Positions 1 through 64,000 of a DNA stretch of 64,000 nucleotides are shown in pieces. This stretch comes from Mycobacteriales bacterium (GTDB taxonomy: Bacteria > Actinomycetota > Actinomycetes > JAFAQI01 > DASSKL01), in contig DASSKL010000010.1 of NCBI GenBank assembly GCA_035690485.1, forward strand, positions 64,856 to 128,855, in the 5' to 3' direction. The first letter of the stretch is position 1. Each line of letters starts with the position of its first letter. A program made the translations under genes and the position numbers. The notes under the pieces were generated by a model that was not told where the DNA came from, made no database searches, and was given only the letters and a program-made list of their open reading frames with translations.

Positions 1-2684
1 GCTGCACCATCGGCGGCAACGTCGGCAACAACTCGTGCGGCATCCACTCCGTGCAGTCGCACCTCTACGGGCCCGGCCCGCGCACGTCGGACAACGTCCA
101 CGCCATGGAGGTCGTGACCTACGACGGCGAGCGGTTCTGGGTCGGCGTCGACGAGGAGGACCGGCTCGACGAGATCATCGCCGCCGGTGGCCGCAAGGGA
201 GAGATCTACGCGCAGCTGCGCGACCTGCGCGACCGCTACGCCGACGCGATCCGCGCGGGCTACCCCTCGGTCGACGAGATGCCGCGGCGGGTCTCCGGCT
301 ACAACCTCGACGAGCTGCTGCCCGAGAAGGGTTTCAACGTCGCCCGCGCACTGGTCGGGACGGAGAGCACCTGTGCCACCGCGCTGAACGTCACCCTGCT
401 GCTTACGCCGGCGATGCTCATGCGCACGCTCGTCGTGGTGCAGTTCGAGGACATCTGCACGGCCGGCGACCTGGTGCAGGAGATCGTCGACAAGTGGAAG
501 CCGATCGGCCTCGAGGCCATCGACCACGTGCTCATCGAGGACCAGCAGGCGCTCGACATCAACGTGCACGACCTCGAGGAGTTGCCGCGGCCGGGTGAGC
601 ACGCCTGGTTGCTGGTGCAGTTCGGCGCCGACGAGGCGGCGGACAGCGAGCGCCAGGCCGCGGAGTTCTGTGCCTGGCTGACGGCCGACAAGGGTTTCGA
701 ACCCGACCGGATGGTCCTCGCGAAGAGCAAGCAGGAGGGTGGCAACAGCGAGGACTTCTGGGCGATCCGCGAGAGCGGCCTCGGCTCGACGGCGTTCCCG
801 CCCGACGGCACCGACCACTGGCCGGGTTGGGAGGACTCCGCAGTGCCACCGCCGAGGGTCGGCGACTACCTGCGCGACCTGAAGAGGCTCTACCGCAAGC
901 ACGGGCTGCGCGGCGCGATGTACGGCCACCTCGGCCAGGGTTGCATCCACTCCCGGATCAGCTTCGACCTGCGCACCGAGCAGGGCCTCAAGACCTACCG
1001 CGCCTTCATGGAGGAGGCGGCCGACCTCGTCACGTCGTACGGCGGGTCGCTGTCGGGCGAGCACGGCGACGGCCAGCAGCGGGCCGAGCTGCTCGACCGG
1101 CAGTACGGCCCGGAGCTCATGGCGGCTATGCGGGAGTTCAAGCGGATCTGGGACCCCGACTGGAAGATGAACCCCGGCAAGGTCATCGACCCCTACCGTC
1201 TCGACGAGAATCTCAAGCTCGGCACCGACTACAACCCGTGGCGCCCGGAGGTGCAGTTCGCCTACGACCGGGACGGCGGCGACTTCGCGCATGCCGCGCT
1301 GCGTTGCGTGGGCGTCGGCAAGTGCCGGGTGCCCGAGGCGCAGAACACGATGTGCCCGAGCTACCAGGTCACTCGGGAGGAGAAGCACTCCACCCGCGGC
1401 CGGGCCCGGCTGCTGTTCGAGATGCTCCAGGGCGAGGTCATCACCGACGGCTGGAAGTCGGAAGAGGTCTACGACGCCCTCGACCTGTGCCTGTCCTGCA
1501 AGGGCTGCACCAGCGACTGCCCCGTCGACGTCGACATGCCGACCTACAAGGCGGAGTTCCTCTACCACCACTACCGGTCCGCCCGCCGGTGGCGACCGCG
1601 CTACGCCTACGCGATGGGCTTCATCGACCAGGCGTCCAGGCTCGCGTCACACGTGCCCGGGCTGGCCAACCTCGCGCTGCACGTGCCGCCGTTCGCCCAG
1701 CTGGTGAAGGCCGCCGCCGGGATCAGCCAGAGGCGCACGGCTCCCTCCTTCGCGCCGCTGACGCTGCAGGAGTGGTGGCGCAGACGTGGCGGCACGCAGA
1801 ACCCCGGTGGCCGCCGGGTGGTCGTCTTCCCCGACACGTTCAACAACCGGATGCACACCGACGTCGGCGTCGCCTGCGTCGAGGCGATCGAGGCGGCCGG
1901 CTGGCAGGTCGTCATGCCGCAGGGGCACATCTGCTGCGGCCGGCCGCTCTACGACTACGGCTTCCTCGACGTCGCCAGGCGTTACCTGCACGACGTGATC
2001 GACCAACTGCGCGACGAGATCCGCGCAGGCACGCCGATCGTCGGCATGGAGCCCAGCTGCCTCGCGGTGTTCAAGGACGAGCTGACCAACATGTTGCCGC
2101 ACGACGACGACGCCGAGCGGCTGAAGCACAACGCCCACCACTTCAGCGAGTTCTTCGAGAAGTACGACGTACCGGTGCCACGGCTGGAGCGCAAGGCGCT
2201 GATGTGGACGCACTGCCACCACCGGGCGACCGGGGGCAGCGAGCCGGAGCGGAAGCTGCTCACCCGGATGGGCGTCGACACCGAACCGCTCAAGGGCGGC
2301 TGCTGCGGACTGGCCGGATCGTGGGGCTTCGAGCAGGGCAAGTACGACATCTCGATGGACTGCGGCGAGCAGGCACTGCTGCCGGCGGTACGCGCCGCCC
2401 GCGACGACACGCTGATCGTCGCCAACGGCTTCTCGTGCAAGACGCAGATCGACCAAGCCGGCACCGGGAGGCGGGCGCTGCACGTCGCCCAGGTGATGCA
2501 GATGGCCCGCAAGGAAGGGCCCGACGGGCCCCGCGGCCGTCGGCCCGAGAAGGGCTACTACGGCAAGCGGCCGAAGGCCCCGGTGACGCTGAAGGCGAGG
2601 CGGTTCGCCGCCCTGTCGGCGGTGGGCGCCGCAGCCGCCGTCACCGCCACCGCGGTCCTGTCGGGAGGGTCGCGGCGCCGCTGA
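1..2684 (+). CDS. FAD-linked oxidase / Fe-S (GlcD-GlpC type) dehydrogenase, 5'-truncated
   Basis: The frame is open from base 3, so the N-terminus lies outside the window and 893 residues are visible. The first residues are GGNVGNNSCG, typical of the FAD-binding PCMH fold. The FAD-oxidase C-terminal domain follows, with SGEHGDGQQR and MNPGKVIDP. Two ferredoxin-type cysteine clusters (near visible residues 434-450 and 495-505, the second CLSCKGCTSDCP) and two CCG-type segments (GCCGLAGSWGF near 766) come next. This is the domain order of YdiJ/Dld-II-like 2-hydroxyacid dehydrogenases, which oxidise D-lactate or D-2-hydroxyglutarate and pass electrons through Fe-S clusters. The tail ends in an Ala-rich hydrophobic stretch and Arg residues, which may be a membrane contact. 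The substrate cannot be told from sequence. Confidence 0.9.
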   Translation, partial: CTIGGNVGNNSCGIHSVQSHLYGPGPRTSDNVHAMEVVTYDGERFWVGVDEEDRLDEIIAAGGRKGEIYAQLRDLRDRYADAIRAGYPSVDEMPRRVSGYNLDELLPEKGFNVARALVGTESTCATALNVTLLLTPAMLMRTLVVVQFEDICTAGDLVQEIVDKWKPIGLEAIDHVLIEDQQALDINVHDLEELPRPGEHAWLLVQFGADEAADSERQAAEFCAWLTADKGFEPDRMVLAKSKQEGGNSEDFWAIRESGLGSTAFPPDGTDHWPGWEDSAVPPPRVGDYLRDLKRLYRKHGLRGAMYGHLGQGCIHSRISFDLRTEQGLKTYRAFMEEAADLVTSYGGSLSGEHGDGQQRAELLDRQYGPELMAAMREFKRIWDPDWKMNPGKVIDPYRLDENLKLGTDYNPWRPEVQFAYDRDGGDFAHAALRCVGVGKCRVPEAQNTMCPSYQVTREEKHSTRGRARLLFEMLQGEVITDGWKSEEVYDALDLCLSCKGCTSDCPVDVDMPTYKAEFLYHHYRSARRWRPRYAYAMGFIDQASRLASHVPGLANLALHVPPFAQLVKAAAGISQRRTAPSFAPLTLQEWWRRRGGTQNPGGRRVVVFPDTFNNRMHTDVGVACVEAIEAAGWQVVMPQGHICCGRPLYDYGFLDVARRYLHDVIDQLRDEIRAGTPIVGMEPSCLAVFKDELTNMLPHDDDAERLKHNAHHFSEFFEKYDVPVPRLERKALMWTHCHHRATGGSEPERKLLTRMGVDTEPLKGGCCGLAGSWGFEQGKYDISMDCGEQALLPAVRAARDDTLIVANGFSCKTQIDQAGTGRRALHVAQVMQMARKEGPDGPRGRRPEKGYYGKRPKAPVTLKARRFAALSAVGAAAAVTATAVLSGGSRRR

Positions 2685-2791
2685 CTCGCACCGCGGGAGA
2701 TCACCGGCAAGCGCGAGCGGCCGCCGCCCGGACGGGTACCGTCAGGCCGTCGACTGACAGCCGGTCCGATCGTGCCGTCCTGGAGGCTGCG

Positions 2792-4327
2792 ATGTTCGTC
2801 CCGCTGACCGTGAGCGACTTCCTCGACCGCGCGGAGCAGGTCTACTCCGCCCGCATCGGCGTCGTCGACGAACCGGACCAGCCGGCGCCGTCGCTCGGCG
2901 AGCTGACCTACGGCCGGATCGCCGAGCTGGCACGTGCCCAGGCCGCCGCGCTCGACGAGCTCGGCGTCGGCTTCGGTGACCGGGTCGCGATCGTGTCGCA
3001 CAACTCCGCCCGGCTGCTGACGTCGTTCTTCGGGCTGTCGGGCCATGGCCGGATCATGGTGCCGGTCAACTTCCGGCTGTCCCCGGCCGAGGTCGCCTAC
3101 ATCGTCGAGCACTCCGGCGCCTCGATGCTGCTCGTCGACCCGGAGCTCGCCGAGCCGCTCGACGGCATCTCCTGCAAGCACAAGTTCGTCCTGGGTGCGG
3201 AGGCCGACGAGCAGCTCTACCGCTTCGGGGTCGAGCCGAAGCAGTGGACCCCCGACGAGGCCGCGACGGCGACCATCAACTACACGAGCGGCACCACCGC
3301 GCGGCCCAAGGGTGTGCAGCTCACGCACCGCAACTGCTGGGTCAACGCGGCCACCTTCGGCTGGCACGTGACCGTCACCGACCGCGACGTCTACCTGCAC
3401 ACGCTGCCGATGTTCCACGCCAACGGCTGGGGGATGCCCTATGCCGTGACCGGCGCGGGCGGCCAGCACATCGTCCTGCGCAAGGTCGACGGCCCGGAGA
3501 TCCTGCGCCGCGTGGACCAGCACGGGGTGACGCTGATGTGCGCAGCCCCCGCGGTGGTCAATGCGGTGCTGACCGCGGCCGAGACCTGGCAGGGGGAAAT
3601 CCCCGGTCGCGACCGGGTGCGCATCGTGGTCGCCGGCGCCCCACCCCCGACCCGCACCATCGAGCGGATCGAGACCGATCTCGGGTGGGAGTTCATCCAG
3701 ATCTACGGACTCACCGAGACCTCGCCGCTGCTGACCGTCAACCGGACCCGCGCCGAGTGGGACGACCTGACCCCGCTCGACCGTGCCGCCAAGCTCGGCC
3801 GCGCGGGCACTCCGGCCCTCGGGGTGACCCTGCGCGTCGACGGCTCCGGCGAGCTGCTGGCCCGCTCCAACGTCGTGCTCGAGGGCTACTGGCAGCAGCC
3901 GGAGGCGTCCGCGGCGGCGCTCGAGGGCGGGTGGTTCCACACCGGTGACGGCGGCACGATCGACGACGACGGCTACGCGATCGTCAGCGACCGCAAGAAG
4001 GACATCATCATCACCGGCGGCGAGAACGTCTCCTCGGTCGAGGTGGAGGACGTGATCTTCAGCCACCCGGCCGTCTCCGAGGTCGCGGTCATCGGCGTAC
4101 CGGACGAGAAGTGGGGCGAGACGATCAAGGCCCTGATCGTACGCGCGCCGGGCGCCGAGGTCACCGAAGAGGAGATCATCGCCCACTGCAAGGAGCGTCT
4201 GGCCCGCTACAAGGCGCCGACCTCTGTGGAGTTCCGCGACGCCCTCGTGCGTACGGCGACCGGCAAGCTGCAGAAGTTCAAGCTGCGGGCCCCCTACTGG
4301 GAAGGCCGCGACCGCCAGGTCAACTAG
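2792..4327 (+). CDS. AMP-dependent acyl-CoA synthetase/ligase
   Basis: This is a 511-residue ANL-superfamily enzyme that activates a carboxylic acid to acyl-AMP and then acyl-CoA. Visible motifs are the P-loop TSGTTARPKG (about residue 165), YGLTETSP (about 305), the GWFHTGDGG segment, the hinge DRKKDIIITGGENVSS (about 400-415) and the C-terminal TGKLQKFKLR carrying the catalytic Lys. The ATG at 2792 was chosen because GGAGG sits 6 nt upstream and the family's N-terminus starts there; the open frame runs much further upstream only as an artefact of high GC. It lies 107 bp after the FAD/Fe-S dehydrogenase on the same strand. Length fits medium-chain or aryl acyl-CoA ligases; chain specificity is unknown. 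Confidence 0.9.
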   Translation: MFVPLTVSDFLDRAEQVYSARIGVVDEPDQPAPSLGELTYGRIAELARAQAAALDELGVGFGDRVAIVSHNSARLLTSFFGLSGHGRIMVPVNFRLSPAEVAYIVEHSGASMLLVDPELAEPLDGISCKHKFVLGAEADEQLYRFGVEPKQWTPDEAATATINYTSGTTARPKGVQLTHRNCWVNAATFGWHVTVTDRDVYLHTLPMFHANGWGMPYAVTGAGGQHIVLRKVDGPEILRRVDQHGVTLMCAAPAVVNAVLTAAETWQGEIPGRDRVRIVVAGAPPPTRTIERIETDLGWEFIQIYGLTETSPLLTVNRTRAEWDDLTPLDRAAKLGRAGTPALGVTLRVDGSGELLARSNVVLEGYWQQPEASAAALEGGWFHTGDGGTIDDDGYAIVSDRKKDIIITGGENVSSVEVEDVIFSHPAVSEVAVIGVPDEKWGETIKALIVRAPGAEVTEEEIIAHCKERLARYKAPTSVEFRDALVRTATGKLQKFKLRAPYWEGRDRQVN

Positions 4328-4498
4328 CCGGCCCCTGACCGTCGCCCGGCTTCGGCCTCGTCGCCTTGCGTGCTCTCCGGGCACGGGCGGCTCCTGCGGC
4401 TTGCCCGCCTCGGCCAGGAACCGACTCGCTCGAGGGCGCAGAAGCCGAGGCGCTGGACGGCAAGGCACCTGATGAGCGATAATTAGCAGTCGATGGCT

Positions 4499-4504
4499 TA
4501 GAGT
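4499..4504 (+). promoter_or_regulatory. Candidate -10 box (TAGAGT) of the FmdB-family gene
   Basis: TAGAGT lies 30 nt before the TTG start, in a patch that is A/T-rich compared with its surroundings (4470-4505). No convincing -35 was seen. The preceding 4328-4498 stretch holds no gene that I can support. Confidence 0.35.
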
Positions 4505-4534
4505 GCCAGCAGATCGTGATGCTCGGAGGGACCG

Positions 4535-4885
4535 TTGCCGACTTACCAGTACGCCTGCACGTCATGTGGCGAACAGCTGGAGGTCGTGCAGAAGTTCACC
4601 GACGACGCGCTGACCGAGTGCCCGAAGTGCCAGGGCCGGCTGCGCAAGGTCTTCTCCGCCGTGGGCGTGGTCTTCAAGGGCTCCGGCTTCTACAAGACCG
4701 ACAGCCGCTCCTCCAAGTCGTCCTCGTCGAGCAGCAGCGTCCCGAAGGAGCCGGCGAAGTCCGAGAGCTCGTCGAGCACCGGCTCGTCGGCGTCGGGCAC
4801 GTCGTCCGACTCCTCGTCCTCGTCCACCTCGTCCTCGTCGAGCTCGTCCTCGTCGAGCTCGTCCACCGGCGAGAAGGTCGCCTGA
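4535..4885 (+). CDS. FmdB-family zinc-ribbon protein with poly-Ser tail
   Basis: This is a 116-residue protein. The N-terminal 50 residues match the FmdB/CxxC_CxxC_SSSS regulatory family, starting MPTYQYACTSCGE, with two CxxC knuckles (CTSC near residue 8 and CPKC near 30) that should bind one zinc. After FKGSGFYKTD, which is typical of the family, the chain becomes a tail of about 65 residues made almost only of Ser with scattered Glu, Lys and Thr. The start is TTG, supported by GGAGGG just upstream and by the invariant MPTY N-terminus. Family members are small and poorly understood and are proposed to be regulatory. The Ser tail is probably disordered and longer than in many homologues. Confidence 0.85.
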   Translation: MPTYQYACTSCGEQLEVVQKFTDDALTECPKCQGRLRKVFSAVGVVFKGSGFYKTDSRSSKSSSSSSSVPKEPAKSESSSSTGSSASGTSSDSSSSSTSSSSSSSSSSSSTGEKVA

Positions 4886-4938
4886 CCGACCGTCCACAGC
4901 TCGCCCGCGCGGGATCGCGAGACGCCGTAGCGGCTGGC

Positions 4939-4944
4939 TAGGGT
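4939..4944 (+). promoter_or_regulatory. Candidate -10 box (TAGGGT) of mtnP
   Basis: TAGGGT lies 25 nt before the ATG at 4970. A strong ribosome binding site (GGAGGGAGGG, 4958-4967) sits between, so this would be a leadered transcript. Confidence 0.45.
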
Positions 4945-4969
4945 CGGGCCCTCCGACGGAGGGAGGGTC

Positions 4970-5779
4970 ATGACCGAGCAGGAGACCGCCGAGATCGGCG
5001 TCATCGGCGGATCGGGCTTCTACGCCTTCCTCGACGACGCGGTCGAGGTGCCGATGCAGACGCCCTACGGTCCTCCGAGCGACAATCCGGTGATCGGCAC
5101 GGTCGCCGGCCGGCGGGTCGCGTTCCTCGCCCGGCACGGTCGCGACCACCGGTTTCCGCCCCACCGCATCCCCTACCGCGCCAACCTGTGGGCACTGCGT
5201 TCGCTCGGCGTCCGGCAGGTGCTCGGCCCGTGCGCTGTCGGCGGGCTACGACCCGACCTCGGACCTGGCACCCTCGTCGTCCCCGACCAGCTCGTCGACC
5301 GCACCAGCGGGCGGCTGCAGACCTACTTCGACTCCGGTGCGGTGCACGTGTCGTTCGCCGACCCCTACTGCCCGCGCGGCCGGCGGGCGGTGCTGGAGAC
5401 GGCCCGCACGGCCGGCTGGGACCCGGTCGACGGCGGCACGATGGTCGTGATCGAGGGCCCGCGCTTCTCGACCCGGGCCGAGTCGCAGTCCTATGCGACG
5501 GCCGGGTGGTCGCTGGTCAACATGACCGGGCATCCGGAGGCGACGCTGGCCCGCGAGCTGGCGCTCTGCTACACGGCCGTCGCACTGGTCACCGACCTCG
5601 ACGCCGGCATGGACGCCGGGTCGGCGGTGAGCCAGTCGGAGGTGTTCGGGTTCTTCGCCGCCAACGTCGCCCGGCTGCGTGAGCTGCTGCTCGACGTGGT
5701 GGCCGCGCTGCCCGCCGACCCGGGCTGCGTGTGCGGGGCCGCGCTGGACGGCATCGATCTCCCGCTCGAGCTGCCGTGA
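4970..5779 (+). CDS. mtnP: S-methyl-5'-thioadenosine phosphorylase
   Basis: This 269-residue protein of the PNP/MTAP (PNP_UDP_1) family cleaves methylthioadenosine, the by-product of polyamine synthesis, with phosphate to give adenine and methylthioribose-1-phosphate. Visible features are IGVIGGSGFY at the N-terminus (phosphate site), ARHGRDHRFPPHRIPYRAN (about residues 45-65), GTLVVPDQLVDRTSGR, EGPRFSTRAES and NMTGHPEA. These match MTAP rather than bacterial MTA/SAH nucleosidase. The last 4 bp overlap the GTG start of the next gene, so the two are probably co-translated. Inosine or guanosine phosphorylase activity, known in some members, cannot be excluded. Confidence 0.9.
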   Translation: MTEQETAEIGVIGGSGFYAFLDDAVEVPMQTPYGPPSDNPVIGTVAGRRVAFLARHGRDHRFPPHRIPYRANLWALRSLGVRQVLGPCAVGGLRPDLGPGTLVVPDQLVDRTSGRLQTYFDSGAVHVSFADPYCPRGRRAVLETARTAGWDPVDGGTMVVIEGPRFSTRAESQSYATAGWSLVNMTGHPEATLARELALCYTAVALVTDLDAGMDAGSAVSQSEVFGFFAANVARLRELLLDVVAALPADPGCVCGAALDGIDLPLELP

Positions 5780-6417
5780 GCGGCGAGCTGTCGCGTCAGC
5801 TCAAGGAGCTGCGCCGGGCGGTCGCGCGGCGCCGCAGGCTGCTCGCCGCCGGCCTTGCCGCAGCGGCGATCGCGTGCGCGCTGACGGTCCTCCAACCGCC
5901 GGCTGCGGCCACGGTGCGCGTGGTGGTCGCGGCTCGCGACCTACCGGCCGGCACGACCGTGCGCGCGGCTGACCTGCGTGTCGCGCGCTTCGCCCCAGGG
6001 ACCGCTCCCGACGGGTCCCTGGCCCGCACCGATGACGCGGTGGGGCTGGTGCTCGCGGCCGGAGTGCGGGCCGGCGAGCCCTTCACCGACCTCCGCTTCG
6101 TGGGTCGGCCACTGCTGCAGGACCTGGCGAGCGACGGCCTGGTCGCGACGCCGGTGCGGATCGCCGACGCCGGAGCGGCGCGGCTCGTGCGCACGGGCGA
6201 CCTGGTCGATGTGCTGGCCGCCACCCCGCCGACGGCGGGCACGGCCGCGGGTTCGGCCACCACGGTCGCCGAGGGGGTGCGGGTGCTGGTCGTGCCGCGC
6301 GCTGACGACGCCGCCGGTGAGGGCGCGCTGCTCCTCCTCGCCACCGACCGGCCGACGGCGTCGCGGCTGGCCCTGGCCGGTGTCACGTCGAGGCTGTCCA
6401 TCACGCTGCGCGGCTGA
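5776..6417 (+). CDS. CpaB/RcpC-like SAF-domain membrane protein
   Basis: This 213-residue protein has a basic N-terminus (RRAVARRRR), one membrane anchor (about residues 22-40), then a SAF domain (VVVAARDLPAGTTVRAADL, about 48-66) and an RcpC-like region ending in a short beta-rich segment. The family is the Flp/Tad pilus assembly component CpaB, which helps the secretin, and SAF-domain relatives occur in Gram-positive Tad systems. The GTG at 5776 is used because it overlaps the mtnP stop (GTGA) and gives the usual N-terminus. No other Tad or Flp genes are in the window, so a pilus role is an inference from the family only. Confidence 0.75.
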   Translation: MSGELSRQLKELRRAVARRRRLLAAGLAAAAIACALTVLQPPAAATVRVVVAARDLPAGTTVRAADLRVARFAPGTAPDGSLARTDDAVGLVLAAGVRAGEPFTDLRFVGRPLLQDLASDGLVATPVRIADAGAARLVRTGDLVDVLAATPPTAGTAAGSATTVAEGVRVLVVPRADDAAGEGALLLLATDRPTASRLALAGVTSRLSITLRG

Positions 6418-6434
6418 TCGATTCGGGCCGCTGC

Positions 6435-6575
6435 CTAGTCGGACTCGTCTTGCCAGCGGTCATGATGCGGGGGGCGCTCCCGCCGCAGTCGCTCGTCCGG
6501 GTCGTCGGGCCGTTCCTCCGACCAGGCCGCGTCGCTCTCGCCCTCGGGGCGGCCGGGGAGCACGGGTTCGGTCAT
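6435..6575 (-). CDS. Small acidic conserved actinobacterial protein
   Basis: This 46-residue very hydrophilic protein is rich in Asp, Glu, Arg and Pro. It begins MTEPVLPGRPEGESD and contains RRERPPHHDRW near the end. From memory, short proteins with an aspartate/glutamate core and a C-terminal RERPPHW/D-like motif recur in actinomycetes and are often missed by gene callers. It follows the CBS-protein gene by 10 bp on the same strand with a weak GGCGACGA ribosome site, so it is probably co-transcribed. No function is known to me. The call rests on codon use, position and the recalled motif. Confidence 0.55.
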   Translation of the reverse strand: MTEPVLPGRPEGESDAAWSEERPDDPDERLRRERPPHHDRWQDESD

Positions 6576-6585
6576 TCGTCGCCGC

Positions 6586-7038
6586 TCAGCCGAGATCGCC
6601 CCGGTCGAGGCGGGCCAACCGGCGCGCCCGCACGAGATCCTCACCCGCCTGCTGGTCGAGGTTCTCGCCCGACGACGCGAGAACGCCGACGAGGTCGCGC
6701 TGGCTGACCATGCCGACAACCCGCTCGCCCTCGACCACGGGGAGGTGCCGGATCCAGCGCCGGGCCATGTGCTCCGCCGCCTCGTGCAGCGGCGTCTCGG
6801 GCGTCACCGTCAGCACGTTGGTCGTCATGATCGTACTGACCGGGGTGCTGTCGACCGGGAGACCGCGCGCCACGGCCTTCATCACGTCACGCTCGGTCAC
6901 GATGCCGACGAGCCGTTCGCCGTCCATGACCAGCAGCGAGCCGGTCTGCTGCGACCACATCCGGGAAGCGGCCGCCTTCAGGGTGTCGGAGGGCGCGTCG
7001 GTGACGCTGGCGTCGCTCATGACCTCCGCCACTCGCAC
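6586..7038 (-). CDS. CBS-domain-pair protein
   Basis: This is a stand-alone protein of about 150 residues made of two CBS motifs (first about residues 5-60 with GERLVGIVTERDVMKA; second about 70-125 with GERVVGMVSQRDLVGVL). CBS pairs bind adenine nucleotides and act as energy sensors; proteins made only of a CBS pair are common in actinomycetes, with unknown partners. The GTG at 7038 gives the family-like start VRVAEVMSD. A longer frame upstream adds a low-complexity Arg/Pro stretch unlike the family, and an ATG at 7020 is another possibility. Downstream is the small acidic protein gene. Confidence 0.85.
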   Translation of the reverse strand: MRVAEVMSDASVTDAPSDTLKAAASRMWSQQTGSLLVMDGERLVGIVTERDVMKAVARGLPVDSTPVSTIMTTNVLTVTPETPLHEAAEHMARRWIRHLPVVEGERVVGMVSQRDLVGVLASSGENLDQQAGEDLVRARRLARLDRGDLG

Positions 7039-7155
7039 GGCTGCAGGGTACCGGCAGCGCCGCGGCCCGGGCGTGCGCGGGCGAGCCAGGTGGCGCATGC
7101 TGGACGGGTGGGCGACACCAAGCTGCGAGGGACGCGGCCGGGGCATGCTCACCTC

Positions 7156-7470
7156 ATGGATCAGGACGACGTCGTCCTGGTCACCGACGCCGCCCGCAGC
7201 CGCGTCGAGGAACGCGACGAACGGGTCCGCCGCTACCTCTGGTCGATGGCCGTGCGCACGCTCGCGTTCATCCTCGCGGTGTGGCTGCTGCGCGGCTGGG
7301 AGCAGTGGGTCGCGATCGCCATCTCTCTGGTGCTGCCCTGGATCGCGGTCACCGTCGCCAACGCCGGGCCCAAGCGTCAGGAGCAGGACCCGGCGTTCTT
7401 CGTGCCACCGCCGAACCGCGGACTCGGCTCCGCCGGTGAGCAGCCGGCCGACGACCGACGCCGTCGTTAG
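7156..7470 (+). CDS. DUF3099 family membrane protein
   Basis: This 104-residue protein has the family signature VLVTDAARSRVEERDERVRRYLWSM in its first 35 residues (given here only as positions about 6-30), followed by two membrane helices (about 33-50 and 55-72) and a polar Pro/Arg-rich tail. DUF3099 proteins are small actinobacterial inner-membrane proteins of unknown role. The ATG at 7156 is the start because the family begins just before the VTDA motif. It is divergent from the CBS gene and converges with the CoA-transferase gene, sharing the last 4 bp. Confidence 0.8.
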   Translation: MDQDDVVLVTDAARSRVEERDERVRRYLWSMAVRTLAFILAVWLLRGWEQWVAIAISLVLPWIAVTVANAGPKRQEQDPAFFVPPPNRGLGSAGEQPADDRRRR

Positions 7471-8663
7471 GCCCGGGGCGCGTTGAGCCGCTTGATCGCG
7501 GCCGCGTCGTAGCCGATCTCACCCAGCACGTCGGCGGTGTCGGCACCCAGCGCGGGCATCCGGCCGACGCTCTGCTGCGGGTGCTCGGAGAAGTCGACCG
7601 GCGTCGCGACCGACCGGTAGCGCCCACCCTCGACCGGCACCCACGCGCCGGCCGCCTCCGCTTGCGGGTCGGTGACGACCTCGGCCGGCGACTGCACCGG
7701 CGACCACCAGACGTCCTCGGCGTCGAACCGCTCGGTCCACTCGGCGAACGGCCGGCTCGCGAACGTCCGGTCGAGCTCGGCGATGAGCTCCCTGCGGTTG
7801 TGCCGTCGCGACCGGGCGCTGGCGAACCGCTCGTCGTCGAGCAGGTCCTCGCGAGCGGTCGCCTTGACCAGCAAGGGAAAGTGGCGGTCGCCTTCGACGC
7901 CGAGGAGCCAGAACCACTTGCCGTCCCCGGCGCGGTAGCTGTTGGCGGTGGGCTGCGCCGCCTCCTCGCGCGGCACGGTGCCCGCGACCTTCCCGAGCGC
8001 CTGCTGGATGGCGAGGTCCCAACCGAGCGCGTAGACGCCCGAGCGCAGCAGGGAGGTCTCGACGAGCTGCCCGCGGCCGGTGTGCTGGCGCTGCCAGAGC
8101 GCGCCGAGGATGCCGGACAGCGCGGCCAGCCCGGTGAAGTGGTCACCCAGCCCGCGGGGAAGGGGCGGTGGCGCGTCGCCGGCGGGCACCAGCTGGTGTA
8201 CGACGCCGGCCCGGGCACCGAACACGCCGATGTCGTAGCCCGGGCGGTGCACGTCGGGGCCGGTCGAGCCGTGTCCCGTGACCAGCGCGTAGACCAGCCG
8301 CGGGTGCCGGGCCAGCACGTCGTCGGCGAGCAGGCCCATCCGCTGCAGCGGCTCGAGGCGCAGGTTGGTCAGGAAGACGTCGGCGGTCTCGAGCAGGCGG
8401 TGCAGCGCCTCGCGCGCCTCGTCGTTGCGCAGGTCGAGGACGACGCTGCGCTTGCCACGGTTGTCTAGCTCGAACGGGGCGTTCGGGATCTCAGCGCTGT
8501 AGCCGGTGGCGGCGAACATCGCCCGGAACGGGTCGCCCGCGGGTGGCTCCACCTTGATGACGTCGGCTCCCCAGTCGGCCATGACTCCGGTGGCCGACGG
8601 CCCGGCGACCCACACCCCGAGCTCGACGGCCCGCAGTCCGCTCAACACTCCTGTTCGCGCCAC
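7467..8663 (-). CDS. Family III CoA-transferase (CaiB/BaiF/Frc type)
   Basis: This 398-residue protein has the family III hallmarks: an N-terminal LRAVELGVWVAGPSATGVMADWGADVIKVE-type segment (residues about 9-38), DNRGKRSVVLDL (about 66) followed by the expected region of the catalytic Asp, and the C-terminal linker of the interlocked-ring dimer. Such enzymes move CoA between carboxylic acids (formyl-, succinyl-, carnitine- or bile-acid-type) through an aspartyl-CoA intermediate. The substrate cannot be predicted. The start is GTG, 8 nt downstream of a TAGCGT -10 box, so the message is probably leaderless. It is divergent from the sulfatase. Confidence 0.88.
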   Translation of the reverse strand: MARTGVLSGLRAVELGVWVAGPSATGVMADWGADVIKVEPPAGDPFRAMFAATGYSAEIPNAPFELDNRGKRSVVLDLRNDEAREALHRLLETADVFLTNLRLEPLQRMGLLADDVLARHPRLVYALVTGHGSTGPDVHRPGYDIGVFGARAGVVHQLVPAGDAPPPLPRGLGDHFTGLAALSGILGALWQRQHTGRGQLVETSLLRSGVYALGWDLAIQQALGKVAGTVPREEAAQPTANSYRAGDGKWFWLLGVEGDRHFPLLVKATAREDLLDDERFASARSRRHNRRELIAELDRTFASRPFAEWTERFDAEDVWWSPVQSPAEVVTDPQAEAAGAWVPVEGGRYRSVATPVDFSEHPQQSVGRMPALGADTADVLGEIGYDAAAIKRLNAPRA

Positions 8664-8671
8664 GTCTGCGC

Positions 8672-8677
8672 ACGCTA
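8672..8677 (-). promoter_or_regulatory. -10 box (TAGCGT) for the CoA-transferase, leaderless
   Basis: On the minus strand TAGCGT is followed by 8 nt and then the GTG start at 8663, the spacing expected for transcription starting at the start codon. Confidence 0.5.
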
Positions 8678-8734
8678 CCGGCCGCTGCTACGGTCCGGCG
8701 TACCTCTCTCCTCGCGGACGTCGTAGGGGGTCCG

Positions 8735-10228
8735 ATGGCGGCCGCCCGGCCCAACATCCTGCTGGTCGTGTCCGACCAGGAGCGCCAGCGCAGCTGGCTG
8801 CCCGCCGGCGTGCGGCTGCCGTGGCGCGAGCGGCTGATGGCCGAAGGGCTCGAGTTCACGAACTACTGGACACACTCCTCGCCCTGCTCGCCGTCACGGG
8901 CGACCATGATGACCGGCCGCTACCTCCCGGGTCATCGCGTCGTCGACAACGTGATCTTCCCCTGGCACACGGAGCTCGACAGCGGCATCCCGACCATGGG
9001 CCGGTTGCTCGCGGAGCACGCCGGCTACCGGTCGTCGTACATCGGCAAGTGGCACCTGTCCTACGGGCCGAAACCCGACATGGTCGCCTACGGCTACGGC
9101 GACTGGGAGGGCAACGACCAGCACTTCATGGGCTGGGCCGGCACCGGCGTGCACTTCGACCCGCTGATCGCGGACAGCGCCGCGACCTGGCTGCGCGCCA
9201 ACGCGAACGCGTCGCAGCCGTGGTTCCTGACCGTTGCTCTGGTCAACCCGCACGACGTCATGTGGTTCCCGATCGACCAGCCGGACTGGCAGGCGTCGCA
9301 CGCAGCCGAGACGGCCGCGGCGCGGGACTTCCTGGCCGCGGCGCAGTGGAAGGACGGCGAGCCGATCCCGCCGTTCACGCTCGACTACGACGAGGTCGTG
9401 GAGGAGCTGCCGGCCAACTTCGACGACGACCTGCACACCAAGCCCGCGGCGCACCGGGCCTGGCGCCACGACCAGCAGCACGGCGTCTGGGGCTACATCG
9501 ACCCGAAGGACAAGCGGGCCTGGCTGCGCCAGCTGGACTACTACGTGAAGCTGCACCAGCTCGCCGACGAGAGCCTGGGCACCGTGCTCGGCGCGCTGGT
9601 CGACGCGGGTCGCTGGGACGACACGATCGTGGTGTTCACCTCCGACCACGGCGACATGTGCGGCGGTCACGGGCTGCGGTCCAAGGGGCCGTTCGTCTAC
9701 GACGAGATCATGCGGGTGCCGTGCTACGTCCGCGCGCCGGGCATAACGACCCCGGGCGCAGCCACGCCCGCGCTGGCGAGCCACGTCGACCTCGCCCCGA
9801 CGATCTGCGGGCTCGCCGGACTCGACCCCGCCGCGGTGCCGGGTCTGCACGGCGTCGACCTGCGGCCCGTGCTGGCCGACCCGGCCGGCGCCGTGCGCGA
9901 CCACGTGCTCTTCGCGATGGACTCGGCGCACACCAGCCACATCCGCCAGACGAGGTACGCCGTGCGCGGCTACTTCGACGGCCGGATGAAGTACGCCCGC
10001 TACTACGGCGTGGGTGGCGGACTGCCCAACGACGACTTCAGCCGCAAGCCGTCCGCGAAGCTGTTCGACGTCGACGCCTCCTTCGACGACTGCGACCACG
10101 AGCTCTACGACCTGGCCGGGGACCCGGGCGAGCTGGTCAACCTCGCGATGGACCGCAGCCGGCGGGCCGAGGTGCGCGAGTGCTTCGCCGCACTGCGCGC
10201 GCTCGAGCGGGTCGAGCTGGAGGCCTGA
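8735..10228 (+). CDS. Sulfatase (formylglycine-dependent, alkaline phosphatase superfamily)
   Basis: This 497-residue type I sulfatase begins PNILLVVSDQE (metal-binding Asp). The CSPSR sequence at residues 51-55 fits CxPxR, where Cys51 would be converted to formylglycine by a sulfatase-modifying enzyme. A second metal site is visible as FTSDHGDMCGGHG (about 307-320), and GKWHLSYG lies near 109. There is no signal peptide, so it should act in the cytoplasm on sulfate esters such as choline sulfate or aryl sulfates. The ATG at 8735 has AGGGGG upstream. The formylglycine-generating enzyme is not in the window. It converges with the substrate-binding lipoprotein gene. Confidence 0.9.
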   Translation: MAAARPNILLVVSDQERQRSWLPAGVRLPWRERLMAEGLEFTNYWTHSSPCSPSRATMMTGRYLPGHRVVDNVIFPWHTELDSGIPTMGRLLAEHAGYRSSYIGKWHLSYGPKPDMVAYGYGDWEGNDQHFMGWAGTGVHFDPLIADSAATWLRANANASQPWFLTVALVNPHDVMWFPIDQPDWQASHAAETAAARDFLAAAQWKDGEPIPPFTLDYDEVVEELPANFDDDLHTKPAAHRAWRHDQQHGVWGYIDPKDKRAWLRQLDYYVKLHQLADESLGTVLGALVDAGRWDDTIVVFTSDHGDMCGGHGLRSKGPFVYDEIMRVPCYVRAPGITTPGAATPALASHVDLAPTICGLAGLDPAAVPGLHGVDLRPVLADPAGAVRDHVLFAMDSAHTSHIRQTRYAVRGYFDGRMKYARYYGVGGGLPNDDFSRKPSAKLFDVDASFDDCDHELYDLAGDPGELVNLAMDRSRRAEVRECFAALRALERVELEA

Positions 10229-10243
10229 GCCAGGTTCGACCGG

Positions 10244-11710
10244 CTACTGCACCTTGATGACCGGACGGCAGTCGAAGGTGGCGTCGGTCGGTTGCAGCTT
10301 GTGCCAGGTGCCGCCGCGCAGCTGGATGAAGTGCAGGCACTCGGCGCTGACCCGGCGGCCCACGTGCTGCGGCCCGTGCAGCCCGTTGCCGGTCCAGTTG
10401 TCGACCTGGGCCAGTGCGGCCAGCATCTTGGCCCTGGTGAGGTCGGGGCCGATCTTCTCCGCGGTCTGCGCGAACAGCCGCATGGCCGACCAGGCGTAGA
10501 CACCGAAGTAGGACGGCTGCGCATCGCTGCCCGCGACACGGTGCAGCCACGTGATGTAGGTCTGCATCTCGGGGTTGGTCGACGCGTCCTCGAACATCTG
10601 CGAATCCAGATAGACGACCGTGCCGTCGACCGCGCTGCCGCCGGACTGGACGTAGTCGGAGCTGTAGCCGGTCGGGTCGAGCAGGAACATGTCCGGCTTG
10701 AACCCCTGCTGCTGCATCGCCTGCGCGAGCCGGACCGCCTCCTGGTAGGCGCCCAGCCACTGCACGAAACGCACGCCGTTCTGCTTCATCTTCTGCACGA
10801 AGGGCGCGTAGTTGAACGTCGAGATGTCGACCGGCTGGGTGTAGACGAACTTCCAGCCGTGTCCGTAGGCCTCGTAGGCCTTGACGTCCGCGACCGCGTT
10901 GACGGCGGCGGCGCCGGCGTTGATGTAGAGGAACGCCGCCTTTCCGACAGCCTGCGGGTACTTCTCGGCGATCCAGCCCGGGACGGTCGAGGAGACCTGA
11001 CCGACCTGCGTCGCGTTGGCCGCGTAGGTCACGCGCGTGTGCTGGTGCTCCTGCGTCACCGCAGCGGCCGAGACGTCGACGATGCCGCACTGGTCCTCGA
11101 CCTGCGCGCCACCGTTGTCGAACGCCGACATCGACCCCACCGAGGCGAACGCCGACTTGCAGGCCGTCAGCATCTGCTCGCGGTAGCCGTTGGCATCGGT
11201 GCGCGAGTCGAGCGTCTCCACTTTGATCTGGCGGCCGCAGATGCCGCCATGGGTGGCGTTCCAGTACGCCGAGAAGGCCAGCGCCGACTGCTGCGCCGAC
11301 TGGAACAGGCCCGGCACCGGGCCGGTCACGTCGGCGATGTTCGCCAGCGTGATGCTCGTGGGCGTCACCCCGACGTCGGTCGCCTTGGTAGCCCGGCAGC
11401 TGCTCGCGGCCTGCACAGCCCTGGTCGTCTGCTGAGCCGACCCGTTGGTCGCGGTCGAGCCCGGCGAACCGTTGCCGGTGCTGGCCCCCGAGACGCCGTT
11501 GCCGCCGGCGGGGCCCGCCCGAGTGCCACCCCGGGCCGAGGTCGAGCCGCCGGAGTCGCCGGTGCTGCCGGCCGCGCCGTTGGCCTGGGCGTTGCCCTGC
11601 AACTGCCCGATCGCGAGCTGCTGCTGCTCGGCCGTCAGGCGGGAGCCGCAGGCGGCGAGCGGCAGGCAAGCAGCGACGACCAGGACGGCCGCGCGGCGGC
11701 GTGGATGCAC
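10244..11710 (-). CDS. ABC-type substrate-binding lipoprotein (branched-chain amino acid/amide type)
   Basis: This protein of about 488 residues has a short basic N-terminus, a hydrophobic core and a lipobox LPLAAC, so it is exported and anchored to the membrane by a lipid on Cys. A low-complexity linker rich in Gly, Ser, Ala and Thr follows (about residues 45-95), then a two-lobed Peripla_BP_6 fold (VGVTPTSITLANIADVTGP and onward). Relatives bind branched-chain amino acids, amides or aromatic acids for ABC importers. No permease or ATPase genes adjoin, so it is an orphan receptor here. The start at GTG 11710 gives a normal-length signal peptide; a GTG at 11779 is also in frame. Confidence 0.8.
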   Translation of the reverse strand: MHPRRRAAVLVVAACLPLAACGSRLTAEQQQLAIGQLQGNAQANGAAGSTGDSGGSTSARGGTRAGPAGGNGVSGASTGNGSPGSTATNGSAQQTTRAVQAASSCRATKATDVGVTPTSITLANIADVTGPVPGLFQSAQQSALAFSAYWNATHGGICGRQIKVETLDSRTDANGYREQMLTACKSAFASVGSMSAFDNGGAQVEDQCGIVDVSAAAVTQEHQHTRVTYAANATQVGQVSSTVPGWIAEKYPQAVGKAAFLYINAGAAAVNAVADVKAYEAYGHGWKFVYTQPVDISTFNYAPFVQKMKQNGVRFVQWLGAYQEAVRLAQAMQQQGFKPDMFLLDPTGYSSDYVQSGGSAVDGTVVYLDSQMFEDASTNPEMQTYITWLHRVAGSDAQPSYFGVYAWSAMRLFAQTAEKIGPDLTRAKMLAALAQVDNWTGNGLHGPQHVGRRVSAECLHFIQLRGGTWHKLQPTDATFDCRPVIKVQ

Positions 11711-11828
11711 GCGGAGATCGTCCGCGTGCGCTGCGGCGCCCGCAAGGCAGGTCACCACCGGCCGCCGAGAGGCCCGCACGGGTCATTCCGCCAGCACGTG
11801 GGTCTGGTCTCCGCTCGTCAGTGCGGTC

Positions 11829-11834
11829 TAGCAT
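11829..11834 (+). promoter_or_regulatory. -10 box (TAGCAT) of the selenoprotein candidate, leaderless
   Basis: TAGCAT is followed by 7 nt and the GTG at 11842, matching the leaderless promoter pattern repeated across this window. No clear -35 was seen. Confidence 0.45.
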
Positions 11835-11841
11835 CCGGCGC

Positions 11842-12369
11842 GTGGACGTCCAGGCGCTCGCTGCGCTCGACCTGCCCGACCGGACCGGCACCGCGCACCG
11901 CCTCGGCGACCTGTGGCGCGACCACCCGGAGATCGTGGTCTTCCTCCGCCACTTCGGTTGAATCCACTGCCGCGAGCACGCCGCGCAGTTGCGCGACACC
12001 TACGACGAGATCCGCAGCACCGGCGCCGACGTCGTCGCGATCGGGACCGGAGACGCGAGGTACGCCGCGAGCTTCGTCGACCAGGAACGCATCCCATTCC
12101 TCGTGCTGGTCGACGACGACGCCTCCGCCGCGCGAGCGGCCTCGGTGCGCGACTCCAGCCTGCTGCGGCTCGTCTCCCCGATGACGTGGCCGGCCGGCAT
12201 GCGTGCCTTCCGGTCCGGCGTACGGCAGCACCGGTCCGGCAAGCGGCCGACCCAGCTGGGCGCGACGTTCGTCATCGCACCGGGTGACGACGTGCGCTAC
12301 TCGCACCTGGACGACGACGCCTCCGACCACGCCCCGCTCGACGACGTGATGGCCGTCCTGCGACAGTGA
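11842..12369 (+). CDS. Peroxiredoxin-like (AhpC/TSA_2) protein with in-frame TGA at codon 40, probable selenoprotein
   Basis: The frame starts at GTG 11842, meets TGA at 11959-11961 and continues without another stop to 12369, giving 175 residues if TGA is read as selenocysteine. Around it the product reads FLRHFG-U-IHCREHAAQL. The thioredoxin-fold AhpC/TSA_2 (SelL-related, PRXL2-like) family has FLRHFGCxxCRE here, so U replaces the first cysteine of the CxxC redox pair and Cys43 is its partner. Codon use after the TGA is as GC3-rich as before it, and the rest (VVAIGTGD, FLVLVDDD, QLGATFVIAPG) is intact, so decay is unlikely. A SECIS-like hairpin follows. The role would be thiol or peroxide reduction in the cytoplasm. 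Alternatives are a nonsense mutation or a sequencing error. Selenocysteine genes are not in view. Confidence 0.75.
11959..11961 (+). other. In-frame TGA, proposed selenocysteine codon (Sec40)
   Basis: The codon lies between GGT (Gly39) and ATC (Ile41) in a UxxC arrangement with Cys43. It falls exactly at the conserved first cysteine of the family motif, where chance nonsense mutations are not expected to concentrate. Confidence 0.7.
11982..11995 (+). promoter_or_regulatory. Candidate bacterial SECIS hairpin
   Basis: Bases 11982-11986 (CGCGC) pair perfectly with 11991-11995 (GCGCG) around a four-base loop AGTT. The loop begins 25 nt after the TGA and has G at its second position followed by T. 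In known bacterial SECIS elements a short stem carries a small apical loop about 16-37 nt after the UGA with a G among the first two loop bases, which SelB reads. A second, bulged hairpin with an AGCA loop (11967-11988) is also possible but too close to the TGA. GC-rich DNA forms chance hairpins, so this supports the proposal but does not prove it. Confidence 0.5.
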
Positions 12370-12371
12370 AT

Positions 12372-12401
12372 GCATAGCCACGTTATATAGTGGCCTTATG
12401 C
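12372..12401 (+). promoter_or_regulatory. Palindromic operator over the marR promoter and start codon
   Basis: An imperfect inverted repeat, GCATAGCCAC (12372-12381) and GTGGCCTTATGC (12390-12401), encloses a TATAGT -10 box (12386-12391). The ATG at 12398 follows the -10 by 6 nt, so the right arm covers both the transcription start and the start codon. The layout suits autorepression by the MarR protein. The patch is far more A/T-rich than its surroundings. Confidence 0.55.
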
Positions 12402-12874
12402 AATCGAGCTCGGTCGACGCTCGCCTCGCCGCCGTCTTCGAACAGCTGGTGCGGATGACCCGCCGGCTGGCGACCACTGGTGAGCTCAGCCTGCCTGCCG
12501 CATCCGTCCTCGCCCGGCTGGCCCGGGAAGGGCCGCAACGGCTGACCGAGCTCGCCGGGCACGAGGGTGTCTCGCAACCCGGGATGACCCAGCTCGTCAG
12601 CCGCCTCGAACGCGACGGTTACGCGCTGCGCACGCCGTCTCGAGACGACGGGCGCGTCGTCATGGTCGAGGTCACCGCCATCGGGCGCGCGGTCGTCGCG
12701 CAACGCCGCGAGGAACGCGCCTCCGCGCTGCGCGAGATGCTCGGCCGGCTCGAGCCCGCGGACCGCCGCGCCATTCGTGCCGCGCTGCCGGCCCTGAACC
12801 GGCTCGTCTCGCTGTCCCCCATCACATCGACGGAATCTCCGGCGCGGGCCGGGGCTCGTGGAGATATCGCATGA
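12398..12874 (+). CDS. MarR-family transcriptional regulator
   Basis: This 158-residue winged-helix protein has the helix-turn-helix region at about 45-75 (RLTELAGHEGVSQPGMTQLV) and the wing DGYALRTPSRDDGRVVMVEVT at about 80-100; both are close to the MarR consensus, including the conserved Asp-Gly-Arg. MarR dimers usually repress neighbouring efflux genes and release DNA on ligand binding. The leaderless ATG sits inside its own probable operator. The stop overlaps the ATG of the downstream MFS gene (ATGA), so the two form an operon, but that pump is broken. Confidence 0.9.
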   Translation: MQSSSVDARLAAVFEQLVRMTRRLATTGELSLPAASVLARLAREGPQRLTELAGHEGVSQPGMTQLVSRLERDGYALRTPSRDDGRVVMVEVTAIGRAVVAQRREERASALREMLGRLEPADRRAIRAALPALNRLVSLSPITSTESPARAGARGDIA

Positions 12875-13564
12875 CCGTCCCCCGCACCAACCCGTTCCGG
12901 CAGCCGCGCGCCGTGTGGGCAGTGGCCTTCGCCTGCGTCATCTCGTTCATGGGCATCGGACTGGTCGATCCGATCCTGCCCGCCCTCGCGCACAGCCTGC
13001 GCGCACGCGCCCTACCCGATGCATCTGGACGCGCGCCACCTCGGCCTCGTCTTCACCGGCTGGGGCCTGCTGGTCGCACTGTTCAGCGTGTTCGTCGCGC
13101 CACGACTGCAGGCCAGGTGGGGCACTGCGCGCGTGCTCTACGCCAACCTGTTGCTGCTCGGTGGCGTGATGGCCGCAATCGCTGCAGGCGTCAACACGCC
13201 GGACGTCGTCATCGGCGCAGTCGTTGCCAGCGGGGCGTTCATCGGCATCAACAACACGCTGACGACGCAGGCGGTGATGCTGGTCTCGCCCGTGGACCGG
13301 CCGGTCGCGTCGTCGGCGTACGGCTTCGTGCGGTTCATCGGCGGTGGTCTGGCGCCCTACGTCGCCGGCAAGATTGCGGACGCCTCCTCGCTCAGCGTGC
13401 CCTTCTACGTCGGCGCCGCGACCTTCGTGCTGGCCATCTTCGTCCTCGCCACCGGGCACCGCCTGCTGGCCGCGGCGGAGTCGGGCCAGGTCGACGTCGT
13501 CCCCGTGACGAAACCAACCCAGGAGGACGCCGTGGCCGTCGCCGAAGCGCTCGAGATCGGCTGA
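12871..13564 (+). pseudogene. MFS efflux transporter, internally deleted and frameshifted
   Basis: The first frame (ATG 12871) encodes a normal MFS start with TM1 (AVWAVAFACVISFMGIGLVDP, about residues 14-34) and then turns into nonsense near 13005. A second frame begins about 13010-13019 and encodes only the C-terminal half of an MFS protein (LGLVFTGWGLLVALFSVF, then PVASSAYGFVRFIGGGLAPY), ending at 13564. TM2 to TM6, about 180-190 residues, are missing and the two pieces are out of frame. An internal deletion that shifted the frame explains this best. Homologues of about 400 residues follow MarR regulators and export drugs. The C-terminal piece alone is unlikely to transport. An assembly error is a lesser possibility. 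Confidence 0.75.
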
Positions 13565-13804
13565 CCGGCCCGGCGGGGTGACGAGCACCCCTGGGTAGCA
13601 GCGCGGCGCGCTGGCTGCCGCGCGCCGACGCGCGGACAGTCCTTGCGGTCGCCAGCCCGCGTCCCTGGGTAACACCAAGACAGCGCTTCCTGCCAGGGCC
13701 GTCGGCGGGCGGTCCCGGCTAGGCTGGCACTTGAGAGAGGATGGGCCAGGGCTCGAGCGGCCGTACTCTCCCGACCCAAGGCCCAGCCGGAATCCTGATC
13801 GCCC

Positions 13805-13877
13805 GCCCTCGTAGCTCAGGGGATAGAGCAACGGTTTCCTAAACCGTGTGTCGGAGGTTCGAATCCTCTCGAGGGCA
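13805..13877 (+). tRNA. tRNA-Arg (anticodon CCT)
   Basis: The full cloverleaf can be drawn. The acceptor is GCCCTCG (13805-13811) with CGAGGGC (13870-13876) and discriminator A13877. The anticodon stem ACGGT/ACCGT (13831-13835 and 13843-13847) encloses loop TTCCTAA with anticodon CCT at 13838-13840. The T arm is GGAGG-TTCGAAT-CCTCT. CCA is not encoded. It reads AGG codons, which are rare in this genome. The flanks 13565-13804 and 13878-14090 hold no gene that I can support. Confidence 0.95.
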
Positions 13878-14090
13878 CCCGTGCCAACCCGATGATTCGG
13901 GCCGCTGAGGCGCCCGTGCCACTCCCCTGGCAGACGAGCGGCCGATCCGGATCTTCCTGCGTGGCGTCGGACCCACTGCGGCCGGAACAGACGACGTTCT
14001 CGGGCTCCTGGTTCTCCCGGTACGCCTGAAGCCACGTCACCGGGCGGCCTGCGTCTGGCACCGCCCCGAGTCGCGTGGCAGAGTCGGCTC

Positions 14091-14627
14091 ATGCTGCACG
14101 TCTACGGGTTCGAGCGCATCGGTGTCGCCGTCTCCGACCTCTACTTCGTCAACCCGGATCCGGAGCCGGGGCAGGAAGGCGCGGAGCACGGCGTACGCCT
14201 CGAGGTGCGGCTGCTGGAGAAGCAGCCGCTCGACGGCTCGATCTACGCCTCGAGGCCGATCCTCGTCGGCCGCCCGGTGTGGCGGGCGGACCTGCTCGAG
14301 TCGGTCGCCGGCAAACCCGGAAGCCACGACCGCACCCATCACCACCCGACGATGAGGGGCTGGGAGCCCGGCAAGCGGAAGTTCGAGCGAGGGCTGTCGG
14401 CCGACCCGCTGGGCTGGCTCGAGAGCCGGCTCAGCGACCTCGACACACTGCTCGACGAGGCCGAGATCTCGAGGGACGAGGCGCACCCGAGCGATGCCGC
14501 GCAGCTGAAGGCGGCCGCCCCGGAGATCGTGGCGACGGCCCGACGGCTGCTCGAGCGGGTGCGCGCGGGTGAGCTCGCGGTCGCGCCCGACGAGACACCC
14601 GAGAGCGCCCGGATGAGCTGGCTCTAG
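14091..14627 (+). CDS. Conserved hypothetical protein
   Basis: This soluble protein of 178 residues starts MLHVYGFERIGVAVSDLYFVNP and continues with beta-strand-like segments (GVRLEVRLLE, SIYASRPILVGRPVWRADLLE), a His-rich HDRTHHHP near residue 80 and a helical C-terminal half. It has no signal peptide or membrane helix. I do not recognise a named family, though the fully GC3-biased frame shows it is a real gene. The mention of whole-chain order in the first half suggests a small beta-rich sensor or binding fold, but that is a guess. It lies between tRNA-Arg and the convergent dioxygenase gene. Confidence 0.7.
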   Translation: MLHVYGFERIGVAVSDLYFVNPDPEPGQEGAEHGVRLEVRLLEKQPLDGSIYASRPILVGRPVWRADLLESVAGKPGSHDRTHHHPTMRGWEPGKRKFERGLSADPLGWLESRLSDLDTLLDEAEISRDEAHPSDAAQLKAAAPEIVATARRLLERVRAGELAVAPDETPESARMSWL

Positions 14628-14631
14628 ACCC

Positions 14632-15507
14632 TCAGATGTTCGACTCGTCAGGTGGCAGCCCGGCAGGCCCCTCCGGTGCACCGGCACCGGCACCGTCACT
14701 CACGGCGGGCGCCGACATGCCCAGGGTGTACGCCGTCATCGACAGCGACCCGTAGGCGTAGCCGTCCACCATCACCTCGACGTCGTCCGCGGCCGAGCCG
14801 GCCAAACCCGCCAGGTAGAGCAACGGGATGAAGTGGTCGGGCGTGGGCACCGCGTTGCGGTAGTCGCGATGCGCGTCCATCCGCGCGACGTCCGTGGGGT
14901 CGCTGAGCATCCGCTCCTTGGCGTCCTCGTCGAAGCGCTGTGCCCAGTCGTAGCCGCCGTCGGTGAGCTGCCAGTCCATCCCGCGCAGGTTGTGCACCAC
15001 GTTGCCGCTCGCGACGACCAGCACGCCTCGCCGGCGCAGCGGCGCGAGCTTCGCGCCGAGGTCGAGGTGGTAGCCGAGATCCTTGTCGGCGTTGATCGAC
15101 AGCTGCACGACGGGCACCGACGCGTCGGGAAAGGCGTGCACCAGCACTGACCAGGTGCCGTGGTCGATGCCCCAGCTGTCGAGGTCGGCGCCGACCCAGG
15201 TCGGCGTGACCGCATCGCTGATCTCCTCGGCCAGCTCGGGCAGCCCTGGCGCGGGGTAGTCGACCTCGAAGAGCTCCTGCGGGAAGCCGTAGAAGTCGTG
15301 GATCGTGCGCGGTCGCGGCATGGCGGTCACCGCGGTCGCGTTGATGTACCAGTGCGCGCTGACGACGAGCACGGCTCGGGGCCTGGGCACCGACCGGCCG
15401 AACTCCCGCCACGCGGACGTGTAGCGGTTGACCTCCAACGCGTTCATCGGGTTGCCGTGCCCGATGAACGCAGCGGGCATCGGGGCCGCCTGCTCGCCCA
15501 CGGTCAT
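14632..15507 (-). CDS. DODA-type extradiol ring-cleavage dioxygenase (YgiD-like)
   Basis: This 291-residue member of the class III extradiol dioxygenase LigB/YgiD group has the metal and active-site His residues in FIGHGNPMNAL (about residue 14), VVSAHWYI (about 48), DHGTWSVL (about 117) and SGNVVHNLRGM (about 165). Characterised relatives open the catechol ring of DOPA at the 4,5 position with zinc or iron; bacterial homologues often have unknown catechol substrates. The ATG at 15507 follows GGGAGGC. It lies 22 bp beyond the end of the Baeyer-Villiger-type monooxygenase gene on the same strand and probably ends the same transcript. Confidence 0.88.
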   Translation of the reverse strand: MTVGEQAAPMPAAFIGHGNPMNALEVNRYTSAWREFGRSVPRPRAVLVVSAHWYINATAVTAMPRPRTIHDFYGFPQELFEVDYPAPGLPELAEEISDAVTPTWVGADLDSWGIDHGTWSVLVHAFPDASVPVVQLSINADKDLGYHLDLGAKLAPLRRRGVLVVASGNVVHNLRGMDWQLTDGGYDWAQRFDEDAKERMLSDPTDVARMDAHRDYRNAVPTPDHFIPLLYLAGLAGSAADDVEVMVDGYAYGSLSMTAYTLGMSAPAVSDGAGAGAPEGPAGLPPDESNI

Positions 15508-15529
15508 CGGGCCTCCCGGGAGGGGCGCG

Positions 15530-17338
15530 TCAGCTAAAGGCTAGGCCCTCGAATCTCCCGGACTTGCGCCACTCGTCGATGTAGGCGAAGTAAGCCGTCG
15601 CTCCCGCCGGGTAGCCGACGTTGAGCCGCGCCGCGGGCCCGGGATCGTGCCCCTCGTTGTTGTAGTAGCCCGGCGTGCAGTCGAGCGAACCGATCACCAT
15701 GCGCCCAGGGCCCGAGAGCAGCAGCTCGATCCACGCGGCCTCCGCCTCCGCGGTCACCTCGACCTCGCGATAGCCGTTGTCGACGGCGTGCTTGACGACG
15801 GCGGCGATCGTCTTGCCCGACTCGGTCAGGTTGTGCGGCACGTTGGAGATCAGGTTGGCGCCCTGCGTCGGTTGCACGATGAACAGGTTTGGGAAGCCGT
15901 GCACGTGGATTCCGTGCAGCGTGCGCATCCCCTCGCGCCAGTAGTCGGACAGCGTGACGCCGTCGCGGCCGGTCATGTCGTAGCCGGTACGGCGGGTGTA
16001 CTCCGTCCCGACCTCGAACCCGGAGGCGTAGATGATGCAGTCGACGTCGTACGCCGTGCCGCCGGCCCAGACGGCCGTCTCGGTGATCCGCTCCACACCC
16101 CTGCCGTCGGTGTCGACGAGGTGCACGCCGGGCTCGTTGAACGCCTGCAGGTACTCGTCGTGGAAGCACGGCCGCTTGCACAGCTGCCGGTACCACGCCT
16201 TGAGCGCATGAGCGGTCGAGCGGTCCTGCACGATCGTGTCGACGCGGGCGCGGATCTCCTCCATCTTCTCGTGGTCGGAGTCCTCGAACGCCGCCATCAT
16301 GTTCTCGACGGTCATCTCCTCCGGCGGCAGCGCCATGATCTTCGTCCGGATGCGGCGGGACAGGTCTGTCCAGCCGTCCATGACGAGGTCCTCGTCGGCG
16401 ATGCCGCCGGTCTGGTTGGCGGTGAAGTTGTCGAGCCACCGCTGCTGCCAGCCGGGCGTGGCGATCGTGGCGAACCACTCGGCGTCGGTCGGCCGGTTGT
16501 CGCGCACGTCGACCGAAGACGGCGTGCGCTGGAAGACGTAGAGCTCCTTGCACGCCTTCGCGAGATGCGGCACGCACTGCACGGCCGTCGCGCCGGTGCC
16601 GATGATGGCGACCCGCTTGTCGGCGAGCCGGTCCAGCGGCGCGCCGAGCGGGTCGCCGCCCGTGTAGTCGTAGTCCCACCGGCTGGTGTGGAACGAGTGC
16701 CCTCGAAACGACTCCAGGCCGGGGATGCCGGGCAGCTTGGGCACGTGCAGCGGGCCCGGGCCCATCGCGACGAACTGCGCGGTGAACTCGTCGCCGCGGT
16801 TGGTGCGCACGATCCAGCGCGACCGCGTCGCGTCCCACTCGAGATCGGTGACCTCGGTGTGGAACAACGCGTTGTCGTAGAGCCCGAACTGCTTACCGAT
16901 CCGCTGACAGTGCTCGAGGATCTCCGGCGCGTGCGCGTACTTCTCGCTCGGCATGTGGCCGGTCTCTTCGAGCAACGGCATGTAGACGAACGACGCCGTG
17001 TCGCACTGCGCACCGGGGTAGCGGTTCCAGTACCACGTGCCGCCGAAGTCGCCGCCCTTCTCGACGATGCGTACGTCGGTGACGCCGGCCTCCTTGAGCC
17101 GAGCGCCGGTGACCAGCCCGGCGAACCCGCCACCGATAAAGGCGACCGTCACGTGGTCGGTGAGAGGCGCCCGTTCGACGACCGGCGTGTAGGGGTCGTC
17201 GAGGTAGTGCGCGAGCTGACCGGCCACCCGGATGTACTGGTCGTTGCCGTCGGGCCGGACGCGCTTGTCGCGCTCCTCGCGGTACTTGCGCCGGATCCAG
17301 TCCTTGTCGACCGACGGCCGCTCCCCGGTCGTGGTCAT
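15530..17338 (-). CDS. Flavin-containing Baeyer-Villiger-type monooxygenase
   Basis: This 602-residue protein has two dinucleotide-binding motifs (FIGGGFAGL for FAD, about residue 53; IIGTGATAVQ for NADPH, about 240). It also has FGGTWYWNRYPGAQCD (about 80) and FRGHSFHTSRWDYDY (about 215), which fits the type I BVMO fingerprint FxGxxxHTxxW. Such enzymes insert oxygen next to a ketone, giving esters or lactones; cyclic, steroid and aryl ketones are typical substrates. The extended N-terminus before the FAD motif is usual for the cyclohexanone/phenylacetone group. The ATG at 17338 overlaps the stop of the luciferase-like gene (ATGA), so the two are translationally coupled. Confidence 0.9.
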   Translation of the reverse strand: MTTTGERPSVDKDWIRRKYREERDKRVRPDGNDQYIRVAGQLAHYLDDPYTPVVERAPLTDHVTVAFIGGGFAGLVTGARLKEAGVTDVRIVEKGGDFGGTWYWNRYPGAQCDTASFVYMPLLEETGHMPSEKYAHAPEILEHCQRIGKQFGLYDNALFHTEVTDLEWDATRSRWIVRTNRGDEFTAQFVAMGPGPLHVPKLPGIPGLESFRGHSFHTSRWDYDYTGGDPLGAPLDRLADKRVAIIGTGATAVQCVPHLAKACKELYVFQRTPSSVDVRDNRPTDAEWFATIATPGWQQRWLDNFTANQTGGIADEDLVMDGWTDLSRRIRTKIMALPPEEMTVENMMAAFEDSDHEKMEEIRARVDTIVQDRSTAHALKAWYRQLCKRPCFHDEYLQAFNEPGVHLVDTDGRGVERITETAVWAGGTAYDVDCIIYASGFEVGTEYTRRTGYDMTGRDGVTLSDYWREGMRTLHGIHVHGFPNLFIVQPTQGANLISNVPHNLTESGKTIAAVVKHAVDNGYREVEVTAEAEAAWIELLLSGPGRMVIGSLDCTPGYYNNEGHDPGPAARLNVGYPAGATAYFAYIDEWRKSGRFEGLAFS

Positions 17339-18516
17339 CGCGACTCCGCTCCTGCCCGGGCGGCGCGCTCCTCCTGGTGCGACTGCACGGCGCTCATGAC
17401 CGCGTTGACCGCTGCCCCCATGAACTCCGGCCGGTTCTCCGCGGCCCAGTCGCGCGACGTCGTCGTCATCGACGCGGAGCCCTGGAACTGCGGCATGACC
17501 TCCTTGGCGAACAGCTCGTAGGAGCGCAGGGTCGCCTCGCGGTCGGCCCACTCGTGCGCCATGAACAGGTAGGTGCCGAAGCCGCCGGACTGGTCGATCA
17601 GCCGCTGCACCTGGGCGGCCGCCATCTCCGGTGTGCCGACAACGGCCATCCCGGAGTTGTTGAGCGCATCGACCATGCTCTCCGCGTCCTCCGCGTCCGG
17701 CGCCAGAGGCAGTGCGGCGATGCGGCGGAAGTAGTCGATCCAGTCGGCGACCCCGTAGGCCACCTCGGCGCGGGCCTGCTCCTCGGTGGGCGCGATGTGC
17801 ATGGGGCCGACGAGCCGCCACTTGCTGCGGTCGACCACGGTGCCGAACTCCTGCGCGCGCTCCTCCATCACCTGCCAGTGGCTGCCGAGGACGTCGAAGC
17901 CGCCGGCCGAGGTTGCACCGATCGACAGCAGGCCGACCCCGAAGCGGCCCGCCGCCCGCGGGCCGGCCGGGGACACCTGCGCGGCGACCGCCACGTCGAA
18001 GCGCGGGTGGGTGTAGGGACGCAGCTGCAGGCGCGCGTCGCGAAGGGTGAACCAGTCGGTCTGCCGGGTCACCGGCTCGCTTCCGTCGAGCAGGGCGAGG
18101 ATCGCCTCGAGCGACTCCTCCATCATGTCGCGCTGCCGCGCCGGGTCGATGCCCATCATGAACGCGTCGGACGGGAGTGCGCCCGGCCCGACACCGAACA
18201 TGACCCGGCCGCGGGTGAGGTGGTCGAGCAGCACCATCCGGTCGGCGAGCATCAGCGGGTGGTGGTAGGGCAGCGAGCTGACGCCCGTGCCCAGCTTGAT
18301 GTGCTTGGTCCGCTGCGAGGCAACGGCGATGAAGACCTCGGGCGAGGCGATGATCTCGTAGCCGGCGGAGTGGTGCTCGCCGATCCAGGCCTCGTCGTAG
18401 CCGAGCTGGTCGAGTCGCACGATCAGCTCGAGATCGCGCTCGAGAGCCAGGGTCGGGTTCTGCCCGGCCGGGTGGAAGGGTGCAAGGAAGATGCCGAAGC
18501 GAAGCGGTGGTTGCAT
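17335..18516 (-). CDS. LLM-class flavin-dependent oxidoreductase (luciferase-like)
   Basis: This 393-residue TIM-barrel protein of the bacterial luciferase family shows RFGIFLAPFHPAGQNP, DEAWIGEHHSAGYE (about residue 42), LGTGVSSLPYHHPLMLADRM and GRVMFGVGPGALPSDAFMMG, matching the group that acts with reduced FMN or F420 on alkanes, ketones or terpenoids. It is the first gene of a coupled pair with the Baeyer-Villiger enzyme, which suggests successive oxidation of one carbon source. The alcohol dehydrogenase is divergent, 68 bp away. The electron donor is not obvious; no flavin reductase gene is adjacent. Confidence 0.88.
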   Translation of the reverse strand: MQPPLRFGIFLAPFHPAGQNPTLALERDLELIVRLDQLGYDEAWIGEHHSAGYEIIASPEVFIAVASQRTKHIKLGTGVSSLPYHHPLMLADRMVLLDHLTRGRVMFGVGPGALPSDAFMMGIDPARQRDMMEESLEAILALLDGSEPVTRQTDWFTLRDARLQLRPYTHPRFDVAVAAQVSPAGPRAAGRFGVGLLSIGATSAGGFDVLGSHWQVMEERAQEFGTVVDRSKWRLVGPMHIAPTEEQARAEVAYGVADWIDYFRRIAALPLAPDAEDAESMVDALNNSGMAVVGTPEMAAAQVQRLIDQSGGFGTYLFMAHEWADREATLRSYELFAKEVMPQFQGSASMTTTSRDWAAENRPEFMGAAVNAVMSAVQSHQEERAARAGAESR

Positions 18517-18584
18517 GACGGGTGCCTATCGCATGATCGCGGGCAGCGTCCACGAAGGATGACGAATTGAGACGGGGCAACCTG

Positions 18585-19664
18585 ATGCGCGCTTCAGCTT
18601 TCCGCTCCGGACGCCTGCAGGTGACCGAGATGCCCGACCCGGTGCCCGGCTCCGGTCAGGTGCTGGTGCGGACGATCGCCTGCGGCATCTGCGGGTCCGA
18701 CTTGCACGCCCGCGAGCACTTCGCGGAGTTCGCGTCGTTCTCGGGCCGCGTCTCCGGCCGCGACATGCTGCAGGCCGACCGGCCGCTGGTCTTCGGTCAC
18801 GAGTTCTCCGCGGAGGTCCTCGACTACGGCCCCGACACCGAGCGCGTGATCCCGGTCGGCACCACGGTGTGCTCCATGCCGATGGTGCTGGGCGCGGAGG
18901 GGCCCGAGGCCATCGGCTACTCCCACCGCTACCCGGGCGGGTTCGCCGAGCACATGGTGCTGCAGGAGATGCTGCTGCGACCGGTGCCGGCCGGGCTCGA
19001 CCCGCTGCACGCGGCGCTGACCGAACCGCTGGCAGTGGGTGAGCATGCCGTGGTGCGCGCCGACGTGCAGCCGGGTTCGGTCTGCGTCGTCGTCGGCTGC
19101 GGGCCGGTCGGGCTCGCCGTGATCCTTGCCCTGAAGTCCCGGGGCCTCGGTCCCGTGATCGCGGCCGACTTCTCGCCGCTCCGGCGCCGGCTGGCGGAGC
19201 AGATGGGTGCCGACGTGGTGCTCGACCCGGGGCAGGACTCGCCGTTCGATCGCTGGTCGCAGTTCGGCGTACCCGCGACCGGCATGGAGCGGTCGATGGC
19301 GACGATGCTCGGTGCCACGCCCCCCGACGCGGTCGTCTTCGAAGCAGTCGGCGTCCCGGGAGTCCTGGAGTCGATCGTCGAGGGCGCGGCGGCGCAGGCG
19401 CGCGTGGTGGTCGTCGGCGTCTGCATGGAGCCCGACACCTTCCAGCCGGCGATCGCCATCACGAAGGAGCTCGACGTGCGGTTCGTCCTCGGCTACTCCG
19501 ACGAGGAGTTCACCCGCACGCTGCAGCGGCTGGGCGAGGGGAAGGTCGACGCGGACGCCCTGATCACGACGACCGTCGGGCTCGACGACGTCGAGTCGGC
19601 GTTCGACGCGCTCAAACACCCCGACGAGCAGGCGAAGGTGCTCGTCCGGCACGCGGCCGGGTGA
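18585..19664 (+). CDS. Zinc-dependent alcohol dehydrogenase (MDR family)
   Basis: This 359-residue medium-chain dehydrogenase contains CGICGSDLHARE (catalytic zinc Cys, about residue 32), VFGHEFSAEV (zinc His, about 71) and the cofactor motif VVVGCGPVGLAVI (about 168). The structural-zinc four-cysteine loop is missing: the region about 90-115 has one Cys only, as in some MDR subfamilies. It should oxidise a secondary or cyclic alcohol to a ketone with NAD(P), which would feed the divergent Baeyer-Villiger pair; that link is inferred from position. The ATG at 18585 was preferred to the TTG at 18567 because of the family start and the GGGG 9 nt upstream. Confidence 0.88.
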   Translation: MRASAFRSGRLQVTEMPDPVPGSGQVLVRTIACGICGSDLHAREHFAEFASFSGRVSGRDMLQADRPLVFGHEFSAEVLDYGPDTERVIPVGTTVCSMPMVLGAEGPEAIGYSHRYPGGFAEHMVLQEMLLRPVPAGLDPLHAALTEPLAVGEHAVVRADVQPGSVCVVVGCGPVGLAVILALKSRGLGPVIAADFSPLRRRLAEQMGADVVLDPGQDSPFDRWSQFGVPATGMERSMATMLGATPPDAVVFEAVGVPGVLESIVEGAAAQARVVVVGVCMEPDTFQPAIAITKELDVRFVLGYSDEEFTRTLQRLGEGKVDADALITTTVGLDDVESAFDALKHPDEQAKVLVRHAAG

Positions 19665-20576
19665 CTACCCGCGGGTCCCCATGAGGCTGGTCACGTCGAC
19701 GACCTGGCTGGTCGGCGGCGGCGTCACCTGCACCGGCGCACCGAAGTCGTAGAGGTCCATGGTCAGCCGCATCGTCATCGTCTTGTCGAAGGAGAAGCTC
19801 TCCGACATCCGCCGCGGCAGGCCCTGGTCGTCGAGCCAGACGTCGACACCGATGGGCTGGTTGCCCATCTTCTGCGAGAGCTGGCTGAGCTGCTGGGACA
19901 GCGCGCCCTTGTAGAAGCCCGCGACGTCGGCGATCGAGACGTGACCCGCGTAGTGCGTCGTCGGCACGCCGCGCACGCTGTCGCGGCCGACCTTGTGCAC
20001 GTCGCCCGCTTGCGCAAGCACCTTCAGGTTGTCGACGGGGTTCTGCTGCTGAGCCTGGTCCATCAGACCCTGCAGGTCGACGCCACTCAGCCTGCCGATC
20101 TCGCTCAGGTCGACCTTCACCCACGACTTGCCGGCGGGTAGCGCTTTGGCCATGAGGCCGCCCATCTGCATGTAGAAGACGCCCGGCACCATGAGCATCC
20201 GCATCTGCCCGATCTGCGGGATGACCATCAGGACGTCGCCCGTCTCGTGCGCGTAGTCGAACGCGCCCGAACCCGTCGCCGTGATCGACTGCCCACCGAA
20301 GTTCATGTCCATCGTCATGGCGAACTGGCTGCTCTTCGCGGCCTCGGTCTTGGCTGCGGCACCGTGCACCAGCTGCGTCACGGACGCCACCGGGCGGCTC
20401 TGCAGCGTCGAGTCGGAGCCCCGCGTCGCGGCGTAGGTCCCGCCGGCGACGGCCACGGTCGCGGCGAGCGCGACGACCGGCAGCACCCGGCGCCGGCGGC
20501 TCGGCCCGGACGGTGGCGCGATGACCAGCACGTCGGGGGTCGAGGGGCGCGCGGGCTCCTGATCGAGTTCGCTCAT
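19665..20576 (-). CDS. Membrane-anchored LppX/LolA-like protein
   Basis: This 303-residue protein has a cytoplasmic, Pro-rich N-terminus with RRRR, one membrane helix (about residues 31-48) and an exported domain rich in amphipathic beta-strands (SSQFAMTMDMNFGGQSITATG; GVFYMQMGGLMAK; TTHYAGHVSIADVAGFYKG; GVDVWLDDQGLPRRM). This fits the LppX/LprG-type half-barrel fold seen in actinobacterial proteins that carry lipids or glycolipids. There is no lipobox, so it is tethered by the helix rather than by a lipid. Its stop abuts the stop of the convergent dehydrogenase gene, and its start faces the acyl-CoA dehydrogenase gene. Confidence 0.7.
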   Translation of the reverse strand: MSELDQEPARPSTPDVLVIAPPSGPSRRRRVLPVVALAATVAVAGGTYAATRGSDSTLQSRPVASVTQLVHGAAAKTEAAKSSQFAMTMDMNFGGQSITATGSGAFDYAHETGDVLMVIPQIGQMRMLMVPGVFYMQMGGLMAKALPAGKSWVKVDLSEIGRLSGVDLQGLMDQAQQQNPVDNLKVLAQAGDVHKVGRDSVRGVPTTHYAGHVSIADVAGFYKGALSQQLSQLSQKMGNQPIGVDVWLDDQGLPRRMSESFSFDKTMTMRLTMDLYDFGAPVQVTPPPTSQVVDVTSLMGTRG

Positions 20577-20639
20577 AACGGGTTCTTTCGGCGTCGTGGA
20601 TCGCGGACATTAGCGTGGCATTCGGTGGGAGGAGGCCCG

Positions 20640-21884
20640 ATGACCGAAACGGCGGACGGCGTACGCCGGGAGTTCCGCGGCTGGCTCCAGGGCCACTGGG
20701 ATCCGGACCTCTCCCTGCTGACCTGGCGGCGGCTGCTCGCCGAGGCGCGCTGGGCGGCGCCGTCCTGGCCGGAGCGCTGGCACGGGCGCGGCCTGCCGGC
20801 CTGGGCCGACGACGTCGTGGCGAGTGAGATCCAGGCGCACGGGGCGGTCGGCACCCCGATGGGCGTGGGCATGGGGCTCGCCGCCCCGACGATCCTCGCC
20901 CACGGCCCGGACCACCTGCGGGAGCGCTTCCTGCTGCCGATCCTCACCGGCGAGCACACCTGGTGCCAGCTGTTCAGCGAGCCCGGCGCCGGCTCCGACC
21001 TGGCCGGGCTGACGACGCGCGCCGTGCTCGACGGCGACACGTGGATCGTCAACGGCCAGAAGGTCTGGAACACCAGCGCCCACCACGCCGACCTCGGCCT
21101 GCTCGCCGCCCGCTCCGACTGGGACGTGCCCAAGCACCAGGGCATCACCTACCTCGCCATCCCGATGCACCAGCCCGGGGTCACGGTGCGCCCGCTGCGC
21201 CAGATGAACGGCCACGCGTCGTTCAACGAGGTCTTCTTCACCGACGCGCGGGTGCCCGCCGACCACGTCATCGGTGAGATCGGGGGCGGCTGGGCGGTGG
21301 CGCGTACGACGCTGGCGCACGAACGCCGCTTCGGTGCGATGCGCCCCGCGCCGTACGCCGACCGGCAGGGACGCGCGGTGGACGAGGCGCGCGCCGAGAT
21401 GGCAGAGCACTTCGCGCCGTACGTCTGGTATCCCCAGCGCGCCGGGCGGGTCGACCTGCTCGTCGAGCGGGCGAAGGCGAGCGGCCGCGCGCACGACCCC
21501 GCGGTGCGCCAGGAGATCGCCCGGGTGCTGTCGCTGCAACGGGCCAGCGCCTGGACGGCCGAGCGGGCACGGGCCAACCGGGCGGCCGGCCGCGAGCCCG
21601 GACCGGAGGGCTCGATCGGCAAGCTGGCGCTGAGCCAGGTGGCCCGCGCCGCGGCGCGAGCGCACTCGCTGATCGCCGGGCCGACCGGGATGCTGGCGGG
21701 GCCCGACGCGCCACTCGGCGGCACGATCACCGAGGTGCTGCTGTCGGTGCCGGCGCAGTCGATCGCCGGCGGCACCGACGAGGTGCAGAAGAACATCGTG
21801 GCCGAGCGGCTCCTCGGCCTGCCGCGCGAGCCAGACCTCGGCATCGGTGAGCGACCGTTCCGCGAGCTGCCGCGCAACGCCTGA
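20640..21884 (+). CDS. Acyl-CoA dehydrogenase (FadE-like)
   Basis: This 414-residue flavoprotein has the two family signatures: [18 protein letters not shown] (about residue 110, FAD and acyl-CoA contact) and QSIAGGTDEVQKNIVAERLLGLP (about 375-397). It should introduce the trans-2 double bond in an acyl-CoA and hand electrons to ETF. The ATG at 20640 follows a strong GGGAGGAGG site and a TAGCGT -10 candidate at 20611-20616. The region carrying the catalytic Glu is not obvious by eye, so the position of the base is uncertain. The gene is divergent from the LppX-like protein. Members of this subgroup often work as the larger subunit of a pair, but no partner adjoins here. Confidence 0.88.
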   Translation: MTETADGVRREFRGWLQGHWDPDLSLLTWRRLLAEARWAAPSWPERWHGRGLPAWADDVVASEIQAHGAVGTPMGVGMGLAAPTILAHGPDHLRERFLLPILTGEHTWCQLFSEPGAGSDLAGLTTRAVLDGDTWIVNGQKVWNTSAHHADLGLLAARSDWDVPKHQGITYLAIPMHQPGVTVRPLRQMNGHASFNEVFFTDARVPADHVIGEIGGGWAVARTTLAHERRFGAMRPAPYADRQGRAVDEARAEMAEHFAPYVWYPQRAGRVDLLVERAKASGRAHDPAVRQEIARVLSLQRASAWTAERARANRAAGREPGPEGSIGKLALSQVARAAARAHSLIAGPTGMLAGPDAPLGGTITEVLLSVPAQSIAGGTDEVQKNIVAERLLGLPREPDLGIGERPFRELPRNA

Positions 21885-21942
21885 CCGCGCCAACCTGGAA
21901 GAAGCGGCCCGCTACTGCGCTCGGTATGCGAGCATTCCGCCC

Positions 21943-22797
21943 GTGGTGGGGGGAGACGAGATCACGCCCGGCGGCCCGCCGGAGGACCGGGCCAAGCCTT
22001 GGCACCTGCTGCTCGTGGTGCTGCTCGCGGTTGCGGTCGGCGGGGTCATCTACTGGGCTGTGGGAGGCGGCGGCTCGACCCCGGCAGCCACGGTGCCGGT
22101 CGCCAAGGACAACGGTCCCGGCAGTTCCGCCTCGCCGAGCACGACGGCTGGCCCGAGCAGCGACGGCTACGACTTCACCAGGCGGCAGGCCGACACCGCA
22201 GCGGCCAAGAAGATCAACCTCACGTTGCAGGACGTGCCCACCGGTTGGGCGGCAGCCTCGAGCAGCAACGACTCGACGGACTCCGAGCAGTTCGCGAAGC
22301 AGCTGAACACCTGTCTCGGCACGCCCAACGCCTTCGGCGACCCGGATCGCGTCAGCGTCGACTCGCCGACCTTCACCTACGCGGTCGCGAGCATCCAGTC
22401 GTCGGTGGAGTTCGCACACACGACGGCCGAGGCCCGCCGGGACCTGTCGCTGTTCAAGTCCGCGAAGATGGCCGACTGCCTCAAGGGTGCGCTGTCGGCC
22501 ATGGTGACGGCGTTCGCACCGGGCGGGCAGATGTCGGCCACCGACGTCCAACCGCTGTCGGTGCCGCCGATGGCCGACGGTTCGTTCGCGCTGCGAATGG
22601 TTTTCACCATCAGCGCCCAGGACGGCAGCAAGGTGCCGCTCTACGTCGACGTCATCGGCTTCCTCGCCGACCGAGCCGAGGTGACCGGCAGCTTCACCAA
22701 CGTCGCGGTGCCCCTCCCGCCGCAGTTGGAGCAGAAGCTGATGGGGGTGCTCCTGACCCGCGCCACGGGTCTGAGCGGCTCCGCGGGCAGCGCCTGA
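21943..22797 (+). CDS. Membrane-anchored exported protein of unknown function
   Basis: This protein of about 284 residues has a short cytoplasmic head (GGPPEDRAKPW), one membrane helix (about residues 20-40: LLLVVLLAVAVGGVIYW), a Ser/Thr/Pro/Gly linker and an exported domain with two conserved-looking cysteines (CLGTPN and ADCLKGAL) that could form a disulfide. The domain resembles the sensor- or PknH-type exported domains of actinomycetes only loosely, and I cannot assign a family. The start is one of two adjacent GTG codons (21943 or 21946). It converges with the DUF1697 gene, 3 bp apart. Confidence 0.65.
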   Translation: MVGGDEITPGGPPEDRAKPWHLLLVVLLAVAVGGVIYWAVGGGGSTPAATVPVAKDNGPGSSASPSTTAGPSSDGYDFTRRQADTAAAKKINLTLQDVPTGWAAASSSNDSTDSEQFAKQLNTCLGTPNAFGDPDRVSVDSPTFTYAVASIQSSVEFAHTTAEARRDLSLFKSAKMADCLKGALSAMVTAFAPGGQMSATDVQPLSVPPMADGSFALRMVFTISAQDGSKVPLYVDVIGFLADRAEVTGSFTNVAVPLPPQLEQKLMGVLLTRATGLSGSAGSA

Positions 22798-22800
22798 CGG

Positions 22801-23334
22801 CTATGACGCCGTCATCTCGAGCAGCTTGCGCACGGTGTTCCAGTTGCGCACGGTCATGGTCGTGCCGGCGCGACGCTCGGTGAGGGCAGCAGCGAGCTTG
22901 CTGCGACCGATGCCGTCGGGTAGCGACAGGTAGATCTCCCGGTCGGCGAGGGCGAACCGGTCGGGCGCGAACCCCGACTGGTCGAACGCCTCCAGGGCGT
23001 CGCGCGCCGGCTCGCCCAGCAGGAACGCCACGTGCAGCCGGCTGCCGTGATCCGGCTCGCCGAAGGGGTTGTCGCGTACGACCTGCTGCAGCTGCTCGTG
23101 GGTACGCACGACGGTGCCCACGTCGAGACCCCACCGGTCGCGGATGGCCTGGCTCACCTTGCCGGCCAGCTCGGCGGGACGGTCGTCGCTGCGGCCGACG
23201 ACGTTGCCGCTCTGCACGTAGGTCGCGACGTCACTGCAACCGAGGCCGGCCACGACCTCGCGCAGCTCGGCCATCGGGATCTTCCCGTGCCCGCCGACGT
23301 TGACGCCGCGGAGGAGCACGGCGTAGGCCGTCAC
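22801..23334 (-). CDS. DUF1697 family protein
   Basis: This 177-residue protein matches DUF1697 throughout: YAVLLRGVNVGGHGKIPMAEL at residues 4-24 (LLRGVNVGGxxK is the family signature), SDVATYVQSGNVV (about 33-46) and RNWNTVRKLLEM at the C-terminus. DUF1697 is widespread in bacteria and its function is unknown to me. The GTG at 23334 overlaps the stop of the methyltransferase gene upstream (GTGA), so the two are coupled. Confidence 0.88.
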   Translation of the reverse strand: MTAYAVLLRGVNVGGHGKIPMAELREVVAGLGCSDVATYVQSGNVVGRSDDRPAELAGKVSQAIRDRWGLDVGTVVRTHEQLQQVVRDNPFGEPDHGSRLHVAFLLGEPARDALEAFDQSGFAPDRFALADREIYLSLPDGIGRSKLAAALTERRAGTTMTVRNWNTVRKLLEMTAS

Positions 23335-23993
23335 GTCTCGCGCACCACTGCCAGCGTGAACCCGTCGTGGCCCTTGCTGCCGACCGTCTGCACCGCGGTG
23401 GCGCTGACCCGCGGGTCCGCCGCGACGAGCTCGTTGAAACGGCGTACGCCGAGCACGCGGGCATCGTCGGTATCCGGGTCGACGACCCCACCGGCCCGGA
23501 TCACGTTGTCGGCCACGATCAGCGTGCCCGGCCGCGACAGCCGCATCGACCAGTCGAAGTAGGTCGGGTAGCCCTCCTTGTCGGCGTCGATGAACACCAG
23601 GTCGAAGGGCGCCTCGTCCTCGAGCGTCGGCAGCGTCTCGGCCGCGTCGCCGAGCCGCACCTCGACGTTGCCGCAGCCGGCCCGCGCGAGGTTGGCGCGC
23701 GCGACCTCTGCGTGCCGCGGGTCCGCCTCCAGCGTGATCACCACGCCGTCGGCGGGCAACGCGCGAGCGAGCCAGATCGTGCTGTAGCCCGCCAGCGTGC
23801 CGATCTCCAGGATCCGGCGGGCACCGACCGCCTTGGCCAGCAGCATCAGCAGCTTGCCCTGGTTGGGCGCCACGTTGATGGGCGGCAACCCGGCGGCACG
23901 GGCATCGGCGAGCGCGGCGTCGAGGGCCGCGTCGGGCGGCACGAACAGGCCGTCGATGTAGTCGTCCACCGCCGTCCACAGTTCACGAGTCAC
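23331..23993 (-). CDS. SAM-dependent O-methyltransferase (caffeoyl-CoA/catechol type)
   Basis: This protein of about 220 residues of the Methyltransf_3 family shows NVAPNQGKLLMLLAK (about residue 40), the SAM motif ILEIGTLAGYSTIWLA (about 60-75), the acidic EADP end of motif II and the metal-binding FIDADKEGYPTYFDW (about 130). Enzymes of this group methylate catechol hydroxyls with a divalent metal. The start at GTG 23993 (VTRELWTAVDDY) matches the family N-terminus; a GTG at 24011 is also possible. It is the first gene of a two-gene unit with DUF1697 and is divergent from the ABC exporter. Confidence 0.88.
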   Translation of the reverse strand: MTRELWTAVDDYIDGLFVPPDAALDAALADARAAGLPPINVAPNQGKLLMLLAKAVGARRILEIGTLAGYSTIWLARALPADGVVITLEADPRHAEVARANLARAGCGNVEVRLGDAAETLPTLEDEAPFDLVFIDADKEGYPTYFDWSMRLSRPGTLIVADNVIRAGGVVDPDTDDARVLGVRRFNELVAADPRVSATAVQTVGSKGHDGFTLAVVRET

Positions 23994-24015
23994 GCGCGAA
24001 GTGTGGCTCACCCGG

Positions 24016-24021
24016 TAGCGT
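24016..24021 (+). promoter_or_regulatory. -10 box (TAGCGT) of the ABC exporter genes, leaderless
   Basis: TAGCGT is followed by 8 nt and the GTG start at 24030. The region is shared with the divergent methyltransferase start. Confidence 0.45.
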
Positions 24022-24029
24022 CCTGTGCC

Positions 24030-24962
24030 GTGGACCACGGGGCGGCGCCGGACGATGCGCCCGCTGTCGTCATCGACGGCCTGACCAAGTCCTTCAGCGA
24101 CGAGGTGCTCGCCGTCGACGACGTGCACTTCGCCGTGGGGCGCGGCCAGGTGTTCGGCCTGCTCGGTCCCAACGGCGCGGGCAAGACGACCGCGCTGCGC
24201 ATGCTCCTCGGCCTCATCCGGCCGAGCGCGGGCTCGGCCAGCATCCTCGGCGAACGGGTGCGCCCCAGCGCGCCGGTCCTGGCCCGCGTCGGCGCTCTCG
24301 TCGAGTCACCCGCGTTCGTGCCGCACCTGTCCGGTCTGGCCAACCTGCATCTCTACTGGGCCGCCGGGCCCAACCCGCACGACGACATGCACCTCGACGC
24401 CGCGCTCAAGGTCGCCGGGCTCGGCGACGCCGTACGGCGGAAGGTCCGCACCTACTCGCAGGGGATGCGCCAGCGGCTCGGGCTCGCCCAGGCGCTGCTG
24501 GGTCGGCCTGAGCTCGTGATCCTCGACGAACCGACCAACGGCATGGACCCGCAGCAGATGCGGGAGGTGCGCAGGCTGATGACACGGCTCGCCGACGACG
24601 GCACCACGGTGCTGCTCTCCAGCCACCTGCTCGCCGAGGTGGAGCAGGTCTGCACGCATGCCGCCGTCATGAACCGCGGCCGGCTGGTGACGACCGGGAC
24701 CGTCGCCGCGTTGACCGGCCCGTCCAACAGCGTCCTGCTCGACGTCGACGACCGAGGGTTGGCGCGCAGCATTCTCGGCGTCACGACCGGTGTCGTCGAC
24801 GTCGGCGAGCAGGACGACGGCCTCGTCGTACGCCTGCAGGGCATCCGCTCCTCCGACGTGGTGGCGCGGCTGGTGCACGGCGGGGTCGCGGTCGAGCAGG
24901 CGATGGCCCGGCGGCACCTGGAGGACGCGTTCATCGAGCTGCTCGCCGAGGACAAGCCGTGA
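24030..24962 (+). CDS. ABC transporter ATP-binding protein
   Basis: This 310-residue ATPase of the drug- or antibiotic-exporter (CcmA/DrrA-like) class has Walker A GLLGPNGAGKTTALRML (about residue 43), signature YSQGMRQRLGLAQALLG (about 145), Walker B LVILDEPTNGMDPQQ (about 165) and the H-loop in LLSSHLLAEVEQ. It has the DrrA-type extra C-terminal domain. It pairs with the permease encoded next, with which it shares 4 bp (GTGA). Direction of transport is outward by family; the substrate is unknown. Confidence 0.92.
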   Translation: MDHGAAPDDAPAVVIDGLTKSFSDEVLAVDDVHFAVGRGQVFGLLGPNGAGKTTALRMLLGLIRPSAGSASILGERVRPSAPVLARVGALVESPAFVPHLSGLANLHLYWAAGPNPHDDMHLDAALKVAGLGDAVRRKVRTYSQGMRQRLGLAQALLGRPELVILDEPTNGMDPQQMREVRRLMTRLADDGTTVLLSSHLLAEVEQVCTHAAVMNRGRLVTTGTVAALTGPSNSVLLDVDDRGLARSILGVTTGVVDVGEQDDGLVVRLQGIRSSDVVARLVHGGVAVEQAMARRHLEDAFIELLAEDKP

Positions 24963-25789
24963 TCGGGGTCGAGCTGCGCAAGCAGCTGCCGCGCGCGCGG
25001 ACCTGGGTCGCCCTGCTCGTGATGGCCGTCGTGCCGGTCATCATGACGATCGGCTTCGCCGTCGGCGGCCCGCCGCACGACCACGACAACGGGCTGTTCG
25101 CGCTGAGCACCCGGTCCGGGCTCAACATGCCGGTGTCCGCGCTGACCCTCATGCAGAACTTCCTGCTCGTCATCGTCGTCGCGCTGTTCGCCGGCGAGAC
25201 GGTCTCCGGCGAGGCCAGCTGGGGCACGCTGCGCTACCTGCTGATCCGACCCGTGACCCGGACGCGGCTGCTGGCCAGCAAGCTCGCCATCGTCGCGCTG
25301 CTGGTCGTGCTGGCCACCCTGCTGATCCCGATCTTCGGTCTCGCGGCCGGGTTGCCCGCCTTCGGCTGGCACGACGTCGCCGTCGTCAACCCCCAGAGCC
25401 AGGTCACCGACGGCATCCCGACGTTCGGCCTGCTGGATCCCGCGAGCGCCCTGTGGCGGCTGCTCGCCGCGACGGGTTACGTGGCCTGGACGATGGCGAG
25501 CACCGTGGCCTTCGCCTTCCTGCTGTCGGCGCTCATCGACTCGCCGTTCGGCGCGGTGTTCGGCGGGCTCGCCTTCGCGATCGTGTCGCAAATCCTCGAC
25601 AACATCCCGTCGTTCGGCAACGTTCGCTACGGCCTGCCGACGCACTACTGGCACGCGTGGACGCAGCTGTTCGCGCCCACCCTGCACGTCGGCGACATGG
25701 TGACCGGCACGCTCACGCAGCTGCCCTACGTCGCGGTCTTCCTGGCCCTGGCGTTCGCGGCGTTCCGGCGCAAGGACATCCTCACCTGA
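24959..25789 (+). CDS. ABC-2 type transporter permease
   Basis: This 276-residue protein has six hydrophobic helices, beginning after the short basic RKQLPRARTW (TM1 about residues 16-36; others near 55-75, 95-125, 165-190, 195-215 and 245-265). Features of ABC-2 permeases with a short N-terminal helix are present, including GETVSGEASWGTLRYLLIRP (about 80). With the preceding ATPase it should form the export channel as a dimer. The GTG start lies inside the stop of the ATPase gene. Confidence 0.88.
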   Translation: MIGVELRKQLPRARTWVALLVMAVVPVIMTIGFAVGGPPHDHDNGLFALSTRSGLNMPVSALTLMQNFLLVIVVALFAGETVSGEASWGTLRYLLIRPVTRTRLLASKLAIVALLVVLATLLIPIFGLAAGLPAFGWHDVAVVNPQSQVTDGIPTFGLLDPASALWRLLAATGYVAWTMASTVAFAFLLSALIDSPFGAVFGGLAFAIVSQILDNIPSFGNVRYGLPTHYWHAWTQLFAPTLHVGDMVTGTLTQLPYVAVFLALAFAAFRRKDILT

Positions 25790-25864
25790 GCGGGCGGTGT
25801 GGTGACATGGCTCACCGGCCACCTGCCTTGCCTGCTCGCCGCGATCCGGGGAACGCTGCTGCGC

Positions 25865-26803
25865 ATGGGCTGGACCGCGAACGACATTCCTGACCTGCAC
25901 GGGCGCACGGCGATCGTCACCGGCGCCAACAGCGGCATCGGGTTCCACACCGCGCTGCAGCTGGCCAAGCACGGGGCACTCGTGGTGCTCGGCTGCCGCG
26001 ACCCGCACCGCGGTGCCGCAGCACTCGCCCGCCTCGAGGCGGCATCGGTGTCGGCCCAGCTGCTCGCGCTCGACCTCGGGCACCTGGACTCGGTCCGCAC
26101 GTTCGCCCGGCACATCGCCGCCGACCACCCCCGCGTCGACATCCTCGTCAACAACGCCGGCCTCATGGCGATCCCGTACCAGCACACGGCCGACGGGTTC
26201 GAGATGCAGCTCGGCGTCAACCACCTCGGGCACTTCGCGCTCACCGGCCTGCTGCTGCCGCAGCTGCTCGAGGCGCCCGAGCCCCGCGTCGTGACGGTCA
26301 GCAGCACCGCGCACCGCACCGGCGTCATGCGGTTCGACGACCTGCAGGGGGAGAAGCGCTACCGCAGGTGGCAGGCCTACGGGCAGTCCAAGCTGGCGAA
26401 CCTGCTGTTCGCCTACGAGCTCGACCGGCGCGCCCGCACTGCGCAGCTGCCGCTGACCAGCGTCGCCGCCCACCCCGGCTACGCCGCGACCGACCTGCAG
26501 ACCAAGGGTGCCAAGATGGCGGGCCGCCCGCTGACGGAGACCGTCATGCGGCTCGGCAACGCGCTGCTGGCGCAGAGCGACGCTGCGGGCGCGCTGCCGT
26601 CCCTGTACGCCGCGGCCGCACCGGGTGTCCGGGGCGGCGAGTTCTACGGGCCCGGCCAGCTCTTCGAGAGCCGTGGTGCCCCGAAGCGGGTCTCGTCGTC
26701 GAAGGCCTCCCACGACGAGGTGGCCGCGCGCCGACTGTGGGACATCTCCGAGGAGCTGACCGGCGTCCGCTACGAAGCACTACGCGCCGGCTCGCCCGCC
26801 TAG
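25865..26803 (+). CDS. Short-chain dehydrogenase/reductase (retinol dehydrogenase-like)
   Basis: This 312-residue SDR shows the cofactor motif TAIVTGANSGIGFHTA (about residue 16), NNAGLMA (about 94) and the active site with Ser in VVTVSSTAH (about 141) and YGQSK (Tyr about 174, Lys 178). The long C-terminal part and the start MGWTANDIPDLHGRT match the retinol-dehydrogenase/WW-oxidoreductase-like group that prefers NADP. The ATG at 25865 was chosen over an upstream GTG that would add a hydrophobic leader foreign to the family. The substrate is unknown. Confidence 0.88.
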   Translation: MGWTANDIPDLHGRTAIVTGANSGIGFHTALQLAKHGALVVLGCRDPHRGAAALARLEAASVSAQLLALDLGHLDSVRTFARHIAADHPRVDILVNNAGLMAIPYQHTADGFEMQLGVNHLGHFALTGLLLPQLLEAPEPRVVTVSSTAHRTGVMRFDDLQGEKRYRRWQAYGQSKLANLLFAYELDRRARTAQLPLTSVAAHPGYAATDLQTKGAKMAGRPLTETVMRLGNALLAQSDAAGALPSLYAAAAPGVRGGEFYGPGQLFESRGAPKRVSSSKASHDEVAARRLWDISEELTGVRYEALRAGSPA

Positions 26804-26809
26804 CACGGG

Positions 26810-27589
26810 TCAGTTGCGGCCGCGGGCCCACTGCGGCTTGCGCTTGCCCAGGAAGGCGTTCATGCCCTCCCGCGCGTCGGGCAGCTGGCTGGTCGCCGCC
26901 ATGACCTCCATCGCGTAGGCGTAGGCCTTCGGCTGCTCGAGGTCGATCTGCGCGTAGAGCGCCTGCTTGCCGATGCCTTTGCTCTGCGCGGATCCGCGGG
27001 TGCAGCGCTGCAACAGGTCCATGACCGCGACGTCGAGCTGCGCCGCCGGTACGACGGCGTTGACCAGCCCCCAGTCCAGCGCGGTCGCCGCATCGATCGC
27101 GTCACCGGACAACGCCAGCTCCGCGGCGCGCTTGCGGCCGACGTTGCGGGCGATCGCGACCATCGGCGTGTGGCAGAACCACCCGCCCTTGCCACCGGGA
27201 GCGGCGAATCCCGCGTCGTCGGAGGCGACCGCGAGGTCGGCCGACGCGACCAGCTGACAACCCGCCGCGGTCGCGAGCCCGTGCACGCGGGCGACCACCG
27301 GCTGCGGCACCTGCTGCATGAGCGTCATCAGCTCGGTGCAGACGGCGAGCAGGCGACGTACCTCCTCGAGGTCGGCGGACACGACGTCGGCGAAGTCGTG
27401 CCCCGCCGAGAACACCGGCCCGTTTCCGGCCAGCACGATGCCCAGGGCGTCGCTCTCGCCGGCACGGGCGAACGCGTCGATCAGCTCGCGCATGTGCTCG
27501 AGCGACAGGGCGTTGCGTCGCTGCGGGCGGTTCATCGTGATCGTCGTGTAGTCGCCGGAGCGCTCGACGAGCACGTGCTCGTAGGTCAC
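26810..27589 (-). CDS. Enoyl-CoA hydratase/isomerase family protein (short)
   Basis: This 259-residue crotonase-fold protein has MNRPQRRNALSLEHM (about residue 20), the first oxyanion segment GPVFSAGHDFADV (about 58) and the second at ARVHGLATAAGCQLVASADLAVASDDAGFA (about 96-125). The usual catalytic Glu positions are not clearly kept (FAAPGGKGGWF replaces FxxPExxxG), so hydratase activity is uncertain; isomerase or other crotonase chemistry is possible. The GTG at 27589 overlaps the stop of the upstream hydratase gene (GTGA), so the two paralogues are coupled. Confidence 0.85.
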   Translation of the reverse strand: MTYEHVLVERSGDYTTITMNRPQRRNALSLEHMRELIDAFARAGESDALGIVLAGNGPVFSAGHDFADVVSADLEEVRRLLAVCTELMTLMQQVPQPVVARVHGLATAAGCQLVASADLAVASDDAGFAAPGGKGGWFCHTPMVAIARNVGRKRAAELALSGDAIDAATALDWGLVNAVVPAAQLDVAVMDLLQRCTRGSAQSKGIGKQALYAQIDLEQPKAYAYAMEVMAATSQLPDAREGMNAFLGKRKPQWARGRN

Positions 27590-28467
27590 GAGAACTCCGG
27601 CTCGGTGAACCACGGAAAGTAGTCGGGCATGTCCGTCGAGGGCTTCATCGTGAACTCCGGGGGCCGCTTCTCCAGGAACGACTGCACACCCTCGTAAGCG
27701 TCGGCCGAGGCGCCCATGTAGGCAATGCCCCGCGAGTCGATGCGGTGTGCGGCCATCGGGTGGTCCTCGCCGAGCATCCGCCAGAGCATCTGCCGGGAGA
27801 GCGCCACGGACATCGCCGAGGTGTTGTCGGCCACCTCGCGGGCGAGAGCGTAGGCCGCGGGCAGCAGCTCGTCGGGCTCGTAGAGGCCGCTCACCAGCCG
27901 GGCGTCATAGGCCTCCTGTGCCGAGAAGACCCGCCCGGTCATGACCCACTCGCTGGCCTTGCTGATGCCGACCACGCGCGGCAGGAACCACGACGAGCAG
28001 GCCTCGGGCACGACGCCCCGGCGGGAGAAGACAAACCCGAACCGGGCCTCGGTCGACGCCAGCCGCACGTCCATGGGCAGCTGCATCGTGGCGCCCACAC
28101 CGACCGCCGGTCCGTTGACCGCGGCGATCACCGGCTTGAGGCTGCGGAAGATGCGCAACGTCACCAGGCCGCCGCCGTCGCGCCGCACCGGGGGGCCGTC
28201 ACCGTCGCCCTCGCCGCCGCCCTGCGCCCGGCCGTCGAACGTGCTGCCGCCGGCCGACAGGTCCGCGCCGGCACAGAAGCCCCGCCCGGCGCCGGTGATC
28301 ACGACCACGCGCACGCCGTCGTCCGCGTCGGCCCGGTCGAACGCGTCGATGAGCTCGTGCATCATCGTCGCGGTGAACGCGTTGAGCTTGTCGGGGCGGT
28401 TCAGCGTGAGCGTGAGGATCCGGTCCTCGACGCGATAGAGAATCTGCTCGTAGGTCGGGTCAGCCAT
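27586..28467 (-). CDS. Enoyl-CoA hydratase/isomerase family protein
   Basis: This 293-residue crotonase has LNRPDKLNAFTATMM (about residue 23), GRGFCAGADLSAGG (about 62), a Gly/Asp-rich insert (about 78-95) and AAVNGPAVGVGATMQLPMDVRLAS (about 114-138). It also has RFGFVFSRRGVVPEACSSWFLPRVVG (about 141-166), with Glu at the hydratase position. It probably hydrates an enoyl-CoA in a beta-oxidation-like route. It is the first gene of a two-gene unit with the shorter crotonase. The long insert with GGGEGDGDG is unusual for the family. Confidence 0.87.
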   Translation of the reverse strand: MADPTYEQILYRVEDRILTLTLNRPDKLNAFTATMMHELIDAFDRADADDGVRVVVITGAGRGFCAGADLSAGGSTFDGRAQGGGEGDGDGPPVRRDGGGLVTLRIFRSLKPVIAAVNGPAVGVGATMQLPMDVRLASTEARFGFVFSRRGVVPEACSSWFLPRVVGISKASEWVMTGRVFSAQEAYDARLVSGLYEPDELLPAAYALAREVADNTSAMSVALSRQMLWRMLGEDHPMAAHRIDSRGIAYMGASADAYEGVQSFLEKRPPEFTMKPSTDMPDYFPWFTEPEFS

Positions 28468-28494
28468 GCCTCGCAGTCTGCCCGACCCGATTGC

Positions 28495-29367
28495 TCAGAT
28501 CGGTTGGCGGGGCTGCAACGTCGCCGAATCCATCCGCTTGCGGATGAGCGCGACACCACGCGCGCCGACCGTGCTGATGAGGCTCGGAGCCAGACGGTGC
28601 AGCCGCCACAGCGCCCGCGCCGACAGCGGCGTCACGATCAGAGCCTTGTTGCGGTCCACCCCCCGCAGCACGTCGCGCGCGAGCTTGTCGACCGGGTAGG
28701 GGCGGCCGAGCTGCCGCTCGGCGCTGGCCTGCATCTCCTGCGCCCGCCGGGCCATCGACGTCTGCGGCAGGTCCTCGGGGCCGAGGCCGTCGAGCATCGG
28801 GGTGTCGACGAAGCCCGGGCAGACCGCAGTGACCTTGACTCCGAACGGCCGCGCCTCGGCCCGCAGCGCGAGCGAGAGCCCGACGACGCCGTGCTTGGTC
28901 ATCGAATAGGGAGTGAGCAACGGCGCGGGGATCAGCCCGGCCAACGATGCGGTGTTGACGATGTGGCCGAACCCCTGCTTGATCATCAGCGGGTAGGCCG
29001 CAGCCACGCCGTAGACGACCCCGCGCAGGTTGACGTCGATGACGCGATCCCAGTGGGCCACGGTCAGCTCCTCGACCTCGCCGCCGACCGCGACGCCCGC
29101 GTTGTTGAAGACGGCGTCCAGCCGGCCGTGCTCGATCTGCGCCTGCTGGTAGACAGCGGCGACGGCATCGGCGTCGCGTACGTCGAGCGCCACCCCCGAG
29201 GCCGTCCCCGGACCGAGCGACGACAGCATCGTGGCGACCTCGGACGCGCCCTGCGCGTTGATATCGGCAATCACGACGTGCGAGCCGCGCCGGACCAGGC
29301 CCTCGCTGACCGCCCGGCCGATGCCCGATGCACCGCCGGTCACCACTGCTACATGCGCCACGTCCAC
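28495..29367 (-). CDS. SDR family oxidoreductase
   Basis: This 290-residue SDR shows VAVVTGGASGIGRAV (about residue 6), NNAGVAVGG (about 88), Ser in NTASLAG (about 138) and YSMTK (about 153-157). The C-terminus is long and basic (RALWRLHRLAPSLI), as in SDRs of the YqjQ/SadH-like group linked to lipid metabolism. The start is GTG at 29367. It lies 27 bp upstream of the hydratase genes on the minus strand and could share their transcript. Confidence 0.85.
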   Translation of the reverse strand: MDVAHVAVVTGGASGIGRAVSEGLVRRGSHVVIADINAQGASEVATMLSSLGPGTASGVALDVRDADAVAAVYQQAQIEHGRLDAVFNNAGVAVGGEVEELTVAHWDRVIDVNLRGVVYGVAAAYPLMIKQGFGHIVNTASLAGLIPAPLLTPYSMTKHGVVGLSLALRAEARPFGVKVTAVCPGFVDTPMLDGLGPEDLPQTSMARRAQEMQASAERQLGRPYPVDKLARDVLRGVDRNKALIVTPLSARALWRLHRLAPSLISTVGARGVALIRKRMDSATLQPRQPI

Positions 29368-29461
29368 TCCTCGGATGAGATCTGCGCCGACCGTCGCAGG
29401 TCACGGTCGGGCCGGTCAACCCACGTTGGACGTGAGTTCAGTAACGCGGGACGGCTTCCCG

Positions 29462-29818
29462 TCAGCGGTCACCGTCTCCCGGTGGGACGGTGTGGATGTG
29501 CGACGACGGTGGCTCCTGCACGTCGGGGATGCCGCCGGCGATCAGCGACGCGAGCGCACCGAAAAAGGCCACGATCGCGAAGAAACCGGCCATGACGGCG
29601 TGCGCGATCTGGTGGAGCGCGAGGTCCGGGTCATAGCCGGGGAGGAAGTGCGGGAGCTTCTTCGACGGCTCGACGAGATAGATGATCGCGATCGCGAAGA
29701 GGACGACCGACGCGCACATCCAGTAGGCCGCGCGCATCCGTGGGTCGCGCCGCGACCGGCGCCGCGTCTTACGGGCCGCCCAGCGCTCGGCCGGCGTCTG
29801 CTGGCTGGGGATCGTCAC
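29462..29818 (-). CDS. Small two-helix membrane protein
   Basis: This 118-residue protein has a basic N-terminus (RWAARKTRRRSRRDPRMR), TM1 (about 29-47, AYWMCASVVLFAIAIIYLV), a loop with PHFLPGYDPD and TM2 (about 70-92), then a short polar tail. I do not recognise a family. The GTG start follows a TACGCT -10 box by 7 nt, so it is probably leaderless. It has its own promoter and lies between two SDR genes. Confidence 0.6.
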   Translation of the reverse strand: MTIPSQQTPAERWAARKTRRRSRRDPRMRAAYWMCASVVLFAIAIIYLVEPSKKLPHFLPGYDPDLALHQIAHAVMAGFFAIVAFFGALASLIAGGIPDVQEPPSSHIHTVPPGDGDR

Positions 29819-29825
29819 GACCCCC

Positions 29826-29831
29826 AGCGTA
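29826..29831 (-). promoter_or_regulatory. -10 box (TACGCT), leaderless
   Basis: On the minus strand TACGCT is 7 nt before the GTG at 29818. Confidence 0.4.
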
Positions 29832-29879
29832 ACCCCGCCCGCTCGGCCGCTCGGTCCCCTCGACCCGCATGCCGAGCGG

Positions 29880-30638
29880 TCAGCCGCCGGCGCCGCCCAT
29901 CGTGGTCACGCCGCCGTCGATGACCACGCACTCGCCGGTGATCCACGACGCGTCGTCGGAGAGCAAGAACGCCCCGAGCTTGCCGATGTCCTCCGGCTCG
30001 CCCAGGCGCTTCATCGGGTAGGCGCGGGACGACTCCTCCTCGTGCCCCTCGTAGAGCGCGCGGGCGAAGTAGGTCTTGACCACGGCGGGCGCGACGGCGT
30101 TGACCCGCACCTTGGGCCCCATCTCACCGCCGAGCTGCTTGGTGATGTGGATCAGCGCGGCCTTGCTGGCGTTGTAGGCGCCGAGGAACGGGCCGGTGCG
30201 TACGCCGCCCACCGACGCGATGTTGAGGATCGCGCCGCCGTGGTCGCGCATCCAGGCCTCCCAGCACTTCTGCGCCCAGGACACCGGCGAGACGACGTTG
30301 ACCTCCATCACCTTGCGGATGGTCGACAGCGGCGCCTCGATCATCGGACCGAAGTGCGGGTTGACCGCCGCGTTGTTGACCAGGATGTCGACCGAACCCC
30401 ACCGATCGAGCACCGCCTGCACGGTCTCCTGCTGGTGGTCCTCGTCGTCGGCGCTGCCGCGCGAGGCCATCGCCCGGTCGGGGCCGCCCAGCTTCTCGAC
30501 CGCCGCCTCGAGCTCCTCGGGCTTGCGCGCGGTGACGCACACCCGGGCGCCCCGCCGCCCGATCTCCTCGGCGATCGCCAGGCCGATGCCTCGTGTACCG
30601 CCGGTGATGATCGCCGTCTTGCCGTCGAAGTCGCCCAC
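29880..30638 (-). CDS. SDR family oxidoreductase
   Basis: This 252-residue classical SDR shows TAIITGGTRGIGLAI (about residue 8), NNAAVNPHFGPM (about 89), Ser in LNIASVGG (about 138) and YNASKAALIHITKQLGGEMG (about 153), then the C-terminal LLSDDASWITGECVVIDGG typical of FabG-like enzymes. It is likely a 3-hydroxyacyl or secondary-alcohol dehydrogenase using NAD(P). The GTG at 30638 is preceded by GAGGAGGT. It is divergent from the GH15 gene. Confidence 0.88.
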   Translation of the reverse strand: MGDFDGKTAIITGGTRGIGLAIAEEIGRRGARVCVTARKPEELEAAVEKLGGPDRAMASRGSADDEDHQQETVQAVLDRWGSVDILVNNAAVNPHFGPMIEAPLSTIRKVMEVNVVSPVSWAQKCWEAWMRDHGGAILNIASVGGVRTGPFLGAYNASKAALIHITKQLGGEMGPKVRVNAVAPAVVKTYFARALYEGHEEESSRAYPMKRLGEPEDIGKLGAFLLSDDASWITGECVVIDGGVTTMGGAGG

Positions 30639-30714
30639 GCGACTACCTCCTCGTCAGGCTCTCGTGGCGCACGCTATAGGTGTCCGCCGGGCAAGATCGT
30701 GGCAGGGTTCGGGC

Positions 30715-32511
30715 GTGGCTCAACGGATCGAGGACTACGCCCTGCTCGGCGACACGCAGACGGGGGCGCTGGTCGGGCGCGACGGCTCGATCGACTGGCT
30801 GTGCTTTCCCCGCTTCGACTCGGCCGCGGTGTTCGCGGCGCTGCTCGGCACGCCGGACAACGGCCGGTGGCTGCTCAGCCCGGTCGGCGAGGTCCGCACC
30901 AGCCGCCGGCGCTACCGGGGCGAGTCGCTGGTGCTCGAGACCGAGATGGACACCGACGAGGGCACCGTCCGGCTGGTCGACTTCATGCCGATCCGCGGCG
31001 AGGCGCCCGACGTCGTGCGCATCGTCGAGGGCGTGCGCGGCCGCGTGCCGATGCGGATGGAGCTGCGGCTGCGGCTCGACTACGGCCACGTGATCCCGTG
31101 GGTGCGCCGGCTCGGCGACGACCTCGTCGCCGTCGCCGGCCCCGATGCGCTCTGGCTGCGCACGCCGGTCCGCACGCGCGGCCGGGACTTCACGACGGTC
31201 GCGGAGTTCACCGTCGGCGAGGGCGACCGGGTGCCCTTCGTCCTCACCTGGCAGGCCTCCCACCTGCCCGCCCCCCAACCGGTCGACGCCTTCGACTCCC
31301 TCGACGACACCACGTCGTGGTGGGAGGAGTGGATCGACAGGTGCTCCTACGACGGCGAGTGGACCGAGGCGGTCCACCGCTCGCTCGTGACCCTCAAGGG
31401 GCTCACCTATGCGCCCACCGGCGGCATCGTCGCGGCCGCGACCACGTCCTTGCCGGAACAGCTCGGCGGCGTACGCAACTGGGACTACCGCTACTGCTGG
31501 CTGCGCGACGCGACGCTGACGTTGACGGCGCTGCTCTACACCGGTCACGTCGAGGAGGCGCGCGCCTGGCGGTCGTGGCTGCTGCGCGCGGTGGCCGGCA
31601 GCCCGGAGGACCTGCAGATCATGTACGGCGTCGCGGGCGAGCGCCGGCTCGCCGAGTGGACCCCCGAATGGCTGCCGGGCTACGAGGGCTCCGCACCGGT
31701 GCGCATCGGCAACGCGGCGGTCGACCAGTTCCAGCTCGACGTCTACGGCGAGGTCATGGACGCGCTGCACCTCGCCCGGCAGAACGGCCTCGAGCCGGAG
31801 AAGTCCGGCTGGTCGCTGCAGCGCGAGCTGATGGCCTTCGTCGAGGAGCACTGGCGGGAGCCCGACGAGGGCATCTGGGAGGTGCGCGGGCCGCGCCGGC
31901 AGTTCACCCACTCGCGGGTCATGGCGTGGGTGGCCGCCGACCGCAGCGTGCGGTCGATGGAGCGGTTCGGGCTCACGGGCCCGCTGCAGAAGTGGCGGGC
32001 GCTGCGCGACGAGATCCACGCCGAGGTGATGGCGAAGGGCTTCGACAGCGAGCGGCAGACCTTCACCATGTACTACGGCAGCAAGGAGCTCGACGCAGCA
32101 CTGCTGCTGCTGCCCTCGGTGGGCTTCCTGCCGGCCGACCACCCCCGCATGCTCGGCACGGTCGCGACCGTGGAGCGTGAGCTGCTCTCCGACGGGTTCG
32201 TCATGCGCTACACGCAGCCGGCACAGGAGTCACCCGACGGCCTGCCGCCCGGCGAAGGAGCGTTCCTGGCGTGCAGCTTCTGGCTCGCGGACAACTACGC
32301 GATGCAAGGGCGGCACGACGAGGCCCGCGAGCTGTTCGAGCGACTGCTCGACCTGCGCAACGACGTCGGCCTGCTCGCCGAGGAGTGGGACCCGGCGGCC
32401 AAGCGCCAGGTCGGCAACTTCCCGCAGGCGTTCAGCCACGTGCCGCTGATCGAGACCGCCCGCACGCTGTCGCACGACGGCGGCCCGGCGCACCCGCGCC
32501 GCCACGACTGA
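30715..32511 (+). CDS. Glycoside hydrolase family 15 protein (trehalase-like)
   Basis: This 598-residue protein has an N-terminal beta-sandwich (IEDYALLGDTQTGALVGRDG at residues 4-23, then IDWLCFPRFDS) and an (alpha/alpha)6 catalytic barrel with RNWDYRYCWLRDATLT (about 259). Actinobacterial GH15 members with this start hydrolyse trehalose to two glucoses rather than starch, so it would break down the trehalose made by the otsA and otsB products encoded 20 kb away; the activity is inferred from the family. There is no signal peptide. The GTG at 30715 follows a TATAGG-like -10 (about 30675) and a weak ribosome site. Confidence 0.85.
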   Translation: MAQRIEDYALLGDTQTGALVGRDGSIDWLCFPRFDSAAVFAALLGTPDNGRWLLSPVGEVRTSRRRYRGESLVLETEMDTDEGTVRLVDFMPIRGEAPDVVRIVEGVRGRVPMRMELRLRLDYGHVIPWVRRLGDDLVAVAGPDALWLRTPVRTRGRDFTTVAEFTVGEGDRVPFVLTWQASHLPAPQPVDAFDSLDDTTSWWEEWIDRCSYDGEWTEAVHRSLVTLKGLTYAPTGGIVAAATTSLPEQLGGVRNWDYRYCWLRDATLTLTALLYTGHVEEARAWRSWLLRAVAGSPEDLQIMYGVAGERRLAEWTPEWLPGYEGSAPVRIGNAAVDQFQLDVYGEVMDALHLARQNGLEPEKSGWSLQRELMAFVEEHWREPDEGIWEVRGPRRQFTHSRVMAWVAADRSVRSMERFGLTGPLQKWRALRDEIHAEVMAKGFDSERQTFTMYYGSKELDAALLLLPSVGFLPADHPRMLGTVATVERELLSDGFVMRYTQPAQESPDGLPPGEGAFLACSFWLADNYAMQGRHDEARELFERLLDLRNDVGLLAEEWDPAAKRQVGNFPQAFSHVPLIETARTLSHDGGPAHPRRHD

Positions 32512-32550
32512 CCGGTCCGAGACGCTCGGCGCGGCGACGCCGGCGCGCGG

Positions 32551-33750
32551 TCAGAAGTGCGGGCCGCCCACCTGTGCGGCCATGGCCGGATCGACGCGGA
32601 CGACTCCGGCGAGGTGCGACAGCGGCACGTCGCGCACCCGCACGAAGTCGCCGGTGTGCGGCGCGACGATCATCTTGCCGTCGCCCGCGTAGATCGCGAC
32701 GTGGTCGACGTCGGACGGGTCGGCCGGGTTGTAGGTCCAGAACAGCAGGTCGCCCGGTCGCGCACTGTCCAGCGGCACGTGCGGGCCGGCGTACCACTGC
32801 TGCTGCGACGTGCGCGGCAGGAGGATGCCCGCCTGCCGGTACGCCCAGCCGACCAGCCCCGAGCAGTCGAACGCCGCCGGGCCGGTCGCGCCCCAGACGT
32901 AGGGCGCGCCGATGCGGCTGTAGGCCGCCTTCAGCACGGTGTTGATCTGGCGCCGGTCGAGGAACGAGCCGGCGTCACGGATGACGACGACCTTGCGCAG
33001 CAGCTGCACCTGGCTGCCGCCCATCGCCGCACGCAGCGCGCTCTGGACCTTCAGCGGGTCGGCGCCCGGCGCGCTCACCACGACGGCGTTCGAGGTCGGC
33101 AGGCCGAGACCGTGCGACTCGTTGCGGGCGACGACGGCGTCGATGCCGGGCAGCATCGAGGCGAAGGCACCGATGCGCAGGTCCATGGGCCGGGTGCCGC
33201 GCACGTGGACGGTCTGCCCGAGCGGCAGCCCGGCGTCGTTGCCCATGCCGAACGACGCGGTCAGCTCGCCGGCGGCGACGCTGTGCCACAGCGCGTCGGA
33301 CTGCGCGGTCAGCTTCGGGGTGTAGGCGCGGAACGTCGACGGCCCCACGCCGATCGCGGTGGCCGGGTGACCCGCGACCGTGATGCGTCCGTAGTCGACC
33401 AGGTCGAGCGCCTGCACGCCCTGCACCCGCGCGATCCGCTGCATGTCGGCGGCGGTCACCTGGTGGTTGTCGATGACGAGGAAGTCGGCCTCGTGCAACG
33501 CCGTCAGCGGTTGTACGACGGGAGCGCCGTGGCGGACCGACCGCGCGGGCGCGGCCGTTGCCGCCGGTGACGCCACGCCGGTGGAGGCCGACGGGGTGGC
33601 CGAGGGCAGCCACGGCAGCGGGTTGGAGAACGCTGTGGTCGCTGCCCGGGGACGGTCGGTGTGCGCGTGATCGGCGACGCCGGCCACCGCCGTTGCGGTG
33701 CCGGCCGCCAAGGTCACGGCCACCCCCGCAGCGACGAACCGCTCCAGCAA
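32551..33750 (-). CDS. NlpC/P60 cysteine peptidase with an unusual N-terminal exported domain
   Basis: This 399-residue exported protein has a TTG start preceded by GAGGAGGTC and a signal-like hydrophobic helix (about residues 5-24), followed by a Pro/Ser/Ala/Thr linker. A domain of about 170 residues comes next (about 80-265; VTAADMQRIARVQGVQALD, GHPATAIGVGPSTFRAYTP, LPGIDAVVARN). It looks more like the outer (MacB_PCD-like) domain of FtsX/MacB permeases than a usual NlpC partner. The C-terminal NlpC/P60 domain has catalytic Cys in FDCSGLVGWAY (about 310) and His in DVDHVAIYAGDG (about 350), with a third residue in APHTGD (about 365). It should cut peptidoglycan stem peptides. The middle domain identity is an inference. 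Confidence 0.85.
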   Translation of the reverse strand: MLERFVAAGVAVTLAAGTATAVAGVADHAHTDRPRAATTAFSNPLPWLPSATPSASTGVASPAATAAPARSVRHGAPVVQPLTALHEADFLVIDNHQVTAADMQRIARVQGVQALDLVDYGRITVAGHPATAIGVGPSTFRAYTPKLTAQSDALWHSVAAGELTASFGMGNDAGLPLGQTVHVRGTRPMDLRIGAFASMLPGIDAVVARNESHGLGLPTSNAVVVSAPGADPLKVQSALRAAMGGSQVQLLRKVVVIRDAGSFLDRRQINTVLKAAYSRIGAPYVWGATGPAAFDCSGLVGWAYRQAGILLPRTSQQQWYAGPHVPLDSARPGDLLFWTYNPADPSDVDHVAIYAGDGKMIVAPHTGDFVRVRDVPLSHLAGVVRVDPAMAAQVGGPHF

Positions 33751-33956
33751 CGCCGTGACCTCCTCGCGACTCGTCGTACGCGCTGTCCAACGACGACCCG
33801 CCGAGGTGGTGACGCACGGTCACGGGCGGGGCCGCTTCCCTCGTTCTCGGGACCATTCGACGCCGGGCTCCGGTCTCCTCCCGCTCGCGGTAGGTAGGCG
33901 ACCGGGGCCACGCGTCACCCGTCGGCGGTGCCGCGCTCGCAGCGGCGAGATGACGG

Positions 33957-35255
33957 CTACGCGGGGCTGGTCTCCGACCTGCGGGTCGTGGCGACCTCGC
34001 TGGCGTCGTAGCGGGCGAACGCCGGTACGGCGGCCGCGAGCAGCAGCACGCCGAGGATGCACAGCAGTCCGCCGCTGGCGACGGAGGCGGTCAGGCCGGC
34101 GGCCGCGGCGATGCCGCCGGACTCGACGTCTCCCAGCCGGGGCCCGCCGGCGACGACGACGATGAACACTCCCGACAACCGGCCGCGCAGCGCGTCCGGG
34201 GTCGCCGTCTGCAGGATCGTGTTGCGGAACACCGCGCTCACCATGTCGGCGGCGCCGGCCGCGGCGAGCAGCAACACGCCGAGCCACAGCACCCTCGTGA
34301 AGCCGAAACCGGTGATCGCCGCGCCCCACGCCAGGATCGCGACGATCACGGCGAGCCCCTGGCGCCGCACCCGGCCCAGCCAGCCGCCGAAGGTCGCGCC
34401 GAGCAGGGCGCCCATGGCGATCGCGGCGTACAGGATGCCGACCACGGTCGCGCCGCCGCCGTAGAACTTCTGCGCGATCGCCGGGAACAGCGCCCGCGGC
34501 ATGCCGAAGACCATGGCGTTGATGTCGACGAGGAACGTCATCAGCAGGATCTTGCGGCCGGCGAGAAAGCGCAGCCCCTCGGCGACCGACTTCCAGCCCG
34601 CCTTCGCGCCACCGCCTTCCGGCGGGATGGCCGGCAGCCGCCACATCGCGTAGAGCGCGGCGGCGAAGCTCAACGTGTCGACCAGGTAGGCGGTGGACAG
34701 CCCGGACGTCGCGATGAGCGCACCGGCAGCGAGCGGTCCGCCGGTGAGGGCGACGTTCTGGCCGACCTGGGCGAGGGCGTACGCCGCGGGCAGCCGGGCA
34801 CTCGGCAGCAACCGCGGGATCATCGCGCTGCGCGCCGGGTTGTCGACCCCGAAGACGGCGGCCTGCAGCAGCACGATGCCGTAGAGCAGAGGCAGCGAGT
34901 GCAGTCCCAGCGCTGCCTGCGCGACGAGCGCCGCGGACAGCAGCGCGAGCACGCTGGACGTGAACAGCGCGAGCCGCCGGCGGTCCATGGAGTCGGCGAT
35001 GGCGCCGCCGTACAGCCCGAAGGCCAGCAGTCCGATCAACCCGGCGAGGCCGACGAGTCCGACGTAGAGCGACGAGTGGGTCTGGTCGTAGACCTGGATC
35101 GGCACGGCGACCGAGGTCATCTGGTTGCCGACCATGGAGACCGTGAGCCCACCCCAGAGCCGCCGGTAGGCGGGGAACTCACGCAGCGGGGTGATGTCGG
35201 CCGCGTGCCGACCGAGGAAGCCGACGACGCGAGCGCGGCGCCCCCGTTGCTGCAC
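33957..35255 (-). CDS. MFS transporter (EntS-like)
   Basis: This 432-residue protein with 12 predicted helices belongs to the MFS_3/EntS-like exporter group: [20 protein letters not shown] (about residue 27), [33 protein letters not shown] (about 55-90) followed by [24 protein letters not shown] (about 145) and the second-half repeat around [13 protein letters not shown]. Related proteins export siderophores or drugs. The 206 bp on its downstream side before the NlpC gene contain nothing recognisable. Confidence 0.85.
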
Positions 35256-35368
35256 ATCGGATCTCTAGCACGGGCGATCGGCCCGAGTGGGGTGGCCCGC
35301 CGCGCAGGCGGCAGAATGAAGGCAGAGCCCGCAAGGGCCCGACCATCAGCGACAGGAGCCGCGGACCA

Positions 35369-36475
35369 ATGGCCGACGAGACCGTGTTCAAGCCCGGGCT
35401 GGAAGGTGTCGTCGCCTTCGAGTCCGAGATCGCCGAACCCGACAAGGAGGGCTCGGCGCTGCGCTACCGCGGCGTCGACATCGAGGATCTGGTCGGCCGG
35501 GTGCCCTACGAGCAGGTCTGGGGTCTGCTTGTCGACGGTGCGTTCGAGCCGGGGCTGCCCCCGGCCGAGCCGCAGCCGATCCCGCTGCGCTTCGGCGACG
35601 TCCGCGTCGACCTGCAGAGCGCGCTGGCCGATCTCGCGCCGATCTGGGGTCTTCAGCAGATGCTCGACATCGAGCCCGCGCAGGTCCGCCACGACCTGGC
35701 CCGCTGCTCGGTGACCGGCATGTCGTTCGTGGCGCAGTCCGCCCGCGGTGGCGACAAGGAGCCGGTGCCGCAAAGCGACATCGACAAGGCGACCTCGATC
35801 CCCGAGCGGTTCCTGATCCGCTGGCGCGGCGAGGCTGACCCGAAGCACGTCAAGGCGATCGACGCCTACTGGGTGTCGGCGGCCGAGCACGGCATGAACG
35901 CCTCGACCTTCACCGGCCGGGTCGTGGCCTCGACGGGCGCCGACGTCGGCGCGGCGCTGTCGGCCGCGGTCGGCGCACTGTCGGGACCGCTGCACGGCGG
36001 CGCGCCCTCACGGGTGCTGGCGATGCTCGACGACGTCGAGCGCACCGGCGACCCGGTCGGGTTCGTCAAGGGTGAGCTCGACGCCGGCCGGCGGCTCATG
36101 GGTTTCGGCCACCGCGTCTACCGCGCGGAGGACCCGCGGGCGCGCGTCCTTCGGCGTACGGCGGCGGAGCTCGGCTCCCCCCGCTACGACGTCGCCGATG
36201 CGCTCGAGAAGGCCGCCCGCGAGGAGCTGCGCGAGCGCTACCCCGACCGGGTCCTCGAGACCAACGTCGAGTTCTGGTCGGCGGTCGTGCTCGACCTGGC
36301 CGAGGTGCCGGCACCCATGTTCACGTCGATGTTCGCCTGCGCGCGGATGGCCGGCTGGAGCGCGCACATCCTGGAGCAGAAGCGGCTCGGCAAGCTGATC
36401 CGCCCGTCGGCCCGGTACGTCGGGCCGCCGTCGCGGAAGGTCGAGGACGTCCCGAAACGAGCGCAAGGACTGTAA
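35369..36475 (+). CDS. Citrate synthase (citrate synthase 2 type)
   Basis: This 368-residue citrate/2-methylcitrate synthase family enzyme has the three active-site regions: His in [15 protein letters not shown] (about residue 174), His in [14 protein letters not shown] (about 214) and [14 protein letters not shown] (about 249-262, with the catalytic-loop His). Asp in the C-terminal [15 protein letters not shown] region is seen near 304. It condenses acetyl-CoA (or propionyl-CoA) with oxaloacetate. Its length matches the actinobacterial citrate synthase 2 group, shorter than the main TCA form. The ATG has AGGAG 13 nt upstream. Translation of serC begins directly after its stop. Confidence 0.88.
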
Positions 36476-37591
<1,116 letters not shown>

Positions 37592-37645
37592 CTGCTCCAT
37601 CGCGGCGGTCACGAGGGCCTCGGCCCGAGGTCGGACCGTTGTGCC

Positions 37646-37714
37646 ATGGTCATCTCCGGCCCAAATTCGGACATCCCGACCGTCACCGTGCCGCACGACC
37701 AGAGCAAGAACTAG
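37646..37714 (+). CDS. Possible 22-residue mini-protein downstream of serC
   Basis: An ATG frame of 22 codons ends in TAG 16 bp before a strong GC hairpin. It encodes MVISGPNSDIPTVTVPHDQ plus SKN. Of 21 sense codons after the start, 19 end in G or C, which matches the coding bias of this genome and is unusual for a non-coding stretch whose first half is A/T-rich. No clear ribosome site or family is known to me. It might be the coding end of a longer conserved leader, or chance. Confidence 0.4.
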   Translation: MVISGPNSDIPTVTVPHDQSKN

Positions 37715-37730
37715 CCGGAGACATCGAGGA

Positions 37731-37758
37731 GGGCCGTCCCGGGTTGCCGGGGCGGCCC
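37731..37758 (+). terminator. GC-rich hairpin after serC and the mini-ORF
   Basis: GGGCCGTCCC (37731-37740) pairs with GGGGCGGCCC (37749-37758), with one G-U pair, and two more pairs close inside to give a 12-bp stem around GTTG. Only TT and TCGTCG follow, so it lacks a U-tract, as is common for actinobacterial terminators. Confidence 0.6.
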
Positions 37759-37804
37759 TTCGTCGTACGCCCAACCGCCGCAGCGCCGCGATCAACGCGG
37801 GGCG

Positions 37805-37810
37805 TAGCGT
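37805..37810 (+). promoter_or_regulatory. -10 box (TAGCGT) of the aldo/keto reductase gene, leaderless
   Basis: TAGCGT is followed by 7 nt and the ATG at 37818. Confidence 0.5.
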
Positions 37811-37817
37811 CCCGGGC

Positions 37818-38789
37818 ATGGACTACACCCATCTCGGCCGCACCGGTCTGTCGGTCTCGCGCCTGTGCCTCGGCACCATGAACTTCGGGCCCGAGACCTC
37901 GGAAGAGGACTCCCACGCGATCATGGATCGCGCCCACGAGCACGGCATCAACTTCTTCGACACCGCCAACGTCTACGGCTGGCAGAAGGGCGAGGGTGTC
38001 ACCGAGCAGATCGTCGGCCGCTGGTTCGCGCAGGGTGGCAATCGCCGCGAGCACACGGTCATCGCGACCAAGCTCTACGGCTCGATGGGCGACTGGCCCA
38101 ACGAGACGTTTCTGTCCGCCTTGAACATCCGCCGCGCCTGCGAGGGATCGCTGCGCCGGTTGCAGACCGACTACATCGACATCTACCAGATGCACCACGT
38201 CGACCGCCGTACGCCGTGGGAGGAGATCTGGGAGGCGATGGAAGTCCTTCGCCAGCAAGGAAAGATCTTGTACGTCGGCAGCAGCAACTTCGCCGGCTGG
38301 CACATCGCCAAGGCGCAGGAGACGGCGCGTCGGCGCAACTTCTACGGGCTGGTCTCCGAGCAGTCGATCTACAACCTGCTCAAGCGCGAGGTCGAGCTCG
38401 AGGTGCTGCCCGCCTGCCAGGACTACGGGCTCGGCGTGATCCCGTGGAGCCCGCTGCACGGCGGGTTGCTGGGCGGCGTGCTCAAGAAGGAGCGCGAGGG
38501 CGGGCGACGTTCCAAGGGTCGCGCGGTCGAGGGGCTCGAGCAGCACCGCGAGCAGGTTCAGGCCTACGAGGACTTCTGCGAGTCGCTCGGCGAGGAGCCC
38601 GCCGACGTCGCCCTCGCGTGGCTGATGCACCAGCCCGCGGTCACCGCGCCGATCGTCGGGCCGCGCACGATGGAGCAGCTCGACGGCGCGTTGCGAGCCC
38701 TCGAGATCTCACTGTCCGACAAGGAGCTCGGCCGGCTGGACGAGATCTGGCCGGGACACAAGACGGCGCCGGAGGACTACGCCTGGTAG
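37818..38789 (+). CDS. Aldo/keto reductase
   Basis: This 323-residue NADPH-dependent TIM-barrel reductase shows LGRTGLSVSRLCLGTMNFG (about residue 5-23), FFDTANVYG (catalytic Asp and Tyr, about 49-57), ATKLYG (catalytic Lys, about 82) and DIYQMHHVD (catalytic His, about 120). The C-terminal WLMHQPAVTAPIVGPRTMEQL binds the cofactor. This subgroup (AKR9/Tas-like) reduces aldehydes and ketones; no specific substrate can be named. The message seems leaderless. It converges with thpR, 4 bp apart. Confidence 0.9.
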   Translation: MDYTHLGRTGLSVSRLCLGTMNFGPETSEEDSHAIMDRAHEHGINFFDTANVYGWQKGEGVTEQIVGRWFAQGGNRREHTVIATKLYGSMGDWPNETFLSALNIRRACEGSLRRLQTDYIDIYQMHHVDRRTPWEEIWEAMEVLRQQGKILYVGSSNFAGWHIAKAQETARRRNFYGLVSEQSIYNLLKREVELEVLPACQDYGLGVIPWSPLHGGLLGGVLKKEREGGRRSKGRAVEGLEQHREQVQAYEDFCESLGEEPADVALAWLMHQPAVTAPIVGPRTMEQLDGALRALEISLSDKELGRLDEIWPGHKTAPEDYAW

Positions 38790-38793
38790 CCGA

Positions 38794-39351
38794 TCACGTC
38801 CCGGTCCCGGCACCGGCGTCCGGAGGTCCCGTCAGGGGCAGAGTCGCGAGCGCCTCGTGCACCAGCGGGGGGCCGGGGTGGCTGCGCACCAACCGGACGT
38901 CGGCCGCGACCCACCACGGACCGGCGTAGGCCGACAGGGCACGGGCGGCGCCGCGCAGGTCGGCGCCACGTCCACGCGCGCGGGCCACGGTGAGGTGCGG
39001 CCGGAACCTGCGCTCCTCCATCGGGATCCCGCTTCGGCGGGCGGCAGCAGCGCACCGGTCGGCGAGCCGGGCCAGCGCGGCGATGTGGCCGTCGACGCCG
39101 ACCCAGAGCACCTGCCGGCCGAAGTGGCCGGCACCGGCGAGGCGCAGCCGCACGGGCGCGCTGCGGCCCGCGGCCCGTGCCAGCCGCTCGCTCAGCTCCG
39201 GCAGCGCCGGCGCAGCGACCTCGCCGAGGAAGGCGAGGGTCAGGTGCCACTGCGCCGGCGCGCTCCAGCGCAACCGGTCGTCGGCGGGCAGCGCCGCGCG
39301 CAGCGAGTCGGCCGCCTCGTCCGGCGGGTCGACCGCGACGAAGAGCCTCAC
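38794..39351 (-). CDS. thpR: RNA 2',3'-cyclic phosphodiesterase (2H family, LigT-like)
   Basis: This 185-residue protein of the 2H phosphoesterase family has the two HxT motifs as HLTLAF (about residue 35) and HLTVAR (about 117), after RLFVAVDPP at the N-terminus. The family opens 2',3'-cyclic phosphates on RNA to 2'-phosphates; the older ligase name refers to the reverse reaction. The GTG at 39351 overlaps the stop of the MFS gene (GTGA), making it the third gene of a marR-MFS-thpR operon. Confidence 0.88.
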   Translation of the reverse strand: MRLFVAVDPPDEAADSLRAALPADDRLRWSAPAQWHLTLAFLGEVAAPALPELSERLARAAGRSAPVRLRLAGAGHFGRQVLWVGVDGHIAALARLADRCAAAARRSGIPMEERRFRPHLTVARARGRGADLRGAARALSAYAGPWWVAADVRLVRSHPGPPLVHEALATLPLTGPPDAGAGTGT

Positions 39352-40607
39352 GTCGTCGTGCGGACCTCGTCGTAGACCGGCTGCACCGACCGGGTCGGTT
39401 GCTGCGCCATGCGCAGCCGCAGCAGCATGGCCGCGATCGCGCCGGCGACGGCGGTGCAGACGGCGCCGCCGATGATGAGCCCGTAGCGCGGGCCGAGCAC
39501 CCCGGCGAGCCACCCGATCAGCGGCGCACCGATCGGCGTGCCCCCCAGGAAGACCATGACGTAGAGCGCCATGACCCGCCCGCGCATCTGCGGCGAGGAG
39601 CCGAGCTGCACGGTCGAGTTGGCAGCGGTCGTGAACGTCAGCGCCGCCACGCCCGTCGGGATGAGCAGGATGATGAGTGCGGCGTAGGAGGGCATGAAGC
39701 CGTCGGCGATCTCCAGCGCGCCGAAGACCAGAGCCGACCCGACGAGCAGCGACTGCCGCGGTCGTTCGCGCCGCGCGGCGAGCAGCGCGCCGCCGAGGGA
39801 GCCCACGGCGATGGCGGTCGACAGCAGGCCGTAGGACGCGGCGTCCTTGTGGAAGGTGCCCTTCGCGATGAGCGCCATCGTCAGCTGGAAGTTGAAGCCG
39901 AAGGTGCCCACCACCCCGACGAGCACGATCGGCAGCAGCAGGTCGGGTCTGCGCCGCACATAGGCCAGCCCCTCGCGCAGCTGACCGGCCCGACGGGCGA
40001 GCCGCTTGCCCAGCATCAGGTCGGCCTCGCGGATCAGCAGCAGGCTGCTGATGACCGCGAGGAAGGTGCCGGCGTTGATGAGGAACACCGCACCCGTGCC
40101 GACGAACTTGATGAGGAAGCCGCCGGCGGCAGTGCCGAGAATCCGCGCGATGTTGAACGTCGCGGAGTTCAGGCTCACCGCGTTGGCGACCAGGTCCGGG
40201 CCGACCAGCTCGCTGACGAAGGCCTGCCGCGTCGGGCTGTCGATCGAGGTGGCGAGGCCGAGGGCGAAGGCCAGGGCGTAGACGTGCCACAGCTGCACCG
40301 CACCGGTCACCACCAGGACACCCAGCACGAGTGCGGCCAGCATCGACGCGGCCTGCGTGAGCACCAACAGGCGCCGCTTGCGGTGCCGGTCGGCGAGCAC
40401 TCCCCCGTAGAGGCTGAGCAGCAGCGTCGGCGCGAACTGCAGCCCGGTCGTGACACCGACCGCGATGCCTCGGTGCCCCGGCCCGGCCAGCTCGACGACC
40501 AGCCAGTCCTGCGCCACCCGCTGCATCCACGTGCCGGTCAGGGAGACGACCTGCCCCGAGGCGAACAACCGGTAGTTGCGGACCCGGAGTGACTCCCACA
40601 TCGTCAC
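39348..40607 (-). CDS. MFS transporter (EntS-like)
   Basis: This 419-residue MFS_3-type exporter has 12 helices. It begins MWESLRVRNYRLFASGQVVSL, with QRVAQDWLVVEL following, and shows GGVLADRHRKRRLLVLTQ (about residue 65), SIDSPTRQAFVSELVGPD (about 120) and SSPQMRGRVMALYVMVFLGGTPIG (about 337-360), all typical of this exporter family. It is controlled by the MarR gene whose stop overlaps its GTG start (GTGA), which suggests drug- or metabolite-induced export. Confidence 0.88.
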   Translation of the reverse strand: MTMWESLRVRNYRLFASGQVVSLTGTWMQRVAQDWLVVELAGPGHRGIAVGVTTGLQFAPTLLLSLYGGVLADRHRKRRLLVLTQAASMLAALVLGVLVVTGAVQLWHVYALAFALGLATSIDSPTRQAFVSELVGPDLVANAVSLNSATFNIARILGTAAGGFLIKFVGTGAVFLINAGTFLAVISSLLLIREADLMLGKRLARRAGQLREGLAYVRRRPDLLLPIVLVGVVGTFGFNFQLTMALIAKGTFHKDAASYGLLSTAIAVGSLGGALLAARRERPRQSLLVGSALVFGALEIADGFMPSYAALIILLIPTGVAALTFTTAANSTVQLGSSPQMRGRVMALYVMVFLGGTPIGAPLIGWLAGVLGPRYGLIIGGAVCTAVAGAIAAMLLRLRMAQQPTRSVQPVYDEVRTTT

Positions 40608-41035
40608 GAGCTGGCCAGCCGGTCCAGCAGCGGCGCGAGCTCGCGCAGCAGGGCGAGCTCGTCGTCGGACAGGTCGTGCATCTGCTGGGACAGCCAGGCG
40701 TCCCGCCGCCGCCGGTCGGCGGCGACCAGCCGGCGACCCTCGGCGCTGATCTCGACCAGCGCCTGCCGGCCGTCGGTCGGGTGCGGGGCGCGGTCGATCA
40801 GCCCCCGCTCCCCGAGCACGCCGAGCACCCGCGTCATCGACGGCGGCTGCACCTTCTCGTGCGCCGCCAGCTCGCCCGGGGTCATCGGCCCGTGGCGGTC
40901 GAGAGATGCCAGCGCCGCCAGCTGCGTCAGGGTGAGCGAGGTCTCCGCGCGTTCCGTCCGCAGCCGGCGCGCCAGCCGCATGACCGCGATCCGCAACGCA
41001 CTGGCGATGGCCAGATCGGAAGCGTTGGCGGACAC
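40604..41035 (-). CDS. MarR-family transcriptional regulator
   Basis: This 143-residue winged-helix repressor has the recognition segment MTPGELAAHEKVQPPSMTRVLGVL (about residues 50-73) and wing RAPHPTDGRQALVEIS (about 82-97). It is the first gene of a coupled operon with an MFS exporter and thpR. The GTG start lies 6 nt after a TAGGCT -10 box that is buried in an inverted repeat, so autorepression is likely. Confidence 0.9.
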   Translation of the reverse strand: MSANASDLAIASALRIAVMRLARRLRTERAETSLTLTQLAALASLDRHGPMTPGELAAHEKVQPPSMTRVLGVLGERGLIDRAPHPTDGRQALVEISAEGRRLVAADRRRRDAWLSQQMHDLSDDELALLRELAPLLDRLASS

Positions 41036-41038
41036 ATC

Positions 41039-41066
41039 GTTAGCCTAACTCAGTAGCCTTGCTAAC
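41039..41066 (-). promoter_or_regulatory. Inverted-repeat operator and -10 box of the marR-MFS-thpR operon
   Basis: GTTAGC (41039-41044) and GCTAAC (41061-41066) form the outer arms of a palindrome with further partial symmetry inside. The -10 (TAGGCT read on the minus strand, 41042-41047) overlaps the start-proximal arm, with 6 nt to the GTG. Occlusion of the promoter by MarR is the simplest reading. Confidence 0.6.
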
Positions 41067-41079
41067 GACTAGTGAGTTT

Positions 41080-42525
41080 TCACTTCACCCCGAGTGCCTG
41101 CTCGATCGGGCCGATGGCGAAGTACGCCGCGAAGAACAGCGACACGATCCAGAGCAGGATCCCCGGCTCGCGCCACTGGCCGCGGGCCGTCTTGATCAGC
41201 ACGTAGGTGATGAAGCCCGCGCCGATGCCGTTGGTGATCGAGTAGGTGAACGGCATCAGCACGATCGTGAAGAACGCCGGGAAAGCGAGCTCCCACCGCG
41301 TCCAGTCGATGTGCCGCACCTGGGTCATCATCATGAACCCGACGGCCACCAGCGCGGGGGTCGCCGCCTGCTGCGGCACGATCGTCGCCAGCGGCGTCAG
41401 GAACAGCACGCCCGCGAACAGCGCCGCGGTGACCAGGTTCGCGAAGCCGGTGCGCGCGCCCTCGCCGACGCCCGCCGACGACTCGATGAACGCGGTGTTG
41501 GACGATGCCGAGAACGACCCGCCCGCGACCGCCGCGAGGCCGTCGATGAACAGCACCCGGCCGATGCGCGGCGGGCGGCCGCGCTCGTCGAGGAGACCGG
41601 CCTGGGCCGAGATGCCGACGATCGTGCCCATCGCGTCGAAGAAGTCCGACAGGATCAGCGTGAACATGAAGACCAGCGCGGTCACGGCACCGGCCTGCGA
41701 CCATGCCCCGGCGACGTCGAAGTGGCCGATCAGGCCGAAGTCGGGTGAGGAGACCGGGTCCTTCGGCAGCGCTGGGACGATGAGGCCCCACGACTTCGAC
41801 GGGATGTCGGCCACCGCGTTGATCACGATCGCCAGCGCCGTCGAGACGATGATGCTGATCAGGATGGCGCCCGGCACCCGGCGGACAAGCAGGACGAACG
41901 TCAGCAGCATGCCGATCACGAAGACGAGGACCGGCCAGCCGCTGAGGTGGCCGCCCTGGCCCATCTGCACCGGGGTCCCCTGCGCCGGCGTGACGAAGCC
42001 CGCGTCGACCAGGCCGATGAACGCGATGAACAGGCCGATGCCCACGCTGATCGCGTGCTTGAGGTCCATCGGGATGGCGTCCATGATCGCCTGCCGGAGG
42101 CCGGTGACGACCAGCACGACGATGCCGAGGCCTTCGAGGACGACGAGGCCCATGGCGCTCGACCACGACATCGTCGGGGCCAGCTGGAAGGCCACCACCC
42201 CGTTGAGCCCGAGGCCCGCGGCGATGGCGAGCGGCAGATTGCCGCCGACGCCCATGATCAGCGTCATGATGGCGGCGGCCAGGGCGGTGACGGTGACGAG
42301 CTGGGGCACCGACAGGTGGTGGCCGAACTTGTCGGTCGCGCCGGCCAGGATGATCGGGTTGAGGACGACGATGTAGGCCATCGTCCAGAAGGTCGCGAGG
42401 CCACCACGCATCTCGCGCTGCACGGTGGACCCGCGCTCACTGATCTGGAAGAACCGGTCGACCGGGTTCGTCGGTCGGCGCGACAGCGGCGTCGGGTCGA
42501 TCGGTGCTTCCGTGGACGTGGACAT
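41080..42525 (-). CDS. NCS2-family purine permease (AzgA/PbuG type)
   Basis: This 481-residue protein has 12-14 predicted helices and belongs to the AzgA-like branch of the nucleobase-cation symporter-2 family: FQISERGSTVQREMRGGLATF (about residue 26-46), MAYIVVLNPIILAGA, AAGLGLNGVVAFQLAPTMSW (about 112-131), SDFFDAMGTIVGI (about 293, substrate site) and SSNTAFIESSAGVGEGARTG (about 336). Members import guanine, hypoxanthine or adenine with protons. The ATG at 42525 was chosen by the family N-terminus; the long frame upstream is spurious. It is divergent from DUF2530. Confidence 0.9.
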   Translation of the reverse strand: MSTSTEAPIDPTPLSRRPTNPVDRFFQISERGSTVQREMRGGLATFWTMAYIVVLNPIILAGATDKFGHHLSVPQLVTVTALAAAIMTLIMGVGGNLPLAIAAGLGLNGVVAFQLAPTMSWSSAMGLVVLEGLGIVVLVVTGLRQAIMDAIPMDLKHAISVGIGLFIAFIGLVDAGFVTPAQGTPVQMGQGGHLSGWPVLVFVIGMLLTFVLLVRRVPGAILISIIVSTALAIVINAVADIPSKSWGLIVPALPKDPVSSPDFGLIGHFDVAGAWSQAGAVTALVFMFTLILSDFFDAMGTIVGISAQAGLLDERGRPPRIGRVLFIDGLAAVAGGSFSASSNTAFIESSAGVGEGARTGFANLVTAALFAGVLFLTPLATIVPQQAATPALVAVGFMMMTQVRHIDWTRWELAFPAFFTIVLMPFTYSITNGIGAGFITYVLIKTARGQWREPGILLWIVSLFFAAYFAIGPIEQALGVK

Positions 42526-42600
42526 GACGGAGTGACACTCCAGGCGGGCGGGGGGAAGAGCGGAAACGGGCGCAGCAAGAGTGCCAGATGCGTCCCGCCG

Positions 42601-42606
42601 TACGCT
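42601..42606 (+). promoter_or_regulatory. -10 box (TACGCT) of the DUF2530 gene, leaderless
   Basis: TACGCT is followed by 6 nt and the ATG at 42613. Confidence 0.5.
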
Positions 42607-42612
42607 GGCGGT

Positions 42613-42870
42613 ATGACGCAACCGACCGAGACCGCGCAGCGACCGGAGGCGTCGCGGCCCGGCGTGCAGCCGTTGCAGACCAACGACCTCGCCACGATCG
42701 CGGTCGGGATGGCGCTGTGGCTGGTCGCGATCGGCGTGCTCTACGGGCTGCGGGTGTCGGGCGCGGCCCACATCGCGATGTGGTGGATCTGGACCTGCGT
42801 CGCCGGGTTCGTCCTCGGCTTCTACGGGCTGTATTTCCTCTGGCGCAGATCTCAGCGCGCGAGGCGCTGA
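42613..42870 (+). CDS. DUF2530 small membrane protein
   Basis: This 85-residue protein has two helices (about residues 29-47 and 55-75), the family-like LQTNDLATIAVGMALWLVAI stretch before and in TM1, and a basic C-terminus (WRRSQRARR). DUF2530 is an actinobacterial family of unknown function that regularly sits beside DUF3027, MFS and cold-shock genes as here. It converges with the DUF3027 gene, 19 bp apart. Confidence 0.8.
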   Translation: MTQPTETAQRPEASRPGVQPLQTNDLATIAVGMALWLVAIGVLYGLRVSGAAHIAMWWIWTCVAGFVLGFYGLYFLWRRSQRARR

Positions 42871-42889
42871 CCCTCGCCTTCGCCGGCGG

Positions 42890-43711
42890 TCACGAGTGGC
42901 CCAGAGGTTCGCTGCTGTCGGCGTCGCTGACCGAGCCGTGCGAGTGCTCGGGCACGACGACCGGCACGACGTCGTAGGCGAAGTCGTCGACGAGCGGCTG
43001 GTCGCGGTCGTGCGTGGCCGGCATGCTGACAGCCTCGGAGTGTGCCCCGCAGCCGTGGTCGACCGAGACGACGCGCCCGTCGTCGGCCGCGAACGCGTTG
43101 GCACACACCCCGAATGCCTGCCGTAGCGCCCCGCTCAACGGCACGAAGAACCCACAGGTCGCGCAGTCCGAAGGTGCGGCCCGGGCGATCGGCGCCTCGG
43201 GACCGTGGTCCCCGGCGTACCACCGCTCGACCGCCTCGGTGCGGCCCTCGAAGGACAGCACCCGCACGCGGCCCAGGCCGACCTCGAACGCGACCTCCTG
43301 CTCGGCCCGGTCCTCGGAGGAGAACAGCATCGGCGTGAGCCGCTCGTCGTCGGCCGGCGTCGGCAGGAGATCGCCGACACCCAGGTCGCCGGGGCGCAGC
43401 CGGTCGCTCCACGGCACCCACGCGGGCGCGAGCAGCGCGTCGTCGCCGGGGAGGAGCACCACCTCGGCGACCGTGACCGTGCGGCCCCGCGCGGCGCGCA
43501 TGACGCTGACGGCCCAGCGCCAGCCGCGGTAGGCACCGTTGCGGTTCGCGAAGTAGTGCGTCACCACGCGCTCGCCGTCGACGCTGCTGCCGAGGTAGTC
43601 ACCGACCTCGTCGCAGCCGGCGTCCGCCTCGGCGGCCGCGCGCGCGAGGTCGACCGCGTCGCGGCACGCCGCGTCGGCTGCGGCCGATCTGGTGCGCGTC
43701 GGTGTGGTCAC
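42890..43711 (-). CDS. DUF3027 family protein
   Basis: This 273-residue soluble protein has EVGDYLGSSVDGERVVTHYF (about residues 35-54), YRGWRWAVSVMRA (about 61), LLPGDDALLAPAWVPWSDRL (about 85-104) and a two-cysteine DCATCGFFVPL (about 182), plus later cysteines in FGVCANAF and HGCGAHSE. These could bind a metal together. DUF3027 is an actinobacterial family near the cold-shock gene; its function is unknown. The GTG start is divergent from the MFS gene, 49 bp away. Confidence 0.82.
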   Translation of the reverse strand: MTTPTRTRSAAADAACRDAVDLARAAAEADAGCDEVGDYLGSSVDGERVVTHYFANRNGAYRGWRWAVSVMRAARGRTVTVAEVVLLPGDDALLAPAWVPWSDRLRPGDLGVGDLLPTPADDERLTPMLFSSEDRAEQEVAFEVGLGRVRVLSFEGRTEAVERWYAGDHGPEAPIARAAPSDCATCGFFVPLSGALRQAFGVCANAFAADDGRVVSVDHGCGAHSEAVSMPATHDRDQPLVDDFAYDVVPVVVPEHSHGSVSDADSSEPLGHS

Positions 43712-43760
43712 GAGAGAGAGTGTCTCTTACCGCACCAGCAGAGAGGGACGGATCCCCGCC

Positions 43761-45116
43761 ATGGAGTCGCCCGGCGCCCAGACCGAGTCGCCGCACCGGC
43801 ACGCGGCCCGGTCGGCGGCCCGGGGCGCCTCGCGCGGGGCGGCTCGGGTGCGGGCCGCGATCCGCTCCGGCGGGGCGGCGGAGAGCGGCCTCGACAAGCT
43901 GATCGAGCTGCACGCGGTCCACTCGGCCGGCGACGCACTCATCGCCGTCGGCCTGGCCGGCACGCTGTTCTTCAGCGTGCCCACCGGTGAGGCGCGGGGA
44001 CGGGTCGCGCTCTACCTGCTGATCACGATGGCGCCGTTCGCGCTGGTGGCGCCCGTGGTCGGGCCGGTGCTCGACCGGTTCCGGCACGGCCGTCGCTACG
44101 CCATGGCGGCCACGATGTTCGGCCGCGCGGTGCTCGCCTACTTCATCGCCCGGGCGCTCGCCACCTCCACGCCGCTGGCGCTCTATCCGGCAGCGTTCGG
44201 GATCCTCGTGCTCTCCCGCGCCTACGGCATCAGTCGCAGCGCGGCCGTGCCTCGCGTGCTTCCCGCCGGCGCGACGCTCGTGCAGGCCAACGCCAAGCTG
44301 TCGCTGGCCGGCTCGATCGCCGCGGCCGTCGCCGCTCCGCTCGGCGCGGGCGTCGTCTGGGCGCTCAGCGGGGCATGGGGCCTGCGACTGGCGATGCTGG
44401 TCTTCCTCTTCGCCGGCTTCGTCGCGCTGCGGGTGCCCTCGAAGGTCAACTCCCGCGTCGGCGAGGCCCAGCTGGCCCGCAGACCGCTGTGGCCGGGCTT
44501 CGGGCGGCTGCTGCCCAGCCCCCGCACCGTCGGGCCGGCAGTTTCCGGCGTCCTGCGCTCCGCTGCCGCGCTGCGGGCACTCAACGGTTTCGTGATCCTC
44601 TTCGTGGCGTTCCTCGCCCGCGACGGCGGCCTGTCGGGCATCGGCGACAAGCTCACCCTCGGCCTGTTCGCGATCGCTCTCACGGGCGGCGGGCTTGCCG
44701 GCACCGCGCTGGGCGCGCGCATGCAGCTCGGCGCCCCGTTGCTGGTCTCGACCATCGTCGTCGCGACGTCGACGGCCGCCTGCCTGATCGCGGCGCTGTC
44801 GACCGGACTGGTCACCGTGCTCGTGCTGTCGGTGGTGAACGGCGCCGGCCAGTCACTGTCGAAGCTCTCCCTCGACGCGACGATCCAGGAACGCGTCGAG
44901 GAGGATGTCCGGACCTCGACGTTCGCCCGCTCCGACACCGTGTTGCAGCTGGCCTGGGTGCTCGGCGGCGGCATCGCGATCGCCCTGCCGTCACAGGGCA
45001 CCGCGGGCTTCGCGCTGGCGAGCGTCGGGATGGTGCTCGCGCTGGTCGGCGCGTTGCGGCACTTCCGGCGACGGCCTGCACGCAGGGCGCTGACGAGCCG
45101 GCCGTCAGGCCTCTAG
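43761..45116 (+). CDS. MFS transporter (actinobacterial, beside DUF3027)
   Basis: This 451-residue protein has about 12 helices with a long basic Ala/Arg-rich cytoplasmic N-terminus (about residues 1-45), then [25 protein letters not shown] (about 46-70) and [25 protein letters not shown] (about 157-181). It is of the type encoded between DUF3027 and cold-shock genes in many actinomycetes; substrates are unknown to me. AGAGAGGGA lies 14 nt before the ATG. Its 3' end overlaps the convergent cold-shock gene by 12 bp. Confidence 0.82.
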
Positions 45117-45491
45117 CTCCCGCGCGACGGCGTGGACGACCTCGGCGACCTTGCGGGCGGCCTGCCGGTCCGGGTAGCGGCCCTTGCGCAGCGCCGGCTG
45201 CACGCGGGCCTCGAGTACCTTGATCATGTCCTCGATCATGCCGTGCAACTCGTCGGCCGGACGGCGCGTCGCAGCGGCGAGCGAGGGCAACGGGTCGAGC
45301 ACCCGCACCGACAGCGCCTGCTCGCCGCGGCGGCCCTCGGCGACGCCGAACTCCACGCGCTGACCACCGCGCAACGACTCCACGCCGGTCGGCAACGCGG
45401 ACGAGTGCACGTAGACGTCACCGCCGTCGTCGCGGGTGAGGAAGCCGAAGCCCTTCTCCGCGTCGTACCACTTGACCTTGCCGCTGGGCAC
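45105..45491 (-). CDS. Cold-shock protein with C-terminal extension
   Basis: This 128-residue protein has a cold-shock domain at residues 1-66: [19 protein letters not shown] with RNP1 (KGFGFL) and VYVHSSAL with RNP2. An actinobacterial helical extension of about 60 residues follows ([38 protein letters not shown] region). It binds single-stranded RNA or DNA and should help translation or transcription under cold or stress. The extension is normal for the CspB-like group of this phylum, and its role is unknown. Confidence 0.92.
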
Positions 45492-45633
45492 GCCTGACCT
45501 CGGTGACTCGTCGGACCGGAGAGCAAACGCCCAGCGTAGCCGCCGACAGGCGCCGCACCCAATCCGGTTATGGCGCCGTGGAGCGCGGGCAGGTGAGCGC
45601 TAGGAGCCCGATCGTCGAGGAAAGGGGCGTCCG

Positions 45634-45852
45634 GTGAACGACCAGCCGAAGGACCGTCGGAGTGTCGACGAGGCAGTGGGCGCCGATCACGAAGCCGTAT
45701 CGGGCACGGTGCCCGGCCGTGACGGCGGGCCCCAGGACGAGCAGGACATGGCCGCGGCCGACGGGCTGACCGCGTCGAAGGAGACCGGCGAGGCCTACGA
45801 CGAGATGCTCGAGCGCGGCGCCCGGCAGAAGGGCGAGGGCCGCACCCCCTGA
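45634..45852 (+). CDS. Small hydrophilic protein of unknown function
   Basis: This 72-residue protein is rich in Asp, Glu, Gly and Arg, with no hydrophobic core, so it is probably disordered. The GTG start has GGAAAGGGG upstream, and all codons follow the genome bias. It lies 22 bp before the next membrane protein gene. I recognise no family. Confidence 0.55.
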   Translation: MNDQPKDRRSVDEAVGADHEAVSGTVPGRDGGPQDEQDMAAADGLTASKETGEAYDEMLERGARQKGEGRTP

Positions 45853-45862
45853 CCCCGGCGCT

Positions 45863-45868
45863 TAGCCT
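45863..45868 (+). promoter_or_regulatory. -10 box (TAGCCT), leaderless
   Basis: TAGCCT lies 6 nt before the GTG at 45875. Confidence 0.45.
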
Positions 45869-45874
45869 GACCCG

Positions 45875-46186
45875 GTGACCGACGAGGCCGCCGTGGCGCG
45901 TGACGACGACGCCGCGCTCGCGGCGGGCAAGCCTCCTGGCGCACCGCCGGCCGGCGCAGACCTCCGGTCCGTGCTCGGCGTGGTTTTCGCGGCAGTCGGG
46001 CTCGGCGCGCTGATCTGCGCGTTCGGCCCGTTCTTCTACCCGCTGGGCGGCGAACCGCTGTGGTTGGCCTCGACGGCGTTCCTGCTGCCCATCGGCGCCG
46101 CCCTGCTGATGTGGCCGGCTATGCGTGACGCTGCGCGGCCGCGGCTTCGAGGCCGAGACGGCGCACCGACTCCTCCCGCATCTTGA
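45875..46186 (+). CDS. Small two-helix membrane protein
   Basis: This 103-residue protein has a polar, Ala/Pro-rich N-terminus (about 1-30), TM1 (about 32-53, [21 protein letters not shown]) and TM2 (about 62-80), then a basic tail. It has no family I recognise. Its last 68 bp run through the 3' end of the convergent acyl-CoA ligase gene; the C-terminal 22 residues are encoded antisense to that enzyme, so an earlier true stop cannot be ruled out. Confidence 0.55.
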
Positions 46187-47762
46187 ACTTCTGGATCTTG
46201 CCGGTCACCGTCATCGGGAACTCGTCGACGAACAGGACGTAGCGCGGCACCTTGTAGTGCGCGAGCCGCCCGCGGCAGTGCTCCCGCACCTCCTCGTCGG
46301 TGACCGACTGGCCCTCCTTCAGCGTCACCCAGGCGCACAGCTCCTCGCCGTAACGCTCGTCCGGGACGCCGATCACCTGTACGTCGGCGATCGCCGGGTG
46401 GGTGTAGAGGAACTCCTCGATCTCGCGCGGGTAGACGTTCTCGCCGCCCCGGATGACCATGTCCTTGATGCGCCCCACGATGTTGACGTAGCCCTCCGCG
46501 TCGATCGTCGCCAGATCGCCGGTGTGCATCCAGCGCCCGGCGTCGATCGCCTCGCCGGTGCGCTCCGGGTCGTCCCAGTAGCCGAGCATCACCGAGTAAC
46601 CGCGGGTGCACAGCTCCCCCGGCTCGCCGATCGGCGTCGGCCGCCCGCTGTCCGGGTCGACGATCTTCACCTCGACGTGGGGGTGCACCCGCCCGACGGT
46701 CGACACCCGCCGCTCGAGGTCGTCGTCGGCGCGCGTCTGCGTCGACACCGGCGAGGTCTCGGTCATGCCGTAGGCGATCGTGACCTCCGCCATGTGCATG
46801 TCGGAGACGGCGCGCTTCATGACCTCGACCGGGCACGGGGAGCCGGCCATGATGCCGGTGCGCAGCGACGTGAGGTCGTAGGAGCCGAAGTCCGGCAGCG
46901 CCAGCTCGGCGATGAACATCGTCGGTACGCCGTACAGCGACGTGCAGCGCTCCTCCTGCACCGCGGCCAGCGTTGCGACCGGCTCGAACGCCGGCGCCGG
47001 CACCACCATGCACGCGCCGTGGGTGGTGGCCGCGAGGTTGCCCAGCACCATGCCGAAGCAGTGGTAGAAGGGCACCGGGATGCAGATCCGGTCGGCCTCG
47101 CTGTAGCCGCACATCTCACCGGTGAAGAAGCCGTTGTTGAGGATGTTGTGGTGCGACAGCGTCGCGCCCTTCGGGTAGCCGGTGGTGCCCGACGTGTACT
47201 GGATGTTGATCGGGTCGTCGAAGGCCAGCGTCGCCATCCGCTGCCTCACCGCGCCGGCCGGGACCGCCTGCCCGGCCGTCAGCAGCGCGTCCCACGACCC
47301 GGTGCCGAGGAACACCGTCTGCTCGAGCGCCGGCGCGTCCGCCCGCACCGACTCGATCATCGCGACGTAGTCGCTGGTCTTGAACTCCGTGGCGCTGACC
47401 AGCAACCGGATCCCCGACTGCCTCAGCGCATAGGCCAGCTCGTGCGTGCGGTAGGCCGGGTTGATGTTGACCAGGATCGCGCCGATCTTCGCCGTGGCGT
47501 ACTGCACCAGGACCCACTCCGCGCAGTTCGGCGCCCAGATGCCGACCCGGTCCCCCTTCTCGATGCCGGCGGCGAGCAGCCCGCGGGCGACGTCGTCGAC
47601 GCGCTCGTCGAGCTCGCGATACGTCCACCGCACGTCCTGGTGGCGTACGACGAGGGCGTCGCGGTCGCCGGACCGCTCGACGATGCGCGCGAGGTTGTCG
47701 CCGATCGTCTCGCCGAGCAGCGGGGTCGTGGACGTGCCGGATGCGTAGGACAGAGGGGCCAT
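46119..47762 (-). CDS. Acyl-CoA synthetase / fatty-acid-CoA ligase (FadD-like)
   Basis: This 547-residue ANL enzyme has P-loop [18 protein letters not shown] (about residue 193-210), [11 protein letters not shown] (about 337), [11 protein letters not shown]-type segment ([15 protein letters not shown], about 414), [20 protein letters not shown] (about 435-454) and catalytic Lys in [14 protein letters not shown] (about 525). It belongs to the medium-to-long chain FadD35/AcsF-like group. The ATG at 47762 is the family start. It lies divergent from the DCC-family gene and overlaps a convergent small gene at its end. Confidence 0.9.
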
Positions 47763-47811
47763 GGCTGCATCGTGGCGCGGGCGCACGCTGGGCGCCAGCC
47801 GCCGGCCGCCG

Positions 47812-47817
47812 TAGCCT
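47812..47817 (+). promoter_or_regulatory. -10 box (TAGCCT) of the DCC-protein gene, leaderless
   Basis: TAGCCT is followed by 6 nt and the GTG at 47824. Confidence 0.5.
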
Positions 47818-47823
47818 GTACAG

Positions 47824-48204
47824 GTGGCCGAGCCCACCCTGATCTTCGACGGCGACTGCGGCTTCTGCACGACCTCGGCCCGCGCCGCCGCCCGGCTGCC
47901 CACCCGGGCCCGCATCGCGGCCTACCAGGATCTCGACCTCGCGCGGTTCTCGCTGTCGGCGGAGGAGTGTTCGGCCGCGGTGCAGTACGTCGACGCCTCC
48001 GGCGCCGTCTACGCGGGTCACCACGCGGTGGCCGCGTTGCTGCACGACTGCGGCGGACCGTGGCGGTTGCTGGCCTGGCCGCTGCGACGCCAGGTGCTCG
48101 ACCCGCTGTGGAACGCCGTCTACCGATGGGTGGCCGACCACCGCAGCTCGCTGCCCGGGGGCACTCCCGCGTGCGCCGTACCGCGACGCGACGACGCCGC
48201 CTGA
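47824..48204 (+). CDS. DCC-family thiol-disulfide oxidoreductase (DUF393)
   Basis: This 126-residue thioredoxin-related protein starts with the family motif [15 protein letters not shown] (DxxCGFC, about residues 6-20) and has the usual central [21 protein letters not shown] (about 58-78). DCC proteins carry a CxxC pair and are assigned a redox function without a known partner. The gene is followed by a hairpin shared with groL. Confidence 0.85.
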
Positions 48205-48233
48205 GGCCCGACCGGCACGCCTGCTCATGACGA

Positions 48234-48263
48234 GGGGCGGCCCCGCCGCAGCGGGACCGCCCC
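48234..48263. terminator. Bidirectional GC hairpin between the DCC gene and groL
   Basis: GGGGCGG (48234-48240) pairs with CCGCCCC (48257-48263); after one C/A mismatch five more pairs (CCCGC/GCGGG) close a CGCA loop. It sits between two convergent stops and can end both transcripts. There is no U-tract. Confidence 0.7.
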
Positions 48264-48281
48264 TGTCGTGAAGGAGGACTG

Positions 48282-49985
<1,704 letters not shown>

Positions 49986-50026
49986 TCAGGTGGACGCCCC
50001 GCCCGAGAGGCCTCACCGGCCCCGGT

Positions 50027-50053
50027 CTGTCACTCTTGGCTTGCGAGTGCTAA
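50027..50053 (-). promoter_or_regulatory. CIRCE-type HrcA operator, distal arm pair
   Basis: CTGTCACTC, 9 nt, then GAGTGCTAA, where the second arm is a perfect CIRCE half-site and the first has three mismatches from TTAGCACTC. The spacing is the canonical nine. Confidence 0.65.
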
Positions 50054-50060
50054 TCCATGT

Positions 50061-50087
50061 TTAGCACTCACCCGCCGAGAGTGCAAG
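50061..50087 (-). promoter_or_regulatory. CIRCE-type HrcA operator, second copy
   Basis: TTAGCACTC, 9 nt, then GAGTGCAAG. The first arm is perfect and the second has two mismatches. It follows the other operator by 7 nt. HrcA repression with release on heat shock is expected. Confidence 0.75.
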
Positions 50088-50127
50088 GCGGGGCGGAGGG
50101 CCGCCGGGGGTAGCCGAAAGCCTGGCC

Positions 50128-51105
50128 TCAGCTCCCGCTGACGCGCCCCCCGAGGCCGACCCGCGGCACCCGTTCGTCCGATCGAGTGGCGTCGAGGAAC
50201 ACCTGCGTGATGCGCGGCCAGCGCTCGTTGATCTCGTGGTCGATGCAGGTGCTGATCTCCTCGACCCGGTCGGAGTCGAGGCCCTGGTCGAGGTCGATCC
50301 GCGCGGCCAGCAGCACCTGGTCAGCACCCATCCGCATCGTCAGTAGGTCGACGACCTCGTCGACACCGTCGTACCGGGTGAGGAACTCCTCCAGCTCGTC
50401 GCGCAGTTCGGGCTCCACGGCCTCGCCGATCAGCATGTCCTTGACGTCGTGGCCGAGCAGGTATGCCGTCACCACGAGCAGCAGCGCGATCAGGGCCGCC
50501 GCGACGCCTTCCCACCAGCCCTGGCCGGTCGCCTGGTGCAACGCGATGCCACCGAAGGCGAAGAGGATGCCGACCAGCGCGGCGGTGTCCTCGCTGGCGA
50601 CCGTCTTCACACTGGGATCACTGGACTTGCGCACGTGCTCCAGCGGCGTACGGCCGGCTTTTCGTGCCTCGGCGCGGACCTGGCGTACGGCGCGCGCCCA
50701 CGAGGTCCCCTCCGCGGCGCCGGCGATCGCGAGCGCGACGTAGGCGATGAGGAAGTAGTGGCCGCCCACGGTCTCGTGACCCGTGAATGCCTGGTAGGCC
50801 TCGATCGTCGAGAACCCGGCGCCGGCGACGAAGATGCCGACCGCCGCGAGCAGCGACCAGAAGAAGCGTTCCTTGCCGTAGCCGAACGGGTGGCGGGCGT
50901 CGGCCGGCCGGCTGCTCTTCTTCAACGAGGTCAGCAGAAAGCCTTCGTTGAGGGTGTCGGCGACCGAGTGGACGCCCTCGGCGAACAGCGCCGACGAACC
51001 GGTCAGCAGGGCGGCCACGAACTTGACCGCGGCGATCAGCGCGTTGGCGCCGAGCGCGATCAGCACCGTGCGGGTGCTCTGGCTGGCGGTCTTCTCCGGG
51101 GGCAC
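50128..51105 (-). CDS. Cation diffusion facilitator (CDF) transporter
   Basis: This protein of about 325 residues has five to six helices. CDF features include ALIAAVKFVAALLTGSSALFAEGVHSVADTLNEGFLL (TM1-2, with the metal-site His and Asp in HSVAD, about residue 45), RPADARHPFGYGKERFF (about 65) and a cytoplasmic ferredoxin-like domain (ELRDELEEFLTRYDGVDEVVDLLTMRMGADQVLL, about 235-270). The group matches the proteobacterial/actinobacterial CDF with an unusual insertion between TM helices; zinc, iron or manganese export is likely. The GTG at 51105 is the chosen start. Confidence 0.87.
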   Translation of the reverse strand: MPPEKTASQSTRTVLIALGANALIAAVKFVAALLTGSSALFAEGVHSVADTLNEGFLLTSLKKSSRPADARHPFGYGKERFFWSLLAAVGIFVAGAGFSTIEAYQAFTGHETVGGHYFLIAYVALAIAGAAEGTSWARAVRQVRAEARKAGRTPLEHVRKSSDPSVKTVASEDTAALVGILFAFGGIALHQATGQGWWEGVAAALIALLLVVTAYLLGHDVKDMLIGEAVEPELRDELEEFLTRYDGVDEVVDLLTMRMGADQVLLAARIDLDQGLDSDRVEEISTCIDHEINERWPRITQVFLDATRSDERVPRVGLGGRVSGS

Positions 51106-51167
51106 GGTCCGGTCCTTCCGCAGGGTCCGCACGGCTCCTACCCGACGGGGCGTCGCCGGCAACCCGG

Positions 51168-51173
51168 TACGAT
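51168..51173 (+). promoter_or_regulatory. -10 box (TACGAT) of otsA, leaderless
   Basis: TACGAT is followed by 8 nt and the GTG at 51182. Confidence 0.45.
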
Positions 51174-51181
51174 CCCCGGTC

Positions 51182-52651
51182 GTGCCAGGGCAGCCCGGGC
51201 CGCGGTCCTCGACGCAGGCACCGATCGTGGTCGCGTCCAACCGAGGCCCGCTGTCGTTCGTCACGGGCGAGGACGGCCGCACCACCTTGCGGCACGCCGC
51301 CGGTGGCCTGGTCTCCGGACTCAGCGGCGCGGTCGAGGGCGATGCACTGCTGTGGGTCTGCGCGGCGCTCGGCAGCGCCGACCGGCACGCGGCCCGGCAG
51401 GCGCCCGGCGGCCGGCTCGACCTGGCCGGTCACGAGACCGGCGGCACCGGCGTACGCATGCTCGACATCGACGAGACGACATTCCACCGCGCCTACAACG
51501 CAGTCGCCAACTCCACGCTCTGGTTCGTCAACCACCTGCTGTTCGACCCGGCGCTGTCGCCGTCGTTCGACGCGCGGTTCACGCGGGAGTGGCAGAGCTA
51601 CGTCGACTACAACGCGGCGTTCGCCGACGCGCTCGCGCAGGACGCCGCCCCGGGCGGCAAGGTGCTCGTGCAGGACTACCACCTGACGCTGGTGCCGGCG
51701 ATGCTGCGCGAGCGCCGCCCGGACGTCCGCATCGCGCACTTCATGCACACGCCGTGGGCGGATCCCGGCTACTTCTCCCTGCTGCCCGACCGGGTCGCCG
51801 CCGAGGTGCTGCAAGGGATCCTCGGCGGTACGTCGGCAGGCTTCCTGTCCCCGCGGTGGGCCGCCGCGTTCGTCGCCTGCTGCGAGGCGGTGCTCGGCGC
51901 GCGCGTCGACCGGGCGGCCGGCACGGTGACGCACGACGGGCGTACGACGGCGGTGCGCGTGCACCCGCTCGGGATCGACGCGGCCGGGCTGCGGGCGCGG
52001 GCGGCGCAGCCCGACGTCGAGGATCGCTGCCACACGCTGGCCGAGCAGGTCGGCGACCGGCGGCTCCTGCTGCGCATCGACCGGACGGAGTTGTCGAAGA
52101 ACATCGTGCGCGGACTCGAGGCCTACCGCGAGCTGCTGCGCACCGAGCCGTCGTGGTGCGGGCGCGTGGTGCACGCCGTCTTCGCCTACCCGTCCCGGCA
52201 CGACCTGCCGGTCTACCGGGAGTACACCGCGCGGGTCCTGCGGGTCGCGCAGGAGATCGAGGACGAGTTCGGCACGCCCTCGTGGGCGCCGGTGCTGCTC
52301 GAGGTCAACGACGACTTCGCCCGGTCGCTCGCGGCATACCGCAACGCCGACGCCCTGGTGGTCAACCCGATCCGCGACGGCATGAACCTCGTGGCCAAGG
52401 AGGGACCGGTCCTCTCCGACCGCGGCATGGCGCTGGTGCTCTCGCGGGAGGCCGGCGCGGCCGACGTGCTCGGCGAGGATGCGCTCGTCGTCAACCCCTA
52501 CGACGTGTCGGCCACCGCCGCCGCGATGCACGAGGCGCTCTCGATGCCCGAGGACGAGCGGGCGCGGCGGTGCGACCGGCTCGCCGCCGCGGCCTGCGCG
52601 ACGCCGCCGCGGCAGTGGATCGCCGACCAGCTCGCCGGACTCGACGCCTGA
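51182..52651 (+). CDS. otsA: Trehalose-6-phosphate synthase (GT20)
   Basis: This 489-residue GT20 enzyme condenses a nucleotide glucose with glucose-6-phosphate. It shows IVVASNRGPLSF (N-terminus), LVQDYHLTLVPAMLRERRPD (about residue 160), FMHTPWADP (about 186), the nucleotide-contacting RIDRTELSKNI (about 298-308) and NPIRDGMNLVAKE (about 395). The DGMN and KE motifs are conserved. This actinobacterial variant has a shorter and more divergent N-terminal loop than E. coli OtsA. otsB lies tail to tail on the other strand, so the two are not co-transcribed. Confidence 0.9.
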   Translation: MPGQPGPRSSTQAPIVVASNRGPLSFVTGEDGRTTLRHAAGGLVSGLSGAVEGDALLWVCAALGSADRHAARQAPGGRLDLAGHETGGTGVRMLDIDETTFHRAYNAVANSTLWFVNHLLFDPALSPSFDARFTREWQSYVDYNAAFADALAQDAAPGGKVLVQDYHLTLVPAMLRERRPDVRIAHFMHTPWADPGYFSLLPDRVAAEVLQGILGGTSAGFLSPRWAAAFVACCEAVLGARVDRAAGTVTHDGRTTAVRVHPLGIDAAGLRARAAQPDVEDRCHTLAEQVGDRRLLLRIDRTELSKNIVRGLEAYRELLRTEPSWCGRVVHAVFAYPSRHDLPVYREYTARVLRVAQEIEDEFGTPSWAPVLLEVNDDFARSLAAYRNADALVVNPIRDGMNLVAKEGPVLSDRGMALVLSREAGAADVLGEDALVVNPYDVSATAAAMHEALSMPEDERARRCDRLAAAACATPPRQWIADQLAGLDA

Positions 52652-52654
52652 GCC

Positions 52655-53464
52655 TCAGTCGCCGATGGCGGCGGCCAGCGCGAGTAGGAACTGCACGACG
52701 GCGGCAGGGCCGTCGAGCACCAGGTCGGCCCGCTCGCGCAGCGCCTCGACCTCCTCGGAGGAGCTGCACACGGTCACCCCGGGGACGCCGTCACGGCGCA
52801 GCGCCTCGATCGCGTCGTAGGCCGGCAGGTCTCCAAGGTCGTCGCCGACGAAGACCACCGCGGCGGCCGCCCGCTCCTCGACGAGCGCGCGCAGCGCCCC
52901 GCCCTTGTCGATCCCCGGTGGGCGCAGCTCGAGCACGAAACGCCCGGGGACCAGCTCGAGGCCGCAGTCGGTGGCGAGCCGGGCGAGCGGCTGCCGCAGC
53001 CGCGCCAACGCTCCGGCCGGGTCGAGGGCCTGCCTGGTGTGTACGACGAGCGAGTGGTGCTTGTCCTCGACCGTGACGCCCGCCGGTGCGGCGACGAGGA
53101 GGTCGGGCAGCCGGTCTCGGGCGACCTGCACGCCGGGCGCCGGCGGCGGCCCGGTCAGCGCACCGTCGGCCCAGCGCTGCAGCCCGTAGTGGCCCAGCAC
53201 GACGAGCCGCGCCACGTCGCGCAGCCCGCCGAGCTCGACGACGACCTCGGCGGGTCGGCCGGTGACGACGGCGACGGTGCCGACCCGGTGCGCGAGCACC
53301 CGCAGCGCGTCGATCGCGCCGTCGGCGGGGCGAGCGTCCTCGGGGCGGGGGACGATCGGCGCGAGGGTCCCGTCGAAGTCGACCGCGACGACCCCACGGG
53401 CGGGCTCGGCGAGCAGCGCCGTGAGGCCGGAGCGACCGGCGGGCGTGGCGGGCTCGGGGAGCAT
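52655..53464 (-). CDS. otsB: Trehalose-6-phosphate phosphatase
   Basis: This 269-residue HAD-superfamily phosphatase releases trehalose from trehalose-6-phosphate. The nucleophile motif is DFDGTLAPIV (about residue 30), followed by VVTGRP (motif II, about 68), GHYGLQRWADG (about 90), the Lys in GIDKGGAL (about 196) and the acidic VGDDLGDLPAYDA (about 214). The ATG lies 10 nt after a TAGCGT box. It converges with otsA, the stops being 3 bp apart. Confidence 0.92.
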   Translation of the reverse strand: MLPEPATPAGRSGLTALLAEPARGVVAVDFDGTLAPIVPRPEDARPADGAIDALRVLAHRVGTVAVVTGRPAEVVVELGGLRDVARLVVLGHYGLQRWADGALTGPPPAPGVQVARDRLPDLLVAAPAGVTVEDKHHSLVVHTRQALDPAGALARLRQPLARLATDCGLELVPGRFVLELRPPGIDKGGALRALVEERAAAAVVFVGDDLGDLPAYDAIEALRRDGVPGVTVCSSSEEVEALRERADLVLDGPAAVVQFLLALAAAIGD

Positions 53465-53498
53465 CACCCGGGCGACGCTACCCGGCTGCCGGGCAGCG

Positions 53499-54080
53499 CT
53501 ATCGCGGGAACTCGCGGGTGACCACGACCGTGAGGCCGGCCCCGGGCAGGCCGGCGAACCGGGGCAGTACGCGGGCGATCGCGGGGAACTGCGCGGCCAG
53601 CGCTCGGGCGACCGGCTCCTGGCCCGGGTCGTAGTAGACGGTGGTCTCGGGGATGCGGCCGGTGAAGTTGCCGACCGTCGCGACGGTCCAGCCACCGGCC
53701 CGGAACCGCGCTGCCGCGTCGGCCGCGAGCCCGGACTCGGTCGAGTTGTTGAGAACGGTCAGCGGCGCGCGCAGCGGCCCCGCGGATGCCGGAGCAGGCG
53801 TCGTCGCAGTGGGAGAAACCGCGGCGGTCGGGGCGGCGCTCGGCGTGCGGACGGAGGGCCGCGAGGTCGGCGCGGCCGACGGCGACGGGCTGTCGACACC
53901 CTCGGCCAGCGAGGTCGAGGGCGGCTGCACCGCGGGACCGCTGCCGCCGAGGTCGGGCTTGCCGTTGAGCAGGACGAGCACGCCGATGAAGGCGCCGACC
54001 GCGACGAGTGCGGTCACCGGTCCGATCGCCGACCGGAGCAACGCGCGCAGCGTCCAGCGCGCGCGGTGCGACCCGCTCAC
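53499..54080 (-). CDS. LytR C-terminal-domain membrane protein
   Basis: This 193-residue protein has an N-terminal basic stretch and one membrane helix (about residues 20-40), a Pro/Ser/Thr/Ala linker (about 45-105) and a LytR_C domain (LTVLNNSTESGLAADAAARFRAGGWTVATVGN, about 107-138; TTVYYDPGQEPVARALAA). The domain is common in actinobacterial cell-wall proteins, sometimes without the LCP catalytic part, as here; the function is unclear. It lies 10 bp after the DUF3263 gene on the same strand. Confidence 0.85.
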   Translation of the reverse strand: MSGSHRARWTLRALLRSAIGPVTALVAVGAFIGVLVLLNGKPDLGGSGPAVQPPSTSLAEGVDSPSPSAAPTSRPSVRTPSAAPTAAVSPTATTPAPASAGPLRAPLTVLNNSTESGLAADAAARFRAGGWTVATVGNFTGRIPETTVYYDPGQEPVARALAAQFPAIARVLPRFAGLPGAGLTVVVTREFPR

Positions 54081-54090
54081 GGGCAGGGGG

Positions 54091-54378
54091 TCAGGCCTCG
54101 AGGCCCAGCCGCCGCGCCGAGCGGGCGCGCTGGCGCGCGGCGCGCAACCGGCGCAGCCGCTTGACGAGCATCGGGTCGAACTCCAGCGCCGCCGGCCGGT
54201 CGATCAACGCGTTGAGCACCTGGTAGTAGCGGGTGGCCGACATGTCGAAAAGGTCGCGGACGGCCTGCTCCTTGGCTCCGGCGTACTTCCACCACTGCCG
54301 CTCGAACGCGAGGATCTCCTGGTCGCGCTCCGACAGCCGCCCGCCGGTAGGGGTGTCCGCAGCCTCGGCGACGTCCAT
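54091..54378 (-). CDS. DUF3263 family protein
   Basis: This 95-residue protein carries the family signature LSERDQEILAFERQWWKYAGAKEQAVRDLF (about residues 15-44) and SATRYYQVLNALIDRPAAL, which looks like a small helix-turn-helix DNA-binding fold. DUF3263 is restricted to actinomycetes and often precedes a LytR_C gene, as here. The ATG has a strong GAAGGAGGG site. A perfect palindrome is found 21 bp upstream. Confidence 0.88.
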   Translation of the reverse strand: MDVAEAADTPTGGRLSERDQEILAFERQWWKYAGAKEQAVRDLFDMSATRYYQVLNALIDRPAALEFDPMLVKRLRRLRAARQRARSARRLGLEA

Positions 54379-54399
54379 GAGCCCTCCTTCGTGCGCGCT

Positions 54400-54419
54400 G
54401 AATGACACGCTTGTCATTC
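54400..54419. promoter_or_regulatory. Perfect palindrome upstream of the DUF3263-LytR_C genes
   Basis: GAATGACA (54400-54407) and TGTCATTC (54412-54419) are perfect inverted repeats around CGCT, in an A/T-richer patch just upstream of the ribosome site. It lies where a promoter is expected and may bind a dimeric regulator, possibly DUF3263 itself. Confidence 0.5.
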
Positions 54420-54493
54420 TGACACGGACGTCCGACGAAACCCAGGCTTTGCCGGTCCCCGGCGCGGTCCACTGCCGGCGCCGACCTCGCCGG

Positions 54494-55744
<1,251 letters not shown>

Positions 55745-55750
55745 GCGGGC

Positions 55751-55756
55751 AGCGTA
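55751..55756 (-). promoter_or_regulatory. -10 box (TACGCT) of glutamate dehydrogenase, leaderless
   Basis: On the minus strand TACGCT is 6 nt before the GTG at 55744. It lies between this gene and the stop of the upstream PI-PLC-like gene. Confidence 0.5.
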
Positions 55757-55758
55757 GG

Positions 55759-57258
55759 TCAGCGACCGTCGTGTGGAGCCCAACCGCCGTTCGTGTCGGT
55801 GTAGGCGATCCACGCGTCGGTCGCGCCGGCCCGCTGCAGGGCCGCCTGGAGCAGCGCGCCCTCGCGGCCGGACCGCGGCACCGCGAAGGCTCCTGCCGAC
55901 GCGCCGCACCGGCCGGCCGCCGCCGCCACCGCCACCGCGGGGGCGAGGACGGTCCACCCACTGCCGGACCGGCAGGCGACGGCGTGCCGGCCGCTGCAGG
56001 GCACCGCCACGAACCTCCCGTCGGAAGCCCGGGCGACGGCGCAGGCACCGGCGGCGCTCGGCTCGTCCTGCGCCCACGACCAGATCGAGCCCGCGAGCCG
56101 GGAGTCGTCCGGGAGCAGCTGGTCGAACCCGACGAGGTTGACGCCGCAGCGCGCCATGTGCGCGGCCATCGGCGCGTCGATGTGGTCCCCGTCGGGCGTC
56201 GCGAGCGCGGACACGAACGTCGAGTCCTCGTAGTAGCGGACGAACGTGCGGCCGTAGTGCTGCTGCGCCTGCGGGCCGTCGCAGGCCGGGAAGTCGGCGT
56301 ACGACGACGTCGTCTGCTCGAACTTGCCGGCGTCGTTGAAGACGAGGTCGTTCCAGCTGCTGGTCGTGGCGCCGTCCTCGCAGGTGCTCCAGACGACGAC
56401 TCGCTTGCCCGCTGCCAGCACCTGCGCCCGGGTGAGCGCCAGGTCGAGCGGGCGGCAGACCCCGGCGCGGTCGCCGGCGGACGGGTCGTCGGAGCTGCGG
56501 TAGACGAGGCTGCCGAACGCGTGCTCCACGACCTGCGCGGCGGCCTCGTGACCGGCGTGGTTCTGGAGGTCGTCGTCGACGTAGAGGAACAGGACCTCGC
56601 CCGGGTGCCGCTGCACCCAGTCGGCGACCGGCGCCAGCCCCTGCGCGAGCGTGCCCTCGATCGTGCAGCCGTAGCCGCCCGACTCCGCGTGGCAGAGCCG
56701 CACCTCGTCCTGCCCGGTGTGCGGGTCGAGCGCCCAGTGGGCGTCGACCTCCAGCGAGCGCATGTCCGAGTCGAGCTGGTCGACCATCGACAGCTGCTGG
56801 TTGGAGTCGAGCTGCGACAGCCCGGGCGGCGGATCGTTGGGGCCGTCGGGCACGGCGTTGAACGAGTTGTGGGTGCCCAGCCACTGGGCCTCTCGGAACG
56901 GCAGGTCGTCGCCGAGCGCCCGCTGCAGCACGAGCGCCCGGTGTACCCAGGTGCTCTGGTAGGCCGCCACCTCGCGGCGCTCGACCGGCGGCGCGAACGG
57001 CGTGACGCAGGCGGCGTCGTCCTGCAGCAGCCGCCGGCACAGCGCCGAGGCGTCCTGGCCGAACTTCTCGAACCCGCGGCAGGCCGCGGCGACGTTCGAC
57101 ACCTGGGCGGGCGCCTGCGCGTAGCACTGCTGGTACGACGGCAGCGGGTCGGGCACCGGCGCGTCAGCGGGGCGGTCCGCGGCGCGGGCGGCCAGCGGGG
57201 TGGCGAGGACGAGGGCGGCTACCGTCAGCCGGAGCGCGCGGAGCCGGGCGGCGTTCAC
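55759..57258 (-). CDS. Exported PI-PLC X-domain-like protein
   Basis: This 499-residue protein has a signal peptide (basic start, LTVAALVLATPLAARA, cleavage near residue 27). A Cys-rich region follows (YQQCYAQAP, AACRGF, LCRRLL), then a phosphodiesterase barrel with QWLGTHNSFNAVP (first His, about 125) and EVDAHWALDPHTG (about 165). HPGEVLFLYVDDDLQNHAG and SLEVDAHW resemble PI-specific phospholipase C X domains. The C-terminal 140 residues (ACAVARASDGRFVAVPCSGRHAVACR) look like a C-type-lectin-type or PLC-linked carbohydrate module. The enzyme may be a phosphodiesterase for inositol lipids; whether it is active is unknown. Confidence 0.75.
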   Translation of the reverse strand: MNAARLRALRLTVAALVLATPLAARAADRPADAPVPDPLPSYQQCYAQAPAQVSNVAAACRGFEKFGQDASALCRRLLQDDAACVTPFAPPVERREVAAYQSTWVHRALVLQRALGDDLPFREAQWLGTHNSFNAVPDGPNDPPPGLSQLDSNQQLSMVDQLDSDMRSLEVDAHWALDPHTGQDEVRLCHAESGGYGCTIEGTLAQGLAPVADWVQRHPGEVLFLYVDDDLQNHAGHEAAAQVVEHAFGSLVYRSSDDPSAGDRAGVCRPLDLALTRAQVLAAGKRVVVWSTCEDGATTSSWNDLVFNDAGKFEQTTSSYADFPACDGPQAQQHYGRTFVRYYEDSTFVSALATPDGDHIDAPMAAHMARCGVNLVGFDQLLPDDSRLAGSIWSWAQDEPSAAGACAVARASDGRFVAVPCSGRHAVACRSGSGWTVLAPAVAVAAAAGRCGASAGAFAVPRSGREGALLQAALQRAGATDAWIAYTDTNGGWAPHDGR

Positions 57259-57347
57259 GCGCGTGAGTTCGACGTCGCGGGCCTCCTCTCCTGCGCCGGT
57301 GGGGCCCAGTGGCTAGGGTGCCCCGCAGCGACGGCGAGGAGGGCCTG

Positions 57348-58484
57348 ATGGCGGAGATCCACGGCACGTGCGACGAGCGGTTCACCGGAGTCCGCGACGT
57401 GCTGGCCGACAACCTCGACACGGGTCTCGACGTCGGGGCCAGCGTGTCCGTCGTGCTCGACGGCAAGCCGGTCGTCGACGTCTGGGGCGGCGTGGCCGAC
57501 GCCGAGACCGGCGCCCCTTGGGAGCGCGACACGATCATCAACGTCTGGTCGACCACGAAGACCATGACGTTCCTCTGCGCGCTGATGCTCGCGGACCGCG
57601 GCGAGCTCGACCTCTACGCGCCGGTCGCCCGCTACTGGCCGGAGTTCGCCGCCGGCGGCAAGGAGGGCGTCGAGGTCCGGCATCTGATGGCGCACACGGC
57701 GGGGCTCTCGGGCTGGTCGCCGGCCATCACGCTGACCGACCTCTACGACTGGGAGAAGGCGACGTCGGTGCTCGCCGCCCAGGAGCCGTGGTGGGAGCCG
57801 GGGACGGCGTCGGGCTATCACGCGGTGACCCAGGGCTTCCTGATCGGCGAGGTCGTCCGGCGCATCACCGGGCAGTCGCTCGGCACGTTCTTCGCGAAGG
57901 AGGTCGCCGAGCCGCTGGGCGCCGACTTCCACATCGGCCTGCCCGCCGCGCACGACGCGCGGGTAGCCCGGCTGGTCACGCCGCCCGACAACCTGGGCGA
58001 CGCAGCCGCCGAGGACTCCATCGCACACCGCACGTTCGCCAGCGCGCCGTTCGGCGCCGAGGTCGCCTGGACCACCGACTGGCGGCGGGCGGAGATCCCC
58101 GCCGCCAACGGCCACGGCAACGCCCGGTCGGTGGCCCGCATCCAGGCGGTGCTGGCCTGCGGGGGCGAGATCGACGGCGTGCGGCTGCTGTCCGCGGCCG
58201 GCTGCGAGCGCGTCTTCGACGAGCAGATCCACGGCACCGACCTCGTGCTCGGCGTCCCGCTGCGCTTCGGCATGGGCTACGGCCTGAACTCGGAGGAGCT
58301 GCCGCTGAGCCCGAACCCGCGCACCTGCTTCTGGGGCGGTTACGGCGGATCGATCATCGTCATCGACCTCGACGCCCGCATGACGGTCTGCTACGTCATG
58401 AACCGCATGGAGAGCGGACTGGTCGGCGACATGCGAGGAGCCAGCGTGGTCTTCGCCGCCTACGCAGGGCTGGCCGCGGGCTGA
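57348..58484 (+). CDS. Serine hydrolase, beta-lactamase family (class C / EstB-like)
   Basis: This 378-residue protein has the SxxK motif STTK (about residue 66), the YxA/N-like segment SGYHAVTQGF (Tyr about 160) and HTAGLSGWSP (about 117). Such proteins are esterases, D-amino-acid amidases or penicillin-binding-like enzymes and often act on small esters. There is no signal peptide, so it is cytoplasmic. GAGGAGGG precedes the ATG. It overlaps the convergent PNPOx gene by 25 bp. Confidence 0.88.
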   Translation: MAEIHGTCDERFTGVRDVLADNLDTGLDVGASVSVVLDGKPVVDVWGGVADAETGAPWERDTIINVWSTTKTMTFLCALMLADRGELDLYAPVARYWPEFAAGGKEGVEVRHLMAHTAGLSGWSPAITLTDLYDWEKATSVLAAQEPWWEPGTASGYHAVTQGFLIGEVVRRITGQSLGTFFAKEVAEPLGADFHIGLPAAHDARVARLVTPPDNLGDAAAEDSIAHRTFASAPFGAEVAWTTDWRRAEIPAANGHGNARSVARIQAVLACGGEIDGVRLLSAAGCERVFDEQIHGTDLVLGVPLRFGMGYGLNSEELPLSPNPRTCFWGGYGGSIIVIDLDARMTVCYVMNRMESGLVGDMRGASVVFAAYAGLAAG

Positions 58485-59122
58485 CGGCTCCACCCGGCGA
58501 CGTACGCCGGGAGCGCCGCGTCACCGCCGTCGGCGAGCGGCTCGCCGCTGGCGAGCCGCAGCGGCAGCACGCCGGCCCACACCGGAAGCGCGAGGTCCTC
58601 GGCGTCGTCCTTGGGCCCGCCGGTGCGCACCTTCGCCGACGCCTCGGTCAGCGGGACGGCCCAGACGCCGGTCTCCCGCAACTCGGCCGCGGTCGGCGGG
58701 CGTACGTCGTCCCAACGGCCGCGCGCGACGTGCTCGACGACGACCCGCAGCGCCGCGGTCTTCTCCACCGGGTCGGTGATCTCCTCGGCCCGGCCGTGGA
58801 CGACGACCGAGCGGTAGTTGACGGAGTGGTGAAAGGCCGACCGCGCCAGCACCAGCCCGTCGATCAGCGTCACGGTGACGCAGACCGTGTCGTCGCGGCG
58901 CAGGTCACGGAAGACGCCGGCGGCCTTCGATCCGTGCAGCAGCAGCCGGTCGCCGTCACGGGCGTGCAGGGTGGGGATCACGACCGGCCGGCCCTCGCGC
59001 ACGACGGCGACGTGGCAGACCAGTGCCTCGTCGAGGATCGGCGCGATCGTCGCCTCGTCGTAGGCCGCCCGTTCGGGCAGCCGGCGGACCCGCAACGGGG
59101 CTGGGACGGAGCGCGACGGCAT
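58460..59122 (-). CDS. Pyridoxamine 5'-phosphate oxidase-related flavin-binding protein
   Basis: This 220-residue protein of the PNPOx-like split-barrel family shows ILDEALVCHVAVVREGRPVVIPTLHARDGDRLLLHGSKAAG (about residues 28-68), CVTVTLIDGLVLARSAFHHSVNYRSVVVHGRAEEI (about 82-116). It is of the actinobacterial Pyridox_ox_2 group and may bind FMN or F420. The substrate is unknown. The ATG is near a short G/A-poor leader with no obvious ribosome site. Confidence 0.85.
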   Translation of the reverse strand: MPSRSVPAPLRVRRLPERAAYDEATIAPILDEALVCHVAVVREGRPVVIPTLHARDGDRLLLHGSKAAGVFRDLRRDDTVCVTVTLIDGLVLARSAFHHSVNYRSVVVHGRAEEITDPVEKTAALRVVVEHVARGRWDDVRPPTAAELRETGVWAVPLTEASAKVRTGGPKDDAEDLALPVWAGVLPLRLASGEPLADGGDAALPAYVAGWSRQPAASPA

Positions 59123-59183
59123 GCCTCAACCCTAGGCAACCGAGCCCGGTGAGCCGAGCGGTTTTCCGCCCGGTGCACCACTC

Positions 59184-59651
59184 CTAGAGGCGGTAGTCGC
59201 GCCAGGCCACCGGCGGCTTGCCCCCGGACTGCTCCACGAACTGGTCCAGGAACCACCGGCGGAACCGCACGACCTCGGGCGTGCTCGCCATCGTCAGCAG
59301 GTGCTCGCCCGAGCGACAGAAGGCGTCGGCCTCGTCGAAGAGCTCGCCGAGGTGGCGGGCCGCGGGGGCGACCTCGGCCGGCACCCGGTAGGTCAGGTCG
59401 ACCGTCTGCTCGCCTCGCTCGAGCGCCTCGTCGCGCTTGCGGTCGGTCTCGAGGGTCATCTGGGTGTACTGGTCGCCCAGCTCCTCGATGAGGGCGAGCA
59501 GCCGCCGGGGCACGTCGTGGTCCTCGGACAGGAGGATGAGCGAGAACTCCCGCATCAGCGCGTCGGAGTGCTCCTGCGCCCGCTGGAAGACGGGTATCGG
59601 GAACCCGATGAGGTGGACGTCGACGAGCCCGAGGTCGCTGCCCGCGCTCAC
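59184..59651 (-). CDS. Helical partner protein encoded with an anti-sigma-type ATPase
   Basis: This 155-residue soluble protein starts GLVDVHLIGFPIPVFQRAQEH (about residues 7-27), then has HSDALMREFSLILLSEDH and long helices with conserved-looking acidic residues (LIEELGDQYTQMTLETDRKRDEALERGE). It lies 10 bp downstream of the HATPase gene on the same strand, an arrangement I recall from other actinomycetes. I do not know its function. It may be an adaptor or antagonist of the kinase. The GTG at 59651 is the chosen start. Confidence 0.7.
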   Translation of the reverse strand: MSAGSDLGLVDVHLIGFPIPVFQRAQEHSDALMREFSLILLSEDHDVPRRLLALIEELGDQYTQMTLETDRKRDEALERGEQTVDLTYRVPAEVAPAARHLGELFDEADAFCRSGEHLLTMASTPEVVRFRRWFLDQFVEQSGGKPPVAWRDYRL

Positions 59652-59661
59652 GCGACCGCCC

Positions 59662-60087
59662 TCACAGCGGCTCGACGTGGTCGAAGTCGAAGGACATCTC
59701 CTGCTCCAGTCCGGACGGGTGCATCGTCGAGATCGTGAACCACATGGCCTTGCCGCTCGCGGTCGCGCGCACGCCCCAGTCGGTGGCCACGCAGTCGAGC
59801 ATGTGCAGCCCCCGGCCGGTGGCCGCCTCGGGAGAGTAGCGGCGAGCGCGGGGCACGGCGCGGCTCGCGTCGTGCACCTCGACGCGAAGCTCGTCGTGAT
59901 CGACGACCAGCGTGACGTCGATCTCCGATCGAGCGTGCAGCAGCGCGTTGGTGACAAGCTCGCTGACCAGCAGGGTCGCCGGCTCGACGAGCCCGGGCAG
60001 GCCCCAGTCTCGCAGGGTCTCGGCCACGAACCGTCTCGCGTCGCCGGCACTTTCCGGGCGCGCGAAAAACGGCTGACGGGCTTTCAC
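59662..60087 (-). CDS. ATP-binding anti-sigma-type serine kinase (RsbW/HATPase_c_2)
   Basis: This 141-residue GHKL ATPase shows the N box as VSELVTNALLHARSEIDVTL (about residue 42, E and N for Mg-ATP) and the G1/G2 boxes as RVEVHDASRAVP (about 68-79) and GRGLHMLDCVATDWGV (about 90-105). Actinomycetes hold many of these and use them as anti-sigma factors or phosphorylating regulators together with STAS and PP2C proteins, none of which is in the window. The start is GTG at 60087. Confidence 0.88.
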   Translation of the reverse strand: MKARQPFFARPESAGDARRFVAETLRDWGLPGLVEPATLLVSELVTNALLHARSEIDVTLVVDHDELRVEVHDASRAVPRARRYSPEAATGRGLHMLDCVATDWGVRATASGKAMWFTISTMHPSGLEQEMSFDFDHVEPL

Positions 60088-60129
60088 GCTGGGGGGTTAC
60101 CCAGGATGCCGACCGGCATTCGGGGCCGT

Positions 60130-60780
60130 TCAGAACAGTGGGGACTGCACCGGCTGGCGGTCGAGGAGGTACGGGCCGTTGTTCGCGACGCTGTTCACCG
60201 CGGGCGAAACCGGACACACGTCCAGTCCCAGCGCCGTGGCCGGCACCAGGGTGTCGACCGGCGCCCCGGCCGCGGTCAGCCACCGCTCCCGCCCCTCCGG
60301 TGGCACCGCCATCGGTGTGCGGTCGTGCAGCCGGGCGGCCTCGCCGGTGGCCGGCCCGGTGAGCACCACGACCAGCAGACCGTCGCCGCGCCGGAAGTAG
60401 AGGCCGGCCATCACGAGGAGCCCGCCGTCGGCCGGGGACAGGAACCACGGCTGCCGGGCCGCGCCGCTCCCGGACCACTCGTAGTAGCCGTCGGCGGGGA
60501 GCAGGCACCGGCGTTCGGCGTACGCCGAGGAGAAGGCAGGCCGCTCCGCCGCCGACTCCACCCGGGCGTTGATGACCAGCCGGGTGCCGTCGCCCACCTG
60601 CACCGGCAGACCCCAGGTGGCCGCGGTCAGCGTCCGGCCGAGGACGGCCGGGACCGTCGCCGTCGGCGCGACGTTGTAGTCGGGCCGGTGGTCGGCGCGC
60701 AGCACCTCGTCGACGTCGGCGACCCCCAGCTCCTCGGCGATGAGGTCAACCGTGCGCGCCGAGACGTAGCGGCCGCACAC
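60130..60780 (-). CDS. SOS response-associated peptidase (YedK/HMCES type)
   Basis: This 216-residue SRAP-family protein begins with the invariant Met-Cys-Gly-Arg (MCGRYVSA; Cys2 becomes N-terminal and links to abasic sites in single-stranded DNA). It has RPDYNVAPTATVPAV (about residues 32-46), NARVESAAERPAF (about 71), CLLPADGYYEW (about 91-101) and HDRTPMAVP (about 150). It shields abasic sites from breakage. The start codon is GTG. It follows the DUF349 gene with 1 bp between, so it is probably in the same operon. Confidence 0.93.
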   Translation of the reverse strand: MCGRYVSARTVDLIAEELGVADVDEVLRADHRPDYNVAPTATVPAVLGRTLTAATWGLPVQVGDGTRLVINARVESAAERPAFSSAYAERRCLLPADGYYEWSGSGAARQPWFLSPADGGLLVMAGLYFRRGDGLLVVVLTGPATGEAARLHDRTPMAVPPEGRERWLTAAGAPVDTLVPATALGLDVCPVSPAVNSVANNGPYLLDRQPVQSPLF

Positions 60781-60781
60781 G

Positions 60782-62002
60782 TCAGCTGCCGGCGCTCTCC
60801 GCCTGCGCGAGCCACTCCCGCTGGGTGGTCAGGGACGCCTCGGCCTCGCGCGCCTCGGCCTCCTTGCCCTCCCGGCGCAGCCGCGCGACCCGGCCCTCGA
60901 GCTTGGTGACCGACTCGCGCAGCCGGATGACCAGCGGCGAGCTCTCGGCGACGGGCCGGCGCCAGCGCGCGTCGGCCGCGGCCCGCACCCGGTCCTCGAC
61001 GGCGGACATCCGCCGGTCGAGCGGGGTCAGCGCCTCGCGAGGCACGCGCGGCGCCTTGTCCCAACGCTCATGGATATGGCGAAGCCGCCGCTGCGCCGCC
61101 ACCGGATCGGCCGTGTCGATGGCCTCCGCCTCGACCACCAGCGCCTCGCGGACCTCGAGCCCGGCCCGGCTCTCGGCGTCACGCTCCGCGAAGTGCTCGG
61201 CGCGGCGGCTGAAGAAGGCGTCCTGCGCGGCGCGGAACCGGGCCCACAGCGCGTCGTCGGCGGCCTTTCCGGCGCGGCCGGCGGCCTTCCACTGGCTCAT
61301 CAGCTCGCGGTAGCGCGCGGACGTCGGCCCCCACTCGGTCGAGTCGGCGAGCGACTCCGCCTGCGCGACCAGCTGCTCCTTCGTCGCCTGCGCCGACTTG
61401 CGCTGCTCGTCGAGCGTGGCGAAGTGCGCCCCGCGGCGCCGGCCGAACTCATCGCGGGCGGCCGCGAACCGCCGCCACAGCTCCTGGTCGACCTTGCGGT
61501 CGACGCCGCGGATCTCCCGCCACTCGCCGACGATGTCGCGCAGCCGGTCTCCCGCCCGCTTCCAGTCGGTGCTCGCCGCCAGCGCCTCGGCCTCCTCGAC
61601 CAGGGTCCGCTTGGCCTGCTCCGCCCGGTCGCTGGCTGCGGCCCGCTCGGCCTGCTGCTCGGCGGCGCGCTTCTCCACCGACTCGAGCACCGCGCCCAGC
61701 CGGCGGTCGAGCGCGCCGAGGTCGCCGACGGCGCTCGCCGTGGGCAGCGCCTCCCGGAGCTTGCGCGCGCCGGCACGCACGGCCCGCACGTCCGGAGCAC
61801 CGGCGGCGCGCTGCTCGAGCAGGCCGACCTCCGCCTCGAGCTCGGCGTAGCGGCGCTCGTAGTACGCGAGCCCCGCCTCGGGCGACCCGGCCTGCCACGA
61901 GCCGACCGCGCGCTCGCCGTCCTCGGTGCGCAAGTAGACGGTGCCGTCGTCGGCGACCCGCCCCCATGCGGAGGAGACGGAGCCTGGCTGCTCAGCGCTC
62001 AT
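60782..62002 (-). CDS. DUF349 domain protein
   Basis: This 406-residue protein is nearly all helical and charged. After a short N-terminal segment ([21 protein letters not shown], about 14-34) come three or more DUF349 repeats, recognisable by [44 protein letters not shown] and [25 protein letters not shown] segments. The Trp/Arg pattern suggests a coiled-coil scaffold or nucleic-acid-associated protein. The function is unknown. Transcription is divergent from the acyl-CoA dehydrogenase 31 bp away, so the promoters overlap. Confidence 0.88.
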
Positions 62003-62020
62003 GCCGTGGAGTGTCCCAGG

Positions 62021-62026
62021 TAGGGT
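62021..62026 (+). promoter_or_regulatory. -10 box (TAGGGT) of the acyl-CoA dehydrogenase operon, leaderless
   Basis: TAGGGT is followed by 7 nt and the ATG at 62034. It lies in the 31-bp space shared with the divergent DUF349 gene. Confidence 0.5.
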
Positions 62027-62033
62027 CGCCGCC

Positions 62034-63287
62034 ATGGATCTGACCTATCCCCCCGAGGCGACGGAGTTCCGCCAGAGGATCCAGGCCTTCCTGGCCGACA
62101 ACCTGCCGAAGGACTGGAAGGGCGCCGGGGCGCTGCCGCCGGAGGAGCGGACGGAGTTCGAGCACTCCTGGCGGCGCACGCTCGCCGACAACCACCTGCT
62201 CGCGGTCAACTGGCCGAAGGAGTACGGCGGGGCCGGCCTGTCGCCCATCGAGCAGGTCGTGGTCGCCGAGGAGTTCGCCAAGGCCGGGGCGCCGCAGGGC
62301 ACCGAGAACGACGTCTTCGGCATCGGCATGCTCGGCAACACGCTGATCGTCTGGGGCACCGAGGAGCAGAAGAAGCACTACCTCCCCCGGATCCTGTCCG
62401 GCGAGGACAAGTGGTGCCAGGGCTACTCCGAGCCCGACGCGGGCTCCGACCTCGCCGGCCTGCGCACCCGCGCGGTGCTCGACGGCGACGAGTGGGTCAT
62501 CAACGGCCAGAAGATCTGGACCTCCGCCGGGCACCTGGCCGACTGGATCTTCGTGCTGGCGCGCACCGACCCGGATGCGCCGAAGCACCGCGGCATCTCG
62601 TTCTTCCTGGTGCCCATGGACCAGCCCGGGGTCGAGGTGCGCCCGATCCGCAACGCCGCCGGATACGCGATGTTCAACGAGGTCTTCTTCACCGACGCCC
62701 GCACCCCGAAGGCCAACGTCGTCGGCGAGATCAACAACGGCTGGGTCATCGCGATGACCCTGCTGGGCTTCGAGCGCGGAGCCGCCGTCACGACCGACGC
62801 CATCCGGTGGAAGGGCGACGTCGAACGGCTGTTGGCGCTGGCCAAGGAGCGCGGCGTCAACGACGACCCGAAGATCCGCGAGCAGCTGGCCTGGTGCTAC
62901 AGCCGGGTCGAGGTCATGCGTTACCGCGGCCTGCAGGCGCTTACCCGCTTCCTCAAGGGCGGGCGCCCCGGGGCCGACGCCGCCATCAGCAAGATCATCT
63001 GGAGCGAGTTCTTCCAGCGCTACACCGAGCTCGCGATGGAGATCATCGGCGAGGACATCATCGCGCCGTCCGGTCCCGGCAGCGACGCGCTGCAGGTGTC
63101 CGACTTCGGCACTCCGAACTCGCCCCTGGCCTGGGTCGACTCGATGATGCACGCGCGCTCCGCGACCATCTACGCCGGCAGCTCGCAGATCCAGCGCAAC
63201 ATCATCGGCGAGCAGCTCCTCGGCCTGCCGAAGGAGCCGCGGCTCGACGCCGGACCGTTCAAGGACATCGCCGCGGCCCGCGGCTGA
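62034..63287 (+). CDS. Acyl-CoA dehydrogenase (FAD-binding subunit type)
   Basis: This 417-residue ACAD begins [20 protein letters not shown] and has [16 protein letters not shown] (about residue 60), [20 protein letters not shown] (about 127-146), [20 protein letters not shown] (about 160-179) and the C-terminal [22 protein letters not shown] (about 378-399). The YSEPDAGSD and SSQIQ motifs are the FAD and acyl contacts. It is followed after 16 bp by a second ACAD gene whose product seems degenerate at the FAD site. Paired ACADs act as heteromers on bulky CoA esters (steroid side chains, for example) in actinomycetes. Confidence 0.9.
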
Positions 63288-63303
63288 CGAGGAGAAGGCG
63301 ACC

Positions 63304-64000
63304 GTGAACTTCGCGTTCGACGAGGAGCAGGAGGAGTTCCGCAGCTCCCTGCGGCGCTTCCTCACCGAGCGGGCCCCGCTGTCGGCGGTGCGCGAGTGGG
63401 TCGAGACCGACCGTGGCTACGACGAGGGCGTGTGGCGCCAGCTCGCCGACCAACTCGGCCTGCCCAGCCTTCACATCCCGGAGGAGTACGGCGGCGCCGG
63501 CTACACGCTGCTCGAAGCAGCGGTCGCGGCCGAGGAGCTGGGCCGGGCGCTCACGCCGGTGCCGTGGTTCGCCACCGCGACGGCAGCCGAGACGATCCTC
63601 ACGTTCGGCACCGAGCAGCAGAAGAAGGAGCTGCTGCCCGGCATCGCGTCCGGCGAGATCATCGCGACGGTGGCTGCGAGCGAGCGCGGCCGGTCGTTCA
63701 CCACCCTGGCGCCGTTCGAGACGCGGGCACAGTCGCGCGGCGCCGACGTCTCGCTGCACGGCGAAAAGGTCAACGTCATCGCCGGCCACGTCGCCGACGT
63801 GATCGTCGTCATCGCCTCCACCGCTGAGGGGGGCGCCGGCGCCTACGTCGTCCGCGCGGACTCCGACGGGGTGACGCGCGAACGGCGGCAGACCCTCGAC
63901 CTGACCCGCCCGGTCGCGACCGTGACGCTCGAGGGTGCGACGGCCGAACGGCTCGGCGAGGGGCCGGTCGAGCGGGCGACCGCTCAGCGCTCGGTCGAGG
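63304..64000 (+). CDS. Acyl-CoA dehydrogenase, second subunit, 3'-truncated
   Basis: The frame starts at GTG 63304 (GAGGAGAAGG upstream) and runs open to the window's end, so 232 codons are visible. It begins MNFAFDEEQEEFRSSLRRFL in its first 20 residues, then shows LPSLHIPEEYGGAGYTLLEAAVAAEELGRALTPVPW (about 51-86) and LTFGTEQQKKELLPG. The middle region, where the usual EPGAGSD and G-KxxI motifs are, reads TVAASERGRSFTTLAP and HGEKVNVIAGHVADVIVVIAS, so FAD contacts appear weakened. This fits the beta subunit of a heteromeric ACAD with the upstream gene. Confidence 0.85.
   Translation, partial: MNFAFDEEQEEFRSSLRRFLTERAPLSAVREWVETDRGYDEGVWRQLADQLGLPSLHIPEEYGGAGYTLLEAAVAAEELGRALTPVPWFATATAAETILTFGTEQQKKELLPGIASGEIIATVAASERGRSFTTLAPFETRAQSRGADVSLHGEKVNVIAGHVADVIVVIASTAEGGAGAYVVRADSDGVTRERRQTLDLTRPVATVTLEGATAERLGEGPVERATAQRSVE

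Follow-up and report, generated by a model that had tools for sequence, protein, structure and literature searches.

A predicted UxxC selenoprotein of the AhpC-TSA_2 (Prx-like-2) group with a SECIS-like hairpin in a Mycobacteriales genome

Results

The locus and its reading frame

The window studied here, a stretch of 64,000 nucleotides from a contig of a Mycobacteriales genome assembly (GCA_035690485.1; DASSKL010000010.1), carries at 11842–12369 on the forward strand a gene that, judged by its open reading frame, profile matches and relatives, would encode a selenocysteine (Sec)-containing Prx-like-2/SelL-related redox protein of 175 residues when read through an in-frame TGA. This TGA, at codon 40 (11959–11961, forward strand), is the sole internal stop, and the frame ends with a second TGA at 12367–12369. 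From the frame and the alignment of relatives the internal codon is the predicted Sec residue, U40, in the context FLRHFG-U-IHC-RE, where it takes the place of the first Cys in a redox CxxC whose second residue, Cys43, is encoded by TGC at 11968–11970 on the same strand. Re-reading the frame thus agrees with the original prediction of an otherwise intact gene with a single in-frame TGA at the first CxxC position. The GTG start aligns with the ATG start of the homologue L017, and the G+C content of third codon positions (GC3) is 0.95 upstream of the TGA and 0.93 downstream, in keeping with the earlier claim that codon bias is unchanged past it.

When the TGA is read through, the score against PF00578 is 48.7 bits, whereas the segment 3′ of the TGA by itself reaches 33.3 bits, which places the short N-terminal piece in the same domain. 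For NF040769 (SelL-related redox protein) the corresponding scores are 111.7 bits (residues 8–172) and 69.5 bits; this is a full-length match, though just below the curated cut-off of 120 bits, making the protein a close relative and no formal member. As these profile gains draw on both sides of the TGA, the two parts form one gene unit with the TGA at the first CxxC position. The read-through protein also scores 54.4 bits against PF13911 (AhpC-TSA_2; gathering threshold 27), and the family originally proposed, AhpC/TSA_2, is therefore right at the Pfam level. Standard gene calling would truncate the protein and remove its active site, which the corrected gene includes; a TTG is indeed present at 11989, where the annotated start had been expected to lie.

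A gene for a MarR-family regulator (12398–12874, forward strand) follows 28 bp downstream and is possibly co-transcribed with the Sec gene. When we looked for a conserved operon around the genes of the relatives, none was found, and MarR was not part of any conserved neighbourhood. For instance, L017 lies beside genes for a GMC oxidoreductase and a cupin, L049 beside an Lhr-type helicase, L056 beside a hydrolase and an amidohydrolase, and L057 beside a luciferase-like monooxygenase and a dehydratase. Since neighbours vary between relatives, and a MarR gene lies downstream in the window, the context names no substrate. Beyond the MarR gene, an MFS transporter gene (12871–13564) has an apparent frameshift near 13000, its start frame opening at 12871 and its MFS_1 match lying in another frame from 13019; it is only half length, and is either a pseudogene or the product of an assembly error.

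Exchange of Sec and Cys among relatives

We sought relatives in 397 genomes of the phylum, choosing their strand by similarity to the window protein, and found many NF040769 matches with exactly one TGA. The strong relatives in Actinomycetota mostly have one TGA, and in every one inspected it falls in the column of the window TGA. Among 35 sequences inspected, the window gene included, this column holds TGA in 25 and TGC or TGT in ten, with no other codon, so that the Cys/Sec exchange suggested as a check of the original prediction is seen. The TGA relatives (24 of 34 examined) extend down to roughly 25–30% identity and include one planctomycete sequence (L020), and their agreement on a single column excludes chance.

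The same data bear on two other ways of accounting for the TGA. One is that a former Cys gene shows a nonsense mutation or an assembly error at this codon, leaving a truncated protein that starts from the TTG at 11989, and the frameshifted, short look of the neighbouring MFS gene (about 12871–13564) does point to damaged genes or errors nearby. However, 24 relatives from independent assemblies carry TGA at the same codon, with Cys as the sole alternative seen, which in practice refutes this account; the unchanged GC3 past the TGA, the conservation of a hairpin specific to the TGA genes and the presence of Sec machinery in the genome (both below) also speak against it, and we regard it as very improbable. 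The other is that UGA codes for a different amino acid here (e.g. for Trp, as it does in code 4) or undergoes non-specific readthrough. The frame would be open under such a code, but relatives exchange the TGA for Cys codons only, never for Trp or Gly codons, the gene itself terminates with TGA, and a tRNA-Sec with the anticodon UCA is encoded in the genome, all of which make this account extremely improbable.

The distribution of tRNA-Sec was considered at a threshold of at least 60 bits; matches of about 45–52 bits, found in nearly all genomes, were taken to be cross-hits of other long-arm tRNAs. By this measure 16 of the 22 TGA genomes of the phylum have a tRNA-Sec, the other six being drafts (metagenome-assembled genomes, 83–98% complete). 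A tRNA-Sec is also present in both TGA genomes of the other collection, namely that of the nearest relative L017 (61% identical, from the Actinomycetota genome palsa_610; 70 bits) and that of the planctomycete L020 (72.6 bits), and the three Cys genomes there show no tRNA-Sec match above 47.1 bits. In the phylum, seven of 13 Cys genomes have a tRNA-Sec, which other selenoproteins in these genomes would explain; its presence is thus not specific to genes of the window type. The exchange is clean within a genus: L057 has TGA in a genome with tRNA-Sec while L055 has TGC in a genome without a strong one; in genus g118 the genome with the Sec form (G164) has a tRNA-Sec and that with the Cys form (G142) lacks a strong one. 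Such natural Sec/Cys pairs (e.g. L057/L055) are suited to direct tests of the retention and loss of Sec. About five switches of the Sec/Cys label have to be assumed on a maximum-likelihood tree, and well-supported branches require at least three of them.

A SECIS-like hairpin downstream of the TGA

A predicted SECIS apical hairpin, CGCGC[AGUU]GCGCG, lies at 11982–11995 on the forward strand, as judged by conservation and covariation. The G of its loop falls 27 nt after the UGA, and its stem continues through one C.A mismatch to an outer G-C pair (11980/11997). It has the features described for bacterial SECIS elements, a stem-loop shortly after the UGA whose small apical loop includes a G (PMC1088965). 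The same arrangement of stem, AGUU and stem occurs at one fixed distance downstream of the TGA in 21 of 25 Sec genes, and the AGUU hairpin is absent from the Cys genes (n = 10). Though the sequences are related and not independent, so that kinship inflates both the covariation and the codon counts, 95.9% of cells are paired in the 21-sequence hairpin, five of seven pairs show two-sided changes, the covariation score (0.343) is higher than in any of 500 shuffles or any slid version, and the UU of the loop belongs to a TTG Leu codon in 21 of 25 Sec genes compared to two of ten Cys genes (Fisher p = 0.0007). At other positions of the Sec genes, TTG accounts for 9% of Leu codons. When hairpin energies are compared with those of synonymous shuffles, the mean z is -1.9 for Sec genes and +0.1 for Cys genes; the window hairpin alone gives z = -1.8 (p = 0.046), a modest gain. 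Four Sec genes (L020, L048, L050 and L058) lack the AGUU element. In two of them, L048 and L058, a hairpin with a CGUGA loop is predicted instead, and their stems differ by compensatory changes.

Sec machinery of the genome

The genome to which the window belongs (3.13 Mb in 102 contigs, estimated to be 96.7% complete, and placed in the phylum Actinomycetota by its closest named relative, L017) contains selB (255.8 bits against a cut-off of 242.25; 271.4 bits for the full open reading frame), selA (414.6 bits), which adjoins selB on contig C102, selD (390.7 bits), and, on the same contig as selD, a tRNA-Sec (77.2 bits) that ARAGORN also calls as tRNA-SeC with anticodon TCA. The genes whose absence had been named as counting against Sec (selA, selB, selC and selD) are thus all found. 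A second TGA gene in this genome encodes the alpha subunit of formate dehydrogenase (FdhA), which reads QIENQARI-U-HSSTV around the TGA and scores 1498 bits against NF041513, above the cut-off. This gene (locus L063, 1354–3759 of contig C60 in genome G000) carries the TGA at the Sec site of the enzyme, codon 195 counted along the frame as read; by eye a hairpin can be drawn 3′ of it, GUCCCC-AGUCU-GGGGAC, whose loop likewise starts with AGU. We also considered whether the window contig might be misbinned, which is disfavoured: the citrate synthase encoded in the window is 75–78% identical to those of most members of the order, compared to 75% or less for the other phylum genomes sampled. The contig therefore very probably comes from this genome and lies in or near the lineage, though these identities are not sharp proof.

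Together with the Sec/Cys exchange, the four Sec genes strongly support the Sec reading of the original prediction, to which the conserved SECIS-like hairpin adds independent evidence of a further kind. From this conservation in sequence, Sec is almost certainly inserted at the UGA at 11959–11961. In such a scheme SelB with Sec-tRNA(Sec) would bind the mRNA hairpin at 11982–11995, and Sec would then be inserted at the UGA.

Fold and probable function

An AlphaFold2 model built from an alignment of 33 sequences, which left out L059 (a divergent Cys relative without CxxC), has a thioredoxin fold and is confident (pLDDT 94.6, pTM 0.91). U40, built as Cys, lies directly before a helix spanning residues 41–52, and the invariant columns of the alignment are G16, R36, U/C40, C43 and D91. 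The best match in the PDB, by both sequence and fold, is the human prostamide/PGF synthase PRXL2B (9us9/9usa; TM 0.83/0.89), with U40 and C43 falling on C44 and C47 of the human protein; BcpB, Bcp4 and ResA are the next fold matches. Judged by sequence and model, the most fitting description of the protein is a thiol/selenol oxidoreductase with a UxxC motif from the Prx-like-2 (AhpC-TSA_2, ‘SelL-related’) group.

We consider it very probable that the window gene encodes a 175-residue selenoprotein with hairpin-directed Sec at U40, a UxxC oxidoreductase of this group with a thioredoxin fold (PRXL2/SelU-like). Sec40, just before the N-terminus of helix 41–52 and paired with Cys43, would most likely attack a peroxide or a disulfide-type substrate, Cys43 would resolve the product as a selenenylsulfide, and a cellular thiol reductant would then reduce it.

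Nearly as plausible as not is a variant that departs from this explanation in substrate only, in which a real selenoprotein acts as a small-molecule reductase (like PRXL2B) or a thiol:disulfide oxidoreductase (like ResA) with no part in peroxide defence. It would fit the closest solved structure, a human PGF synthase whose catalytic C44/C47 correspond to U40/C43, the place of ResA among the best fold matches, a UxxC motif without the TxxC of peroxiredoxins, and the metabolic neighbours of the relatives, which differ from genome to genome. However, M. tuberculosis BcpB and archaeal Bcp4, both named peroxiredoxins, match the fold nearly as well, and the substrate may be a peroxide, a disulfide or an endoperoxide.

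Discussion

Animal SelL carries a UxxU motif, whereas the window protein has UxxC. The PF13911 group, which includes eukaryotic SelU/PRXL2 and human PRXL2B, is among the closest known ones, with a score above its cut-off and the nearest PDB entry in sequence and fold. However, the eukaryotic genes use an element in the 3′-UTR and the window gene a predicted bacterial SECIS inside the coding region, and PRXL2B, at 23% identity, has Cys44 where the window protein has Sec. With regard to the reduction of prostamide or PGH2, the likeness to PRXL2B is one of fold and motif position only.

Bacterial Sec proteins described previously include a pfam13911 family with UxxS and Prx-like thiol:disulfide oxidoreductases of pfam00578 with UxxC or UxxU (PMC9312934). 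The window protein resembles these in fold class and in the position of Sec, but has UxxC where the published pfam13911 entry has UxxS. Marine surveys also report UxxC Prx-like families, and SelL in both prokaryotes and eukaryotes (PMC2398784; PMC1088965). True Sec peroxiredoxins share the thioredoxin superfamily but carry TxxU (PMC1794560; PMC1088965), and the T/SxxC(U) motif of peroxiredoxins does not occur at the active site of the window protein, which reads FLRHFG-U-xx-C. The ‘peroxiredoxin-like’ label in the original prediction should not be taken as that of an established peroxidase, as the motif is UxxC instead of TxxU.

That AhpC/TSA_2-like selenoproteins were already established, as had been stated, is borne out by publications on Sec in AhpC-TSA_2 and UxxC Prx-like proteins (PMC9312934), and the window gene is a sound further example of a published type of selenium protein, not a new system. 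In the open-access papers searched we found no description of pfam13911 proteins with UxxC that occur across Actinomycetota and have a common SECIS. What is added is modest: a UxxC AhpC-TSA_2 selenoprotein for Actinomycetota, in a well-defined family with a SECIS at fixed distance, and the frequency of this form and its common SECIS in the phylum. None of the 12 order-mates has a close copy of the window gene, which may have been acquired horizontally. The chances are about even that a large and for the most part unannotated clade of UxxC AhpC-TSA_2 selenoproteins exists in Actinomycetota, with a shared AGUU-loop SECIS formed from a conserved rare Leu codon, that it is perhaps one of the main uses of Sec in the phylum besides formate dehydrogenase, and that the window gene reached its genome by horizontal transfer.

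Two further observations came from the search for relatives. Short, low-scoring Prx-like matches with one TGA (e.g. G069:C3:952404–952697 and G103:C15:20564–20854) may be selenoproteins of another Prx-like subfamily, or may simply extend beyond an ordinary stop codon. One genome, G037, carries tandem TGA copies of the same selenoprotein family (G037:C130:56125–56622 and 56700–57194), the second of which is L049.
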